Shown: positions 1 to 64,000 of the stretch, piece by piece
Position numbering within the stretch: the first letter of the stretch is position 1
How the letters are laid out: each line of letters starts with the position of its first letter
From: Plantactinospora soyae
GTDB lineage: Bacteria > Actinomycetota > Actinomycetes > Mycobacteriales > Micromonosporaceae
Length of the DNA stretch: 64,000 bases
Direction of reading: 5' to 3'
NCBI RefSeq assembly: GCF_014874095.1
Contig: NZ_JADBEB010000001.1
Span: 6,944,001-7,008,000 of the forward strand
The notes under the pieces: generated by a model
The model's database searches: none
The model's input: only the letters and a program-made list of their open reading frames with translations
Told to the model about the DNA's origin: nothing
Translations under genes and position numbers: made by a program

Positions 1-1
1 C

Positions 2-238
2 GCGATGGCCCTGCTCCGCCGCGGCGACCTCAGCGTCACCGAAGTCTGCTTCACGGTCGGCTGCTCCTCACTGGGCACCTTCAGCACCCGCTTCACCGAA
101 CTGGTCGGCGTACCCCCCAGCACCTACCGGCGCGACGCGGCGCTCGCGACAGCCGGAATCCCGTCCTGCCTCGCCAAACAGGTGACCAGACCGGTCAGGA
201 ATCGAGAAGCCCGCGTTCCGGAGCCAGAACTAGCCTGA
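2..238 (+). CDS. AraC-family regulator, C-terminal part
   Basis: The visible 78 codons hold the second helix-turn-helix of an AraC/XylS DNA-binding domain, recognisable from the run DLSVTEVCFTVGCSS followed by FSTRFTELVGVPPSTYRR, the usual end of the domain. A tail of about 35 residues without recognisable structure follows. The gene is cut by the window edge, so the effector-binding part and true start are missing. It ends five bases before the VOC gene and is probably cotranscribed with it and the UvrA-like gene; AraC-VOC-UvrA is a gene order I recall from other actinomycetes. A role in controlling that group is inferred. The family call is secure. Confidence 0.85.
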   Translation, partial: AMALLRRGDLSVTEVCFTVGCSSLGTFSTRFTELVGVPPSTYRRDAALATAGIPSCLAKQVTRPVRNREARVPEPELA

Positions 239-243
239 GCACC

Positions 244-654
244 ATGAACGTCACCATCCACGCCAGCTTCCTCCCACACGACGACCCCGAGGCCGCCCTG
301 GCCTTCTACCGCGACACCCTCGGCTTCGAGGTCCGAGGCGACGTCGGATACGAAGGAATGCGCTGGATCACGGTCGGCCCCGCCGACCAGCCCGGCACCT
401 CCATCGTGCTGCACCCGCCCGCCGCCGACCCCGGCATCACCGACGACGAACGCCGCACCATCGTCGAGATGATGGCCAAGGGCACCTACGGTGGCATCCT
501 CCTGGCCACCGCCGACCTGGACAGCACCTTCGAACGGCTACAGGCCAGCATCGCCGAGGTCGTCCAGGAACCGACCGAACAGCCGTACGGCATCCGCGAC
601 TGCGCCGTCCGCGACCCCGCGGGCAACCTCATCCGCATCCAGGAACTGCGCTGA
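244..654 (+). CDS. VOC (glyoxalase/bleomycin-resistance) superfamily protein
   Basis: A 136-residue protein with the paired beta-alpha-beta-beta-beta halves of the vicinal oxygen chelate fold. The N-terminal half carries [18 protein letters not shown] and the C-terminal half ends [20 protein letters not shown], where the final acidic residue is the usual metal ligand. Family members are isomerases, dioxygenases or antibiotic-binding proteins, and the sequence alone does not say which. It follows the AraC gene by five bases and precedes the UvrA-like ATPase by 146 bases, which makes a drug or electrophile resistance role plausible but unproven. Confidence 0.85.
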
Positions 655-800
655 GCCGTCCGGCCACCCCGGACAAACCACCGACCCGACGGCAACACCC
701 CCCGGACCGCCGAGCGCGCCTACCCCGCCACCGGCAGGCGGCGAACCAGACGACGCCGGGGGACCGCGACAACGCCCCCGCCCGAGCAGATGGAGACACG

Positions 801-3194
<2,394 letters not shown>

Positions 3195-3197
3195 CCC

Positions 3198-3241
3198 GAG
3201 GCACCGCACGGACATCGTGGGACCTGCCCGTGCGGTGCCTC
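3198..3241 (+). terminator. Hairpin terminator after the first uvrA-like gene
   Basis: Perfect 14-base arms (GAGGCACCGCACGG and its complement) enclose a 16-base loop, starting four bases after the stop codon. There is no T-run, as is usual for actinomycete terminators. Confidence 0.8.
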
Positions 3242-3309
3242 TGGCAGGTCCAGGGCTCTGTCGGCTGTCGGCCCGCATGATCGACGTCAATGCCTAGGCC
3301 AGGGGAGTC

Positions 3310-3747
3310 GTGGCCGGGCGATGCCGCAAATGGCTCACACCTACCGAGTTCCACCAAGCGGCTAAGTATCGCGATGGACTTTCGGCGTTGTGCCGCACAT
3401 GCGTGGTGGACAAGCACCTGCGCTCGAAGTTCGGGATCAACCTTCAGCAGTACCTCCACCTGGTCGAGGAGCAGGGCGGCCTGTGTCGCATCTGTCAAAG
3501 CCCGCCGACGGAGGCGGAGCGCCTGGTGGTTGACCACGATCACTCCTGCTGCCCGCCACAGAAAACCTGCGGGAAGTGCCTGAATCCCTCATCGCAGCGA
3601 CCTGGCGGCGTACGGGTTGGAGTAGGGAGTCAGGACCCCTTTGCGGTGTCCGAATCCCAGACAACCGAGCCGGCTTCCTTTCGCATTCCTTCAGTGCCCG
3701 TCTGGACGCTGGTCGGCGTCGATGGACAGCGGTACGTGCCCGGGTGA
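3310..3747 (+). pseudogene. Recombination endonuclease VII-like protein, truncated
   Basis: Residues 1-90 match the recombination endonuclease VII (His-Me/HNH) family: an N-terminal CR-rich start, two cysteines in LCRTC, then CRICQ, LVVDHDHSCCP and CGKC, the zinc-binding and catalytic core. In intact relatives CGKC leads into VRG-LLC-xxCN. Here the similarity stops at about base 3580 and the frame runs on into unrelated sequence to a stop at 3747. The 3' half of the domain is therefore missing. The frame starts at a GTG. Phage or actinomycete HNH genes of this type are common mobile cargo. The gene is probably inactive. Confidence 0.7.
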
Positions 3748-3803
3748 TGTGGGACGCTCGATCCCTCAGGGCCCTATATGGCGTTCTACCTCGTCGGCTG
3801 GCT

Positions 3804-3826
3804 CCGGCGCGTCGGAAACGCGCCGG
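3804..3826 (-). terminator. Possible terminator of the MFS remnant
   Basis: Eight-base GC-only arms (CCGGCGCG and CGCGCCGG) surround a seven-base loop about 30 bases beyond the stop codon of the minus-strand MFS fragment. A weak prediction based on position and symmetry. Confidence 0.4.
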
Positions 3827-3858
3827 TCGGGACGGCCCGCTGGTGACCGACTGCTCGG

Positions 3859-4575
3859 CTAGTTCTGGTTCGGGGCTGGCACGGCGATCTCTCTGTCGCC
3901 GTGCCTGGTTGCGTCGGCGGGTGCCGCGACGGTGGGATCCGTAGCGCCCGTGGCTTTCGGGGAGCGTAGGAGGACTGCGGCGAGGAGGAACCCGATTACC
4001 TCGAGACCGGTGGCCACGAAGAACGACACGTGGTAGCCGGCGGTCATGGCGTCGGCCGGCGTCTTGCCGTCGCCGAGCAATGTGTCGGTGCGGGAGCCGG
4101 CCAGCGCGGCGAGGAGCGCGACGCCGAGGGCACCGCCGATCTGTTGAGTGGTGCTGACGAGGCCCGAGGCGAGACCGGAGTCTGCTGGTGTCGCGCCGGA
4201 CATGGCGAGCCCGATGACTGCGGGGAGCGCGAGACCTGCGCCGATGCCTAGGAGAAGCACCGACGGAAGGACGTCCACGAGGTAGGACGCGTCCACGGGC
4301 AGGCGTCCCAGCAGAGCCAGTGCGACGGCCGTGGCGACCATGCCGGCGAGCAGCACGGCGCGCGGACCGAAGCGGGTGATCAGCTTGGCGGAGTAGCCGA
4401 GCGAGATCACCGCGATCACGATAGGTCCTGGCAGATAGGCCATGCCGGTCTCGACGGAGCTGTATCCCCCCACCGACTGCAGGTACAAGGCGAGCAGGAA
4501 CTGGAACCCGAACAGGCCCGCCAGGTTGAGGACGCTCCGTAGTTGAGCTGGTGACCTGACGGTCACGTGGAGCAC
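3859..4575 (-). pseudogene. DHA2-type MFS drug exporter, N-terminal half lost
   Basis: The 238 residues correspond to the C-terminal half of an EmrB/QacA-type 14-helix transporter. About seven or eight hydrophobic helices are visible, with FGFQFLLALYLQSVGGYS, ETGMAYLP and SGLASGLVSTTQQIGGALGVA, all typical of that half, followed by a normal hydrophilic C-terminus. Family members are about 480 residues. Reading upstream, the frame stays open for only about 60 more bases before a TGA, so helices 1-6 are gone. The GTG at 4575 is merely the first possible start. Treat it as a decayed gene. Confidence 0.8.
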
Positions 4576-5463
4576 CGCCCCTCGTACTACGAGTGGGAGA
4601 AAGACCAGGACCGCGGTTACTCGTGGTCAGCGGTGCGGGCGGCCTACGCGTGCCAGTCGCCCGCGGCTGCGCGCTGCGGCGCTGCTGGCGAGTTCGTCGA
4701 CCACGACCAGCAGTCACCGGTACGGGCGGGATCCTCCGGTCGCTGTTGGGGATCTCAACCCGACAGCGCTCTTGCCCCCGGATCGGGGGAGGAGCCGCAC
4801 CCTCCGACGACCCGACCGCGTACGAGTGCCTAGACCTTCCCCTTCGGACGAAGACCACCACCCAGCGGGTGACGGGTCGGGCCGGCGGAGGATGAATCCA
4901 TTGCCGGTCACGCAGCGGCGTCCGCCGTGGCTCAAGTTAGTGCGAAGACTCAGGAGATAGCTCAAGTTGCTGAGAATGGCTCCAGGACGAATGAGAAGTG
5001 ACAGGAGTGACGCGGGGCCCCGATGACGGTCTCGGACCCGTCCCGTTTCCAGGTCGATAATGTACATTATGTCAACCAAACAGGATCAGGGTCCGACGTG
5101 GCGGTGCGGCCGTACTGGTGGTGTCGCTCCCCGAGGCGCGAACCTCGACGTTGATCGGGCGGGTCCGCCGCCGAGCCCTCTGACCTTCCGGCGCCGTCGA
5201 CCCGAGCCAACTCGGCGGACTGCTCGGCTGGATAGCCGGCGTGATCGACGCGATGGCTCGCTCACCCCGACAGCCGGGTGCGAACTTCCGTCCGCGTGAA
5301 CTGTCGCAGCCTGACGGGCTGGTCGCTGCGTCGTGGCTCATTCCCTACCCCGGCTCGGGGTCTCCGGTCCCGAGCCGGTGCACCGCAGGTCGACCGGGCT
5401 GTCGGGACCGGCGGATCGCGTACGTCCCGTCGTGACAGCCACTCGCGTTAAACCTCCAAATCA
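4576..5463. other. Gene-poor region around the dif-like site
   Basis: No convincing gene lies between the MFS remnant and the recombinase. The open frames here are short, lack family similarity and overlap on both strands. One stretch at about 5200-5280 on + reads LGGLLGWIAGVIDAMA, which faintly recalls a DedA N-terminus, but it is preceded by a stop and not followed by the rest of that family. The notable content is the dif-like site at 5050-5077 and the palindrome at the recombinase start. Confidence 0.6.
5050..5077 (+). other. dif: Candidate chromosomal dif (Xer recombination) site
   Basis: The 28 bases divide as a Xer site: left arm CAGGTCGATAA, 6-base centre TGTACA, right arm TTATGTCAACC. 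The right (XerD-type) arm matches E. coli dif (TTATGTTAAAT) at 8 of 11 positions and the centre at 5 of 6, with ATAA shared at the inner end of the left arm. The core 5057-5070 is a perfect 14-base palindrome. It lies in gene-poor DNA, and the conserved housekeeping genes to the right point toward it, as expected at a replication terminus. A single genomic match would settle it. Confidence 0.72.
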
Positions 5464-5483
5464 TGCATAATGTTGCTTATGCA
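5464..5483. repeat. Dif-like inverted repeat over the recombinase start
   Basis: Seven-base arms TGCATAA and TTATGCA flank a six-base centre TGTTGC. The geometry (ATAA, 6 bases, TTAT) is the same as in the dif-like site 0.4 kb upstream. It covers both candidate start codons of the recombinase gene (5470 and 5479), so it could be a recombination site, an autoregulatory operator, or a promoter element: CATAAT at 5466-5471 resembles a -10 box that would give a nearly leaderless message. Confidence 0.6.
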
Positions 5484-6495
5484 GGACGAAAGGAACTTTC
5501 TTCTCTTACCCCTCATTGACGAGTTCCTGACGTCGCGGGCGACCCGCAAGCCCTCCCCGCACACCCTGGCGGCGTACCGTCGGGACCTGCTGGCCCTCGG
5601 CCGACTGATCGCCGAGGATCCGACCACTCCCCTCCCCCTGGCCGCCCTGGAGATCAACGCCCTGACGGCCCGGTCGCTGCGTGGGGCATTTGCCCGGTTC
5701 GCCGCTCCCCGAGCAGCGGCGTCGATCTCCCGGGCCTGGTCGACCTGGAACAGCTTCTTCGGCTTCCTGGTCGCCGACGGCATCGTGCCGGGTAACCCGA
5801 TGTCGGCGGTGGACAAGCCGGTGGTGCCGCCTCCCCCGCCGAAGCCACTGCGCGGTGAGCAGACACCGGAGCAGTTGCTGGCGGCGGTGGCCCGGGAGGA
5901 CCCGCGCCAGCGGCATCCCTGGCCCGAGCGGGATCTGGTGGTTCTGGCCCTGGCGCTGTGCGCCGGCCTCCGGCTCGCCGAGTTGCTGGCGCTCCGGGTC
6001 GGTTCGCTGGGTGGTCGTCCGGGCGAGCGCCGGGTCGAGGTGGCGGGTAAGGGTGGTCGGACCCGGATGATCCCGGTGGAGCCGGAGTTGGACCGGGTGG
6101 TGGTCGGCTATCTGGAGAGTCGGCGGCGGCGGTTCGGTGCCCGCACCGTACGCCGGGACTCGGCGCTGCTGCTCGACCGGTACGGTGCTCCGCTGCGTCG
6201 GGGTGGTCTGCAGTATCTGGTGGAGTCCTGTTACCGGCGGGCCGGCATCACCGACCGGGTTCCCCGGGGCGCGCAGTTGCACGCGTTGCGGCACACGTTC
6301 GCGACCCGGCTGGCGGAGGACGGTGCGAACGCCTCGGAGATCATGCGGTTGCTGGGGCACGCGAGTCTGAGCACGAGCCAGAACTACATCGAGGTGACCG
6401 CAGACGCCCAGCGGGCGGCGGTGCGGGCGAACCGAACGAACCGGTCGTTGGGCCGGTTGGTCGGCTCGGACGCGGCGGCGATGGGTTCGGGCTGA
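5470..6495 (+). CDS. Xer-like tyrosine recombinase
   Basis: A 341-residue protein with the two-domain layout of XerC/XerD. The N-terminal SAM-like core-binding domain spans about residues 10-115 (SPHTLAAYRRDLLAL, WNSFFGFLVADGIVPGNP) and the catalytic domain about 130-325. All six active-site residues are present: R168 (AGLRLAE), K194 (GKGGR), H271 and R274 (LHALRHTF), H297 (LLGHASL) and the nucleophile Y306. ATG 5479 is an alternative start three residues in. The gene is complete and uses normal host codons, unlike its decayed neighbours. It may be a phage-type integrase or a Xer protein encoded beside its own site; actinomycete XerC and XerD genes are normally elsewhere. Confidence 0.9.
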   Translation: MLLMQDERNFLLLPLIDEFLTSRATRKPSPHTLAAYRRDLLALGRLIAEDPTTPLPLAALEINALTARSLRGAFARFAAPRAAASISRAWSTWNSFFGFLVADGIVPGNPMSAVDKPVVPPPPPKPLRGEQTPEQLLAAVAREDPRQRHPWPERDLVVLALALCAGLRLAELLALRVGSLGGRPGERRVEVAGKGGRTRMIPVEPELDRVVVGYLESRRRRFGARTVRRDSALLLDRYGAPLRRGGLQYLVESCYRRAGITDRVPRGAQLHALRHTFATRLAEDGANASEIMRLLGHASLSTSQNYIEVTADAQRAAVRANRTNRSLGRLVGSDAAAMGSG

Positions 6496-6549
6496 CGTCG
6501 GGGTGCCGCTGTTCCGGATGTTTCCGGGCCTGGGACGAGGGACTCGTGG

Positions 6550-9252
6550 TCAGTTCATTCCGGAGATCCGCAGTGCCAGGGTGCGCCGGTCGCCGGTGAT
6601 GACGCCGACGAGGTCACCGGCGACGGCCACCTGCTCGGGGGATTTGTCACCGACGGCGACGGTACTGGTGCTCCGGTCGGTGGCTGTCTCCTCGACGTGG
6701 AGTTGCCACTTGATGGGTAGGCCGTCGGTGCTGCTCAGCACCATCCGGCCGCCGTTGGTGGCCAGCACGGTGGAGTACTCGGAGAGTTTGCGTCGTGCCT
6801 TGCCGTCGGACTGGTTGACCAGTCGGGGGTCGTCGAGCGATTCGAAGAAGGTGGATTTGCCGGCGAGGATGGTGTCGCCGTGGGCGTACCAGTCCTCGTC
6901 GGAGTTGTCGACGGCGATCCGCCAGGCGGGTGTTCCGGTGCGGGTGTCGACGGCGAGGGTGTGGTTGGCGTCGGGTCCGGTGATCGCGACGCAGACGAGG
7001 TGGGGTCCGCAGGGCTTGACGCGTTCGATGCGTTCGACGGCGGCCAGCGGTACGGTCCAGCGCTGCTGGAAGCCGGGTACGGCGTGGCCGGCGAGGACCT
7101 GCTGGGCGCCGGCGGATCGGGTGGCGGTCTTGCCGATGACGAGGTTGTCGTAGGCGACCCAGATGCCGTCGTCGAGTGGCAGTTTGCCGCTTCCCTGGGC
7201 TTTTCCGGTTTTGGCGTCGAGCAGGGTGCCGCGGCCGTTCTTGGCGTCGAGTTCGATGATGGGGGTGGCGGCGACGACCGCGTCGGTGAGGACGCCGTTG
7301 ACGGCGGGCAGGGTGGCGGCGGGTGTGCTGGGCGGGGTCGGCCATTGGCGCATGGGTTCGGTGCGATGGTCGTCGGTGCTGAGTACGTCCCGGGGGCCGG
7401 TCCGGCTCCACTCCTGTTTTCCGGTGCGGAGGTCGACGCGGGCGATGGAGTGTTTGTCGGTGCCGCTGCGGATTTCCACGACGACGTCGGTGCCGTAGTA
7501 GGCGACGTCGGTGCGGTTGGCCCAGGCGCGTTTCCACAGCAGTTTGCCGTTGGTGGCGGAGAGCACGGCGCGGACGTCGTCGCCGTAGTTGGTGATGGAG
7601 CGCAGGCCGTCCAGGATGATCAGGTCGCCGACGGCGGCGATTCGGAGTTCGGATGGTTCCATCGGCACGGTCGCTGTCCAGCGGGGTGGGGCGTCGTTGC
7701 CGGGCAGGGAGACGACTTCGGTCGCCCCGTCGCCGGAGACCGCGGATATGACGTGGTCGCCGGCGACGGTGACGGCGGCGGCGCCGGTCCGGGTGCTCGG
7801 ATATCCGTTGACCTGTTTGAGGTCTCCGGCGGGGTCGGGGGCGCCGAGGTTGGTGCCGATGCCGTTGCCTGTGTTGTTGAGGGTGCCGACGGCGGCGATG
7901 GTGTTCTTCAGCCAGTTTCCGCCGACGACGGCGGTGCCGATGCAGCCGGCGACCGCGATGAACGCGGTGCTGACGATCAGGAGCCGGCGGATCGGTCGGC
8001 GGCGTGTGGTGCGGGCGGTCGGTCCGGGTGGCTGTTGGGTCGCGGTGTGCGGTCGGGTCGGGATGGCCGGGGGTGGTGTTGGTGGGTTCGGGGACCAGGT
8101 GGGGCCGGCCATCGGGGGGTAGGCGGCCGGCTGGTACCCGGGTCGGGGTGGGCCGGGGTGTGGTGTCGGGGGTGTGGTGCGCCGGATTGCGCCGTACGCG
8201 ACGGGTAGTTCGGGTTGCTCGGGTACCGAGGGGGCGATGCCGAGCCGGGCGTGCAGGCGGCTGGCGACCAGGGGTAGGCGGCTGGATCCGCCGACCAGGA
8301 GGAGGCCGGTGAGGTGGGCCGGGTCGACGGCGGCGCGTTGCAGTACGCGTCGGGTCTCGTCGACGGCGCGGGCGATGAGGGGGCCGGCGACGCGGTCGAG
8401 TTCGTCCCGGGTGAGGTGTACGGGGTCGTCGCGTCCGGGGACCTGTACGGGGGCGCTGGTGGTCCGGGACAGCATTTCCTTGGCGGTGCGGACTTCGGTC
8501 CAGAACGCCTGCCGGTCGCGGCGGTGTGCCGGGGTGTCGGGCTGGTTGAGCCGGTGCCAGAGTGCGGGGTCGCGGAGTTCGATGAGGTGGCCGAGGTGGG
8601 CGACGAGGGCCTCGTCGATGTCGAGTCCGCCGAGGTCGTCGAGGCCGCCGGTGGCGAGTACCCGGAGGCCGTCGGGGTCGCGGCGGACGACGGTGACGTC
8701 GAGGGTGCCGCCGCCGAAGTCGAAGATGCCGAGGCTGCCGCCGGTGGGGAGTTGCTGGTGGAGGATGTCGACGCAGTAGGTGGCGGCGGCGACGGGTTCG
8801 TCGAGGAGGCGTACGGGGCCGAGTCCGGCGTTCTGGGCGGCGCTGCGGAGCAGGTTCCGTCGGGGTGGGCCCCAGTCGGCGGGGTAGGTGAGGACGGTCG
8901 CTGCGGCGGGGTCGACGCCGGCGGTGCGGGCTTCGTCGGCCACCCGTCGGAGGGTGGCGGTGAGGAGGCGTTCCACCGGTACTTCGTCGGTGCCGAGCAG
9001 GAGGGTGCCGTCGTCGATGCGGCGTTTCGGGTGTGGTTCGTAGCGTTGCGGGTCGGTGGCGCCGAGTCGTTCGGCGTCCCGGCCGGTGTGCACGGTGCCG
9101 TCGGGGGCGACGTAGCCGGCGGAGGAGAGCAGTGGTGAGCCGTCGAAGAGCAGTGTCCGGGGTGGCTGGTGGTCGTCCCGGCGGACCACCGCGATGGTGT
9201 GGGTGGTGCCCAGGTCGATCGCGAGCCGGACCGGTTGGTCCACCGATGTCAC
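6550..9252 (-). CDS. Hsp70 nucleotide-binding domain fused to a membrane-anchored PQQ-type propeller
   Basis: A 900-residue fusion. Residues 1-365 are an Hsp70/actin-fold ATPase: phosphate-1 AIDLGTTHT at 11-19, phosphate-2 IFDFGGGTLDV near 176-186 and the adenosine motif LLLVGGSSRLPLV near 320. The peptide-binding domain of DnaK is absent. A Pro/Thr-rich linker (about 365-425) leads to one transmembrane helix (about 430-455). The rest, about 475-900, is extracytoplasmic and made of repeated blades such as GKLLWKRAW, GKQEWSRTG and GTPAWRIAV, as in PQQ-like beta-propellers. Inside ATPase and outside propeller suggest envelope sensing or assembly; no substrate can be named. It converges on the recombinase gene. 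Confidence 0.85.
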   Translation of the reverse strand: MTSVDQPVRLAIDLGTTHTIAVVRRDDHQPPRTLLFDGSPLLSSAGYVAPDGTVHTGRDAERLGATDPQRYEPHPKRRIDDGTLLLGTDEVPVERLLTATLRRVADEARTAGVDPAAATVLTYPADWGPPRRNLLRSAAQNAGLGPVRLLDEPVAAATYCVDILHQQLPTGGSLGIFDFGGGTLDVTVVRRDPDGLRVLATGGLDDLGGLDIDEALVAHLGHLIELRDPALWHRLNQPDTPAHRRDRQAFWTEVRTAKEMLSRTTSAPVQVPGRDDPVHLTRDELDRVAGPLIARAVDETRRVLQRAAVDPAHLTGLLLVGGSSRLPLVASRLHARLGIAPSVPEQPELPVAYGAIRRTTPPTPHPGPPRPGYQPAAYPPMAGPTWSPNPPTPPPAIPTRPHTATQQPPGPTARTTRRRPIRRLLIVSTAFIAVAGCIGTAVVGGNWLKNTIAAVGTLNNTGNGIGTNLGAPDPAGDLKQVNGYPSTRTGAAAVTVAGDHVISAVSGDGATEVVSLPGNDAPPRWTATVPMEPSELRIAAVGDLIILDGLRSITNYGDDVRAVLSATNGKLLWKRAWANRTDVAYYGTDVVVEIRSGTDKHSIARVDLRTGKQEWSRTGPRDVLSTDDHRTEPMRQWPTPPSTPAATLPAVNGVLTDAVVAATPIIELDAKNGRGTLLDAKTGKAQGSGKLPLDDGIWVAYDNLVIGKTATRSAGAQQVLAGHAVPGFQQRWTVPLAAVERIERVKPCGPHLVCVAITGPDANHTLAVDTRTGTPAWRIAVDNSDEDWYAHGDTILAGKSTFFESLDDPRLVNQSDGKARRKLSEYSTVLATNGGRMVLSSTDGLPIKWQLHVEETATDRSTSTVAVGDKSPEQVAVAGDLVGVITGDRRTLALRISGMN

Positions 9253-9375
9253 CTCCGCAGGTGGCGCGCCGGGGGTCGCCGCGCCGCGTGCGGATGCTAC
9301 TGCCCGGTTGGTGGTGCCGTGGTGGCGGCCCGTCCGGGCTGTGTACCGGTCCGGTGGGTGGGGTTGCGGGCGGGC

Positions 9376-10155
9376 TCAGGCGAGGTCTACGACGAGGGGG
9401 CGGTGGTCGGAGATGGTCGCCACGGGGGTACGCACGGCGGTGACCGCGGGCAGTGGGTGGCCACCGCGGGGGTCGGCCAGGATGTGGTCGAGTTGGACCC
9501 GGGGTTGTTTCGCCGGGTAGGTGGGGCGGCGGGCCAGGGAGCGCCAGCCGGAGACGAGGCTGGCGAGTCCGGCGGGCAGGTTCAGGTCGCCGAGGAGGAT
9601 CCGGGGCGCGGGCAGGGTGCGTAGGGCCCGGATGACCTGGCGGAGTTGTCGGATGTTCCAGCCGGGTACGAAGGAGAGGTGGGTGGCGGCGGCGGTGATC
9701 GGGCCGTACGGGGTGTCGAGGATGGCGGCGAGGACGACTCGGGGTTCGTCGCGGAAGAGGACGATTCCGCCGCCGGGGCCGGGGGCGATCACCGGGGAGC
9801 GGACGGGGAGTGCGGTGAGCCGGATGACCTGCCAGGAGCGGACCGGGTAGCGGCTGATCAGGCCTATGCCGTAGAGCGGTTCGCCGTGTCCGTCGTCGTC
9901 GTGGGTCAGGGGGCGGAACCCCTCGCCGGGGGTGCCGACGACAGCGGCGGCGAACCGGTGGTCGGGTGCGTCCATGGCGTGGGCGGCGATGCTGGTCAGG
10001 TCGAGGTGGTTGCTGCGGGACTGGTCGCGGTCGACCTCCTGGAGGGCGAGGACGTCGGCGTCGAGGTTGGCGACCGCGGTGCTGAGCCGGGTCGCGTCGA
10101 CGAGGCCGTCGTGCGGGGATCTGCCGTGCAGGAGGTTGAAGGTTGCCAGGCGCAC
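9376..10155 (-). CDS. Endonuclease/exonuclease/phosphatase-family hydrolase
   Basis: A 259-residue EEP-fold protein with all the family's catalytic elements: the opening TFNLLHG (Asn), LQEVD (metal-binding Glu), THLSF, GDLNLP (Asp/Asn) and the C-terminal SDHRPLV (Asp-His). No signal peptide or membrane segment is seen, so it should act in the cytoplasm. The family cleaves phosphodiesters in nucleic acids, lipids or small molecules; the sequence does not tell which. It stands alone, 124 bases upstream of the Hsp70 fusion and in the same orientation. Confidence 0.85.
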   Translation of the reverse strand: MRLATFNLLHGRSPHDGLVDATRLSTAVANLDADVLALQEVDRDQSRSNHLDLTSIAAHAMDAPDHRFAAAVVGTPGEGFRPLTHDDDGHGEPLYGIGLISRYPVRSWQVIRLTALPVRSPVIAPGPGGGIVLFRDEPRVVLAAILDTPYGPITAAATHLSFVPGWNIRQLRQVIRALRTLPAPRILLGDLNLPAGLASLVSGWRSLARRPTYPAKQPRVQLDHILADPRGGHPLPAVTAVRTPVATISDHRPLVVDLA

Positions 10156-10174
10156 CTCTGCACCTTACGGCGGG

Positions 10175-10282
10175 ATGTGCGACAGTTTCCCGGTGATCTT
10201 CAAAGCGCTGCTCTGTTCCGGGCTGCTGTTCGTACTCCTGGGTGTGGTCGGCATCTGGTTGCGGCGGCGCCGGGGCCGCTGA
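10175..10282 (+). CDS. Small single-helix membrane protein
   Basis: Thirty-five residues: a short polar start, one hydrophobic helix (ALLCSGLLFVLLGVVGIWL) and a basic RRRRGR tail that predicts an inside C-terminus. It lies between two minus-strand genes and is transcribed away from the EEP gene. An ATG at 10175 is used here; a GTG at 10193 would give a 29-residue version. The Shine-Dalgarno signal is weak. The coherent helix plus positive tail favours a real small protein, but conservation is needed. Confidence 0.5.
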   Translation: MCDSFPVIFKALLCSGLLFVLLGVVGIWLRRRRGR

Positions 10283-10334
10283 GCGGGGGTGGTCCGTTCG
10301 GGCCGGGGCTGCGGGCCCGGTTCGTTTTCGGTGG

Positions 10335-10838
10335 TTACCGTTCGGGCGTGGCGAATCGTCCGGCGCGGATCTCGCGTAGCGCCCGGCGGCGGGCGTCGCC
10401 GCGCAGTGTGTCGACGTAGAGGCGTCCGGCGAGGTGGTCGGTCTCGTGTTGCAGGGCGCGGGCGAGGAAGCCGCTGCCGGTGATGGTCAGGGGTTCGCCG
10501 TGCTGGTCGACGCCGTGGGCGGTGGCGTGCATGGCGCGCGGGGTCGGGAAGTACAGGCCGGGGATGGAGAGGCAGCCCTCGTCGTCGTCCTGTGGTTCGT
10601 CGGAGAGTTCGAGGGTGGGGTTGATCATGTGGCCTCGGTGTCCGTCGGCGTCGTAGACGAACACCTGGGCGCTGATGCCGATCTGGGGTGCGGCGACTCC
10701 GGCCCGGCCGGGGGCGCCGAGCAGGGTGTCCATGAGGTCGGTGACCAGGGCGCGTAGCTCGGCGTCGAACGTGGTGACCGGTTCGCTCGGGGTGCGGAGT
10801 ACGGGGTCGCCGATGATCCGGATGGGCCGCATCGTCAT
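10335..10838 (-). CDS. def: Peptide deformylase
   Basis: A 167-residue enzyme that removes the N-formyl group from new proteins. The three diagnostic motifs are intact: GVAAPQIG (47-54), EGCLSIPG with the metal ligand C89, and QHETDHLAG with H131, E132 and H135. Length and motif spacing fit type I/III bacterial deformylases. It reads MTMRPI from an ATG. Actinomycetes often carry several def genes; this one is not next to fmt, so it may be an accessory copy. Confidence 0.95.
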   Translation of the reverse strand: MTMRPIRIIGDPVLRTPSEPVTTFDAELRALVTDLMDTLLGAPGRAGVAAPQIGISAQVFVYDADGHRGHMINPTLELSDEPQDDDEGCLSIPGLYFPTPRAMHATAHGVDQHGEPLTITGSGFLARALQHETDHLAGRLYVDTLRGDARRRALREIRAGRFATPER

Positions 10839-10884
10839 GACCGGAACCTTATCGGGTGGTTTTCCGGCGGTGTCGTCCGGCGCG

Positions 10885-11673
10885 TCACGGGGTGGGCCGG
10901 GATCCGCCGGTGTCGTGACGGTCGCGGATCAGTGCGTCGATGCCGTCAAGCAGCCGGTGCAGGCCGAATTCGAAGGCGTGTACGGGGTTGACCGCCGACC
11001 CGTACGCCTCGCCGACGGTGGCGCCGACCCGGGCGGCGGTCGGATAGTGGTGGCCTTCGGTGAGTGCGTCGAGCAGTGGCGCGCGGGCGGACCACCACTG
11101 TTCGTCGGTCATGCCGGTGCGTTGTTCGACCGAGGTCGCGTCGAGGGCCTGTCGGGCGGCGCTGGCGACGTGTCCGGCGACGAGGTTGACCACGGAGTCC
11201 ATCTCGATGTCGGTGAGTCCGATGCCGTCGATTGCGCGTAGTTCGTGTTCGTACCGGGCCATCGCGTTGGGGCCGAGGACGGGGCGGCTGGTGCCGATCT
11301 GGAGCATCCACGGGTGTCGGTGGTAGCGGGCCCAGGCGTCCCGGGCGATCTGTTCGACCCGGGTCCGCCAGTCGCGGGGGGTGGTGTCGGTGTCGGGGAC
11401 GTCGGCGTAGACGGTGTCGAGCATCAGGTCGAGGAGTTCGGCCTTGCCGGGCAGGTGGGTGTAGAGGGACATGGTGCCGACGCCGAGTCGTTCGGCGATC
11501 CGGCGCATGGAGAGTCCGGGGAGCCCGTCGGCGTCGGCGACCTCGATCGCGGCGTGGATGATCCGGTCGACGGTCAGGTCGGTACGGCCGCGTCGGTTGG
11601 CGCGCTCGTGGGTGCGCCAGAGCAGCGCGAGGCTGCGGGCGGGGTCTCCGGTGCCGGTGTGCTCGGTCGTCAT
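10885..11673 (-). CDS. TetR-family repressor
   Basis: A 262-residue TetR/AcrR regulator. The HTH lies at about residues 33-75 (IIHAAIEVADADGLPGLSMRRIAERLGVGTMSLYTHLPGK), followed by the long helical ligand domain of the TetR_C-type group that often governs antibiotic-resistance genes. The ATG at 11673 gives MTTEHTG; an in-frame ATG at 11733 would add 20 residues but would sit inside the operator, so the shorter start is preferred. Its promoter carries paired CCGTAC-N4-TACSG dyads, and the same motif occurs before the second uvrA-like gene at 56.8 kb. Autoregulation and control of that gene are inferred. Confidence 0.88.
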   Translation of the reverse strand: MTTEHTGTGDPARSLALLWRTHERANRRGRTDLTVDRIIHAAIEVADADGLPGLSMRRIAERLGVGTMSLYTHLPGKAELLDLMLDTVYADVPDTDTTPRDWRTRVEQIARDAWARYHRHPWMLQIGTSRPVLGPNAMARYEHELRAIDGIGLTDIEMDSVVNLVAGHVASAARQALDATSVEQRTGMTDEQWWSARAPLLDALTEGHHYPTAARVGATVGEAYGSAVNPVHAFEFGLHRLLDGIDALIRDRHDTGGSRPTP

Positions 11674-11722
11674 GTCCGGTTGATTGTCGTCCCGTCCGTC
11701 GATCTCTGCTCCGGAGGGGTTC

Positions 11723-11749
11723 CCGTACGTCATACGGTACAATGTACGG
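11723..11749. promoter_or_regulatory. Paired operator dyads at the tetR promoter
   Basis: Two 15-base dyads, CCGTACGTCATACGG (11723-11737) and CGGTACAATGTACGG (11735-11749), overlap by three bases between tetR and the divergent helicase gene. Each has the form CCGTA-N5-TACGG or a one-base variant. TACAAT at 11738-11743 would serve as a -10 box for the + strand, so binding here could also affect the helicase. The first dyad matches the left half of the 56.8-kb operator at 13 of 15 positions. Confidence 0.65.
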
Positions 11750-11828
11750 GCTGGTCTGGGGGTGGCCCGTCGCCGACCATGGCGCGATGGTGGGCGGGCG
11801 GCGGCAGCGGAGAGGAAGAGAACCGGGT

Positions 11829-14738
11829 ATGGAGCCGATTTCGGTGCGGGACGCCGACGGTGGTGACCCGGAACGGCAGCCGGGTGGTCTCGCCGGCTGT
11901 GCCGTGGTGTTCGAGCCGGCCGATCCGCCCCGTACGGGTGCGATGGCGTTCTGGCGACCGGACGGTGGCCCGCTGCCGGGCGGGCCGGGGCTGCCCGGGG
12001 AGCTGACCGTCGTCGTACCGGACGGGGACGGGGTGCGGTCGCGGACCGTGCCGGCCCGCCGGTTGGCGGTCGGCGAGGCGGTGCCGGTGCTGCTGGCCGG
12101 GACCCGTCCGGCGCCGGACCGGCCGGTCGACCCGGCCGCCGCCTACTGGGCCGCGGCGGCGGTGGTGGCGCTGCACCTGGTCGCGCGGCGGCGGATCCTG
12201 CCCACCGTGTCACCGGGCGGCTTCGACGCCTGGCTGGTCGGACCGCTGGACCCGGCGGACGTCGCCCGGGTCCGGGAGCTGGCGACGGCGATGCCGGCGC
12301 GGGCCCGTGCGGTGCCAATCCCGACGGACCCGCTGACGCTGCCGGACGCGCATCCCCTGCTGCGGGGCTTCCTCGACGCGGTCGCCGACACCCTGCCCCG
12401 GTCCCCCGCCGCCCGGCACGCCGCCGGTACCGACGTGTTCGCCGCGCCGGCCCCGCAGCCGGTGCCGCGGCTGCGGAGCTGGGCGGAGGAGATCTCCGCC
12501 GGCCTCGACTCCGGGGTACGCGTCTCGATCCGTCTCGACGCCGTCGACGGGGACCTCACCCGGCCCGGGCTGCGGGCGGTGCTACAGGTGCACAGCCTCG
12601 TCGACCCCGCGCTGGTGGTCGACGCGGCCGCGCTGTGGCGTGACACGGTCGCCGACTTCGGTCCCCGGGCCCGGATCGACACCACCCTCGCGGTACGGCG
12701 GGCGGCCCGGGTCTGGCCACCGCTGCGGCACCTGCTCGACGCCACCGTCCCCGACGAGCTCGCGCTGACCGACGAGGAGGTCAGCGACCTGTTCGCCGAC
12801 GGGTCCGGCCGGCTCGCCGCGATCGGTGTCGAGGTGCACTGGCCGCGTGAGCTGACCTCCGCGCTGACCGCGCGGGCGGTGCTCGGCGCGACCGACGCTC
12901 CCCCGTCGGACGTCGCGGCGTTCTTCGGCGAGGGTGAACTGCTCCGGTTCGACTGGCAGCTCGCCCTCGCCGGCCAGCCACTCACCGCCGCCGAACTGGA
13001 CGTACTCGCCGAGTCGCACCGGCCGGTGGTCCGGTTGCGGGACCAGTGGGTGCTGGTCGATCCGGAGCTGGCCGCCCGGGCCCGCAAGCCGGCTCTGCCG
13101 CCGGTCACCGCGATCGAGGCGCTCGGTGCCGCGCTGACCGGAACGGTCGAGATCGATGGTCGCCCGGTCGAGGTCGCCGCCGACGGCTGGCTGGCCGGGC
13201 TGCGGCGGCGGATCGCCGATCCCGAGCCGGCCGGACCCGACGGTGCCGGACCGCAACACCCCGGCCGGACGCCGGACGCCGACCGCGGGTACGCCGAGAC
13301 GGACCGGATCGGTCCACCGGCGGGCCTGACCGCGGTGCTGCGCGACTACCAGCTGCGGGGGCTGCGCTGGCTGGCCCGGATGACGTCGCTCGGGCTCGGC
13401 GGCTGCCTCGCCGACGACATGGGGCTGGGCAAGACGGTGACGCTGATCGCGCTGCACCTGCACCGGCAGGCCGATCCGGCGACCGCCGGGCCGACCCTGG
13501 TGGTCTGCCCCGCCTCGCTGCTCGGCAACTGGGAACGGGAGATCGACCGGTTCGCCCCGGGTACGCCGGTGCGGCGCTTCCACGGCGGCCGGCGGACCCT
13601 GGACGAGGTGGCCGGTGGTGGGTTCGTGTTGACGACGTACGGGACGATGCGGCTGGACACCGAGCGGCTCGGTGCCGTGCGGTGGGGTCTGGTCGTGGCC
13701 GACGAGGCGCAGCACGTGAAGAACCGGGCCTCGGGTACGGCGCGGGCGTTGCGGGCGATCCCGGCCGCCGCCCGGGTCGCCCTCACCGGCACCCCGGTGG
13801 AGAACAACCTCGCCGAGCTGTGGGCGATCCTGGACTGGACCACCCCCGGCCTGCTCGGCCCGCTCGCCCGGTTCCGGGCCCGGTGGGCCAGCCGGATCGA
13901 GGCGGACCGGGATCCGGTGGCCGCCCGGGAACTGGCCCGGCTGATCGCGCCGTTCCTGCTGCGCCGCCGCAAGTCGGATCCGGGTATCGCACCGGAGCTG
14001 CCGCCGAAGACCGAGACCGATCATCCGGTCGGGTTGACCGGCGAGCAGGCCGGCCTCTACGAGGCGGTGGTCCGGGAGACGATGGCGCAGATCCGCGACA
14101 GCAACGGGATGGCCCGCCGTGGCCTGGTGCTCAAACTCCTGACCTCGTTGAAGCAGGTCTGCAACCATCCGGCGCACTACCTGCGGGAGGCGCGGCCCCG
14201 GCTGGCCGGCCGGTCCGGGAAACTCGAACTCCTCGACGAACTTGTCGACACGATCGTCGCCGGTGACGGCGCGATGCTGGTCTTCACCCAGTACGTCGCG
14301 ATGGCCCGGCTGCTCGAGCGGCACCTCGGCGACCGTGGCGTGCCGACCCAGCTGCTGCACGGCGGTACCCCGGTGCTCCGCCGCGACGAGCAGGTACGCC
14401 GGTTCCAGGACGGCGCCGTGCCGGTCTTCCTGCTGTCGCTCAAGGCCGCCGGCACCGGGCTCAACCTGACCCGGGCCGACCACGTGGTGCACTACGACCG
14501 CTGGTGGAACCCGGCCGTCGAGGAGCAGGCCACCGACCGGGCGTACCGGATCGGGCAGACCCGGCCGGTGCAGGTGCACCGGCTGGTCACCGAGGGGACG
14601 GTCGAGGACCGGATCGCCGCGCTGCTGGCCACGAAGCGGGAACTCGCCGACGCGGTGCTGACCGGCGGCGAGGCGGCGTTGACCGAACTGTCCGACGCCG
14701 AACTGGCGGACCTGGTCGAACTGCGGAGGCCGGGATGA
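11829..14738 (+). CDS. SNF2-family helicase (HelZ/HepA-like)
   Basis: A 969-residue SWI2/SNF2 ATPase. The N-terminal 480 residues are the SNF2-associated region common in actinomycetes. The motor follows: DDMGLGKTVTLIALH (Walker A), VVADEAQHVKN (DEAQ box), LTGTPVENNLAELW (motif III), then LLSLKAAGTGLNL, DRWWNPAVEEQATDRAYRIGQ and VHRLVTEGTVEDRI. ATG 11829 follows GAGGAAGAG at good spacing and is preferred to an ATG at 11742. The SWIM protein follows after 69 bases, a pairing widespread in actinomycetes; together they probably remodel nucleic acid-protein complexes. Confidence 0.92.
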   Translation: MEPISVRDADGGDPERQPGGLAGCAVVFEPADPPRTGAMAFWRPDGGPLPGGPGLPGELTVVVPDGDGVRSRTVPARRLAVGEAVPVLLAGTRPAPDRPVDPAAAYWAAAAVVALHLVARRRILPTVSPGGFDAWLVGPLDPADVARVRELATAMPARARAVPIPTDPLTLPDAHPLLRGFLDAVADTLPRSPAARHAAGTDVFAAPAPQPVPRLRSWAEEISAGLDSGVRVSIRLDAVDGDLTRPGLRAVLQVHSLVDPALVVDAAALWRDTVADFGPRARIDTTLAVRRAARVWPPLRHLLDATVPDELALTDEEVSDLFADGSGRLAAIGVEVHWPRELTSALTARAVLGATDAPPSDVAAFFGEGELLRFDWQLALAGQPLTAAELDVLAESHRPVVRLRDQWVLVDPELAARARKPALPPVTAIEALGAALTGTVEIDGRPVEVAADGWLAGLRRRIADPEPAGPDGAGPQHPGRTPDADRGYAETDRIGPPAGLTAVLRDYQLRGLRWLARMTSLGLGGCLADDMGLGKTVTLIALHLHRQADPATAGPTLVVCPASLLGNWEREIDRFAPGTPVRRFHGGRRTLDEVAGGGFVLTTYGTMRLDTERLGAVRWGLVVADEAQHVKNRASGTARALRAIPAAARVALTGTPVENNLAELWAILDWTTPGLLGPLARFRARWASRIEADRDPVAARELARLIAPFLLRRRKSDPGIAPELPPKTETDHPVGLTGEQAGLYEAVVRETMAQIRDSNGMARRGLVLKLLTSLKQVCNHPAHYLREARPRLAGRSGKLELLDELVDTIVAGDGAMLVFTQYVAMARLLERHLGDRGVPTQLLHGGTPVLRRDEQVRRFQDGAVPVFLLSLKAAGTGLNLTRADHVVHYDRWWNPAVEEQATDRAYRIGQTRPVQVHRLVTEGTVEDRIAALLATKRELADAVLTGGEAALTELSDAELADLVELRRPG

Positions 14739-14807
14739 GTGGGCGCGGCGGGCGGATCGACGGGCTCGGCAGGGACAACATGACGAGGGACGCGGCGGGG
14801 AGACGGC

Positions 14808-16049
14808 ATGGCTGACGGTGGTGACCGGGTCCGGGGCTTTCCGGCGTTTCCACCGGGCCGGCGGGCCCGGCTGACCCGGGCCTGGTGGGGCGACGCCTGG
14901 ATCCGTGCCCTGGAGGACACGTCACTGGACCAGACGCTGCTGCGCAAGGGACGCCGGTCCGCCTCCGCCGGCCAGGTCGGATCGATCACCGTCAGCCCGG
15001 GCCGGATCGCCGCCGAGGTGCACGACGGGGTCCAGGACGTCTTCTACCGGCCCCGGGTCTTCGTCGAACCGATGAGCGACGCCGCGTGGACCCGGTTCCT
15101 GGACCAGGTCGAGGCGAAGGCCGGCCACATCGCCGCGCTGCTCGACGGGGAGATGCCGCGTGACCTGGTGGCCGCGGCGGACGACGTCGGCGTCCGGCTG
15201 CTGCCGGGGCTGGGTGACCTGCAACCGGAATGCGACTGCCCGGAGTGGGGCGATCCCTGCCCGCACGCCACCGCGCTCTGCTACCAGGTCGCCTGGCTGC
15301 TCGACGCCGATCCGTTCGTGCTGCTGCTGATCCGGGGCCGAGGTCGACGGGAACTGCTGGCCGAGCTGCGCCGCCGGACCGCCCGGCCGGTGACCGACCG
15401 CCCGTCGCCCGGCCCGTCGACCGGCGCCGGGGTGCCGGCCGCGCGGGCGTACACCGGGCCGGATCCGGTGCTGCCGCAACCGCCGCCGCCACTTGGCGCA
15501 GACGGGCCCGGGCCGGACCTGCCGGACGCGCCGGGGATACCGGCGGAGGCGCTGCGGGCGCTGGTCGACAACGCGGCGTCCCGGGCCGCCGCGCTGCTCG
15601 GGCCCACTGCCCCGGACGGGTGCCCGCCGATGTCGCTGCCGCAACGGTCGGACGCGGTCCGGCTCGCCGCCGCCGGGGCGAGCGGCCCGGCGTTGGCCCG
15701 GTTGCGTCAGGCCAGCGGCCGGCCGGCCCGGGAGTTCAGCCGGGCCGTGCGGGCCTGGGAGTACGGCGGCCACGCCGGGCTGACGGTATTGGAGGAGTCG
15801 TGGCGGCCGCCGGCCGCGGGGCTGGCCCGGGCCCGGGCCCGGCTCGACGCCGGTTGGGACGGTGACGACCTGCCGCAGCCGCAGGTCTGGCGCAACCGGT
15901 GGACGTTCCCGGACCGCCGGGCGCAGTTGCGGTACGGCCAGGACGGACGCTGGTACCCGTACCGGGAGGCCGCCGATGGCGAGTGGTGGCCGGCCGGAGC
16001 GCCCCGGGACGATCCCGCCGAGGCGCTGGCCGACCTGCTCGGCGGCTGA
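14808..16049 (+). CDS. SWIM zinc-finger protein
   Basis: A 413-residue soluble protein with a SWIM finger around residues 140-155: CDCPEWGDPCPHATALCY, the CxCx(n)CxH zinc ligands of the family. The N-terminal part (TRAWWGDAWIRALED near residue 24) is the usual opening of SNF2-partner SWIM proteins. The middle is Pro/Ala-rich linker and the C-terminus repeats W-rich elements such as WRNRWTFPDRRAQLRYGQDGRWYPYR. It follows the helicase on the same strand and probably acts with it by binding DNA or protein. Its exact role in bacteria is unknown. Confidence 0.88.
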   Translation: MADGGDRVRGFPAFPPGRRARLTRAWWGDAWIRALEDTSLDQTLLRKGRRSASAGQVGSITVSPGRIAAEVHDGVQDVFYRPRVFVEPMSDAAWTRFLDQVEAKAGHIAALLDGEMPRDLVAAADDVGVRLLPGLGDLQPECDCPEWGDPCPHATALCYQVAWLLDADPFVLLLIRGRGRRELLAELRRRTARPVTDRPSPGPSTGAGVPAARAYTGPDPVLPQPPPPLGADGPGPDLPDAPGIPAEALRALVDNAASRAAALLGPTAPDGCPPMSLPQRSDAVRLAAAGASGPALARLRQASGRPAREFSRAVRAWEYGGHAGLTVLEESWRPPAAGLARARARLDAGWDGDDLPQPQVWRNRWTFPDRRAQLRYGQDGRWYPYREAADGEWWPAGAPRDDPAEALADLLGG

Positions 16050-16060
16050 TCCGTGGCCGG

Positions 16061-16735
16061 TCAGCCCATGGCGCGGCGGTAGCGGGCGGCGACGATGGAG
16101 ACCCAGGTCGAGGCGGCGATGGAGCCGACGGCCAGGGTCAGGGATCCGGCCTGGCCGCCGCTCATCGCCCAGCCGTTGCCGAGCAGCAGGGCGGTGCCGG
16201 CGATCCGGGCGGCGATCGCGTGGCCCCGGTTCCCGGCCCGGCTGAAATGGTGGCCGAGGACGTAGCTGGCGGCGATCAGGGCGGTGAAGGCGACCGCGCC
16301 GGCGGCCATGTGGCCGTAGCTGTGCCAGCTGAGCGCCTCGGGTGTCCCGTACGGGGTGCCGGCGGGGAAGCCGTCGCCGGCGTCCATCACCAGTACTCCG
16401 GCCGCGATCATGCCGATGCCGTTGACCAGGATCAGTCGGGGTGCCCAGCGGCCGCCCGGTGTGCCGCGCATCATCCGGCGCAGTCCGACGGCACCGGCGA
16501 CGGTGAGGATCCCACCGAGCAGGAAGTTGGTGATCTGCAGCCAGCCGAGGGCACCGTTGCTCAGCATGCTCAGCGGATGGCGGGTCAGGTCGAAGCCGTC
16601 CCGGGTGGCGGCCTGGGCCAGGGAGACGGCGGTCCACAGCGGCGCCGAGACGACGCCGCAGGTGAGCAGGGTCCGGGTGCTGACCGCCGGGCGGGTGGTG
16701 GCGATGGTGGTGGTGGGGATCTGGCTGGTGGTCAT
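16061..16735 (-). CDS. DUF998 membrane protein
   Basis: A 224-residue integral membrane protein with six predicted helices. Family marks are the N-terminal TCGVVSAPLWTAVSL, RHPLSMLSNGALGWLQ between helices 1 and 2 and the SWHSYGHMAAGA segment. DUF998 proteins have no settled biochemical function. The gene is divergent from the YCII/ECF pair and shares its 165-base control region, so joint regulation by that sigma factor is possible. It converges on the SWIM gene with an 11-base gap. Confidence 0.85.
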   Translation of the reverse strand: MTTSQIPTTTIATTRPAVSTRTLLTCGVVSAPLWTAVSLAQAATRDGFDLTRHPLSMLSNGALGWLQITNFLLGGILTVAGAVGLRRMMRGTPGGRWAPRLILVNGIGMIAAGVLVMDAGDGFPAGTPYGTPEALSWHSYGHMAAGAVAFTALIAASYVLGHHFSRAGNRGHAIAARIAGTALLLGNGWAMSGGQAGSLTLAVGSIAASTWVSIVAARYRRAMG

Positions 16736-16795
16736 GGTGGGGCCTTCCTCGGATGTCGGCTGTTCCTGGTCGGCTACGCGTCGATCGGCCCATCC

Positions 16796-16822
16796 GACAG
16801 GGAACGCCGGCCGTTCCCTGTC
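16796..16822. promoter_or_regulatory. Inverted repeat between DUF998 and the YCII/ECF genes
   Basis: Perfect 11-base arms GACAGGGAACG and CGTTCCCTGTC with a five-base centre. The repeat contains GGAAC, the hallmark of ECF-type -35 boxes, on both strands and so could serve promoters in both directions. TACACT at 16826-16831 resembles a -10 box for the + strand. Regulator unknown. Confidence 0.55.
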
Positions 16823-16899
16823 ACATACACTGTTCGACGTCTGAGCAGGGCCGGAGAACCAGCCCGGACAGAGCAGGCGACGAGAGAAAGAGACATTCC

Positions 16900-17223
16900 A
16901 TGCGCTACCTGATGACGGCTATGCCCAGCGAGGTCGTACCGGACGAGAACCTGTACGCCGAAATGGCCCGGTTCGTCGAGGAGTTGACCGCGGCGGGAGT
17001 TCTGCTGGCCACCGGTGGCCTGGACCCGGCCGGTGTCCGGGTCACCTCGTCCGGGGACGAGATCACCGTGACGGACGGGCCGTTCGCCGAGGCCAGGGAG
17101 GCGGTGGCCAGTTTCGCACTGGTCGAGGTCCGGTCCCGGGAGGAGGCGGTCGAGCTGACCCGCCGGTTCCGCAGGATCGTCGGCGACGGCGAGAGCATGA
17201 TCCAGCAGGTCTTCGGTCCCTGA
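16900..17223 (+). CDS. YCII/DGPF-domain protein
   Basis: A 107-residue single-domain protein of the YCII-related (DGPF) family. The naming motif is present as TDGPFAEAREAVASFALVEV, after the canonical opening MRYLMTAMPSE. The ATG follows AGAGAAAGAGA. It lies 64 bases before an ECF sigma gene of the group (ECF42) known to be linked with DGPF proteins, which are reported to be needed for sigma activity. Binding to the sigma factor's C-terminal domain is the expected role; enzymatic activity is unproven. Confidence 0.9.
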   Translation: MRYLMTAMPSEVVPDENLYAEMARFVEELTAAGVLLATGGLDPAGVRVTSSGDEITVTDGPFAEAREAVASFALVEVRSREEAVELTRRFRRIVGDGESMIQQVFGP

Positions 17224-17287
17224 TTCCGGGCCGGGACCGGCCGGGTCGACGACGAATGCGCGGGAAGGTGGAGGTGGGGCTGCCATC

Positions 17288-19315
17288 GTGGTGACGACGA
17301 CGGACCTGCACCGTACGGTCGACGCGGTCTGGAAACTCGAGTCGGCCAGGATCGTCGCCGGGCTGGCCCGGATGGTGCACGACATCGGTCTCGCCGAGGA
17401 GCTGGCCCAGGACGCCCTGGTTGCCGCGCTCGAACAGTGGCCGGCCTCGGGCATCCCGGGCAGTCCCGGCGCCTGGCTGATGGCCGTGGCCAAGCGGCGC
17501 GCCGTCGACCACCTCCGGCGCTCGCAGCGGCTGGACCGCCGGCACGCGCAGCTGGCCCACGAGCAGGGGCAGCAGCCGGAACCCGAGGCGCCGGAGCCGG
17601 AGACCGCGCAGGACGACATCCTGCGGCTGATGTTCATCTCCTGCCATCCGGTGCTGGCGACCGAGGCGCGGGTCGCGTTGACGCTCCGGGTGATCGGGGG
17701 CCTGACGGCCGCCGAGATCGCCCGGGCGTTCCTCGTGAGCGAGCAGCGGATCGTCGAGCGAATCGCCGGGGCGAAGCGGCGGCTGGCGCAGGAGCGGGTG
17801 CCGTTCGCGCTGCCGGACGCCTCGGAGCTGGCGGCCCGGCTGTCGTCGGTGCTGGAGGTCATCTACCTGGTCTTCAACGAGGGGTACGCGGCGACGTCCG
17901 GCGACGACCTGATCCGGCCGGGGCTGTGCCACGAGGCACTGCGGCTGGGCCGGCTGCTGGCCGGACTGGCACCCGGCGAGGCCGAGGTGCACGGGCTGGT
18001 CGCGCTGATGGAGATCCAGGCGTCCCGTTCGGCCGCCCGGACCGGACCGTCGGGTGAACCCGTCCAGCTGACCGAGCAGAACCGGGGACGCTGGGACCAG
18101 TTGCTCATCCGGCGGGGCTTCAGCGCGATGCTGCGGGCCCGGGAGGCTGGCGGCCCAGCCGGCCCGTACGTGTTGCAGGCGGCGATCGCGGTCTGCCACG
18201 CACAGGCCCCGACCGCGCGGCAGACCGACTGGCCCCGGATCGCATCCCTGTACGCGGCGCTGGCCCGACTGTTGCCGACCCCGGTCGTGGCGCTCAACCG
18301 GGCGGTGGCGGTCGGAATGGCGTACGGGCCGCAGGCCGGGCTCGCGATGGTCGAGGAGTTGACCACCGACCCGGCGTTGCAGGACTACCACCTGCTGCCG
18401 GGCGTCCGGGCAGACCTGCTGTTCCGACTGGACCGGTTCGAGGAGGCCCGTCGGGAGTTCCTCCGGGCCGCCGCGCTGACCGGGAACGCCGCCGAGCGGG
18501 CCTTCCTGCACCGCCGGGCCGACGAGGCGCGGGACCTGCTTCCGGCGGCGGAACCACAAGGGGCGGGACCGGCCGTCGGGATCGGTGTTCCGGCGGACAC
18601 GCTCGGCCGGGCCGCCGAGGACTTCCTGGGCCGGGAGGACCTGGACGCTGCGACGGTCCGCTCGTACGGGCAGACCCTGCGCCGGCTGCGGCGCAGCCTC
18701 GGCGACCAGGTGCCGCTGACGGCGTTGACCGCCGAGCAGGTGGCCGGGGTGTTCAGCACGGCGTGGGGTACGGCGGCGGCCCCGACCTGGAACCGGCACC
18801 GGTCGGCGATCCGGTCGTTCGGCTCCTGGGCGTCCCGGCCGGACCTCGCGGTGGGACTCGACCGCCGTACCGACGTCCGTTCCCCGACCCCGGCGATCGG
18901 CGTGGTGGAGCTGGCGGCGCTCTGGGACCGGACCGACCTGCCGGTGCGGGAACGGACGCTGTGGCGCCTGCTGCACGAGTCGGCGGCCACCGTGACGGCG
19001 GTGCTGTCGCTGGACGTGGAGCAGCTCGACCTAGACGACCGCCGCGCCCGGGTCGGCGGGGTCTGGCTCAACTGGCGGTCCGGCGCCGCCCGGCTGCTCC
19101 CCGAACTGCTCGCCGGCCGGACCCGGGGGCCGTTGTTTCTCGCCGACCGGCGGCCGGGACCGGCCCGGATGCCGTCGGACGCCGACCGGTGCCCGGAGAC
19201 GGGCCGGGGCCGGCTCTCCTACGAGCGGGCCGAGTACCTGTTCAAGCAGGCGACGAAGCCGCTGGATCCGACCGGTCACGGCTACACCCTGCGGCAGCTG
19301 CGGCCGCGTCGCTGA
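17288..19315 (+). CDS. ECF42-like sigma factor fused to a degenerate tyrosine-recombinase domain
   Basis: 675 residues in one open frame. Residues 1-175 are sigma-2 (LAEELAQDALVAALEQWP, PGAWLMAVAKRRAVDHLRR) and sigma-4 (LRVIGGLTAAEIARAFLVSEQRIVERI). Residues about 180-415 are the TPR-like ECF42 extension (LSSVLEVIYLVFNEGY, LNRAVAVGMAYGPQAGL, DYHLLPGVRADLL). Normal members stop there. This one continues with an integrase core-binding domain (about 436-520, TVRSYGQTLRRLRRSL) and a catalytic domain (about 540-675) ending at LRQLRPRR, where HxxR should begin. The first catalytic Arg is Thr in SAATVTAVLSL, the catalytic Lys is missing, and the His and Tyr boxes are absent. The GTG start follows GGAGGTGGGG. 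Confidence 0.85.
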   Translation: MVTTTDLHRTVDAVWKLESARIVAGLARMVHDIGLAEELAQDALVAALEQWPASGIPGSPGAWLMAVAKRRAVDHLRRSQRLDRRHAQLAHEQGQQPEPEAPEPETAQDDILRLMFISCHPVLATEARVALTLRVIGGLTAAEIARAFLVSEQRIVERIAGAKRRLAQERVPFALPDASELAARLSSVLEVIYLVFNEGYAATSGDDLIRPGLCHEALRLGRLLAGLAPGEAEVHGLVALMEIQASRSAARTGPSGEPVQLTEQNRGRWDQLLIRRGFSAMLRAREAGGPAGPYVLQAAIAVCHAQAPTARQTDWPRIASLYAALARLLPTPVVALNRAVAVGMAYGPQAGLAMVEELTTDPALQDYHLLPGVRADLLFRLDRFEEARREFLRAAALTGNAAERAFLHRRADEARDLLPAAEPQGAGPAVGIGVPADTLGRAAEDFLGREDLDAATVRSYGQTLRRLRRSLGDQVPLTALTAEQVAGVFSTAWGTAAAPTWNRHRSAIRSFGSWASRPDLAVGLDRRTDVRSPTPAIGVVELAALWDRTDLPVRERTLWRLLHESAATVTAVLSLDVEQLDLDDRRARVGGVWLNWRSGAARLLPELLAGRTRGPLFLADRRPGPARMPSDADRCPETGRGRLSYERAEYLFKQATKPLDPTGHGYTLRQLRPRR

Positions 19316-19327
19316 CGGCGACCGTCG

Positions 19328-20269
19328 TCAGCCGGCATCCGGTGTTCTGGCCAGCCACAGTCGGAGAAGGTCCCGGCGACGCTCCCGCTCCGGATGGTCC
19401 TCGTATCCGGTCCGGCTGTGCAGGACGACGTGGTTGTTGAGGAACTGCATGTCGCCGGTGCGCAGGTCCATGGTGAGCCTGAACCGGGGGTCGTCGTGGA
19501 GCCGGTCGAGGGCTTCCATCGCCGCGACCTGCGCCGGGCGCAGCGGCGGTACGTGGGCCGCGCGCTGGACGGAGCGCATGTAGTCCGGCCCGTAGTAGAC
19601 GGAGAGTCCGCCCTCGGTGTCGACGGTGTAGACCGGTCGTTGGAAGAAGCTGTCCGGGCCGTCGCCGGAGCGCCGGTCGTGCCACCACGGCTGGTAGAGC
19701 ACCTGCGCCAGGTCGGGACGGGTACGCGCGATCTCGTCGTGTACCGCGACCGAGCTGACGATCGTGCTGAGCCCGCCGGACCGGGCCGGTCGGATGCACA
19801 GCAGGGCGACGACGTCGGTCGGGTCGGCGTGGAACCCGAGGCGGTGGGGGTGCTGGTAGCTGCGGCTCGTCGGGTGGGTCGGATCGACGCCCTCGTCGCG
19901 TACGTGGCGCAGTGGCGCGCCATCCGGCCCCTGCGGCACCAGCCTGCCGACGTAGCCGGCGATGCCCAGCGCGATGATCTCGCACTGCCGCTCGGTGAGC
20001 CGGGCGACCGGCACGTCCTGGACGAGAGCGACTCCGGGACCGTCGGTCACCGTCGCGGCGAGTCGGTCGAGTTCGGGGCCGAGCGTCGGCAGGGGGAAAT
20101 CCGTCCGGGCGATGGCGCCCGGCGCGACCTGCGACGCCTCGACGGCGGCGAGCGCGGCGAGCAGTTCCGCCTGGTGTGCGTCGCCGCACGACAGCCGCCA
20201 CCCCGCGCTGCCGGCCAGCTGGTCGCCACGCCAGCTCGCCGGGCCGGAGACCTGCGCGATCATCGTCAT
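19328..20269 (-). CDS. TauD/TfdA-family Fe(II)/2-oxoglutarate dioxygenase
   Basis: A 313-residue soluble dioxygenase. The iron triad is visible as H147 and D149 in GFHADPTDVV and the distal His in NNHVVLHSRTGYEDH; the following RRRDLLRLWL holds the Arg that binds 2-oxoglutarate. LALVQDVPV and the PxxGxPxRHVRDEG-type segment resemble clavaminate-synthase-like members. ATG 20269 lies behind AGAGGG and is preferred to an upstream ATG at 20299. It follows pabB on the same strand after 150 bases. Family members hydroxylate amino acids or secondary metabolites; the substrate is unknown. Confidence 0.88.
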   Translation of the reverse strand: MTMIAQVSGPASWRGDQLAGSAGWRLSCGDAHQAELLAALAAVEASQVAPGAIARTDFPLPTLGPELDRLAATVTDGPGVALVQDVPVARLTERQCEIIALGIAGYVGRLVPQGPDGAPLRHVRDEGVDPTHPTSRSYQHPHRLGFHADPTDVVALLCIRPARSGGLSTIVSSVAVHDEIARTRPDLAQVLYQPWWHDRRSGDGPDSFFQRPVYTVDTEGGLSVYYGPDYMRSVQRAAHVPPLRPAQVAAMEALDRLHDDPRFRLTMDLRTGDMQFLNNHVVLHSRTGYEDHPERERRRDLLRLWLARTPDAG

Positions 20270-20419
20270 CTCGGCACCCTCTCGTCGGCCGGCGACCACC
20301 GCCGGGCGCTGACCTCAGGATGCCTTCCGAGCGATCCCGCCGTTGACCGCTATGCCGTCGGCGTAACGATTCTTGGCTGCTGCCGGGGGTGGGTCGGGGC
20401 GGCTCGGGTGTCGCGGGTG

Positions 20420-21628
20420 TTACCGGGTGCGGCCGGCCAGCGCGGCCCGGACCGGTCCGGCTTTGGCGGCGGCCTCGGCGACCTCGGCGGCGGGATCGCT
20501 GTCCCAGGTGATTCCGCCGCCGGCCCAGACGTGTACCCGGTCGGCGTCCACGGCGGCGGTCCGGATGGTCAGGCCCAGCTCCATCCGGTCGGGGCCGATC
20601 CAGCCGAGCCCGCCCATGCTGGCGCCCCGGCCGACCGGCTCCAGCGCGGCGATCTGGGCCAGCGCGGCGAGCTTCGGCGCGCCGGTGACCGAGCCGCCGG
20701 GGCAGACCGCCCGGAGCACGTCGGCCAGGCCCTGTCCGTCGGCGAGCGTCGCGGAGACCGTCGACTCGGCCTGCCACAGGTCCGACCAGCGGCGGATCGC
20801 GTAGAGCTCGTCGACCCGGACCGAGCCGGTCCGGGCGATCCGGGCGAGGTCGTTGCGCTCCAGGTCGACGATCATGACGTGTTCGGCGCGTTCCTTGGCG
20901 GATTCGAGCAGTTCCCGCCGGCCCTGGCCGGTCGCCGGTCGGGTGCCCTTGATCGGTCGGGTGAGCACCCGGCCGTCGGCGACCTCGACCAGGGTCTCCG
21001 GGGAGGCGCAGCCGATCGCCCAGCCGGCGCCGGTGAGTACCCCGCCGTAGCGGGCTCCGGGCAGCCGGGTCAGCCGGGTCAGCCCGGGCAGTGGGTTGCC
21101 GGTGTACCGGGCGGCGGCGTGCCCGACGACGTTGACCTGGTAGATGTCCCCCCGGCCGATGGCCTGCCGGGCCAGTTCCACGGCGGTGGCGTGCTGCTGC
21201 GGTGACCAGCTCTCCCGCCACGGCTCCAGCCGCCAGTCGGCCGCGGCGTGCCACGGCGGGGCGGTCCCCTCGCCGGGCCGGCCGTGCCGGTAGACGACCG
21301 CCACCAGGTCGGGGACGTCCGGCGCAGGGCTCGGCGGCCCGGTCGGGAATCCGACCATCCGGGCGCCGGCCGCGGCGGAGACGAACAGGGCCGCGCCGCA
21401 GACCGTGCCGGGCCGGGCGTCGGGGCGGTGCCGGACGGGCCGGGACAGGTCGCGGACCGGCAGGCCGTGTCCGGCGAGGAAGTCTTCGAGCAGCTGGGCG
21501 GGGTCGCCGGCCGAGCCGGTCCAGTACTGCCACCGGTCGTGTTCGACGAGCCCGGGTACGCAGGTGGTCGGCGCTCCCGGCGGCCTGTATGGGAGCGCTT
21601 CCACGACGGACGGTTCGATCTGCCTCAT
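20420..21628 (-). CDS. pabB: Aminodeoxychorismate synthase component I
   Basis: A 402-residue chorismate-binding enzyme. The catalytic domain has RPIKGTRPATG, whose Lys in the PIKGT position is typical of PabB (TrpE has PIAGT), then ERAEHVMIVDLERNDLARIA, VCPGGSVTGAPKLAAL and a C-terminal GGGITWDSDPAAE. It makes 4-amino-4-deoxychorismate from chorismate and ammonia on the way to p-aminobenzoate and folate. No pabA or pabC lies nearby, so the glutaminase partner must be elsewhere. The neighbouring dioxygenase does not by itself show a secondary-metabolite role. Confidence 0.9.
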   Translation of the reverse strand: MRQIEPSVVEALPYRPPGAPTTCVPGLVEHDRWQYWTGSAGDPAQLLEDFLAGHGLPVRDLSRPVRHRPDARPGTVCGAALFVSAAAGARMVGFPTGPPSPAPDVPDLVAVVYRHGRPGEGTAPPWHAAADWRLEPWRESWSPQQHATAVELARQAIGRGDIYQVNVVGHAAARYTGNPLPGLTRLTRLPGARYGGVLTGAGWAIGCASPETLVEVADGRVLTRPIKGTRPATGQGRRELLESAKERAEHVMIVDLERNDLARIARTGSVRVDELYAIRRWSDLWQAESTVSATLADGQGLADVLRAVCPGGSVTGAPKLAALAQIAALEPVGRGASMGGLGWIGPDRMELGLTIRTAAVDADRVHVWAGGGITWDSDPAAEVAEAAAKAGPVRAALAGRTR

Positions 21629-21751
21629 CCGAAGAGTGGATTCTTTCCCGTGCAGACGGATACCCGCTCGTCATCACCGGGGGTGAGGGGGTACCGTCCG
21701 TCACTGGTCATGTGAACCATGCCACAGTGCCCCCATAGTCCGGAGAACCCG

Positions 21752-21952
21752 ATGTGCCAGCACCGACCGACCTGTCCCTCCGCTGAAGCGACCGACCGTG
21801 AGGCCGCCCGCGTGATCGCCTGCTTCCGTGAACAGGGATGGAGCCTGCTCTGCAATGGCGTCATCCTGTTCGAGGACACCGGCGAACTGTTGCCCGACGG
21901 CAGCACGATAGCCCCGCACCGTGGCCCGGCCCGGCACGCCCTGGTCGGCTGA
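21752..21952 (+). CDS. DUF5999 small cysteine-containing protein
   Basis: Sixty-six residues starting MCQHRPTCPSAEATDREAA, then EQGWSLLCNGVILFEDTGEL and LLPDGSTIAPHR. This is the DUF5999 pattern of actinomycetes, with CxHxxxC at the N-terminus and one more Cys in the middle, possibly a metal site. ATG 21752 follows CCGGAGAACC; an ATG at 21719 would add 11 residues that relatives lack. Function unknown. It is divergent from pabB and convergent with gcvP. Confidence 0.8.
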   Translation: MCQHRPTCPSAEATDREAARVIACFREQGWSLLCNGVILFEDTGELLPDGSTIAPHRGPARHALVG

Positions 21953-21964
21953 CCGGTCGCTCAG

Positions 21965-22001
21965 CGTCACCGGCCGCTGTCCGGAACAGCAGCCGGTGAC
22001 G
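21965..22001. terminator. Bidirectional terminator between DUF5999 and gcvP
   Basis: Fifteen-base arms with one mismatch (CGTCACCGGCCGCTG against CAGCAGCCGGTGACG) and a 7-base loop, placed between two convergent stop codons. It can serve both genes. Confidence 0.75.
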
Positions 22002-22013
22002 AGTCGTCCCTGG

Positions 22014-24893
<2,880 letters not shown>

Positions 24894-24960
24894 GGGGGCA
24901 CTCCCGGGCGAGGTCGACGCTGCAACCTCCCCCTCTGTCACGCCCCGCGACGTCGCGCAG

Positions 24961-25070
24961 CGCTCCACAGTCGCCTGCCCACGGGCTCCTTTTGCCTGAG
25001 AGGTTCCGGGGAGGATTTGCCCCTTCGGCGCCGCCTGTGCAGTTGCCTGGCGGTCTCTCGCTCGTGAGTG
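24961..25070 (-). promoter_or_regulatory. Glycine riboswitch upstream of gcvP
   Basis: Reading the minus strand, the leader holds the conserved aptamer blocks in order: GAGCGAGAGACC (about 25064-25051), GCCGAAGGGGCAA (25029-25017), a CCTCCCC/GGAACC hairpin, then CTCTCAGGCAAAAGGA (25003-24987). A GTGGGCAGGCGACTGTGGAG stretch follows, as in the closing region of gcv leaders. One aptamer is clear; no complete second aptamer is visible. It should switch gcvP on when glycine is high. Confidence 0.9.
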
Positions 25071-25312
25071 TTATCGGCGCTGGCAACGGTACCAGCGATC
25101 GGGTTTCGTCCGAATTTCGGCCGGGCCGGAATGGATCATCGTTCGCCCCGGCGTCGGTGACCGCCGACGGCGGGGCGGCGGCCGGAACGTCCCCGGCCCG
25201 TACAGGCGGAACCGGTTAAGCCGGAGTCGGCGCCCGGCGGGGCTGACCGGCGCACGCTCATGTCGTGAAAAGGCAGCTCATCGTCGCGGCGGCAGCTATC
25301 GTCCACCGTCTA

Positions 25313-25341
25313 TTGACTCTGAACCGGTTCGGTGTTGTTAT
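25313..25341 (+). promoter_or_regulatory. Probable promoter and operator of the peptide ABC operon
   Basis: TTGACT (25313-25318) and TGTTAT (25336-25341) are 17 bases apart. The spacer contains the palindrome GAACCGGTTC (25321-25330), a likely repressor site. The rest of the 330-base gap between the riboswitch and the first ABC gene shows no gene. Confidence 0.45.
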
Positions 25342-25404
25342 CGATCTCACGTTCCCCGGACACCGCGTCGAAATCCGCCCGAAATTCCCGACCGGGAGGC
25401 ACCG

Positions 25405-27084
25405 ATGAGATCCCCCCTCGCCCGCCGGCTGCTCGCCGCGCTGGCCACCGCCACGCTGGTCGTCGGCGGTGCCGCCGGCTGCGGCGACGACGGCGACGCA
25501 GACGGCTCCGGTACGGCCGAGGGCAAGATCATCAACGTCTTCTCCGGGGCGAACGCGGGCTTCGTGCCGAACTTCAACCCGTTCTCCCAGAACAGCGTCG
25601 CCGGCACCCACAGCGTGCTCTACGAGGCGCTGCTCTACTTCAACGGCGCCCGGGCCGACGACGTGCAGCCGCAGCTCGCCACCGGCTACGAGTTCGCCGA
25701 CAACGGCCGGACGCTGAACCTCACCGTCCGGGACGGGGTGAAGTGGAGCGACGGCACGCCGTTCACCGCCGAGGACGTCGCCTTCACCTTCAACCTGATC
25801 CGGGACCACCAGAAGATCAACCACAACGGCCTGCCCATCGTCGAGGCCGTCGCCGCCGACCCGACGCACGTCTCGATCAAGTTCAGCCAGGGCGTCTACA
25901 CCCGGCTCAACCTGATCGCCGGCCGGATCTACATCGTGCCCAAGCACCTGTGGTCGGCCATCGCCGACCCGTCCGCCTTCACCAACGAGAAGCCGGTCGC
26001 CACCGGGGCGTTCACGGTGGCCTCGTTCAGCCAGCAGAACTACGTCTTCGAGCGGAACCCGAACTACTGGGAGGCCGGCAAGCCGAAGATCAAGGGCCTG
26101 CGGTTCCACCAGTTCGCCAGCGCGGACAGCGCGATCGCGGCGCTCGGCGCCGGCCAGCTCGACTGGGCCGGCTCGTTCATCGCCGACATCGACAAGCAGT
26201 ACGTCAGCCGGGACCCCGAACACAACAAGTACCTCAACGAGTCGCAGCTCTACCTGACCAACCTGATCCCCAACCTGGACAAGGCGCCGTTCAACAGCGT
26301 CGCGGTCCGCAAGGCGGTCAGTCTCGCCCTGGACCGCGACCAGATCATCAAGCTGGCCTTCTCCGGGTACGGCAAGCACGCCAGCCCCGCCCAGCTGCCC
26401 CGGCCACTCTGGGACGACTACATCAAGCCGGAGTACAAGGACCGCAAACTGGAGTTCGACCCGGCCCGCGCGGAGCAGACCCTGCAACAGGACGGCTGGA
26501 CCAAGGGCGCCGACGGGATCTACGCCAAGGCCGGCCGGCGGCTGTCGTTCACCGTCAAGGTGGTGCAGGGCTACAACGACTACATCTCCGCGCTGCAGAT
26601 CATGACCCAGGCACTGAAGTCGGTCGGGATCGAGATGAAGACCCAGGAGGTCTCCTTCACCGCCTTCTCCACCGACCAGCAGACCGGCGACTTCGACATG
26701 ATCATCACCAACCTGTACAGCGAGGGCACCGCGTACAGCTGGTACAGCCGCGGGTTCGCCAGCAAGACCACCGCCCCGCTGGGTCAGCAGGCCGGCTCCA
26801 ACTACGGCCGCTACCGCAACCCGAGCGTCGACGCCGCCCTGCTGGTCATGGAGAACACCCCGCCGGACCAGAAGGACGCGCTGCGGGCCGAACTGTTCAA
26901 GATCCAGGACGTACTGGTCGAGGAGCTGCCGTACATCCCGATCCAGCAGTCGAGTTCACTGATCGAGTACCGCACCGAGAACATCTCGAACTTCCCCACC
27001 GAGCAGAACCACTACGCGCTGACCACCCCGTACAACGGGCCGGACATGGGCATCGTGGCCAAGAACCTGCTTCCGGCCGGCTGA
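25405..27084 (+). CDS. Peptide ABC transporter substrate-binding lipoprotein
   Basis: A 559-residue family 5 (DppA/OppA-type) solute-binding protein. The lipoprotein signal is RRLLAALATATLVVGGAAGC with the lipobox Cys at about residue 31, so it is anchored on the outer face of the membrane. Family marks are VLYEALLYFNG, LRDGVKWSDGTPFTAEDVAFTFNLI and VRKAVSLALDRDQI. It is the first of five genes on + with gaps of 7 and 1 bases and then overlaps, clearly one operon. Ligand specificity (di-/oligopeptide or another oligomer) cannot be read from the sequence. Confidence 0.93.
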   Translation: MRSPLARRLLAALATATLVVGGAAGCGDDGDADGSGTAEGKIINVFSGANAGFVPNFNPFSQNSVAGTHSVLYEALLYFNGARADDVQPQLATGYEFADNGRTLNLTVRDGVKWSDGTPFTAEDVAFTFNLIRDHQKINHNGLPIVEAVAADPTHVSIKFSQGVYTRLNLIAGRIYIVPKHLWSAIADPSAFTNEKPVATGAFTVASFSQQNYVFERNPNYWEAGKPKIKGLRFHQFASADSAIAALGAGQLDWAGSFIADIDKQYVSRDPEHNKYLNESQLYLTNLIPNLDKAPFNSVAVRKAVSLALDRDQIIKLAFSGYGKHASPAQLPRPLWDDYIKPEYKDRKLEFDPARAEQTLQQDGWTKGADGIYAKAGRRLSFTVKVVQGYNDYISALQIMTQALKSVGIEMKTQEVSFTAFSTDQQTGDFDMIITNLYSEGTAYSWYSRGFASKTTAPLGQQAGSNYGRYRNPSVDAALLVMENTPPDQKDALRAELFKIQDVLVEELPYIPIQQSSSLIEYRTENISNFPTEQNHYALTTPYNGPDMGIVAKNLLPAG

Positions 27085-27091
27085 GCGCCCG

Positions 27092-28075
27092 ATGCGCTAC
27101 CTGCGGCGCAAGGCGCTGTTCTACCTGGTCGCCGTCTGGGCGGCGGTCACCCTCAACTTCCTCATCCCCCGGCTGATCAAGGGCAACCCGGTCGACGCCG
27201 TCCTGGCCAAGACCCAGAACATGACGCCGATGTCGCCGGAGGCCCGGCGGGCCCTGGAGCTGCAGTTCGGGGTCTCCGACGACCCGCTGTGGCAGCAGTA
27301 TTTCGGCTACCTCGGCAACCTGCTGCGCGGCGAGTTCGGGCTGTCGGTCAGCTACTACCCGACGCCGGTGGCGAAGGTGCTCAGCCAGAGCCTGCCCTGG
27401 ACGGTGGTGATGGTCGGGCTGGCCACCGTGCTCAGCGTGCTGCTCGGGATCACCCTCGGCATGCTTGCCGGCTGGCGCCGGGGCACCTGGCTGGACGCGC
27501 TGGTGCCGACCACCACCTTCCTGGCCGCCATCCCGTACTTCTGGCTCGCCCTGGTGCTGCTCTACGTGCTGGCCGGGATCCTCGGCTGGTTCCCGCTCAA
27601 CAGCGGCTACAGCTACGAGACCACCATCGGGTTCAACTGGCCGTTCCTGCGCAGCGCCGTCTACCACGGCATCCTGCCGGCGGCCTCGATCGTGGTCGCC
27701 TCGGTCGCCGGCTGGTTGCTCGGGATGCGGAACATGATGGTCTCCACGATGGCCGAGGACTACGTGGTGACCGCCGAGGCCAAGGGACTCCGCCCCCGCC
27801 GCATCATGATCCAGTACGCGGCCCGCAACGCCGTACTGCCCAGCGTCGCCGGCTTCGCCATCACCCTCGGCTTCGTGGTCAGCGGCTCCATCGCCACCGA
27901 GATCGTCTTCTCCTACCCCGGCATCGGGATGAACCTGGTCGCCGCCGTCGCCAACGCCGACTATCCGCTGCTGCAGGGCATCTTCCTGGTCATCTCCCTC
28001 GCGGTGCTCGGCGCCAACTTCGTCGTCGACCTGCTCTACGCCCTGATCGATCCCCGGACCCGGCAGGCCGGCTGA
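27092..28075 (+). CDS. Peptide ABC transporter permease (DppB-type)
   Basis: A 327-residue membrane protein with the six-helix DppB/OppB layout: the N-terminal helix FYLVAVWAAVTLNFLIPRL, the periplasmic region ending LRGEFGLSVSYYPTPV, and the EAA loop AEDYVVTAEAKGLRPRRIMIQYAARNAVLP that contacts the ATPases. It begins seven bases after the binding-protein gene and ends one base before the second permease. Confidence 0.93.
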   Translation: MRYLRRKALFYLVAVWAAVTLNFLIPRLIKGNPVDAVLAKTQNMTPMSPEARRALELQFGVSDDPLWQQYFGYLGNLLRGEFGLSVSYYPTPVAKVLSQSLPWTVVMVGLATVLSVLLGITLGMLAGWRRGTWLDALVPTTTFLAAIPYFWLALVLLYVLAGILGWFPLNSGYSYETTIGFNWPFLRSAVYHGILPAASIVVASVAGWLLGMRNMMVSTMAEDYVVTAEAKGLRPRRIMIQYAARNAVLPSVAGFAITLGFVVSGSIATEIVFSYPGIGMNLVAAVANADYPLLQGIFLVISLAVLGANFVVDLLYALIDPRTRQAG

Positions 28076-28076
28076 G

Positions 28077-29003
28077 ATGGCGACCATCGAGACCCAGCAC
28101 GACGTCACCGGCGAGGTGGTACCCGGCGTGGTGGTGCCGACCGGCCGACCCCGCTGGCGTGGCCTGCTGCACTCCCGCAAGCTGGTGACCGGACTCGGCA
28201 TCGTCGGGTTCTTCGGCCTGGTCGCCGTCGTCGGCCCACTGCTGGTCGGCGACCCGCAGCTGGTCAGCGACGACCGGCTGCTCGGGCCGTCCGCCGCGCA
28301 CCTGCTCGGCACCACCAACACCGGCCAGGACGTGTTCCGGCAACTGGTCGTCGCCACCCGCGGCTCGATGGTCGTCGGACTCGTCGTCGGTGTCCTCGCC
28401 ACCGTGGTCTCGGTGCTGGTCGGCGTCGTCGGAGGCTACGCCGGCGGCCACACCGACGAGGGACTCTCCCTGTTCAGCAACGTCTTCCTGGTGCTACCCG
28501 GACTGCCGCTGGTGGTCCTGATCACCGACTACGTGCAGACCCGGGGGGCGCTGGCCATCGCGCTGATCGTCTCGATCACCGCCTGGGCCGGCTCGGCCCG
28601 GGTGCTGCGGGCCCAGACCCTGTCGCTGCGCTCACGCGACTACGTCGACGCGGCGCGGGTCAGCGGCGAACCCGGCTGGCGGATCATCACCTTCGAGATC
28701 CTGCCCAACCTGCTGCCGCTGATCGCCGCCCAGTTCGTCTTCGCCGTCATCGGCGGCATCCTCACCGAGGCCGCCCTCGCCTTCCTCGGCCTCGGCGGCG
28801 CCGGCTCCTGGGGCACCATGCTCTACTTCGCGCAGAACTCGCAGGCCCTCTCCCTGGGCGCCTGGTGGTGGTTCGTGCCACCCGGGCTGGCCATCGCCCT
28901 GGTCGGCGCCGGACTCGCGTTGATCAACTTCAGTCTCGACGAGCTGATCAACCCCCGGCTGCGGGTCGCCCGCCGCGACCGCCGGACCGGACGTGCCCGA
29001 TGA
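28077..29003 (+). CDS. Peptide ABC transporter permease (DppC-type)
   Basis: A 308-residue DppC/OppC-type permease. After a short cytoplasmic N-terminus come the helix LVTGLGIVGFFGLVAVVGPLLV, the HLLGTTNTGQDVFRQLVVATRGSM motif of the subfamily and the EAA loop RSRDYVDAARVSGEPGWRIITFEILPNLLP. Its stop overlaps the start of the next gene by four bases (ATGA), which indicates translational coupling with the ATPase subunit. Confidence 0.93.
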   Translation: MATIETQHDVTGEVVPGVVVPTGRPRWRGLLHSRKLVTGLGIVGFFGLVAVVGPLLVGDPQLVSDDRLLGPSAAHLLGTTNTGQDVFRQLVVATRGSMVVGLVVGVLATVVSVLVGVVGGYAGGHTDEGLSLFSNVFLVLPGLPLVVLITDYVQTRGALAIALIVSITAWAGSARVLRAQTLSLRSRDYVDAARVSGEPGWRIITFEILPNLLPLIAAQFVFAVIGGILTEAALAFLGLGGAGSWGTMLYFAQNSQALSLGAWWWFVPPGLAIALVGAGLALINFSLDELINPRLRVARRDRRTGRAR

Positions 29004-30148
29004 CGGTCGGGCCGGCGCCGGCCGGCGACACCGTGCTGTCGGTACGCGGCCTGAACGTCGTCTACGACGGCCCGACACCGGTACAGGCCGTCCGGGACGT
29101 CAGCTTCGACCTGGCCCGGGGCGAGGTGCTCGGCATCGCCGGGGAGAGCGGCTGCGGCAAGTCCACCCTCGCGTACGCGATGACCCGGCTGCTCAAACCG
29201 CCGGGCCGGCTCGTCTCCGGCGAGGTCGTCTTCCACCCCGACGACGGCCCCCCGGTCGACCTGTCGACACTGCACGGCGAGCACCTGCGCCGGTTCCGGT
29301 GGAACCGGGTCGCGATGGTCTTCCAGGGCGCGATGAACGCCCTCAACCCGGTGCTGTCGGTACGCCGGCAACTCGCCGACGTCTTCACCGCGCACCGCCC
29401 CGAACTGCGCCGCCGCGAGCGCGAGGAGCGCTGCCGGGAACTGCTCGACCTCGTCGGCATCGGTCCCGAGCGGCTCTCGTCGTACCCGCACGAACTCTCC
29501 GGCGGGATGCGCCAACGGGTGCTGATCGCGATGGCGATGGCGCTGCGACCCGACGTGCTCGTGATGGACGAGCCGACCACCGCGCTCGACGTCGTCGTGC
29601 AACGCGACATCCTGGAGGAGGTCGACCGGCTGCGGGCCCGGTTCGGTTTCGCGGTCGTGTTCATCACCCACGACCTGTCCCTGCTGCTGGAGATCAGCGA
29701 CCGGCTGGCCGTCATGTACGGCGGCCGGATCGTCGAGTACGGTCGCGCCGCCGACATCCACACCGCCGCGCACCACCCGTACACCGTCGGCCTGCTGCGC
29801 TCGTTTCCGAGCCTGCGCGGCCCGAGGACGGTCCTGCACGGCATCCCGGGAACCCCGCCGGACCTGTCCCGGCCCCCGCCCGGCTGCCCGTTCACGGCCC
29901 GCTGCCCGTACGTCCTCGACGCCTGCCACCGGATCGACCCGGCCCTGCGACCGGCCGGTACCGGCCCGGCGACCAGCCAGGTCGCCTGCCTGCACTACGA
30001 CCCGGCGCTGCGGCCCGACGGTCCACCGCCGGCACTGCGGGCCGGCCGGTTCGACCCCGAACCCGAACCCGACCCGCCACCGGCGGCGACAGTTGACGAA
30101 CCAGAGGCAGGGCCGGATGACCACGCTGACCGTCGACCATCTGAGTAA
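29000..30148 (+). CDS. Peptide ABC transporter ATPase (DppD-type)
   Basis: A 382-residue ABC ATPase: Walker A GESGCGKST, Q-loop in VFQGAMNALNPV, signature ELSGGMRQR, Walker B VLVMDEPTTALD, H-loop ITHDLSLL. The C-terminal oligopeptide extension has GCPFTARCPYVLDAC, which in relatives holds a cysteine cluster. Starting at ATG 29000 gives MTVGPAP and the four-base overlap with the permease gene. Its 3' end overlaps the next gene by 32 bases. The last 45 residues are Pro-rich and variable. Confidence 0.92.
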   Translation: MTVGPAPAGDTVLSVRGLNVVYDGPTPVQAVRDVSFDLARGEVLGIAGESGCGKSTLAYAMTRLLKPPGRLVSGEVVFHPDDGPPVDLSTLHGEHLRRFRWNRVAMVFQGAMNALNPVLSVRRQLADVFTAHRPELRRREREERCRELLDLVGIGPERLSSYPHELSGGMRQRVLIAMAMALRPDVLVMDEPTTALDVVVQRDILEEVDRLRARFGFAVVFITHDLSLLLEISDRLAVMYGGRIVEYGRAADIHTAAHHPYTVGLLRSFPSLRGPRTVLHGIPGTPPDLSRPPPGCPFTARCPYVLDACHRIDPALRPAGTGPATSQVACLHYDPALRPDGPPPALRAGRFDPEPEPDPPPAATVDEPEAGPDDHADRRPSE

Positions 30149-31082
30149 ACACTTCCCGCTGCGTGACGGGCGGCGGCGCCGGACGCTGCGCGCGGTCGAC
30201 GACGTCTCCTTCGAACTGCGGTCCGGGCAGACGGTCGCGCTGGTCGGCGAGAGCGGCAGCGGCAAGTCGACGATCGCCCGGATGCTGGTCCGGCTGACGA
30301 CGCCGACCGGTGGCCAGATCCGGCTCGACGGGATGCCGGTGCGGGCGGACCGGCGGGCGGTACGCCGCTACCGGCGCGACGTGCAGATGGTGTTCCAGGA
30401 CCCGTTCGGATCGCTGAACCCCGCACACACGGTGGAGTACCACCTGCGCCGGCCACTGCGGCTGCACGGGGTGGCCCGCGGCCCCGGCGAGATCCGCGCC
30501 GCCGTACGCGACCTGCTGACCCGGGTCAATCTCACCCCGGCCGACCAGGTGGCCCACCGGCTGCCGCACGAGCTGTCCGGCGGGCAGCGGCAGCGGGTCG
30601 CGATCGCCCGCGCGCTCGCGCCCCGGCCCCGGATCCTGCTCGCCGACGAGCCGGTGTCGATGCTGGACGTGTCGATCCGGCTGGAGATCCTCAACCTGAT
30701 CGACCGGCTCAAGCGGGAGGAGGAACTTGCGGTCCTGTACGTGACCCACGACCTGGCCACCGCCCGCTACTTCGCCTCGTCGATCATGGTGCTGTACCGG
30801 GGACAGGTGGTCGAGTCCGGTCCCAGCGACGAGGTGATCCTGCGCCCGGCGCATCCGTACACCCAGTTGCTGGCCTCGGCCGCGCCCGACCCGGGCAGCC
30901 CCCGCACGGTGACCCCCGGCGGCATGCGGGCGCTGCGCGGCGGGCAGCAGCCCTCGACCACCGACACCGGCTGCCTGTTCCGGGACCGCTGCCCCGCCGC
31001 GATGGACGTCTGCCGCACCCCGGTGCCGGAGTTCGACGTCGCCGCCGGGCACATGGCCCGGTGCTGGCTGCGGCAGCCCTGA
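30117..31082 (+). CDS. Peptide ABC transporter ATPase (DppF-type)
   Basis: A 321-residue ABC ATPase: Walker A GESGSGKST, Q-loop VFQDPFGSLNPAHT, signature ELSGGQRQRVAIARAL, Walker B ILLADEPVSMLD, H-loop VTHDLATA and the C-terminal GCLFRDRCPAAMDVC. It is the second ATPase that pairs with the DppD-type subunit. ATG 30117 has AGAGGCAGGG upstream and is preferred over 30093. It is the last gene of the operon; a minus-strand carbonic anhydrase gene ends 21 bases beyond. Confidence 0.92.
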   Translation: MTTLTVDHLSKHFPLRDGRRRRTLRAVDDVSFELRSGQTVALVGESGSGKSTIARMLVRLTTPTGGQIRLDGMPVRADRRAVRRYRRDVQMVFQDPFGSLNPAHTVEYHLRRPLRLHGVARGPGEIRAAVRDLLTRVNLTPADQVAHRLPHELSGGQRQRVAIARALAPRPRILLADEPVSMLDVSIRLEILNLIDRLKREEELAVLYVTHDLATARYFASSIMVLYRGQVVESGPSDEVILRPAHPYTQLLASAAPDPGSPRTVTPGGMRALRGGQQPSTTDTGCLFRDRCPAAMDVCRTPVPEFDVAAGHMARCWLRQP

Positions 31083-31103
31083 ACGTCGCCGGCCCGCGTC
31101 GGT

Positions 31104-31739
31104 CTAGTGGTCGGCGGGTGCGGCGCCGGAGACGGTGACCGTGATCCGGCCGTCGGCCAGCCGGTAGAACATCCCGACCACGTCGCACCGGCCCGCGGCC
31201 ACCGCCTCGGCCAGTTCGGTGCCCGGGGCCGTGATCGTGTCGATGGTGTGCTGGATGTGGACGCCGGCGACGCCCTCGTCGTCGGTGATCTGTCGGGACC
31301 GCGCGTCCTCGATGCTGGGGGCGACCCGCTCGACGATCGCGCCCAGGTCACGGCCCGGCAGCCGGGTACCGCTCAGCGCCGCGTGGGTGGCCTGGATGGC
31401 GCCGCAGGTGTCGTGGCCGAGGACGACGACCAGCGGCGCGCCGAGCACCACGACGCCGTACTCGATGCTGGCGGTCACCTCGGCGCCGACGATGTGCCCC
31501 GCGGTCCGCACCACGAACAGGTCGCCCAGGCCCCGGTCAAAGATGATCTCAGCGGCGAGTCGGGAATCCGAACAGCCGAACACGACGGCGAACGGCCGTT
31601 GCGCGGCGGCCACCACGGACCGGTGCTCGGCGTCCTGGTGCGGATGGATCCGGGTACCGGTGACGAACCGCTCGTTACCGGCCAGCAGCTCGTCGAGCGC
31701 CTCGGCCGGCCCGACCGGTCGGTGTTCCAGGTATGCCAT
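31104..31739 (-). CDS. Beta-class carbonic anhydrase
   Basis: A 211-residue beta-carbonic anhydrase that interconverts CO2 and bicarbonate in the cytoplasm. Zinc ligands are C56 in GCSDSR, H109 and C112 in GHDTCGAI, with the catalytic Asp-Arg pair D58/R60. The start MAYLEHRP at 31739 is preferred to a GTG/ATG further upstream because it begins just ahead of the conserved EALDELLAGNERFV helix. It is convergent with the ABC operon and divergent from the aldo/keto reductase. Confidence 0.92.
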   Translation of the reverse strand: MAYLEHRPVGPAEALDELLAGNERFVTGTRIHPHQDAEHRSVVAAAQRPFAVVFGCSDSRLAAEIIFDRGLGDLFVVRTAGHIVGAEVTASIEYGVVVLGAPLVVVLGHDTCGAIQATHAALSGTRLPGRDLGAIVERVAPSIEDARSRQITDDEGVAGVHIQHTIDTITAPGTELAEAVAAGRCDVVGMFYRLADGRITVTVSGAAPADH

Positions 31740-31834
31740 GACGTCCCTTTCGACGGTGCCGACCCCGCTGGGAAGCAAGGTCGACGCCTTCGGCGACCTG
31801 ATGCGTAACGATCAGTACCACGGATCGTCCCCGC

Positions 31835-31859
31835 CGGTCAGCTGAAAACAGCCTGACCG
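31835..31859. promoter_or_regulatory. Hairpin in the carbonic anhydrase/AKR divergent region
   Basis: Ten paired bases with one bulge (CGGTCAGCTG against CAGCCTGACCG) and an AAAA loop, between two divergent genes. Because transcription runs away on both sides, an operator or leader hairpin is likelier than a terminator. Confidence 0.35.
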
Positions 31860-31980
31860 TGAGCGACGGAACACCGGAACCACGCGGTGCCGCCTACGGG
31901 GTGCACACCGCCAGGCTACGGCCCTGGGCGAACTCCCGGGCGGATGCGACACGGCCGGAGCGGATCAATAAGGTGACGAC

Positions 31981-32976
31981 GTGACCTACGTTGCCGCGGA
32001 CGACCGCTACGACTCGATGACCTACCGCCGGGCCGGCCGCAGCGGCCTCCGGCTGCCCGCGATCTCGCTCGGCCTCTGGCACAACTTCGGCGAGGAACGC
32101 CCGTGGCAGCAGCAGCGGCAGATCTGCCGCCGGGCCTTCGACCTCGGGGTGACACACTTCGACCTGGCCAACAACTACGGGCCACCGCCCGGTTCGGCCG
32201 AACGGAACTTCGGCCAGGTGCTGGCCGCCGACCTCGCCCCGTACCGCGATGAGATGGTCATCTCGACCAAGGCCGGCTACCACATGTGGCCCGGCCCGTA
32301 CGGTGAGTGGGGCTCCCGCAAGTACCTCGTCTCGTCGCTGGACCAGTCGCTGCGCCGGATGGGACTCGACTACGTCGACATCTTCTACCACCACCGGCCC
32401 GACCCGGACACCCCGCTGGAAGAGACCATGGGTGCCCTGGACGCCGTCGTACGCGCCGGCAAGGCCCTGTACGTCGGACTGTCCAACTACGACTCGGCCC
32501 AGACCGAACGGGCCGCCGCCATCCTGGCCGAACTCGGCACGCCGCTGCTGATCCACCAGCCGTCGTACTCGATGATCAACCGGTGGATCGAGCCGGACGG
32601 GCTGCTGGACACCCTCGAACAGGCCGGCGCCGGCTGCATCGCCTACAGCCCGTTGGCCCAGGGCCTGCTGACCGACCGCTACCTCGACGGGATCCCGGCC
32701 GACTCCCGGGTCCGTACCAGCGTCTTCCTCGACGAGACCGACCTCGACGAGACGACGATGGCGACCGTCCGCGCGCTGAACGCGATCGCCGCCCGACGGG
32801 GACAGTCGCTGGCCCAACTGGCCCTGGCCTGGGCGCTGCGCGACAACCGGATGACCAGCCTGATCATCGGCGCGAGCAGCGTCGCCCAACTGGAGACCAA
32901 CGTGGCGGCGCTGGACAACCTCGACCTCACCGACGCCGAACTCGCGGAGATCGAGAGCCACCTGACCGGGGCCTGA
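31981..32976 (+). CDS. Aldo/keto reductase (YghZ-like)
   Basis: A 331-residue NADPH-dependent aldo/keto reductase of the YghZ/glyceraldehyde-3-phosphate reductase branch. The tetrad is visible as Asp in THFDLANNYGPPPGSAE with the following Tyr, Lys in STKAGYHMWPGPYG and His in FYHHRPDPDTPLEETM. The GTG start at 31981 gives MTYVAADDRYDSM; an ATG at 32017 is an alternative. The family clears reactive aldehydes such as methylglyoxal. It stands alone on the + strand. Confidence 0.9.
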   Translation: MTYVAADDRYDSMTYRRAGRSGLRLPAISLGLWHNFGEERPWQQQRQICRRAFDLGVTHFDLANNYGPPPGSAERNFGQVLAADLAPYRDEMVISTKAGYHMWPGPYGEWGSRKYLVSSLDQSLRRMGLDYVDIFYHHRPDPDTPLEETMGALDAVVRAGKALYVGLSNYDSAQTERAAAILAELGTPLLIHQPSYSMINRWIEPDGLLDTLEQAGAGCIAYSPLAQGLLTDRYLDGIPADSRVRTSVFLDETDLDETTMATVRALNAIAARRGQSLAQLALAWALRDNRMTSLIIGASSVAQLETNVAALDNLDLTDAELAEIESHLTGA

Positions 32977-33134
32977 CTTCACCGCCCGGCCCCGGCGACC
33001 GGAACCACCCCACGGCCGTCCCGGGCCGGGCCAGCCGAGCGGGTCGCCGATCCTCTGCGACTCAGATCGCTCACGATCAGGCATGTGAGCTGGTCACGCT
33101 GGAGTGCCGGCGCGAGTACAGCTGGACCGGCCGG

Positions 33135-34874
33135 CTATTCCGTGGTGGCGGGTTGCCGGGGCGGCAGGACGATCCACGTGCCGAGCGCGTACATCGCGAG
33201 ACCGAGGATGGCGAAGCCCAGCGCCACCGGGTAGCGCAGGCCCGGCGGCATGTAGGTGGCGAGGAACCACGTGTGGTGCAGCATGTCGCGGCTCACGAAC
33301 ACCGTGGCCAGGATGCCCTGGGGGATCAGCGGGATCGCGGCGAAGCCGAAGCACCACCACGCCACCACCTTGCGGGGTTTGGAAAGCTCCGTGAACCGCG
33401 ACTGCATCGTCCCGCCGGTCGAGCGGCCGGTACGCATGGTGGACAACAGTTCCGGCCCGCGCTCCCGGAGCCGGGCCGAGGCCAGCCGCCCGAAACCCCA
33501 CCAGCACAGCACGCCCGTCGCCACCCCGACGATCACCCCGGCCCAGCCGAACCGGATCGCCACGAAACCCGCCGGTAGCGCGGTCGCGACGACCAGGGCG
33601 AGCGCCAGGTACGCCTGGCCGGTCAGGCTTCCCTCGTCTTCGCTGGTCCGCAGCGGATTGTTCGCCCGCTTGTGCGGGTCGGTGCCCGGCACCAGACCGT
33701 AGACGGAGATCAGCGGGACCAGACCCGCCGCGCCGCCGAGCAGCGCCGGCAGCAGGGCGAGGATCAGCGGCCACGGGCCACCGGTGATCGCCGTGCAGAC
33801 CACGGTCAGCAGCACCGCCACCGGGGCGTGCGTCGCGAGCCACGCGACCTGCCGCCCGCGCACGTCCGAGGCGCCCGGCGTCATCACCGTCAGCCACAGC
33901 GCCGTGCCGTCGGTGCCGTAGACGTTGGCCGCCATCGCGGCCGCCATCACGATGAAGACCGGGCCCGCGTACGGCAGCATCCCGTTCCACCCCAGAAGCA
34001 GCGGGCTCGCGGCGAAGCAGACACCGTATGTGAACGCGAACGTGAACTGGTAGGTCCGCACCAGGTCACGCGACGAGGTCCGCAGCTCCTTGGCCACGAT
34101 CGCCCCGTCGGCGGTGCGCGCGAGGAACGGCCGCCGGGCCCGCCCCGACGTCCGGGTCACGCCGACCCGCCATCGCAGCAGCGCCGCCCACGCGAGCAGC
34201 AGCAGCACGATCAGCCCGGCCAACGCGCCGAAGGCCCACCACGACCCGCGCACCGCCAGTAGTCCCCAGCCGGATGGCAGGTACCGGACGAGCGGTGGCA
34301 CCCCGGTCTGCCCCAGGGCCAGGAAGACGACCCAGATCTGCCCGAGCCCGGCCAGGATCGCGCCGTTGAGCACACCGGTGCTGATCGCGCCCAGCCGGCT
34401 GCGCAGCGCCAGCCCGACCAGCCCGACGGCCACCTTGGACAGCAACACGAACACGGCCAACTGCAACAGCATCGCCGGAACCGCGACCAGCGCCGCGACC
34501 AGGCCGAGCCGCGCCCCGACGACGACCAGCCCGAGCAGGGCGGTCAGGCTGACCAGCGGCGGCAGGCCGACGAACGCCGCCGCCAGCAGTCCGACCGCAA
34601 GACGACGCGGCGGCAGGCCCAGCAGAGCGAAGTACTCCGGGCGGAGCGTCTCGTCACCGCCGCCCATGAAGACCGGGCCGAGGAGCCAGCCCAACAGCCA
34701 GACCGCGTACGCGGCGGCGAGCAGGTCCAGGTCGCGGACCGCGAGATAGATCGTGCCGCCGGCGAGCACGATTCCCAGCACCGCACCGATGCCGGCGGTC
34801 TGGGCCCGTTCCCCGCGCAGGGCGTGGCGCAGGGCCGCGACCTTCATCGCCGCCATCGTCAGTGCGACAGCCAC
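33135..34874 (-). CDS. ABC-2-type exporter permease
   Basis: A 579-residue membrane protein with about 12-14 hydrophobic helices and no ATPase motif. It overlaps the 3' end of the adjacent ABC ATPase gene by 16 bases, so the two form one transporter. A GTG at 34874 gives MAVALTMAAMKVAALRHALRG, the usual amphipathic opening before helix 1. Actinomycete permeases of this large type export unidentified lipids, peptides or drugs. The substrate is not evident. Confidence 0.85.
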   Translation of the reverse strand: MAVALTMAAMKVAALRHALRGERAQTAGIGAVLGIVLAGGTIYLAVRDLDLLAAAYAVWLLGWLLGPVFMGGGDETLRPEYFALLGLPPRRLAVGLLAAAFVGLPPLVSLTALLGLVVVGARLGLVAALVAVPAMLLQLAVFVLLSKVAVGLVGLALRSRLGAISTGVLNGAILAGLGQIWVVFLALGQTGVPPLVRYLPSGWGLLAVRGSWWAFGALAGLIVLLLLAWAALLRWRVGVTRTSGRARRPFLARTADGAIVAKELRTSSRDLVRTYQFTFAFTYGVCFAASPLLLGWNGMLPYAGPVFIVMAAAMAANVYGTDGTALWLTVMTPGASDVRGRQVAWLATHAPVAVLLTVVCTAITGGPWPLILALLPALLGGAAGLVPLISVYGLVPGTDPHKRANNPLRTSEDEGSLTGQAYLALALVVATALPAGFVAIRFGWAGVIVGVATGVLCWWGFGRLASARLRERGPELLSTMRTGRSTGGTMQSRFTELSKPRKVVAWWCFGFAAIPLIPQGILATVFVSRDMLHHTWFLATYMPPGLRYPVALGFAILGLAMYALGTWIVLPPRQPATTE

Positions 34875-35614
34875 GACAGCTCCTTGATCCCGCCGTCCTC
34901 GCCGCCGACCAGGGCGACGAACGTGTCCTCCAGCGACCGCGACCCGCGTACCTCGTCAAGCGTGCCCGCCGCGGCCACCCGCCCGGCGTCGACCACGGCG
35001 ACATGGTCGCAGAGCTGCTCGACCAGCGCCATCACGTGGCTGGAGAGCACGATGGAGCCGCCGCCCCGGACGAAGCCGCGCAGGATCGTCTTGATCGTGG
35101 CGGCCGAGACCGGGTCGACCGCCTCGAACGGCTCGTCGAGCACGAGCAGCCGAGGCGCGTGCAGCAGCGCGGTCGCCAGGCCGATCTTCTTACGCATGCC
35201 GGTCGAGTACTCGATAACCAGCGTGCCGTCGGCTCCGGACAACTCCAGCACGTCGAGCAACTCGTCGGCCCGACGCAGTACCTCGTCGCGCGGCATCCCG
35301 CGCAGCAGGCCGAGGAACGTGAGTACCTCGCGGCCGGTCAGCCGCTCCGGCATGGCGAGCCCGTCGGGCAGTACCCCGACGAGCGCTTTGGCCTCGTCGG
35401 GGGCGGACCAGACGTCGGCACCGAAGATGCGGGCGGTGCCGCCGTCGGGCCGCAGCAGGCCCACGGCCATCGAGAGGGTGGTGGTCTTGCCGGCACCGTT
35501 CTGCCCGACGAGCCCGTAGAACGAGCCCTGGGGCACCCGCAGGTCGATCGCGTCGACGGCCAGCTTCTCGCCGAACCGTTTGGTCAACCCGTTGATTTCC
35601 AGCGCAGGCGTCAT
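34859..35614 (-). CDS. ABC transporter ATPase of the ABC-2 exporter
   Basis: A 251-residue CcmA/NatA-type ATPase: Walker A GQNGAGKTTT, a Q-loop region, STGMRKKIGLATALL as signature, Walker B LLVLDEPFEAVD and an H-loop in SSHVMALVEQLCD. The start at ATG 35614 gives MTPALEINGLTKRFG, the normal beginning of the fold. It is the first gene of a two-gene unit with the permease; the 230 bases upstream should hold the promoter. Confidence 0.92.
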   Translation of the reverse strand: MTPALEINGLTKRFGEKLAVDAIDLRVPQGSFYGLVGQNGAGKTTTLSMAVGLLRPDGGTARIFGADVWSAPDEAKALVGVLPDGLAMPERLTGREVLTFLGLLRGMPRDEVLRRADELLDVLELSGADGTLVIEYSTGMRKKIGLATALLHAPRLLVLDEPFEAVDPVSAATIKTILRGFVRGGGSIVLSSHVMALVEQLCDHVAVVDAGRVAAAGTLDEVRGSRSLEDTFVALVGGEDGGIKELSWLSH

Positions 35615-35844
35615 CGATCCCCCGGTACGTCGCGTGCCGACAAGGCGTCGACATGTTCTACCGGACCTTGGCGGCGCCGCGCTAGATCCGTCCGGGTCCC
35701 AGTCCGCTGTGTACGTACCTGAAAACCCACACCGACTCGTTGCGACCGTGGTTGTCGACCCAGCGGCCGGCGACCGGATGGTCGCCGGCCGACACCACAC
35801 TCCAGAGTTCCCACCCGGCCACGCCGACGGACCAGGACGGTGCC

Positions 35845-36558
35845 TCACATCTGGCGCGGAGCCTCCGGACGCGGCGACAACGCCTGCCGGACCGGACCCT
35901 GCGGGCCGGCCACCCCCGGACCTGCCTCGCGGGCGATCCGGTCCATGGTCCGGGCCAGATGCTCGCTGCCGTCGTCCAGATGCCGGGCCGCCGCCTGCAT
36001 GTGCGAGATCATCATCTCGCCGAAGATCTTCAACGCCTCCCGGGTCGCGATCGTGTCGTCGAAGTTCGACCCCGCCGACGCCCGGTAGTCCTGCACCGCC
36101 TTCTCCGCCTCGTTGCGGGCATCCTCGGCGGCCGCCCGCAGATAGTTCTCGTACTGCACCCTGGCGTACTCGGCGACCCGGCGGGCGTAGTCGTGCGCCT
36201 GGGCGATGATCTGCTCTGCCTCCCGCTGCGCCGCCGACAGCAGGTTGACCTCCTTGGCCCCCGGCAACTGCGGACGGCTGCTGGCACTGGGCAACACCCC
36301 GTGCCGATGCAGCTCCACATGGTCGTGCAGCCGCTGGTTCTCGGCCCGCAGGTCGGCGATCTGCGTCGCCAGCAGGTCAAACTCGTCGGCCACCTGATGA
36401 CGGAACCGGTCGACGTCCCGGTCGTCGTAACCCCGCCGGGTGAACGAGGACGTCGTGAACTCCCACCGCCGGACCCGGTCCGCGGTGATCCGGACCCGCT
36501 GCCCCGAACCGCTCACCGCCGTCGCGCGGTTGTACTCGCTGATCGGGCTGGCGCTCAC
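35845..36558 (-). CDS. DivIVA-like coiled-coil protein
   Basis: A 237-residue soluble protein. The DivIVA-type opening is at about residues 30-60 (WEFTTSSFTRRGYDDRDVDRFRHQVADEFDLL), followed by long heptad-rich helices through about residue 200 (AAQREAEQIIAQAHDYARRVAEYAR, AEDARNEAEKAVQDYRA). DivIVA proteins mark membrane curvature and steer polar growth in actinomycetes; this is one of the smaller paralogues, not the essential Wag31-type protein. Its start overlaps the stop of the flavohaemoglobin-like gene by four bases, so its synthesis is coupled to two haem proteins, an odd combination. Confidence 0.85.
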   Translation of the reverse strand: MSASPISEYNRATAVSGSGQRVRITADRVRRWEFTTSSFTRRGYDDRDVDRFRHQVADEFDLLATQIADLRAENQRLHDHVELHRHGVLPSASSRPQLPGAKEVNLLSAAQREAEQIIAQAHDYARRVAEYARVQYENYLRAAAEDARNEAEKAVQDYRASAGSNFDDTIATREALKIFGEMMISHMQAAARHLDDGSEHLARTMDRIAREAGPGVAGPQGPVRQALSPRPEAPRQM

Positions 36559-37736
36559 TGCGTACCTCCATCTGCCGCCCTCTGCTCCTGCACGTCACCG
36601 ACCCGTTGCCCGGGCGCGTACCACTGCCCACCCAACGCCTCGTAGTGCAACTGCCCGGTGTGGTAACCGGCCTGGGTCAGCCCACTGACCGCGCTCGAGA
36701 CCATCACGTCCGAACCACAGGCGAAGACGTGCCGGCCACGCCAGTCACCGTCGGCCATCGCGCGGTCCACCACCGAGGTGAACTCCCCTGGACGCGACGG
36801 GTCGCCATTGACCACGTACGTCACCCGCAACCACGGGTACGACGCCACCAACTTCTCGATCGCGTCGACGTCGTAGAACTCGGTCCGCGACCGGGCGCCG
36901 ACGTACACGTCGACCCGCCGGCCACCGCCCTCCGCCGCCACCTGCTCCACCAGCGACTTCAACGGCCCCCACCCGGTGCCACCGGCAAGCAGCAACAGGT
37001 CACCGGCCCCGGCCCGGCGCAACGTCAGGCGCTCCCCCAGCGGGGCCGCCAGATGCAGCTGGTCGCCGACGTTCGTGGCGTAGACCAACCGGGAGCTCAC
37101 CGCGCCACCGGGAACCGCCCGGACGTGCAACTCGATCGTCCCGTCACTGCGCGCGGCGTTCGCCGGCGAGTAGTACCGCCAGGCCCGGGTCTGCGGACTC
37201 GACACCCCGATCGACTGACCCGGCTCGAACGGCAACAGGTACTGCGGACGCAGGGTCAGCACCGCGATGTCGAAGGTACGGGGTTCGTGCGCGACGACCT
37301 CGCCGACCCACCACGGCGGGCTGACGTTCTCGGCCGCGCTGGCACCGTCGGACATCACCTTCGCGACCAGCCCGTACGCCGCCGTCCAGTCCTGGGCGAG
37401 GTCCTCGGTCCAGTGCTCGCCGAGAAAGTGCGCCAGGGTGGCCAGCAACGCCTCGCCGACCGCCGGATAGTGCTCCGCCCGGACCGCGAACTTGCGGTGG
37501 TCCGCGCCCAGCGACTGGAGGAACCCGACCAGCTGGTCCACCTGGTCCACATTGGAGACGACATGCCCGAGCGCGGTGACCAACCGGTCCCGCTGCCCCG
37601 CCATGTTCGTCGGGAACATCTGCCGGACCTCGGGATGGGCGAGGAAGAGAGTCGAGTAGAAGAAGAGCGGCACCTGATCGCCGTGCCCGGCGACCAGGTG
37701 CCAGCTCTGCTTGAGACGGGCTACGTCCACGGTCAA
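36555..37736 (-). CDS. Flavohaemoglobin-like globin/FAD/NAD oxidoreductase
   Basis: About 393 residues with an N-terminal globin domain (about 1-135; proximal-His region ADHRKFAVRAEHYPAVG, distal helix LFFYSTLFLAHPEV), an FAD domain with the RxYS motif as RAWRYYSPAN, and an NAD domain with LLLAGGTGWGPLKSL and HVFACGSDVM. The layout is that of NO dioxygenases (Hmp), which convert NO and O2 to nitrate. The frame can start at TTG 37736 or, two codons later, at GTG 37730; both lie on the stop of the truncated haemoglobin gene. The tail after QRVGDVQEQ is poorly conserved. Confidence 0.88.
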   Translation of the reverse strand: MTVDVARLKQSWHLVAGHGDQVPLFFYSTLFLAHPEVRQMFPTNMAGQRDRLVTALGHVVSNVDQVDQLVGFLQSLGADHRKFAVRAEHYPAVGEALLATLAHFLGEHWTEDLAQDWTAAYGLVAKVMSDGASAAENVSPPWWVGEVVAHEPRTFDIAVLTLRPQYLLPFEPGQSIGVSSPQTRAWRYYSPANAARSDGTIELHVRAVPGGAVSSRLVYATNVGDQLHLAAPLGERLTLRRAGAGDLLLLAGGTGWGPLKSLVEQVAAEGGGRRVDVYVGARSRTEFYDVDAIEKLVASYPWLRVTYVVNGDPSRPGEFTSVVDRAMADGDWRGRHVFACGSDVMVSSAVSGLTQAGYHTGQLHYEALGGQWYAPGQRVGDVQEQRAADGGTQ

Positions 37737-38176
37737 ACGCCCGCCGAGGAACCGCTCGACACTACCTGGTCACGGACCGATACCAGGGTTGCCCGCACGT
37801 CGTCGAGGATGTCCGCCGGCACACCGAGCTCGGTCAGCGTGTCCAGCAGATGCGCGCCGACCCGGGCGAAGTGCTCGTCCGGGATGTCCAGCGGCTGGTG
37901 CGCCTCGGCCAGTCCACGGCCGGCGTAGTTGTTCGGGCCGCCGAGCACCACCGTCAGCATCAACACCATATGCCGCCGCTGCTCCTCCATGTTGATGGCG
38001 GAGAAGTACGGGGCCAGCTCGGCGTCGGCGAGCACCCGGTCGTAGAACAGCCCCACCGCGGCCTTCACCGACTCCGCCCCGCCGATCCGCGCATAGTGCG
38101 AGGGGCGGGCAGCCGATCCGTTGCTGGGGGTGCTGGCGCCGCCCGAGGACACGGCGCTGTCTTCTGGTTCCGTCAC
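37733..38176 (-). CDS. glbN: Truncated haemoglobin, group I (N)
   Basis: A 147-residue 2-on-2 globin. The B/E helices read YARIGGAESVKAAVGLFYDRVLADAELAPYF and MVLMLTVVLGGPNNYAGR; the proximal His lies in AEAHQPLDIPDEHF, all typical of trHbN. In mycobacteria trHbN oxidises NO with bound O2. The GTG at 38176, behind GGAAGGAAG, is preferred to an upstream start at 38227. It is the first of three overlapping genes with the flavohaemoglobin-like and DivIVA-like genes, which points to nitrosative stress defence. Confidence 0.88.
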   Translation of the reverse strand: MTEPEDSAVSSGGASTPSNGSAARPSHYARIGGAESVKAAVGLFYDRVLADAELAPYFSAINMEEQRRHMVLMLTVVLGGPNNYAGRGLAEAHQPLDIPDEHFARVGAHLLDTLTELGVPADILDDVRATLVSVRDQVVSSGSSAGV

Positions 38177-38415
38177 GGTCTTCCTTCCGGCGCGAGAGGG
38201 GTCGCGCGGCGTTGAGGGGCGTGGCACAGGTTGCCGACCCAGGGGGCGGATCGCCGACGAGGGACACTACCGCGCCCACCCGTTCTGTGTCATCCGACCC
38301 GAAACGGTGTCATCCGTACCCAGATTGTTCGGCGCTCATCGATGCCATTCCGTCGCGCGCGGTCATCATCCCCAGTGGACTGCAATCCCGCAAATCCCGG
38401 AACCCCATCGACGAC

Positions 38416-39135
38416 TCAACCACCCAACGCATCCCGGACACCCGACTCGGGCGGACCGAGAAACACCGGATCCCGGCCGGTCAACACGTCGTACGCCGCT
38501 TTCACCGCCGCGAAGTTCTCCCGGAACCCACCCCAGTTCCAGGCCCGTTCGAACCGGCGCACGGAATCGTCACCGACACCCACCGCATCCACACCGACCC
38601 GCCGGCACACCGTCACCGCCCGCGCGATATGGAAACTCTGGGTGACGACAATGGTGCGATCGACACCGAAGACCCGGCGAGCCCGCAGACACGAGTCGTA
38701 GGTGTCGAAACCCGCATGGTCCTCGACCACCTGACGGGCCGGCACACCCCGGTCGACCAACCAGCGACGCATCGCCCCCGGCTCGTCGTACTCCCACCGG
38801 CCATGGTCCCCGGAGACCAGGATCGCCCGCACCTTGCCGGCGTCGAGCAGCTCCTTGGCCAACCCCAGCCGCGCCGCCAGGAACGCCGACGGCGTCCCGT
38901 CCGGATTGACCTGCGCACCCAACACCAACGCGACCGGCGCCGCCGGCACCCCGGCCAGATCGTAGACGTGGTCCTCCGCCGACTGACGTACCCAGAGCAC
39001 ACTGCCGACCACCGAGACCGGCAACAGGAGCGCCACGACCACCGCGGCGACAATCAACCGCCGCCACCAACGGCGGCGACCACCGGAGCGGACAATCGGG
39101 ACGGGACCGGGAGACTCCGGCAGCGCAGCTGGCAT
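38416..39135 (-). CDS. YdcF/SanA/ElyC-family membrane protein
   Basis: A 239-residue DUF218 protein. One N-terminal helix (LIVAAVVVALLLPVSVVGSVLWV) precedes an outer-face domain with APVALVLGAQVNPDGTPSAFLAARL, LVSGDHG and IVVTQSFHIARAV, the three family motifs. In E. coli, SanA and ElyC affect envelope integrity and peptidoglycan precursor metabolism. The ATG at 39135 (MPAALPES) is used; ATG 39144 would add three residues. It follows the MerR gene on the same strand after 79 bases. Confidence 0.85.
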   Translation of the reverse strand: MPAALPESPGPVPIVRSGGRRRWWRRLIVAAVVVALLLPVSVVGSVLWVRQSAEDHVYDLAGVPAAPVALVLGAQVNPDGTPSAFLAARLGLAKELLDAGKVRAILVSGDHGRWEYDEPGAMRRWLVDRGVPARQVVEDHAGFDTYDSCLRARRVFGVDRTIVVTQSFHIARAVTVCRRVGVDAVGVGDDSVRRFERAWNWGGFRENFAAVKAAYDVLTGRDPVFLGPPESGVRDALGG

Positions 39136-39214
39136 ACCACCCATTATGCGGTGACGATCATGGCAGCCGACAGGCCCGGCACAGCAGGCCGCGCGGACGG
39201 TAAACCGCGCCGCC

Positions 39215-39856
39215 TCAGCCCGCCCGGCGACGAGCCCGACGGGCCGCCAACTCGTCACCGGCATCCGACGCCACCGGCTCCGGGGACGTACCGACCGGCA
39301 TCGGCTCCCCCGCCGGCTCAGCCGGCAGATGCGACAGCGACCCCTGGATCTCCTTGAACGCGCCGCCGATGGCGATCCCGAACACGCCCTGCCCACCCTG
39401 CAACAGGTCGACGACCTCCTCCGGAGACCGGCACTCGTAGACCGTCGTACCGTCGGAGATCAACGTGATACCGGCCAGATCCGCCACCCCGCGCGAACGC
39501 AGCGTCTCAATGGCCCGCCGAATGTTCTGCAACGACACCCCCGCGTCGAGGAGCCGCTTCACCACCTTGAGCACCACCAGGTCGCGGAACGAGTAGAGCC
39601 GCTGCGTACCCGAACCCGACGCATCCCGCACACTCGGCACCACCAGCGTCGTACGCGCCCAGTAGTCCAACTGCCGATAGCTGATACCGACCGCCGAACA
39701 CGCGGTCACACCCCGGTAACCGACCGCGCCGTCCTCTATCGCGACATCGTCGACCGGGTGATCCTCCGCTACCCGACCATGCCCTTCGACGTGACGCTGG
39801 TCCTCACCGCGCCGGTAACCAGATGTACCCGGATCAGGGTCCTGTGGCTCATGCAT
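39215..39856 (-). CDS. MerR-family regulator (Rv1830-like position)
   Basis: A 213-residue MerR-type regulator. The winged HTH spans about 50-115 (VGYRGVTACSAVGISYRQLDYWARTTLVVPS, SGTQRLYSFRDLVVLKVVKRLLDAGVSLQNIRRAIETL), with a C-terminal part that has no metal-binding cysteines. It begins at ATG 39856 (MHEPQDPD). It is the last of three regulator/nuclease genes in the conserved block that in mycobacteria covers Rv1828-Rv1830, which makes an orthologue of Rv1830 likely. The target genes are not known. Confidence 0.87.
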   Translation of the reverse strand: MHEPQDPDPGTSGYRRGEDQRHVEGHGRVAEDHPVDDVAIEDGAVGYRGVTACSAVGISYRQLDYWARTTLVVPSVRDASGSGTQRLYSFRDLVVLKVVKRLLDAGVSLQNIRRAIETLRSRGVADLAGITLISDGTTVYECRSPEEVVDLLQGGQGVFGIAIGGAFKEIQGSLSHLPAEPAGEPMPVGTSPEPVASDAGDELAARRARRRAG

Positions 39857-40047
39857 CGGACAACCTCCCCGCCCGTGCGGTGACACGTCGTTTCCGGGAC
39901 GTGCACCCCTCGACAGGCCCAACCCTATAGCCCGGCTGAAGGCTTACCTCGCAGGATTTGCCGCGACACGCCGCACCTCGGCGATCACCCCCCGCGTACC
40001 CGGACGAACCAGTAGTCACGGCGACCCGGCACATGCGGGGCCGGCAC

Positions 40048-40512
40048 TCAGCCGGCGAAGTCCTCCGGGCGGACCTGCTCCAGGAACTCCCGGAACTTCT
40101 CCACCTCGTCCTCCTGCTCGTCCGGAATGATGATGCCCGCCTCGGAGAGCACCTGCTCCGCACAACGAATCGGCGCACCGACCCGCAACGCCAGGGCGAT
40201 CGAATCACTCGGCCGGGCCGACACCCGCAGCCCGTCACCGATCAGCAGGTCGGCATAGAAGACATTGTCCTTCAATTCGACAATCTCCACGGCGCGCAAC
40301 GGCGCCTCCAACGCGGCGAGGATGTCCCGAAGCAGATCGTGGGTCAGCGGGCGGGCCGGTTTGACCCCCTGCTGCTCGTAGGCGATCGCGGTTGCCTCGA
40401 CCGCACCGATCCAGATCGCCAGGTAACGGTCGCCCTCGACCTCTCTGAGCAAAACGATCGGCTGGTTGGTGGGAAGCTCCACCCGAACCCCGACCACGCT
40501 CAGCTCGCGCAC
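40048..40512 (-). CDS. Bifunctional nuclease-family protein (DUF151)
   Basis: A 154-residue BFN-domain protein: MRELSVVGVRVELPTNQPIVLLRE, YLAIWIGAVEATAIAYEQQGV, RPLTHDLLRDIL and SARPSDSIALALRVGAPI are the family blocks. It occupies the place of Rv1829 between two MerR genes. Plant relatives have RNase/DNase activity; a function in bacteria has not been set. Encoded alone on its transcript as far as spacing shows (314 bases to the next gene upstream). Confidence 0.9.
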   Translation of the reverse strand: MRELSVVGVRVELPTNQPIVLLREVEGDRYLAIWIGAVEATAIAYEQQGVKPARPLTHDLLRDILAALEAPLRAVEIVELKDNVFYADLLIGDGLRVSARPSDSIALALRVGAPIRCAEQVLSEAGIIIPDEQEDEVEKFREFLEQVRPEDFAG

Positions 40513-40825
40513 CGCCGCCTCCGTGTCGCTGTCGTCGTCCCCACCACCGTCCTGCGGCGGCCGATGCTACCCGCCGCCGGAGCCGGCATGCCCCTTCCCT
40601 GCACGGTACACGGGCCGGCATACCGCCGCCCCACGCGCGCCGCCCGCACCCGCCGCACCCGAGCCGATTACCCCGGGAAGCCTACGCCACGCCCACCGCC
40701 GCAGATCTTTCCTGCTGACCGAGTGCGCGAGCACACACCAGCGCGCGACAAAGGGCCGGCACGCGGCAAACGGCGCCGACGGCCCGCCACAACCGTGGCC
40801 GACGGCGCCACCCCCGGAGCCCCGC
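40513..40825. other. Intergenic region between the nuclease and FtsR-like genes
   Basis: The 313 bases are C-rich on + and hold no supported gene. They should contain the 3' end of the FtsR-like transcript and the promoter of the nuclease gene; no clear terminator hairpin was found. Confidence 0.5.
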
Positions 40826-41593
40826 TCAGCGCCCCAGCGTCCCCCGCAGCCCGACCCGGACCAACGCGGCGTGCAACCGCTGCGACAGCCCCACCAGCTC
40901 CCGCGCCGCCTCGGCCGCCCGAGCCCGGGCCGCCGGATCCGACTGCCGGGCCAACGGCGCCACCAGCTGAGCGAACAACCCCACCTCACGGTCCGCCGCC
41001 GTCCGGTAACCACGCAGATGACGCGGCTCCAGGCCATAGGCGGCCAGACCCGCGACCGCCTGCGCGATCACCAACGCGTCCGCGTCGTACCACCCCGGTG
41101 GCTGGGACACCACCAGACCCATCCGCTCCAACTCGGCCAGCGTCTTCTCGTCGATCCCGCTGCGGGACAGCAGATCGACACGCCCCAGCCGGGACTCCGC
41201 CGACTCGACCGGCGTACCGACCTCCCGGCCCGGCACCTCACCGTCCGGCCCCACCGCCACCAGCGACGGCCTCGACCGCTCCGGCCCCGGCAGCCCCTCC
41301 TGAGTCGCCTCCGCGAGCTGCTCCCGGATCACCCGCAACGGCAGGTACTGGTCCCGTTGCGCGGTCAGGACGAACCGCAACCGCGCCACATCGTCCCAGC
41401 TGTACTTGCGGTAACCCGCCGGCGTACGTTGCGGCTCGACCAGACCCTCGGACTCAAGAAAGCGCAGCTTGGAAATCGTCGTGTCGGGAAACTCCACCCG
41501 TAGCTGCGCCAGCACCTCGCCGATACTCATCAAGGGCTGGCCTCGAGCGACCGCCCCCGGATCGGGAACAGCCGCCGCCGCACGCTCGTTCAC
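40826..41593 (-). CDS. ftsR: MerR-family regulator FtsR-like
   Basis: A 255-residue MerR regulator with the FtsR/Rv1828 signature MSIGEVLAQLRVEFPDTTISKLRFLESEGLVEPQR followed by AGYRKYSWDDVARLRFVLTAQRDQYLPLRVIREQL. Corynebacterial FtsR activates ftsZ; a similar role is inferred from sequence and context. The C-terminal part (about 110-255) is a helical domain seen in this subgroup. Its GTG start overlaps the stop of the FHA gene by four bases, so both are translated together. Confidence 0.9.
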   Translation of the reverse strand: MNERAAAAVPDPGAVARGQPLMSIGEVLAQLRVEFPDTTISKLRFLESEGLVEPQRTPAGYRKYSWDDVARLRFVLTAQRDQYLPLRVIREQLAEATQEGLPGPERSRPSLVAVGPDGEVPGREVGTPVESAESRLGRVDLLSRSGIDEKTLAELERMGLVVSQPPGWYDADALVIAQAVAGLAAYGLEPRHLRGYRTAADREVGLFAQLVAPLARQSDPAARARAAEAARELVGLSQRLHAALVRVGLRGTLGR

Positions 41594-42042
41594 CCCCGGA
41601 TGGCCCCCTCCTCCGGACGCGGACCGGCGATGAATACCAGCCGGAACTTGCCGACCTGCACCTCGTCGCCGTTGCTCAGCGTCGCCGCCTCGACCCGCTC
41701 CCGGTTGACGTACGTCCCGTTCAAACTGCCCACGTCGCGAACGGTGAACGTGCCACCGTCACGGTGGAACTCAGCGTGCCGACGCGACACGGTGACGTCG
41801 TCGAGGAAGATGTCACTGTCGGGATGCCGACCGCTCGTGGTCACATCGTGGTCCAGAAGGAACCGGGCACCGGCGTTCGGGCCACGCCGCACCACGAGCA
41901 ACGCCATGCCCGGAGGCAGCGAACCCGACATGCGGCTCGGAACGACGTCAGTCTCTGGCCCCTCCAACATTTCGTCGAGAGAACCAAGATTGAGCGTCGA
42001 TGTGACGTCGAGTGGGGGGAACTCGTCGTCTGGGCGCGTCAT
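41590..42042 (-). CDS. garA: FHA-domain protein, GarA/OdhI type
   Basis: A 150-residue protein with one C-terminal FHA domain (about 55-140): GRHPDSDIFLDDVTVSRRHAEF and RDVGSLNGTYVNRE carry the phosphothreonine-binding Arg, Ser, His and Asn. The N-terminal DVTSTLNLGSLDEML corresponds to the phosphorylated Thr segment of GarA and OdhI, which switch 2-oxoglutarate metabolism under Ser/Thr kinase control. Position before FtsR and after GcvH is as in mycobacteria. The preferred start is ATG 42042. Confidence 0.9.
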   Translation of the reverse strand: MTRPDDEFPPLDVTSTLNLGSLDEMLEGPETDVVPSRMSGSLPPGMALLVVRRGPNAGARFLLDHDVTTSGRHPDSDIFLDDVTVSRRHAEFHRDGGTFTVRDVGSLNGTYVNRERVEAATLSNGDEVQVGKFRLVFIAGPRPEEGAIRG

Positions 42043-42256
42043 TGGGACCACCTCACGGATCTATTCGGTCGGCGTCGGGGTTGACGGGTCTGGCCGCCGG
42101 GCGTTGTCGAGGCCCAGCGGCTGGCTCCCCCGTGCCCGGGAAGGCATTTCCGCAACGCGCAACTATTGGTTCTCGGTCGACTGGGCGAGCCTAGCCAGCG
42201 CCGAAATACAGGGCAACCAGACGCGCGGACACAACCCCGCGCTGGCGTCACCGCGA

Positions 42257-42637
42257 TCAGCTCTCGGTCAAGTCCCGGTAAGCCTCGGCGGTCAACAATT
42301 CGGCCACCGACGCCGGATCGCTCGGCGCGATCTGGACCAGCCAACCCGAACCGTACGGGTCGGTGTTGATCACCTCAGGGGTGTCGGCGAGCTGCTCATT
42401 GCGCGCCACCACGGTACCGGTCACCGGGGCGTAGATCTCGGAGACGCTCTTCGTCGACTCCACCTCACCGAACGAGTCGCCGGCCTGCACCGTCGCACCC
42501 TCGTCGGGAAGCTGGACGTACACGATGTCACCCAACGCGTCCTGCGCGAAGTGGGTGATGCCCACCCGCACCGGTCCGCTGCCGTCGCCCGCCACCCACT
42601 CGTGCTCGGCGGTGTATCGCAGGTCCTCAGGAATCAC
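42257..42637 (-). CDS. gcvH: Glycine cleavage system H protein
   Basis: A 126-residue lipoyl carrier. The lipoylated lysine is K63 in FGEVESTKSVSEIYAPVTG, and YTAEHEW near the N-terminus is typical. It shuttles the aminomethyl group from P- to T-protein. The GTG at 42637 gives MIPEDLRYTAEHEWV and a family-length protein; an upstream start would add a basic segment that is not part of the fold. It sits in the GarA/FtsR block, not beside gcvP (22.0 kb in this window). Confidence 0.94.
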   Translation of the reverse strand: MIPEDLRYTAEHEWVAGDGSGPVRVGITHFAQDALGDIVYVQLPDEGATVQAGDSFGEVESTKSVSEIYAPVTGTVVARNEQLADTPEVINTDPYGSGWLVQIAPSDPASVAELLTAEAYRDLTES

Positions 42638-42705
42638 CAGACGCGTCCTTCTCCGTCGCACCAATCAACACCGGGACCGGCAGTCGCCGGCCCCGGCCGC
42701 GCCGG

Positions 42706-43728
42706 TCAGGAAACCGGACGCGCGTGTTGCAGATCCTTGGGCGGGCTGAGGGCCGTCACGTCGACCACCTCCCGCTCCTGGATCGCCACGTTACCGCCGT
42801 CGCCACTGACCGATGCCACCACCCCGCCCGGGATGTTCAACGCGGTCTGCATCGTCTTCGGATCACCTATGACCATGATCATGTACGGCCCCGTCAGCCG
42901 GCGTCCACTGACTGAGATACCGCCGTCCGCGTCGAGGAAGTACGTCGATGCGATGATCCGCACCGTCGCACCGTCACCCCCGGCGATCTGCATCGCCTCC
43001 GCGCCCGCACCCCGCAACTCCTGCACCGCGTCCAGCACCCGCGACGCCGCGATCGGCTTGGACACCGGCATGAAGCTCACCGTCAACCCGGGACCCCGCG
43101 CCGCCAACGTCCCCGCCAGCACCCCCAGCTCGTCGGCCCTGCGGGTCGCCTCGTCCAACGCGGCCTGACGCCCCTGCGCCCCCGAACTCAACTGCCGCTG
43201 GCTCTCCTCCAGCCCCGCGATATCCTGCCGGACCCGCTCCTCCTGCGCGTCCAGATCCGACAGGATCCGTACCAGGTCCTCCTGGCGGGTGCTCTCCAAC
43301 GACGCATCAGTCGAGTTCGACTTCAGCTGCACCACCAGCGTGAACCCCAACAGCGCCAGCAGCACCGCGATCATCGCGTTGGCCGTGGTCAGCCGCGGCA
43401 GCACCCGCCGGACCGGCGACCCCGCCCCGACCGGCTCCTGCTTCGCCGGCAACGGCACCGTCTCGTCGCCGGTGGGCAACGCCACCGTGGGACCATCATC
43501 GGACTCCGCCGGACCGCCACCCACGGCGCCGTCCCGAAGCCGGCCACCATCGTCGACCGACGTCTCGGCCGCACCAGAACCGCCACCCGCCACGGACACC
43601 GAACCCGGCCGGTCACCGGCCGCACCGACCCCGGCATCCGGACCCGGCGCGGTATCCCCCGACCCGGGCCGCTCCCCGGCACCGTCCGGCGACCCCGGAC
43701 CGCCGTTCTCCCTCGCTGACTCAGCCAT
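42706..43728 (-). CDS. DUF881 membrane protein (Rv1825-like)
   Basis: A 340-residue protein with a Pro/Gly-rich cytoplasmic N-terminus of about 110 residues, one transmembrane helix (TTANAMIAVLLALLGFTLVVQL), a coiled coil (LVRILSDLDAQEERVRQDIAGLEESQRQL) and the DUF881 domain (LRGAGAEAMQIAGG, GPYMIMVIGDPKTMQTAL). In mycobacteria the Rv1823/Rv1825 paralogues lie beside the small basic protein gene and are tied to envelope or sporulation-type functions that are not settled. Confidence 0.88.
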   Translation of the reverse strand: MAESARENGGPGSPDGAGERPGSGDTAPGPDAGVGAAGDRPGSVSVAGGGSGAAETSVDDGGRLRDGAVGGGPAESDDGPTVALPTGDETVPLPAKQEPVGAGSPVRRVLPRLTTANAMIAVLLALLGFTLVVQLKSNSTDASLESTRQEDLVRILSDLDAQEERVRQDIAGLEESQRQLSSGAQGRQAALDEATRRADELGVLAGTLAARGPGLTVSFMPVSKPIAASRVLDAVQELRGAGAEAMQIAGGDGATVRIIASTYFLDADGGISVSGRRLTGPYMIMVIGDPKTMQTALNIPGGVVASVSGDGGNVAIQEREVVDVTALSPPKDLQHARPVS

Positions 43729-43738
43729 CGCCACGAAC

Positions 43739-44071
43739 CTACGCCCGGAACAGGTGCCGGCGAATAGCCGCCACGTTGCCGAAGATCCGGACACCGAGCA
43801 CGACCACCACACCGGTGGACAACTGCCCACCCACACCCAACTGGTCACCGAGGTAGACGATGATCCCCGCGACCAGCACGTTCGAGATGAACGAGATCAC
43901 GAACTGCTTGTCGTCGAAAATCCCGTCAAGCTTGGCCCGCACCCCGCCGAACACCGCATCCAGCGCCGCCACCACGGCGATCGGCAGGTACGGCAACAGC
44001 GCCAGGGGCACCGTCGGATCCAACCAGACGCCGAGGAGCACCCCGGCGAACAACGCGAGCACAGCGATCAT
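43739..44071 (-). CDS. Small basic membrane protein (DUF1290)
   Basis: A 110-residue protein with three helices: MIAVLALFAGVLLGVWLDPTVPLALLPYLPIAVVAALDAVFGG, then FISNVLVAGIIVYLGDQLGVG and STGVVVVLGVRIFGNVAAIRRHLF. This is the Sbp/DUF1290 pattern, always found between two DUF881 genes in actinomycetes. Its ATG lies four bases inside the end of the upstream DUF881 gene, so it is translationally coupled. Function unknown. Confidence 0.9.
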   Translation of the reverse strand: MIAVLALFAGVLLGVWLDPTVPLALLPYLPIAVVAALDAVFGGVRAKLDGIFDDKQFVISFISNVLVAGIIVYLGDQLGVGGQLSTGVVVVLGVRIFGNVAAIRRHLFRA

Positions 44072-44976
44072 CGGCCACCTCCGGACGAACTGGGGGACGT
44101 CCCCGACCCCGCCGACGACCCGGACCCCGAGGACGTCGGTGTGGGCGTGGGCGAGGGTTTGGCATAACGCAACTGCGGCTCGGTCGCCGCCGGCAGAGTG
44201 AGGTCGTCCGCACCCCGGAAATCGAACGACATCCCGTGCTCCTCGGCGACGGTGTCCAGTAACCGCGCCGCGGCGCTGTCCCGGAACCGTCGCTCCAACT
44301 GTCGAGGACCGATCGCGGACACCTCGTACGGGCCGATGACCGGTTTGAAGTCGACCAGAATGGCGCCGCCGGCCGCCCGGATCGTCGAAGTCGCCGTCAG
44401 CCGCTGCCCGTTGATCGAGATCGCCTCCGCCCCGCCGCTCCACAACGCGTTCGCGATGTCCTGCAGATCCCGGTCCAGCACCCGGCCGAGATTGGTCCCG
44501 CCGGCCCCGGTCACCGCGTCGGCCTTGGTCGGCGCGTCGGCGACCCGGACCACGACCCCGTCACCACGGACCCGCCCCAGCCCCGTCGACGCCTCCAGGT
44601 TCCGCAGGTTGGCCGCTACGCTGCCGGACAACGCCGCGTCCCGCTGCCGGGCGACCTCGTCGCGCAACCGGTCGGACTCGGCCGTCAACGTCCCGTTGTC
44701 GGCCTCCCGCTGCTTGATCTGCGCCACCAGGCCCGCCCGGGCCTCGCTCCGGCTCGGCTCGGCCGCCATCGTCTGGCGATAGGCCACGGCCAGCAGGAAA
44801 CCCAGCAGAATCAGGGTCACCACGCTCACCGTACGAGGCGCCGACCGTCGCCAACCCTTGACCGGACCGGCCCGTCGACGCTGCTCGGCGGCGTCGGCGT
44901 ACCCGGGATCGAGGGGATTGCGGAACAGCTCGGTGAGAAAATCCGGAGCGTACGCCCGCTTACCGGGCTCGGTCAT
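44068..44976 (-). CDS. DUF881 membrane protein (Rv1823-like)
   Basis: A 302-residue second DUF881 protein. After a cytoplasmic start (MTEPGKRAYAPDFLTELFRNPLDPGYADA) come one helix (VSVVTLILLGFLLAVAY), a coiled coil (RAGLVAQIKQREADNGTL) and the domain with LWSGGAEAISINGQRL and IGPYEVSAIGPRQLE. The C-terminal 25 residues are Ser/Gly/Thr-rich. Four-base overlaps with the gene before (PgsA-like) and after (DUF1290) put it in the middle of a coupled operon. Confidence 0.88.
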   Translation of the reverse strand: MTEPGKRAYAPDFLTELFRNPLDPGYADAAEQRRRAGPVKGWRRSAPRTVSVVTLILLGFLLAVAYRQTMAAEPSRSEARAGLVAQIKQREADNGTLTAESDRLRDEVARQRDAALSGSVAANLRNLEASTGLGRVRGDGVVVRVADAPTKADAVTGAGGTNLGRVLDRDLQDIANALWSGGAEAISINGQRLTATSTIRAAGGAILVDFKPVIGPYEVSAIGPRQLERRFRDSAAARLLDTVAEEHGMSFDFRGADDLTLPAATEPQLRYAKPSPTPTPTSSGSGSSAGSGTSPSSSGGGR

Positions 44977-45623
44977 GCCACCTCCGCCCGCGAGGATCGG
45001 GCCGCCCTGATCAGCCGGCCCGCCTGGATCAGGTACAGCCCACCCGCCAGCCAGTAGAGCGCCAGCCCCCACAGGGCCAGGCTCCACCCGATCGCCCCGG
45101 CGGCGGTGGCCGCACCCGCGGACGCGTCGGCGAGCAGGAGTGTCGGAAAGGCCGCCAACAGTACGAAGGTGGCCGTCTTGCCGAGATAGTGCACGGGCGG
45201 CGGACGGTAGCCGTACCGCCGCAGGACCGCGATGTTGGCCGTCATCACCACGTCCCTGGCCAGCAACGCGACGGTGAACTGCCACGGCACGACGTCGCGG
45301 ACCGTCAACGCGATCAGCGTCGCCAGGATGTAGAGCCGGTCGGCGACCGGGTCCAGCAGTTCACCGAGCCGGCTGACCTGGCGCAGGCGGCGGGCGACGT
45401 ACCCGTCGACCCAGTCGCTCAAGCCACCGACGGCCAGTACGACGAGGGCGGCAACGTCGGAGTGGGCGACCAGGAACAGGTAGAGGAAGAGCGGCACCCC
45501 GAGCAGTCGGGTGAAGCTGATCAGGTTGGGGACGGTGAGGATCCGCCCCGTCGAGCCGGCGGACTCGGCGGCAGCGCCACCGGTTGGCTGGGTATCACTC
45601 GCCCGCGCCGGCCGACGCGACAC
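44973..45623 (-). CDS. CDP-alcohol phosphatidyltransferase (PgsA-like)
   Basis: A 216-residue membrane enzyme. The complete CDP-alcohol motif is present: D70, D73-G74, A77-R78, G87, D91 and D95 in SDWVDGYVARRL and GELLDPVAD, with the spacing required for activity. Relatives make phosphatidylglycerol phosphate or, in actinomycetes, cardiolipin-type or phosphatidylinositol products. The GTG at 45623, behind GGAGGGAGG, is preferred over a GTG/ATG near 45719. It leads the DUF881/Sbp operon and matches the position of PgsA2 (Rv1822). Confidence 0.87.
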   Translation of the reverse strand: MSRRPARASDTQPTGGAAAESAGSTGRILTVPNLISFTRLLGVPLFLYLFLVAHSDVAALVVLAVGGLSDWVDGYVARRLRQVSRLGELLDPVADRLYILATLIALTVRDVVPWQFTVALLARDVVMTANIAVLRRYGYRPPPVHYLGKTATFVLLAAFPTLLLADASAGAATAAGAIGWSLALWGLALYWLAGGLYLIQAGRLIRAARSSRAEVA

Positions 45624-45864
45624 CGAACCTCCCTCCGCGCCACGGTTTGGCGCCCCGCCGAGTGGGCGGGTCCGCAGGACCGGTACGCGTTTCCGGCCGA
45701 CTCCTCCCCCGGAATGCATGCCGCACCCCCGGTGATGCCGGCGCCTGACACAGCTCGGCCTCCGCTGACGCGAGTCCCGTTGCTGCTCAATTGCCGTGCC
45801 ACTATATCCGGCCGAAATTCGGGCGGACCGACCGTGCCCGGTGCGTTCGTTGGTTTTGTTCGCG

Positions 45865-45916
45865 GACAGGATGTGACGTGGGGCACGTCTTGTCCGGCAT
45901 CCTAGGAAGCTAGACT
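45865..45916 (+). promoter_or_regulatory. Promoter with dyad ahead of the small 45.9-kb gene
   Basis: TAGACT at 45911-45916 is a good actinomycete -10 box, with TTGTCC (45890-45895) or CTTGTC (45889-45894) upstream at 15-16 bases. The dyad GACGTG-GGG-CACGTC (45875-45889) abuts the -35 and may be an operator. The remainder of the 318-base gap between the PgsA-like gene and this promoter contains no supported gene; CCGAAATTCGG is another short palindrome in it. Confidence 0.5.
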
Positions 45917-45940
45917 AACGGGCACCCTGGCGGTACCTCG

Positions 45941-46201
45941 GTGAGCGGGCGGCAGGATGACGTGGGAAGGGTCAATCGGCCGGGCTACCTGCGGGACGTG
46001 GCGGCACCGGCCCGGGAGACGCTGGCCGGCGCGCTCGGCGCGGCGCACCAGCTTCCCGGCCGGGCCGCGGCTGATCTGCTGCGCGCGGCGCACGACGCGT
46101 CCACCAGCGGGCTGCACGTGGCCGGCATCGTCGGCGCCGTCGTCTTCGCGGGCCTGGCGGTGTGGTTCCTGCGGGTGCACCGCCGAACCCGCCGGGCCTG
46201 A
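45941..46201 (+). CDS. Small protein like the C-terminal helix of an MFS exporter
   Basis: Eighty-six residues: a polar start, then LPGRAAADLLRAAHDASTSGLHVAGIVGAVVFAGLAVWFLRVHRRTRR. This resembles the last extracellular loop and final helix of DHA2 multidrug exporters. No other MFS sequence lies around it, so it is a surviving fragment or a small protein derived from one. A plausible promoter just upstream suggests it is transcribed. The GTG start lacks a good Shine-Dalgarno sequence. Confidence 0.5.
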   Translation: MSGRQDDVGRVNRPGYLRDVAAPARETLAGALGAAHQLPGRAAADLLRAAHDASTSGLHVAGIVGAVVFAGLAVWFLRVHRRTRRA

Positions 46202-46217
46202 CCGGGCCCGGCGCCGG

Positions 46218-46610
46218 TCAGCCGCTCAGGCCGGCCCGACCGAACAACGGGGCGTACCCGGACGGCAGTTGGGTCAGCACGTCGTTGAGCTCACCGCCGG
46301 AGACCGCCTCGGTCACGGTGCACAACACCGCGCTCGCGTCCCACTCGGCGGTGCGGACCGTCGCGCCGGCCCCGGTCGCCACCCGGGCCAGGAACTCTCG
46401 GGCCCCGAAGCCGCCCGCTCCGCCCTGCCCGGCCGAGATCAGGGTCGCCGCCAGCGGCCCAGGCAACTGCGCCGCCAGGTCCTCGGCCTCATCCGGGTGC
46501 AACCGCTGGGCCAGGATGCCGAGCACCAGGTGGGTCACCCGTTCCGCCTCCGCCGGGTCGGCGTACTCGCCACGCTCCCGTACCTTGGCGAGAAACTCGT
46601 CGTACCGCAC
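46218..46610 (-). CDS. DUF2267 protein
   Basis: A 130-residue soluble all-helical protein of the DUF2267 family: MRYDEFLAKVRERGEYADPAEAERVTHLVLGILAQRLHPDEAEDLAAQLP and LNDVLTQLPSGYAPLF are the typical blocks. Family members are common near stress and redox genes in actinomycetes. It has no catalytic motif and a function is unknown. Confidence 0.87.
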   Translation of the reverse strand: MRYDEFLAKVRERGEYADPAEAERVTHLVLGILAQRLHPDEAEDLAAQLPGPLAATLISAGQGGAGGFGAREFLARVATGAGATVRTAEWDASAVLCTVTEAVSGGELNDVLTQLPSGYAPLFGRAGLSG

Positions 46611-46724
46611 TCCCCCACCCCCGTCCGGGACCAGACCGCCGAAATGCCTACCGCCGGCACGGTGTACCCACCGGTGCGGCGATGATGCGCGGGCGGTCCG
46701 GCCCGGAACGGGACAGGTCGGCCG

Positions 46725-47843
46725 TCAGACCCGGGTGATCCGGACCGCGTCGGCGACGACGTACCCGGTGGCGCCGCTCCACCGGCTCACCCCGACCACG
46801 TTCTTGTCGCCGGCGGTCAGGGTGAAGTTGCCCAGCGAGCGCCAGGCACCGCCGCCGGTGCTCTGGTCGACGACCACGGTCTGGCTGCCGCTCTTGGCCA
46901 GCACGACGTACGGGGTGGCGGTGTTGTAGCCGGCGATGCCCGGGTACCACGCCTCGACCCGGTACGTCCCCTCCGCCGGGATGTTCGCCTTGTAGTAGGC
47001 GACGTCGCTGATCGCCTCCGGGTTGGCGTACCGGTAGTCGGCTCCGTAGCGCTCGGCGGAGTAGCTGGAGGTGAGCCAGTTGGCGCTGGCGGTGAACCGT
47101 CCGCTGGTGGTGTTGTCGATGATGGTGCTGAAGGCGGGTGGCGGGGTGGTCCCGCCGCCCGCGAGCGCCTCCGCGACGTCGGTACGCAGCTGCGGCAGCA
47201 TGCCGTAGAGCACGTTTCCCGGGCAGGCGGTGGCGATGTAGTCCCGGTGCCCGTAGATCCGGGAGGCGCCGATGTCGTACTGCTCGCAGATGTACGCGCA
47301 GAACTGGACGAGCTTGTCGTACAGCGCGGCCGGTGGGGTGGCACTGGTGTAGGTGCCCTCGTTCTCGATCCCGATGCCCTTGTCGTTCTGGCCGGGACAG
47401 TGTGCCCCGACGACCATTCCGCTGCCGGCGCGGAGCCGGGCCAGGCTGTTGTGCCGGCCCTCCATGATGTAGCCGCCACGGCTGATGGTGAAGTGCTGAC
47501 CCGAGTCGGACCAGCCGTTGCCGTCCATGTGGAAGCTCTGGATGCTCCGGGCCATCGCGTACGCGTGCGCCTGGGTGTAGGTGGTGCTGTTCGCACCAGC
47601 GGTGTGGTGGATGACGATCTTGTCCGGCGACGAGGAGATCACGCTTAGCGAGCCCGGGGACCGCGCTCCCCAGGTGGCGCAGCTGGCGATGGTGGGAACG
47701 GGGACGGCCAGCACCGACGACTCGTCGGGAGCCGCCAGCGCCGGTGGGGCGCCGGCGATCGACAGACCGCCGGCGGCGGCACCGACGCCGAGGAACACCG
47801 CGCCGCGTACGACGTCGCGGCGGGACAGGGGGTTGCCGGTCAC
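46725..47843 (-). CDS. Secreted N-acetylmuramoyl-L-alanine amidase with golvesin-like domain
   Basis: A 372-residue exported protein. The N-terminus is Tat-like (SRRDVVRGAVFLGVGAAAGGLSIAGAPPALA). The amidase_2/PGRP domain spans about 45-225, with zinc ligands in VIHHTAGA and YGHRDYIATACPG and the fold mark GIGIENEGTYT. The last 130 residues (IDNTTSGRFTASANW to VVADAVRITRV) match golvesin C-terminal/CBM-like beta-sandwiches. It should cleave the peptide stem of peptidoglycan. The GTG start has a GGAGG sequence eight bases ahead. Confidence 0.87.
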   Translation of the reverse strand: MTGNPLSRRDVVRGAVFLGVGAAAGGLSIAGAPPALAAPDESSVLAVPVPTIASCATWGARSPGSLSVISSSPDKIVIHHTAGANSTTYTQAHAYAMARSIQSFHMDGNGWSDSGQHFTISRGGYIMEGRHNSLARLRAGSGMVVGAHCPGQNDKGIGIENEGTYTSATPPAALYDKLVQFCAYICEQYDIGASRIYGHRDYIATACPGNVLYGMLPQLRTDVAEALAGGGTTPPPAFSTIIDNTTSGRFTASANWLTSSYSAERYGADYRYANPEAISDVAYYKANIPAEGTYRVEAWYPGIAGYNTATPYVVLAKSGSQTVVVDQSTGGGAWRSLGNFTLTAGDKNVVGVSRWSGATGYVVADAVRITRV

Positions 47844-47962
47844 GGCTGGACCTCCAGTAGACGGGGGTGAAGGTTTCCTTGATTCAGCTGAGCAATGTTG
47901 AAGGAATTTTTACCAGACCATCGACGTGCACCGCTAGAGCAGACATCTTCCGTAATATCTGA

Positions 47963-47974
47963 CTATCTCGATAG
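47963..47974. promoter_or_regulatory. Short dyad upstream of the SBP56-family gene
   Basis: CTATC-TC-GATAG lies 55 bases before the start codon in an AT-rich stretch (TAATAT at 47953-47958) that stands out from the local GC content. A likely promoter/operator region; no regulator is assigned. Confidence 0.35.
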
Positions 47975-48028
47975 GTTGAGTAGGCAAGAGAACGTGCTGA
48001 CCGGGCGAGCCGTGGACAGGAGCACACC

Positions 48029-49435
48029 ATGACCAGATGGACCCCGGATCCCACCTTCTACGCCTCACCCCGCGACGCGGCCGGCGCGCCGCCGGAGAAG
48101 CTCGCCTATGTCGCGGCCTTCGACCGCGAGGCGCGCCGGCCGGACGCGATCGCCGTGGTGGACGTCGACCCCGAGTCCACCGGCTACGGCACGGTGGTGG
48201 GCTGGACCGACCTGCCGCACACCGGCGACGAACTGCACCACTTCGGCTGGAACGCCTGCAGCAGCGCACTCTGCCCGACCGCCCCGCATCCGCACGTCGA
48301 ACGCCGGTACCTGATCGTGCCGGGGCTGCGCTCGTCCCGGATCTACGTACTCGACACCAAGGCCGACCCGAGCCGGCCGGAGATCGTCAAGGTCCTGGAG
48401 CCGGACGAACTCGCCGACCGAGCGGGCTACTCCCGCCCGCACACCGTGCACTGCGGCCCGGACGGGATCTACCTCTCCGCGCTGGGCGGGGCACACGGCG
48501 CGGACGGCCCCGGCGGGATCGCCGTACTCGACCACGACACCTTCGAGGTACGCGGTGCCTGGGAGGCCGACCGGGGACCACAGTTCCTCGCGTACGACGC
48601 CTGGTGGCACCTGAACCACGACGTCATGGTCACCTCGGAGTGGGGCACGCCGTCGATGATCGAGAACGGCATCGTCGGCGAACTGCTGCTGGGCCGGAAG
48701 TACGGCCACGCCCTGCACTTCTGGGACCTGCGCCAGCGGCGCCACCTGCAGACCGTCGACCTCGGCGACGCGTACCAGATGCCGCTGGAGTTGCGGCCCG
48801 CGCACGATCCGTCGAAGACGTACGGCTTCGTCGGCGTGGTGATCAGCGTCGAGGACCTCTCCGCCTCGATCTGGGTGTGGCACCGCGACGGCGAACGGTG
48901 GACCGCCACCCGTGTGATCGACATCCCGGCCGAGCCGGCCGACCCGGAACTCCTGCCCGACCTGCTCAAACCCTTCGGCGCGGTGCCCCCGCTGGTCACC
49001 GACATCGACCTCTCCGTCGACGACCGCTTTCTGTACATCTCCTGCTGGGGCACCGGCGAACTGCGGCAGTACGACGTCAGCGACCCCTTCCACCCGGTAC
49101 AGACCGGCTCGGTACGACTCGGCGGCATCGTCGGCCGGGCCGCGCACCCGGCCCGACCGGACCTGCCGCTGGCCGGCGGCCCGCAGATGGTCGAGGTGAG
49201 CCGGGACGGCCGCCGGGTCTACCTGACGAACTCGCTCTACGGGGCCTGGGACGACCAGTTCTATCCGGACGGGGTTGGTGCCTGGCAGGCCAAGCTGGAC
49301 GTCGACCCGGGCGCCGGAGGGCTGGCCGTCGACCCACGGTTCTTCCCGCACGGGAACGATTTCCGGGGCCTGCGGGTGCACCAGACTCGACTCCAGGGCG
49401 GCGACGCCTCCTCCGACTCGTACTGCTTCCGGTGA
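48029..49435 (+). CDS. Selenium-binding protein family, probable methanethiol oxidase
   Basis: A 468-residue SBP56/SELENBP1-family beta-propeller. Family blocks are ELHHFGWNACSSALCP with the conserved Cys pair, YLIVPGLRSSRIYVLDT, GRKYGHALHFWDLRQRR, the metal-binding His series (HPHVERRY, HHFGW) and GPQMVEVSRDGRRVYLTNSLYG near the C-terminus. Bacterial relatives oxidise methanethiol to formaldehyde, sulfide and peroxide with bound copper. It overlaps the following membrane gene by four bases, so both products are made together. Confidence 0.88.
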   Translation: MTRWTPDPTFYASPRDAAGAPPEKLAYVAAFDREARRPDAIAVVDVDPESTGYGTVVGWTDLPHTGDELHHFGWNACSSALCPTAPHPHVERRYLIVPGLRSSRIYVLDTKADPSRPEIVKVLEPDELADRAGYSRPHTVHCGPDGIYLSALGGAHGADGPGGIAVLDHDTFEVRGAWEADRGPQFLAYDAWWHLNHDVMVTSEWGTPSMIENGIVGELLLGRKYGHALHFWDLRQRRHLQTVDLGDAYQMPLELRPAHDPSKTYGFVGVVISVEDLSASIWVWHRDGERWTATRVIDIPAEPADPELLPDLLKPFGAVPPLVTDIDLSVDDRFLYISCWGTGELRQYDVSDPFHPVQTGSVRLGGIVGRAAHPARPDLPLAGGPQMVEVSRDGRRVYLTNSLYGAWDDQFYPDGVGAWQAKLDVDPGAGGLAVDPRFFPHGNDFRGLRVHQTRLQGGDASSDSYCFR

Positions 49436-50070
49436 CCTGGCAGCAGCTGACCGGGCTGGTCGCGCTCGGCGCGTTCCACGGGCTCAATCCGGCCATGGGC
49501 TGGCTGTTCGCGGTCGCCCGGGGATTGCAGGAGGGCAGCCGGGCGGCCCTGCTCAGGTCGCTGCCGGCGATCGCGGCCGGGCACGCGGCGTCGGTCGCCG
49601 TGGTGGCCAGCCTGGTCAGCGCCACCCGATCGGTGCTGGCGAGCACGGTGGTGGCGGTGCTGACCGGTCTGCTGCTCGTCGGTTTCGGGCTGTGGCGGCT
49701 GCTGTCCCGGCGACATTTCCGGTGGGTGGGGATGCGGCTCTCCCTGGCCCAGCTGGCCGGTTGGTCGTTTCTGGTCTCCTCCGCGCACGGCGCCGGGTTG
49801 ATGCTGCTTCCGGTGCTGCTGACCGCCCCGCCGGCCGGCGGGCCGGGGCACGGTGGCCACCTCTCGGCCGCGCCGGCCGGCGCGCTGTCCGGACTGGTCG
49901 CGGCGGGCGTGCACACCGCGGCGATGTTCGCGGTGGCCGCCGGCTGCGCGGTGCTGGTGTACGAGGTGCTGGGCACCGGGGTGCTGCGCCGGGCCTGGGT
50001 CAACCTCGACCGCCTCTGGGCGGCGGTGCTGGTCACGGCCGGCCTGGTCACGCTGGTCGCCGCTACCTGA
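49432..50070 (+). CDS. Membrane partner of the SBP56-family protein
   Basis: A 212-residue protein with six or so helices. It opens TWQQLTGLVALGAFHGLNPAMGWLF, in which HGLNPAMGW resembles the HxxNP-type metal-site helix of NicO/UreH/SulP-like permeases, and has further His-containing helices (GHAASVAVVA, SSAHGAGLMLLP, GGHLSAAP, AAGVHTAAMF). The GTG start overlaps the previous stop (GTGA). A role in copper or other metal supply to the oxidase is a reasonable inference, not shown. No family name is given with certainty. Confidence 0.7.
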   Translation: MTWQQLTGLVALGAFHGLNPAMGWLFAVARGLQEGSRAALLRSLPAIAAGHAASVAVVASLVSATRSVLASTVVAVLTGLLLVGFGLWRLLSRRHFRWVGMRLSLAQLAGWSFLVSSAHGAGLMLLPVLLTAPPAGGPGHGGHLSAAPAGALSGLVAAGVHTAAMFAVAAGCAVLVYEVLGTGVLRRAWVNLDRLWAAVLVTAGLVTLVAAT

Positions 50071-50181
50071 CGCGTCCGTCGACCGGCCCGACGCCATCCA
50101 GCTCACCGCCCGCGGGGGGCTCGGGCGACGGCGACGGTCCCGCCGTCTACCGAGCCACGCGGCCCGGCGCCGGTCCCGCCG

Positions 50182-51381
50182 TCAACCGGCGGCGGGACCC
50201 CGACCGGCGGCCGGCACCTCGCCTTGGTGCACCGGGTTCTCGTCCTGCCGGAGCGCAAACTCGTGGTGGATCCGTCCCGCCAGGCCGGAGAGCCGGTTGC
50301 CGCTACCGCCCCACCTGGCCGCGACGATCTCCGCCGCGATGCTGACGGCGGTCTCCTCCGGGGTCCGGGCCCCCAGATCGAGGCCGAGCGGCGAGGCGAG
50401 CCGGCCGAGTTCGCCCTCGGACAGCCCGGCCGTGCGGAGCCGGGCGAGGCGGTCCGCGTGGGTCCGCCGCGATCCCATCGCCCCGACGTAGCCGAGCGGC
50501 AGCCGCAACGCCACCTCCAGCACCGGAACGTCGAACTTCGGATCGTGGGTCAGCACGCAGACCACGGTGCGGCCGTCCACCCGTCCGGCGTCGGCCTCGG
50601 CCCGCAGATAGCGGTGCGGCCAGTCGACCACCACCTCGTGCGCGTCGGGTAGCCGCCGGGTGGTGGCGAAGACGGGCCGGGCGTCGCAGACCGTCACCCG
50701 GTAGCCGAGGAACGCGCCGACCCGGGCCACCGCGGCCGCGAAGTCGATCGCGCCGAAGACGATCATCCGGGGCGGGGCGGCGTACGTCGCGACGAAGAGC
50801 AGCAGGTCGTCGCCGCGACGCTGCCCGTCGTACCCGTAGCGGAGCGTGCCGGTCCGGCCGGCGGCCAGCAGCCCCCGGGCGTCGTCCGTGACCGCCGCGT
50901 CCAACCGGTCGGAACCGAGCGATCCCGCGGTCCGGTCCGCCCAGACCACCATCCGGCGGCCGAGCCGACCGGCCCGGTCCGGAGGTCCGGCCGACACCAC
51001 CGTCACCACGGCCACCGCGACCCCAGCCCGGATCGCCGCCGCGACCTCGGCGAACTCGCCGAATCCCGTCGGATCCACCCGTTCGACGAAGACGTCGAGG
51101 ATGCCACCGCAGGTCAGGCCCACCGCGAACGCGTCGTCGTCGGTCACGCCGTAGCGCTGCAACGCCGGTACGCCGGTGGCACTCACCTGCCGGGTCAGTT
51201 CGTAGACGGCGCCCTCGACGCAGCCGCCGGAGACGCTGCCGACCGCCGCGCCGTCCGGCCCGACCAGCATCGTGGCGCCGGCCTGGCGGGGCGCGGACCG
51301 CCAGGTGGCCACCACGGTCGCCATCCCGACCGGTTCGCCGGCCTGCCACCAGCGGTCCAGCTCGTCCAGCACGTCACGCAT
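50182..51381 (-). CDS. XdhC/CoxI-family protein
   Basis: A 399-residue XdhC-type molybdenum-enzyme maturation factor. The N-terminal XdhC/CoxI domain has VGMATVVATWRSAPRQAGATMLVGPDGAAVGSVSGGCVEGAV and GLTCGGILDVFVE; the C-terminal Rossmann-like domain has RMIVFGAIDFAAAVARVGAFLGYRVTVCDARPVFA and LGYVGAMGSRRTHADRLARL. XdhC binds Moco and helps insert it, sulfurated, into xanthine dehydrogenase. No xdh, cox or other Moco-enzyme gene lies in the window. The ATG at 51381 is used; the frame is open further upstream. Confidence 0.88.
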   Translation of the reverse strand: MRDVLDELDRWWQAGEPVGMATVVATWRSAPRQAGATMLVGPDGAAVGSVSGGCVEGAVYELTRQVSATGVPALQRYGVTDDDAFAVGLTCGGILDVFVERVDPTGFGEFAEVAAAIRAGVAVAVVTVVSAGPPDRAGRLGRRMVVWADRTAGSLGSDRLDAAVTDDARGLLAAGRTGTLRYGYDGQRRGDDLLLFVATYAAPPRMIVFGAIDFAAAVARVGAFLGYRVTVCDARPVFATTRRLPDAHEVVVDWPHRYLRAEADAGRVDGRTVVCVLTHDPKFDVPVLEVALRLPLGYVGAMGSRRTHADRLARLRTAGLSEGELGRLASPLGLDLGARTPEETAVSIAAEIVAARWGGSGNRLSGLAGRIHHEFALRQDENPVHQGEVPAAGRGPAAG

Positions 51382-51644
51382 GCCGTTCACCCGCACCCGT
51401 TCCTCGTGCCCGGTGGCCCGGCGCCGGCCCACCGGCGGCGGTCGGTCCCGCCACCATCCTCGCGTTGCCCGAGGATCGTCCCATATGTCCGATCACTCCC
51501 CTCGGTCGACCCTTGATCCCCGGTGCGAGATTACGCGGGAACGGGCCATCCGACCCCGGACCACCGGGGCTCGGCGAATGGGCCGGACCCGGGCGGGTAG
51601 ACCAGCCGGGTACGGCGCCGACACGACGGGACGGGGGCAGCCTC

Positions 51645-51854
51645 ATGCCAGGACCACGACCGGGAAGCAACGCGTACGACGTCGAACGTGCCCGGCTGCG
51701 CAAGCGAATCGAGAACTCGGGCCGCGCCAACGACAAGGAGGCGGACGAGGCGGCCAACCGGTATCTGCGGGAGGAACAGCGGCGTCCCGGCTTCGTCCGG
51801 GGAGAACGCGGACTCGGCCCCAAGGGCGAACGCGGCCCCGGTGAGCCGAAGTGA
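51645..51854 (+). CDS. Small basic hydrophilic protein
   Basis: Sixty-nine residues: MPGPRPGSNAYDVERARLRKRIE, NDKEADEAANRYLREEQRR and a Gly/Lys-rich tail. One helix with many charges and no membrane segment. The stop overlaps the next start by four bases, so the pair is coupled. Relatives occur in Micromonosporaceae as hypothetical proteins, in my recollection. Function unknown. Confidence 0.65.
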   Translation: MPGPRPGSNAYDVERARLRKRIENSGRANDKEADEAANRYLREEQRRPGFVRGERGLGPKGERGPGEPK

Positions 51855-52399
51855 TCGGCCAGACCGTTACCGGGCTGGCGCACCGGCGAACGAACCGCGA
51901 CCAGGTCACCGATCTGGTCGACGGGGCGATCGCGGGTGCGGTCGGCACAGTGGCACTGAACGTCGTCACCTACCTGGACATGACGGTCCGGGCCCGCCCC
52001 GCCAGCAGTACGCCGGAGGAGAGTGCCCGGCGGCTCACGGAGGCACTGCACATCGGTCTGGGGCCCGAGGACCGGGCGGCGAACCGCCGCTCGGGCCTCG
52101 GGCCCCTGCTCGGCTACGCAATCGGCGTAGCCTGTGGCGCCGCGCTCACCGTGGTCGGTCTGCGCCGCCTTCCCGGGCCGGTGGCGGCCGGGCTGTTCGG
52201 GGCCGGCGCGATGCTCGCGTCGGACGGCATGCTGACCGTCCTGCGGATCACCGACCCGCGCCGGTGGAGCAGATCCGACTGGCTCTCCGACGTCGTACCG
52301 CACCTGGCGTACGGGATGGCCGCCCGGGCCACCCTCGACCACCTGAACCAGGCGCGGCGCCCGAACCGGCGGTTTCCGCTCCGGGTCCACCCCGATTGA
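51851..52399 (+). CDS. Hypothetical membrane protein
   Basis: A 182-residue protein with three or four helices (GAIAGAVGTVALNVVTYLDMTV, LLGYAIGVACGAALTVVGLRRL, VAAGLFGAGAMLASDGMLTVLRI). The start overlaps the small basic gene by four bases. Its layout resembles the DUF1440/YagU-like membrane proteins but I cannot place it firmly. Confidence 0.7.
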   Translation: MIGQTVTGLAHRRTNRDQVTDLVDGAIAGAVGTVALNVVTYLDMTVRARPASSTPEESARRLTEALHIGLGPEDRAANRRSGLGPLLGYAIGVACGAALTVVGLRRLPGPVAAGLFGAGAMLASDGMLTVLRITDPRRWSRSDWLSDVVPHLAYGMAARATLDHLNQARRPNRRFPLRVHPD

Positions 52400-52426
52400 G
52401 GATCGGGATCCACCGGCACCCCGGCG

Positions 52427-52660
52427 TTATCCGGCGTCGCCGGCCACCGGACGCGCCGGTCCACGGCCGGCCGCCCGCTCGTCGGGATCCTCGGCCACCG
52501 GCCGGGCCGCCGGGCCGTACGGGGAGACCTGTTCGGGCGGGATCCGCCGGCCGTCACCGCCGCGGACCCGTGACGGGTCACCCGGGCGCGGGCCCTTGCT
52601 GTCCTGTACGAGAGGGGTCTGCCCGTTCCGGCGCATCTCCGGCTGCTGCACGTTCGTCAT
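52427..52660 (-). CDS. Small Pro/Arg-rich hydrophilic protein
   Basis: Seventy-seven residues, MTNVQQPEMRRNGQTPLVQD then repeated charged and Pro/Gly-rich sequence. No membrane segment or motif. The ATG at 52660 follows GGAAGGGGACGGCG, a fair ribosome site, and the frame is uninterrupted; codon use looks native. Probably a small disordered protein of unknown role. Confidence 0.6.
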   Translation of the reverse strand: MTNVQQPEMRRNGQTPLVQDSKGPRPGDPSRVRGGDGRRIPPEQVSPYGPAARPVAEDPDERAAGRGPARPVAGDAG

Positions 52661-52871
52661 CGCCGTCCCCTTCCACCGTCGTACCACTCGGTTGGGCTGC
52701 CCGGCCGGAGGCGTACCGACCGGTCGGGTGCCCCGGTGTGCGGTACGCGTCCGGTGTCGCCACCGGTGCCTCCTACCGCTCGGGCACCCGCTGCCGATTA
52801 CCCGGTGCGCGGGGCGGCATTCGGTCCGCCCGCTGTGGTGCGGCTCCGGACAGCGCGGGTAACCGGAGTAC

Positions 52872-53525
52872 ATGAACCGTGATCGCGCCCTGGTGCGGGC
52901 GCTGCTCGAGCGGCAGGGGCGGACCTACGCCGAGGAGGCCGGGATCCGACTGGCCGACCGGCCGGGTCCGCTCTATCAGCTGTTGCTGCTCACGACGCTG
53001 CTCAGCACCCGGATCCGGGCCGGCGTCGCGGTCTGTGCCGCCCGGGAACTCTTCGCCGCCGGTTGCCGTACGCCGCAGGGCACGGCGTCGTCGAGCTGGC
53101 AGGACCGGGTGGACGCGCTGGGTCGGGGCCACTACCGGCGCTACGACGAACGCACCGCGACGATGCTCGGCAACGGCGCCCAGTTGTGCCTGGACCGCTG
53201 GCACGGCGACCTGCGCCGACTGCACCGCGAGGCCGGTGGCGACCATTCCGCGCTCCGCCGGCTGCTGACCGGCTTTCCCGGCATCGGGCCGACCGGAGCC
53301 GACATCTTCCTCCGGGAGGCGCAGGCGGCGTGGCCCGACGTACGCCCGTACGCCGACCGCAGGGCGGCCGGTGCCGCGCAACGGCTCGGATTGCCGTCGA
53401 CGCCGGACAAGCTGGCCGGACTGGTCGGCGGGGGCGACTTTCCCCGACTCGTCTCGGCGCTGGTGAGGGTCTCCCTCGGCCAGGCGTCGATCGGCGAGTT
53501 GACCAGGGCGGCCGGTGCCCGCTGA
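52872..53525 (+). CDS. HhH-GPD fold protein (endonuclease III-like)
   Basis: A 217-residue protein with the endonuclease III-like helical fold: LYQLLLLTTLLSTRIRAGVAVCAARELF, then the helix-hairpin-helix LLTGFPGIGPTGADIFLREAQAAW. The catalytic Lys position of Nth (GVGRKTA) is Gly here; an Asp appears in PYADRRAAGAA. The C-terminal iron-sulfur Cys cluster is absent. It may be a non-classical glycosylase or a structural relative. The small membrane gene follows on the opposite strand. Confidence 0.8.
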   Translation: MNRDRALVRALLERQGRTYAEEAGIRLADRPGPLYQLLLLTTLLSTRIRAGVAVCAARELFAAGCRTPQGTASSSWQDRVDALGRGHYRRYDERTATMLGNGAQLCLDRWHGDLRRLHREAGGDHSALRRLLTGFPGIGPTGADIFLREAQAAWPDVRPYADRRAAGAAQRLGLPSTPDKLAGLVGGGDFPRLVSALVRVSLGQASIGELTRAAGAR

Positions 53526-53542
53526 GCCGGGTCCGAGGCCGG

Positions 53543-53722
53543 TCAGCTCACCGGTTTCCCGGCGCTGGGCCGGGTCAGGTACCAGACGGCGAGGCCCGCC
53601 GCGACCGCCAGCAGCAGCACCGCGTTGGTGACCCCGCCCCCCTCCTCGCCACCGCTGCCGAAGTAGATGACGGCGAGCCCGGCGCCGACCGACAGCAAGG
53701 TCCGCAACCCCTTATTTTTCAC
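53543..53722 (-). CDS. Small two-helix membrane protein
   Basis: Fifty-nine residues with two helices (LRTLLSVGAGLAVIYFG and TNAVLLLAVAAGLAVWYLT) joined by an acidic/Gly-rich turn and flanked by basic residues. The GTG at 53722 begins the sequence MKNKGLRTLL. Convergent with the HhH gene. Not assignable to a family. Confidence 0.65.
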   Translation of the reverse strand: MKNKGLRTLLSVGAGLAVIYFGSGGEEGGGVTNAVLLLAVAAGLAVWYLTRPSAGKPVS

Positions 53723-53885
53723 GCAAATTACCCTAATTACGGCAAGAGGTTCCGGCGGCGGATCGAGCCGAGACCCCCCGAACCGGGTGACCGGGTGACG
53801 GCCCGGACGGCGTGGGGCGACCGGGCCGGCCGAGGGCATCCGGGGCAGTACCTCACGACCGGGCGGATGGTCGTACAGTCTCGCC

Positions 53886-55016
53886 GTGACCGAAATCCGG
53901 ACCACCGTCGACCTGCGCCATCCGCCGGAGCGGGTGTGGCGGGCCCTGACCGATCGTGAGCTGCTGCCGAAGTGGTTCGGATCGGTCGAACCTCGACCCT
54001 CGTCGATCAGCCGGTTCGAACTGCGCCCGACGGACCTGCCCGAGCTGGACGAGCTGATCACCGTCGAGCTGGTCGAACTCGACCCGCCACACCGGATCGT
54101 GGTGCGCTGGCCCGAGGACGGTCAGCCGACCCAGGTGGTGTGCGAGCTGACCCCGACGGCGGAGGGGTGCCGGCTGACGGTGACCCAGGGCGACGCCGAG
54201 GACCCGTTCGTGGACACCGGGATCGACGACCCGTTCCGGGACGGCGGGATCGACGACCCGTGGCGGCCGGCCGACCCGGACCAGCGCGAGCAGGCGTACC
54301 AGCAGCTTCTCGACACCCGGTTGCCCGCCGTACTGGACTGGATGGCCTTCCGGGAGGTCGACCTTCCGGAATCCACCGCGGTCATCGGCGCCGTTCCGGC
54401 CAGTGCGGCGCCGGACAACCGCTCCCGGCGGCGGCTCGGTATCGGGCTCGCCCTGCTGGCCCTGACCGTCGGCGCCGTGGTCGTGGTGGCCGGCCTGGCC
54501 CGTGGCCGGACCGACTCCGGCTCCACCGGGCCGGTGATCGGCGTCGGCAGCCCGGCGCTGACCACCGCGCCGGGCACACCCAGTCCGGCCGCCGGCACCC
54601 CGACGACCGTCGCCACCACGGCGCCGGCCGGCCGGACCGTCCGGCCGACGCCGCGCCGGAGCGCGACCGCCACGCCGGCCCGTCCGCCGAGGCCGGGACA
54701 GCCGGACCTCACCGCCCGGTACAGCACGCTGCGCACCGGCCTCCTCGGCTACCAGGGCGAGGTGGTCGTCACCAACGGCGGCGACGCGGCGGCGACGAGC
54801 TGGACCGTGGTGATCACCCTGCCCGGCGGCGCCAAGGTGTCGACGGCCAGCGGAGCGAGCTTCACCCAGGAGGACGAGCGGGTGACCTTCACCGGCGCCG
54901 CGCTGCCGGCCGACCGCTCGGCGACGATCCAGTTCGAGGTGGACCGCGACGCGACCCTGACCCGGAAGCAGCCGACCAGCTGCGTCGTGCAGGACCGGCC
55001 CTGCGACGGCCTGTGA
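53886..55016 (+). CDS. SRPBCC (AHSA1-like) domain fused to a transmembrane helix and CBM2-like domain
   Basis: A 376-residue three-part protein. Residues 1-165 are an AHSA1-type SRPBCC ligand-binding domain (TTVDLRHPPERVWRALTDRELLPKWFGS, CRLTVTQGD). One helix at about 180-205 (RRLGIGLALLALTVGAVVVVAGLA) crosses the membrane. A Thr/Pro-rich linker leads to a C-terminal CBM2-like sandwich at about 280-376 (YQGEVVVTNGGDAAATSWTV, with Cys in QPTSCVVQDRPC). Ligand binding inside and polysaccharide binding outside is an unusual pair; signalling across the membrane is only a guess. The frame starts at GTG 53886. Confidence 0.82.
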   Translation: MTEIRTTVDLRHPPERVWRALTDRELLPKWFGSVEPRPSSISRFELRPTDLPELDELITVELVELDPPHRIVVRWPEDGQPTQVVCELTPTAEGCRLTVTQGDAEDPFVDTGIDDPFRDGGIDDPWRPADPDQREQAYQQLLDTRLPAVLDWMAFREVDLPESTAVIGAVPASAAPDNRSRRRLGIGLALLALTVGAVVVVAGLARGRTDSGSTGPVIGVGSPALTTAPGTPSPAAGTPTTVATTAPAGRTVRPTPRRSATATPARPPRPGQPDLTARYSTLRTGLLGYQGEVVVTNGGDAAATSWTVVITLPGGAKVSTASGASFTQEDERVTFTGAALPADRSATIQFEVDRDATLTRKQPTSCVVQDRPCDGL

Positions 55017-55026
55017 ACCGGGGTCG

Positions 55027-56373
55027 TCAGTAGAGCAGGTACGGGCGGCGCCGGCGGTCGAACGCCGCCAGCTCCGCCGACCAGGCACCCACCAGGTCGG
55101 CCACGTCGGCACCAGCGTCGATCATCGTACGGAGCCGGGTGGAGCCGCTCAGCTTGTCGATCCAGTACGGCCGGGCGGCGTCCCAGGTGTCGGCCCGCCA
55201 GGCGAACGCCGGATACTTCCGCGCCTCCACCAGCATCGCCACCCCGGTACGCACCGGATCGAACCGGGCCGGATCGACCACCTTGACCTCCACACCGGCG
55301 CAGAGCTTGTTCAGCAGGTCCGGCTTCTGTCCGGCGGCGGTCGGCGAGAAGTACGCCTCCCGGAACTCGACGCCGGGCAGTTCCCGGGCGGCCAGCCGGT
55401 CCACCCAGTGGTAGTCGAAGTCGGCGGCCAGCCCGCCGATCAGCTCGAACGGCCGGGTGGTGCCGCGTCCCTCGGTCATCGACGCGACCCCCTCGAACAG
55501 GCAGGTGCCCGGGTAGGCCAGCGCGGTGTCCGGGGTGGGCATGTTCGGGCTGGGCAGTACCCACGGCAGGCCGGTGTCGGCGGCGAACTGGGTCCGGTGC
55601 CAGTTCCGGCACTTGATCACCGTCAGGTCCACCGACCGGCCCGCCTCGGCCGGCAGGAACTCGCCGTTGTAGAACCGGGCCAGCTCGCCGACGGTCATGC
55701 CGTGCTGCTGGACGATCTCCTTCTTACCCACGCCGGAGGTGAACGGGGTGGTCATCATCGGCCCGTACGCCCGGCCACCGATCGGGTTCGGCCGGTCCAG
55801 TACGACGTACCGGCGGCCGAGCCGGGCGGCGGCGACCATCGAGTCGTACAGGGTCCAGATGTAGGTGTAGAAGCGGGCGCCGACGTCCTGGATGTCGAAG
55901 ACCACGGTGTCGACGCCGGCCTGGGTGATCAGTTCAGCCCACTTCGCCTGCGTGGCGCCGTACGCGTCGTAGACGGTGACCCCGGTCCGGGCGTCGATCC
56001 CGGTCCCCTCGCTCCCGCCGGCCTGGGCGGAGCCCCGGAAGCCGTGTTCGGGGCCGAACGCGGCGGTCAACCGCACCCGGCCGGAGGCGTGCATCAGGTC
56101 GACCAGGTGCCGGTACTTCGCGTCCACCCCGGTCGGGTTGGAGAGCACCCCCACCTTCTGCCCGCTCAGCGCGGCGAAGCGGGAGTCGACGAGTACGTCG
56201 AGTCCGGTGGCGACGCCGCGGCCGTGCCCGGAGCCGCCGCCCCTCCCGTCTCCGCTCATCGCCCCGGCGTCGGTGCCGGGACGGGCGCTGGCCGGGCCGG
56301 CGGCGAGGGTGCCGGCCGTCGCGCCGAGGGCGCTCACGGCGGCGGTGCTGGCGAGGAACCTTCTGCGTTGCAC
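55027..56373 (-). CDS. Exo-beta-N-acetylmuramidase NamZ family (DUF1343)
   Basis: A 448-residue secreted protein. The Tat-type signal RRRFLASTAAVSALGATAGTLAAG is followed by a short Gly/Ser linker and the DUF1343 domain: LVDLMHASGRVRLTAAFGPEHGFRGSAQAGG, TVVFDIQDVGARFYTYIWTLYDSM, YVVLDRPNPIGG, PSPNMPTPDTALAYPGTCLFEGVASMTEGRGTTRPFELIGG. NamZ-type enzymes (GH171) release N-acetylmuramic acid from peptidoglycan chain ends. It may recycle wall material or act on other bacteria. Its stop is 10 bases from that of the SRPBCC fusion. Confidence 0.88.
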   Translation of the reverse strand: MQRRRFLASTAAVSALGATAGTLAAGPASARPGTDAGAMSGDGRGGGSGHGRGVATGLDVLVDSRFAALSGQKVGVLSNPTGVDAKYRHLVDLMHASGRVRLTAAFGPEHGFRGSAQAGGSEGTGIDARTGVTVYDAYGATQAKWAELITQAGVDTVVFDIQDVGARFYTYIWTLYDSMVAAARLGRRYVVLDRPNPIGGRAYGPMMTTPFTSGVGKKEIVQQHGMTVGELARFYNGEFLPAEAGRSVDLTVIKCRNWHRTQFAADTGLPWVLPSPNMPTPDTALAYPGTCLFEGVASMTEGRGTTRPFELIGGLAADFDYHWVDRLAARELPGVEFREAYFSPTAAGQKPDLLNKLCAGVEVKVVDPARFDPVRTGVAMLVEARKYPAFAWRADTWDAARPYWIDKLSGSTRLRTMIDAGADVADLVGAWSAELAAFDRRRRPYLLY

Positions 56374-56453
56374 GACGGCCTCCGGGGCGGGTACGGGAGC
56401 AGGGGGACGCCTCGGAAGTTACCTACGCCACATTGGTTGGTCAAGAAGGAAAA

Positions 56454-56657
56454 CTACAGCTCGACCTCTTCGAGATCGCCGAGCTCGATGTTCTGGATCA
56501 TCAGCCAGCGGGCCAACGCCGGCATCCCGTACAGCCACAGCGGCGCCGACTCGGTCGTGCCGTTCGTCGCGTAGATGGCGAACCGCAGGTCAGGTGCGCG
56601 GATCGCCTCGATCCGCCAGCGGTGGTTCTTGTCCTGCCACACGGCCGAAGGGTCCAT
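56454..56657 (-). CDS. Small hypothetical protein
   Basis: Sixty-seven residues, MDPSAVWQDKNHRWRIEAI then ALARWLMIQNIELGDLEEVEL; an alpha/beta-like composition with several Trp and no membrane segment. GGGGAG lies directly ahead of the ATG. It is divergent from the second uvrA-like gene, whose operator lies 100 bases away. Family not recognised. Confidence 0.6.
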   Translation of the reverse strand: MDPSAVWQDKNHRWRIEAIRAPDLRFAIYATNGTTESAPLWLYGMPALARWLMIQNIELGDLEEVEL

Positions 56658-56759
56658 CTCCCCAAGTTAGGCGAGGCACCCCGGGCCCGGCCGCCATTCG
56701 TCCGGCGATGACGGCGGCGGGGCCCGCTACCGTCGCCCTGACCTCGCGTCGTACCCGGC

Positions 56760-56798
56760 CCGTATGGTGTACGGTGCTCGTTGTCGTACACCATACGG
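56760..56798. promoter_or_regulatory. TetR-type operator at the second uvrA-like promoter
   Basis: Perfect 14-base arms CCGTATGGTGTACG and CGTACACCATACGG with an 11-base spacer. Each half is itself a CCGTA-N5-TACGG dyad. The left half overlaps a likely -10 box (TATGGT, 56763-56768). A repressor here would block transcription of the gene that starts at 56815. The left half matches the dyad at tetR (11723-11737) at 13 of 15 bases. Confidence 0.8.
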
Positions 56799-56814
56799 AA
56801 AACAGGGGGAACGC

Positions 56815-59088
<2,274 letters not shown>

Positions 59089-59105
59089 TCCCCGGTCGGC
59101 TGTCC

Positions 59106-59152
59106 CACCCCCGCGCCGGCCGCCGCTCCACGTGACGGTCGGCGCGGGGGTG
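59106..59152 (+). terminator. Hairpin terminator after the second uvrA-like gene
   Basis: Seventeen-base arms with a single mismatch (CACCCCCGCGCCGGCCG against CGGTCGGCGCGGGGGTG) and a 13-base loop, beginning 18 bases after the stop. It may also serve the convergent TPR gene. Confidence 0.8.
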
Positions 59153-59230
59153 CCGCGTTGCCCTTCCGGCACGGGCCGCTCCCGGCCCGGGCCGGGAGCG
59201 GCGCCGGCCGTTTCCTGACATCGCCGCCGG

Positions 59231-60436
59231 TCACGCTCGCGGGTCGCGGCCGGCGGGCGTGGGAACGGACACGACGGCGGCCGTCTCCTCGCACCAGGAG
59301 ATCATCTCCGGATGGCGGCCCGCCATGCCGTGGTCGACCAGCGACTCCATCATCCAGTCCCGGTCCTCCGCGTCCACCGGGAGCGCCCGGAGCCGCGCGA
59401 ACCAGTCCGCCGCCCCGGCTCCGTCGCCACGCGCCTCTAACACCAGTCCGAGGACGAACAACGCCGCCGACGCGTCCGGGTCGACCGCGAGCGCGCGGCG
59501 GGCAAGAACCTCGCCGTCGTCGAGCCGCCCCGACTCGAACCGGAACTCGGCGAGCACGGCCAGGCCCTCGACCGAGTACGGGTTCGCGTCGACCAGCAGT
59601 TCCAACACCTCGAGCGCCGCCGGCCGGGCACCGTTGTCCCACCAGATGACGGCCATGTCGAGCTGGTCCTCGACCACCTCCGGATCGGTGCGGTCCACCG
59701 CGGCGGACTCGCCAAGGGCGGCACAGACCGAGGCGTAGAGCGCGGCGAACCGGTCCGGCACGCCGAGCAGCCGGAGCGTCATGCCCACGGTGCTCACATG
59801 GCGCAGGCTCGCGTCCTGGCGCAGCCCCTCGACGAAGTCGTCCCGGGCGTCGTCGAGCCGGCCGATCTGCAACCGGGCAAGGCCGAGCCGAAGCCGGATG
59901 CCGCCGTCCTCGGGCGCCAGCGTGAGCGCGGTCAGGTAGGCCGCCTCCGCCGCCGGACCGTCGCCGAGCGCCGTCAGCAGTGCGTCGCCCAGCGCGGCAT
60001 GCATGTCGGCGTCCTCCGGGGCCAGCGCGACGGCCCGGCGGGCCGCTCCCACCGCCTCGTCCCCGCGCTCCGGCAGGTAGGACAGGACCTCGGCGAGCTG
60101 CTGCCAGGCGACCGGGGCACTGTTGTCGAGGTCGAGGGCGGCACGCACATAGGGCTCAGCCTCGGCATGCCCGTCCTGGCGAACCAGAGCCTCGGCGAGT
60201 GCGAGGTACCCGATCGGCTCCCCGGAATGGGCCGCGACCAGCCGTCGCGCCACCTCGGCCGCCTCTGCCGGACGGTCCAGGTGCTCCAGCACCTCGGTGA
60301 GCCGGGCCAGCGCGTCGCGGTGGTCCGGGTCGGCCGCGAGCACCCTGCCGAGCGCCGGTTCGGCATCGGCCCACCGGCCAAGCTCACACAGGTGGTCCGC
60401 GCGCCCGTACATGGCGTCGATCTCCTCCGAAGTCAC
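59231..60436 (-). CDS. TPR-repeat protein
   Basis: About 401 residues of tandem tetratricopeptide repeats (for example GRWADAEPALGRVLAADPDHRDALARL, GHAEAEPYVRAALDLDNSAPVAWQQL and RLDDGEVLARRALAVDPDASAALFVLG). No signal or helix for membranes. The GTG at 60436 is preferred because starting further upstream would overlap the end of katG and add a low-complexity segment. TPR arrays are binding scaffolds; a partner is not visible here. Confidence 0.82.
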   Translation of the reverse strand: MTSEEIDAMYGRADHLCELGRWADAEPALGRVLAADPDHRDALARLTEVLEHLDRPAEAAEVARRLVAAHSGEPIGYLALAEALVRQDGHAEAEPYVRAALDLDNSAPVAWQQLAEVLSYLPERGDEAVGAARRAVALAPEDADMHAALGDALLTALGDGPAAEAAYLTALTLAPEDGGIRLRLGLARLQIGRLDDARDDFVEGLRQDASLRHVSTVGMTLRLLGVPDRFAALYASVCAALGESAAVDRTDPEVVEDQLDMAVIWWDNGARPAALEVLELLVDANPYSVEGLAVLAEFRFESGRLDDGEVLARRALAVDPDASAALFVLGLVLEARGDGAGAADWFARLRALPVDAEDRDWMMESLVDHGMAGRHPEMISWCEETAAVVSVPTPAGRDPRA

Positions 60437-60510
60437 CGAGGGACGATAACCCGATGACGCGGCCGAAGACGTCCGGGCCGGCCGACGAGCGGCCGACCCG
60501 GACATCGGAA

Positions 60511-62754
<2,244 letters not shown>

Positions 62755-62825
62755 TCATTTGCTCTTACCGTTGGTTGCTTCGGTCCGAGGCCGTACGCCA
62801 GTCGCCCGGCGCCACGGGTCCGCGC

Positions 62826-63269
62826 TCAGCCGTCGGGCGCGGCGGAGGCCGCCGCAACACATCCGGGGCACCTGCCCCAGTAGACGACCTCAGCTTCGTC
62901 GATCTCGTAGCCCGACCTGTCGACCGGCGTCAGACAGGCGGTGTAGCCGACCGCGCCATCGACGTCGGCTATGGCGCCACAGGATCGACAGACGAAATGG
63001 TGGTGGTTGTCACCGGTCCGCGCCTCGTAGCGCGCCACGGAGCCCATCGGCTCGAAACACCGGACCAGACCCGCGGCTGTCAGTGCGTGCAGCACGTCGT
63101 AGACGGCCTGGCGGGAGACCTCAGCCAGATCCTCCCGCACCACACGGATGATCGAGTCCGTGTCGGCGTGCGGGTGGTCGTGGACCGCGGACAGCACCGC
63201 CACCCGGGGGCGCGTGACACGCAGGGCGGCCCCACGCAGCATGCTCTCCACGTCCGACGTCGTTGGCAC
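62826..63269 (-). CDS. furA: Fur-family peroxide-responsive repressor FurA
   Basis: A 147-residue Fur/PerR-type regulator: winged helix LRGAALRVTRPRVAVLSAVHDHPHADTDSIIRVV and REDLAEVSRQAVYDVLHALTAAGLVRCFEP, the metal-binding HHHFVCRSCGAIADVD, and a second CxxC (CPGCVAAA) near the C-terminus. FurA represses katG and itself and is released by peroxide. The GTG at 63269 gives MPTTSDVESML, the length of known FurA proteins. A FurA-type operator lies directly upstream. Confidence 0.93.
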   Translation of the reverse strand: MPTTSDVESMLRGAALRVTRPRVAVLSAVHDHPHADTDSIIRVVREDLAEVSRQAVYDVLHALTAAGLVRCFEPMGSVARYEARTGDNHHHFVCRSCGAIADVDGAVGYTACLTPVDRSGYEIDEAEVVYWGRCPGCVAAASAAPDG

Positions 63270-63280
63270 GTCGTGAAGTC

Positions 63281-63307
63281 TTGTCCTTTTTCTGGAATCA
63301 ATCAAGT
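63281..63307 (-). promoter_or_regulatory. FurA operator upstream of furA
   Basis: On the minus strand the sequence reads ACTTGATTGATTCCAG then AAAAAGGACAA. It resembles the AT-rich FurA-binding element before mycobacterial furA, in which CTTGAxTxATTCCA is the recalled core. It lies 12 bases ahead of the GTG and would block both furA and katG. Confidence 0.65.
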
Positions 63308-63650
63308 ATCGGGCCTCGGTCCTCGACCTCGTGTCGGGACCGCAGCGCTGCGTAGCGGGTCGAACACCTGCTTCGGGGAGCACGGAGCGGTACCGGCACG
63401 ACCGCGCCAACGGCTTCACGACCACGGCCGTCAGTCGATGTCAGCTACAACCCGGATATCATCGCCCAAAAGCACCTGGTCAGTGTTCTTCTTGCCCGGT
63501 TCGGGGTCAACCCTGCCGGCGTTCTCCGCCACGCGCCGCCCGGTCCGACCACGGTGGGCGCGGTGAGAAACCCGATCCGCCCTCGCGTCCGCGAAACCAG
63601 GCGCGACCTGGCCCGGCCGGGGCGGACTCGCCGACAGCGGCTCATGAACA
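63308..63650. other. Intergenic region between FurA operator and LPMO gene
   Basis: No gene is clear. On + from about 63435 one frame reads as protein (YNPDIIAQKHLVSVLLARFG, then NPAGVL) with GC-biased third positions but has no good start, and minus-strand frames over the same bases are no better. It may be a fragment of a lost gene. Otherwise nothing is seen. Confidence 0.45.
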
Positions 63651-63688
63651 CACTCCGGCCCAGGACACTGGTGTCCTGGGCCGGAGTG
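63651..63688 (-). terminator. Strong terminator of the LPMO gene
   Basis: Perfect 18-base arms (CACTCCGGCCCAGGACAC and its complement) around a two-base centre, 26 bases beyond the LPMO stop codon on the minus strand. Confidence 0.85.
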
Positions 63689-63713
63689 GTGCCGCAATCG
63701 TCGGTCGTACCGA

Positions 63714-64000
63714 TCAGCTGAAGGTCACGTCACTGCACCACATGTAGGCCTGGTCGAGGTGCGAGGCCTGCCAGATGACGAAGACGATGTGGTGCCCGGT
63801 GTACCCAGAGGTCGAGACGTTGAACGTGATGTTCTGTGCCGGTGCGTAGCGCCCGGTCTGGGTGATGAAGTCGAGGTTTCCCCACCCGAGGCGCTGGGTG
63901 GCGGGGTTGAACCCCTGCTTCGAGACGTACACCCGGAAGTAGTCAGCACCGTGGCTGGCCTGATCGTGCAGCTGGACCGAGAAGTTGCGGCTGACGTTGG
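63714..64000 (-). CDS. Lytic polysaccharide monooxygenase, AA10 type, C-terminal part
   Basis: The last 95 codons of an AA10 (chitin/cellulose) monooxygenase; the N-terminal His brace and signal peptide lie beyond the window. Visible family marks are FSVQLHDQASHG, FRVYVSKQGFNPATQRLGW, the Tyr/Phe region and the end HHIVFVIWQASHLDQAYMWCSDVTF, which carries the final conserved aromatic and Cys. AA10 enzymes cleave crystalline polysaccharide with copper and oxygen or peroxide. No linker or extra binding module follows at the C-terminus, so this end of the protein is the catalytic domain. Confidence 0.87.
   Translation of the reverse strand, partial: NVSRNFSVQLHDQASHGADYFRVYVSKQGFNPATQRLGWGNLDFITQTGRYAPAQNITFNVSTSGYTGHHIVFVIWQASHLDQAYMWCSDVTFS

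What the first reader, a model, noticed from the sequence alone, without database searches (positions are those of the whole stretch)
17288..19315. ECF sigma factor carrying a fused, catalytically dead tyrosine-recombinase domain
After a complete ECF42-type sigma plus TPR-like extension the frame continues about 240 residues as an integrase: core-binding domain, then catalytic domain. The first catalytic Arg is Thr, the Lys is gone, and the protein ends exactly where the HxxR box starts, losing the His and Tyr. It could be a recent gene fusion in decay, or a domesticated DNA-binding module that gives the sigma factor sequence preference. I know of no described sigma-integrase fusion.
Basis: partly seen in the sequence, partly recalled or inferred. 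Interest (0 to 1): 0.85.

Follow-up and report, generated by a model that had tools for sequence, protein, structure and literature searches.

The report
Sigma factor with domesticated dead recombinase
A bacterial transcription-starting protein carries a dead DNA-recombining enzyme as a permanent tail and appears to use that tail, instead of its own usual reader, to recognise half of its promoter; many actinobacteria share it.

Summary
One frame (17288-19315, 675 aa) joins an ECF42-type sigma factor to a tyrosine-recombinase module. I found 123 distinct fused proteins in Actinomycetota. On the sigma and the recombinase tree they look like one event. 117 of 123 stop at the same place, in catalytic box II, and the module is under purifying selection. 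One relative (L164) keeps all catalytic residues; five keep the full fold without Arg and Tyr.

The module's probable DNA target is visible. The four closest free-standing relatives have a palindrome (TGTGACAGGGAA-N7-TTCCCTGTCACA or near) beside their genes. The same half-sites lie in the fused operon's promoter, the window's included (16792-16826). In 97 of 117 fused promoters a half-site precedes CG[AT]CG, the ECF42 -10; the usual -35 TGTCGA is nearly always gone. Sigma-4 residue R161, expected to read the -35, is present in 23 of 23 non-fused proteins and 11 of 123 fused ones.

Best reading: an inactive recombinase took over -35 recognition and drives a divergent promoter pair (DUF998 / YCII-sigma). 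Binding is inferred, not measured.

The parts
16061..16735 (-). DUF998 membrane-protein gene, divergent from the sigma operon
   Evidence: Pfam DUF998 E 1.5e-34; divergent in 85 of 85 fused loci in which it was found
16779..16783 (-). Putative -10 (CGACG on the minus strand) of the DUF998 promoter
   Evidence: left CGWCG found in 86 of 117 fused promoters
16792..16804 (-). Left recombinase half-site (ATCCGACAGGGAA, 2 substitutions from the common form)
16814..16826 (+). Right recombinase half-site TTCCCTGTCACAT; overlaps the last bases of the expected -35 and the spacer
16835..16839 (+). Putative -10 CGACG of the YCII-sigma operon, 8 nt after the half-site, 60 nt before the YCII start
16900..17223 (+). 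YCII/DGPF gene, first gene of the operon
   Evidence: Pfam YCII E 4e-11; adjacent in 73 of 74 named fused loci
17288..17797 (+). Sigma-2 and sigma-4 (residues 1-170); sigma-4 contact positions 141/154/157/161 read A-R-E-G
17798..18532 (+). DUF6596/TPR extension (residues 171-415)
18557..19315 (+). Linker and truncated, catalytically dead tyrosine-recombinase module (residues 424-675; core-binding 441-520, catalytic part 546-675), with stop codon

Best explanation
The protein is an ECF42-type sigma factor that long ago gained, probably in one fusion, a complete tyrosine recombinase at its C-terminus. The recombinase then lost catalysis and its C-terminal part but kept its core-site specificity. 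Seen in the sequences: the module's half-site (TT[C/A]CCTGTCACAT) sits in the operon's own promoter 8-9 nt before a CGACG -10; the usual ECF42 -35 (TGTCGA) is absent there; and sigma-4 residues expected to read that -35 have been lost. Inferred: the recombinase module binds the half-site, tethers the sigma to the promoter and replaces sigma-4 as reader of the -35 region, while sigma-2 reads the -10. Two such promoters back to back, sharing the recombinase palindrome, drive a DUF998 membrane-protein gene one way and the YCII-sigma operon the other way. It would be a dedicated autoregulated switch, since the exact motif was found at no other place in the carrier genomes searched. The signal (YCII protein, TPR part) is not known.
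For: Conservation: 123 distinct fused proteins, 117 with the same end point; dN/dS of the catalytic part 0.08-0.41 in the 25 closest of 903 pairs, sigma part 0.11-0.52. One origin: fused rows are one side of a branch on the sigma tree (SH-aLRT 95; 61 fused, 25 others) and on the module tree (76; 123 fused, 41 free). Target: GACAGGGAAN6-10TTCCCTGTC occurs in 17 of 354 family genomes, one place each, every place 0.4-1.9 kb upstream of a fused module. Promoter: half-site plus CG[AT]CG in 97 of 117 fused promoters (94 with 8-9 nt between), 0 of 22 non-fused, 0 in 50 shufflings; TGTCGA...CG[AT]CG in 10 of 22 non-fused and 4 of 117 fused. Sigma-4: T154 and R161 in 23 of 23 non-fused; R161 in 3 of 88 fused with the half-site promoter. 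Intermediates: L164 and the g138 clade keep R161, have a canonical or near-canonical promoter, and carry 1-2 half-sites further up, about 40 bp in L249. Specificity: over 56 carrier genomes 72 matches in 47 genomes, all 1.5-1.8 kb upstream of the fused module; over 368 order genomes 12 of 13 matching genomes are carriers, matching at the same locus. DUF998 is divergent in 85 of 85 fused loci where it was found.
Against: No binding or transcription was measured. 20 of 117 fused promoters did not meet the half-site rule, and 9 of 56 carrier genomes had no exact match. Only 10 of 22 non-fused promoters gave the canonical motif. Only 17 of 41 free integrases showed a palindrome in the DNA held. 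The promoter change and the sigma-4 change are probably one main transition on the tree, so their association is not many independent events and the Fisher p-values overstate it. R161 also persists in three non-basal fused proteins (L165, L197, L213), two of them with half-site promoters. Sigma-4 might still touch the TTCCC part of the half-site. Exact-pattern searches would miss degenerate targets elsewhere.
Confidence: 0.72

Rival explanations
1. The module is only an auxiliary DNA tether: it holds the sigma at the half-site, but sigma-4 still reads a new -35 (GTTCCC/ATTCCC) inside it.
For: The half-site overlaps the place of the -35; sigma-4 fold residues are conserved; in basal members half-sites lie upstream of a canonical promoter, as for a tether.
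Against: Recognition-helix positions are highly variable in fused proteins although the half-site is nearly constant; the same half-site occurs near recombinases that are not fused to a sigma.
Confidence: 0.15
2. The palindrome is an operator: the fusion represses its own divergent promoter, like MrpR, and another sigma transcribes the operon.
For: Dead recombinases can be repressors (PMC10516654, passages); a single operator-like site per genome.
Against: Spacing of half-site to an ECF42-type -10 is fixed at 8-9 nt in 94 of 97; single half-site promoters exist; sigma-2 stays conserved.
Confidence: 0.08
3. The palindrome is read by another protein (such as YCII or an unknown regulator) and the module has a non-DNA role.
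For: No binding measured; YCII is nearly always adjacent (73 of 74).
Against: Non-fused ECF42 operons have YCII but no such site in 0 of 22-23 examined; free recombinases have the site without the fused sigma.
Confidence: 0.03
4. Decaying passenger: a dead remnant without function.
For: Catalytic residues lost in nearly all members.
Against: One end point in 117 of 123 proteins, purifying selection, linked promoter.
Confidence: 0.02

Closest known systems
ECF42 sigma factors (e.g. Sven_0747; review PMC8999054, passages read)
   Same: Sigma-2/sigma-4, TPR-rich extension, YCII gene next door, CGACG-type -10
   Different: Extra C-terminal dead recombinase; -35 TGTCGA replaced by a recombinase half-site; sigma-4 contact residues lost; divergent promoter pair
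MrpR (YopR), SP-beta prophage master repressor (PMC10516654, abstract and passages read)
   Same: Tyrosine-recombinase fold that lost recombination and works as a DNA-binding transcription regulator
   Different: Free-standing phage repressor with a full fold; here the module is truncated, mostly chromosomal, fused to a sigma factor and inferred to act in activation
phi3T SroF bound to DNA (PDB 9rd5, listing only)
   Same: Same fold by Foldseek (rank 37), bound to DNA
   Different: Not fused to a sigma factor; what SroF does was not looked up
ALOG domain plant regulators (PMC3537659, start of abstract as listed)
   Same: Regulators derived from the DNA-binding domain of a tyrosine recombinase
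Cre/loxP, Xer/dif and lambda Int core sites (site layouts recalled)
   Same: Inverted half-sites around a 6-8 bp spacer; same fold
   Different: No catalysis expected here; spacer 8-9 bp or lost; single half-sites occur in some promoters
ECF41, ECF56, CorE sigma factors with fused C-terminal extensions (PMC8999054 passages)
   Same: Sigma factor with an added C-terminal part
   Different: Those extensions are described as SnoaL-like or regulatory, not as recombinase-derived DNA readers

Membership tests
ECF42 sigma factor | Sigma-2 and sigma-4 domains plus DUF6596/TPR C-terminal extension | tested here: met
   non-fused paralogs in relatives 60-69% identical over about residues 1-415. No ECF-group model was run; the group name rests on architecture, YCII neighbour and literature passages
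ECF42 sigma factor | YCII/DGPF gene in the neighbourhood | tested here: met
   16900-17223; 73 of 74 named fused loci
ECF42 sigma factor | Promoter TGTCGA (-35) and CG[AT]C (-10); motif recalled, seen here in 10 of 22 non-fused loci | tested here: not met
   -10 kept; -35 not found in the window nor in 113 of 117 fused promoters
ECF42 sigma factor | C-terminal TPR extension essential for activity | not testable with these tools
   Reported in PMC8999054; needs an experiment
Active tyrosine recombinase | Catalytic R, K, H-x-x-R, H/W and Y | tested here: not met
   T568, shortened Lys hairpin, RxxR, no Tyr
Tyrosine-recombinase fold | Core-binding plus catalytic domain, homology in sequence and fold | tested here: met
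   56-59% identity to free integrases L157, L172, L177
Recombinase-derived DNA-binding regulator (MrpR-like) | Specific DNA site bound by the module | tested here: inconclusive
   Site inferred from shared palindromes; binding not measured

The most novel reading that the evidence does not exclude
A bacterial sigma factor whose -35 recognition has been taken over by a domesticated, catalytically dead tyrosine recombinase: sigma-2 reads the -10, and a recombinase reads a former recombination half-site in place of sigma-4. Surviving intermediates (complete recombinase with near-canonical promoter plus upstream half-sites; dead full-length; truncated with substituted -35) record the route.
Probability: 0.62. 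Interest if true: 0.95.

Novelty: new variant of a known kind. Interest (0 to 1): 0.88.

Why it matters
Sigma factors are thought to find promoters with two built-in readers. If this is true, it is a natural case in which one reader was swapped for a domain of recombinase origin, with the DNA target brought along and the intermediates still alive. It makes the evolution of promoter specificity directly testable, offers sigma/promoter pairs with a long and rare recognition element, and adds an activating, cellular example to the known recombinases turned regulators.

Tried and rejected
Recent decay: rejected. Phage origin: one weak phage match (25% identity) and no viral-contig match; plasmids gave 168 records, all under 60% identity. 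Wider regulon: none found with exact motifs; one search used an 8-bp spacer with up to 3 mismatches and so could not see even the window's own 9-bp site. Covariation of half-site type (TTCCC 66, TTACC 22 of 88) with module residues (S459 and R505 of the core-binding part among the top ten positions) follows clades and was not used as evidence. Papers: searches listed no described sigma-recombinase fusion; the ECF re-classification paper and two ECF42 papers are not held and were not checked.

Rows dropped or to be read with care: frame-split or broken loci L041/L081/L158 (one gene), L055/L194 (G012, a 375-aa form with its site only 448 bp upstream of the module), L077, L117 and L131 were left out of the fused and free sets; L194 is still counted among the 90. 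In one search the only 'free' row without Arg is L077, a split fused gene. One search holds one spurious non-fused row (L034_N) and one duplicate (L012/L101). Of the 97 half-site promoters L164 is a degenerate match. Of those 97, 88 could be tied to an aligned sigma sequence. One search found 339 relatives but loaded only the best 80. The Lys column is not well aligned and was not counted. The first attempt to hand in this report was malformed and not filed.

Full report
What is there. The frame 17288-19315 codes for 675 residues: sigma-2, sigma-4, DUF6596/TPR extension, a linker (424-434 with pLDDT under 50) and a recombinase module. The module folds as a tyrosine recombinase (PDB matches) and ends inside box II. 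Of 43 fused proteins of the first set none has the first catalytic Arg; of 21 rows taken as free 20 have it, and the exception, L077, is a split fused gene. Over all 123 fused proteins Arg is absent in 119 and Tyr present in 1; of 41 free proteins 40 have the Arg and 39 the Tyr.

How far it is spread. In the window's family 89 of 354 genomes match the module; these include free-standing integrases. The family is probably Micromonosporaceae, since contigs of members coincide in length with named records (G022 with Catellatospora sp. KI3, G032 with Phytomonospora endophytica). A scan of named genomes gave 339 relatives, of which the best 80 were loaded; with 20 order-level loci (some repeating earlier ones) 90 of 100 are fused in one frame, L194 in a short form, in Streptomyces, Amycolatopsis, Nonomuraea, Microtetraspora, Kitasatospora, Rhodococcus, Actinomadura and others. 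After removing copies there are 123 fused and 41 free proteins. Four of 30 listed plasmid records (of 168) have the match annotated as a sigma factor.

History. On the module tree (164 rows) fused rows form one side of a branch, SH-aLRT 76; fused plus four free relatives (L157, L205, L172, L177) are together at 99. On the sigma tree the 61 fused rows are together at 95 against 25 others; L164, the g138 clade, L207 and L007 form a basal group (88) and the other 53 are together at 99. L164, from a metagenome-assembled Sphaerisporangium, keeps all catalytic residues examined; five g138 genomes keep the full length but have Pro for the first Arg and Phe (four) or Leu (one) for Tyr. The simplest order is fusion with a complete recombinase, loss of catalysis, truncation. 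The module is under purifying selection: mean pairwise identity 0.66 for the catalytic part and 0.53 for the core-binding part, against 0.67 for sigma and 0.25-0.29 for the linkers; dN/dS in the 25 closest of 903 pairs is 0.08-0.41 for the catalytic and 0.19-0.84 for the core-binding part.

The DNA site. In front of the YCII gene of fused operons lies a palindrome, ATGTGACAGGGAA-N-TTCCCTGTCACAT with a spacer mostly of 8-9 bp. The window has it at 16792-16826 with a 9-bp spacer. In a first pass 65 of 124 fused loci showed it; many of the rest did not reach the promoter, and 40 were fetched anew. The exact core occurs in 17 of 354 family genomes, one place each, every place 0.4-1.9 kb upstream of a fused module, with 0 for the reversed pattern. 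Free-standing integrases have a homologous palindrome near their genes in 17 of 41 cases with up to 4 substitutions from a looser pattern, against 0 of 41 on the reversed sequence; the four closest relatives have the same half-site with a 7-bp spacer. None of 23 non-fused ECF42 loci has it. The shared element is therefore most simply the recombinase's core site.

The promoter. Non-fused ECF42 operons show TGTCGA-N15-20-CG[AT]CG in 10 of 22. In fused operons 97 of 117 have a half-site followed by CG[AT]CG, 94 of them at 8-9 nt; in 95 of 97 this -10 lies 37-65 bp before the YCII start; shuffled promoters gave 0 in 50 rounds. The half-site overlaps the last bases of the place where TGTCGA would be and runs through the spacer. 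Some loci have only the right half-site, and in some the two half-sites are further apart, so the unit is one half-site plus one -10; the palindrome is two such units back to back. The left -10' is present in 86 of 117. DUF998 was found in 54 of 68 named loci with a left half-site and 0 of 5 without (Fisher p 0.0008, not corrected for phylogeny), and it is divergent in 85 of 85. In the window the DUF998 start (16735) lies 43 bases from the left -10', which fits the range on the other side.

Loss of the sigma-4 reader. Positions 141/154/157/161 read T-T-Q-R (21) or T-T-K-R (2) in 23 non-fused proteins. In the main fused clade they are scattered (154: V, R, T and others; 161: A, G, E and others). 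Mean entropy of sigma-2 and DUF6596 is lower in fused than in non-fused proteins (0.55 against 0.76; 0.47 against 0.63), that of the helix 152-168 higher (0.99 against 0.57). By the alignment R161 falls on the Arg of AlgU-type sigma factors that corresponds to R176 of E. coli sigma-E; its -35 contact is recalled, not tested. R161 remains in 11 of 123 fused proteins: the eight basal ones and L165, L197, L213; among 88 fused proteins with half-site promoters 85 lack it. The basal clade has canonical or near-canonical promoters (exact by my pattern in L249, L252, L254) with one or two direct half-sites further up. Protein and promoter thus changed together, though probably in one main transition.

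Regulon. In 56 carrier genomes the half-site promoter pattern occurs 72 times in 47 genomes (25 as divergent pairs), every place 1.5-1.8 kb upstream of the fused module; the reversed pattern gave 1, in G622. In 368 order genomes 13 match: 12 carriers at the same locus, and G197, where no fused gene was found; the reversed pattern gave 2 (G545, G622). The system seems to serve its own divergent promoter; weaker targets cannot be excluded.

Mechanism and limits. Seen in sequence: conservation, one probable fusion, loss of catalysis, shared site, changed promoter, lost sigma-4 residues. Inferred: binding, activation, takeover of -35 recognition, the divergent switch. A recorded precedent for a recombinase turned regulator is MrpR (PMC10516654, abstract and passages); the ECF42 background is from passages of PMC8999054, which report an essential TPR extension and a conserved YCII neighbour and do not contain the words integrase or recombinase. 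No paper listed by searches describes such a fusion; the main ECF classification and ECF42 papers are not held, so novelty in print is not fully tested.

Noticed in passing
L157, L172, L177, L205; also L070, L078, L082-L087, L089, L091, L218, L223, L224: Free-standing actinobacterial tyrosine recombinases with a compact inverted-repeat site near the gene: candidate Cre/lox-like recombination systems.
   Followed up: partly
L164:4672-6864: Sigma factor fused to an apparently complete tyrosine recombinase with the catalytic residues examined, in a metagenome-assembled Sphaerisporangium that also has a truncated fused copy (L103).
   Followed up: partly
L258, L259, L280 (promoters of G093, G094, G070): Promoters in which both half-sites changed together from TTCCC to TTACC, possibly with S459 and R505 of the core-binding part.
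   Followed up: partly
L055/L194 (G012): A 375-aa form of the fused gene that seems to lack a large middle part, with the palindrome only 448 bp upstream of the module.
   Followed up: no
window 19328-20299 and 20420-21628: TauD-family oxygenase and chorismate-binding enzyme on the minus strand right behind the sigma gene.
   Followed up: no
L036, L037: Fused proteins of 741-aa frames with a longer stretch between the TPR part and the recombinase module (L036: residues 406-500 between the two matches).
   Followed up: no
hits H2-H5: Four Streptomyces plasmids carry module matches annotated only as sigma factors.
   Followed up: no
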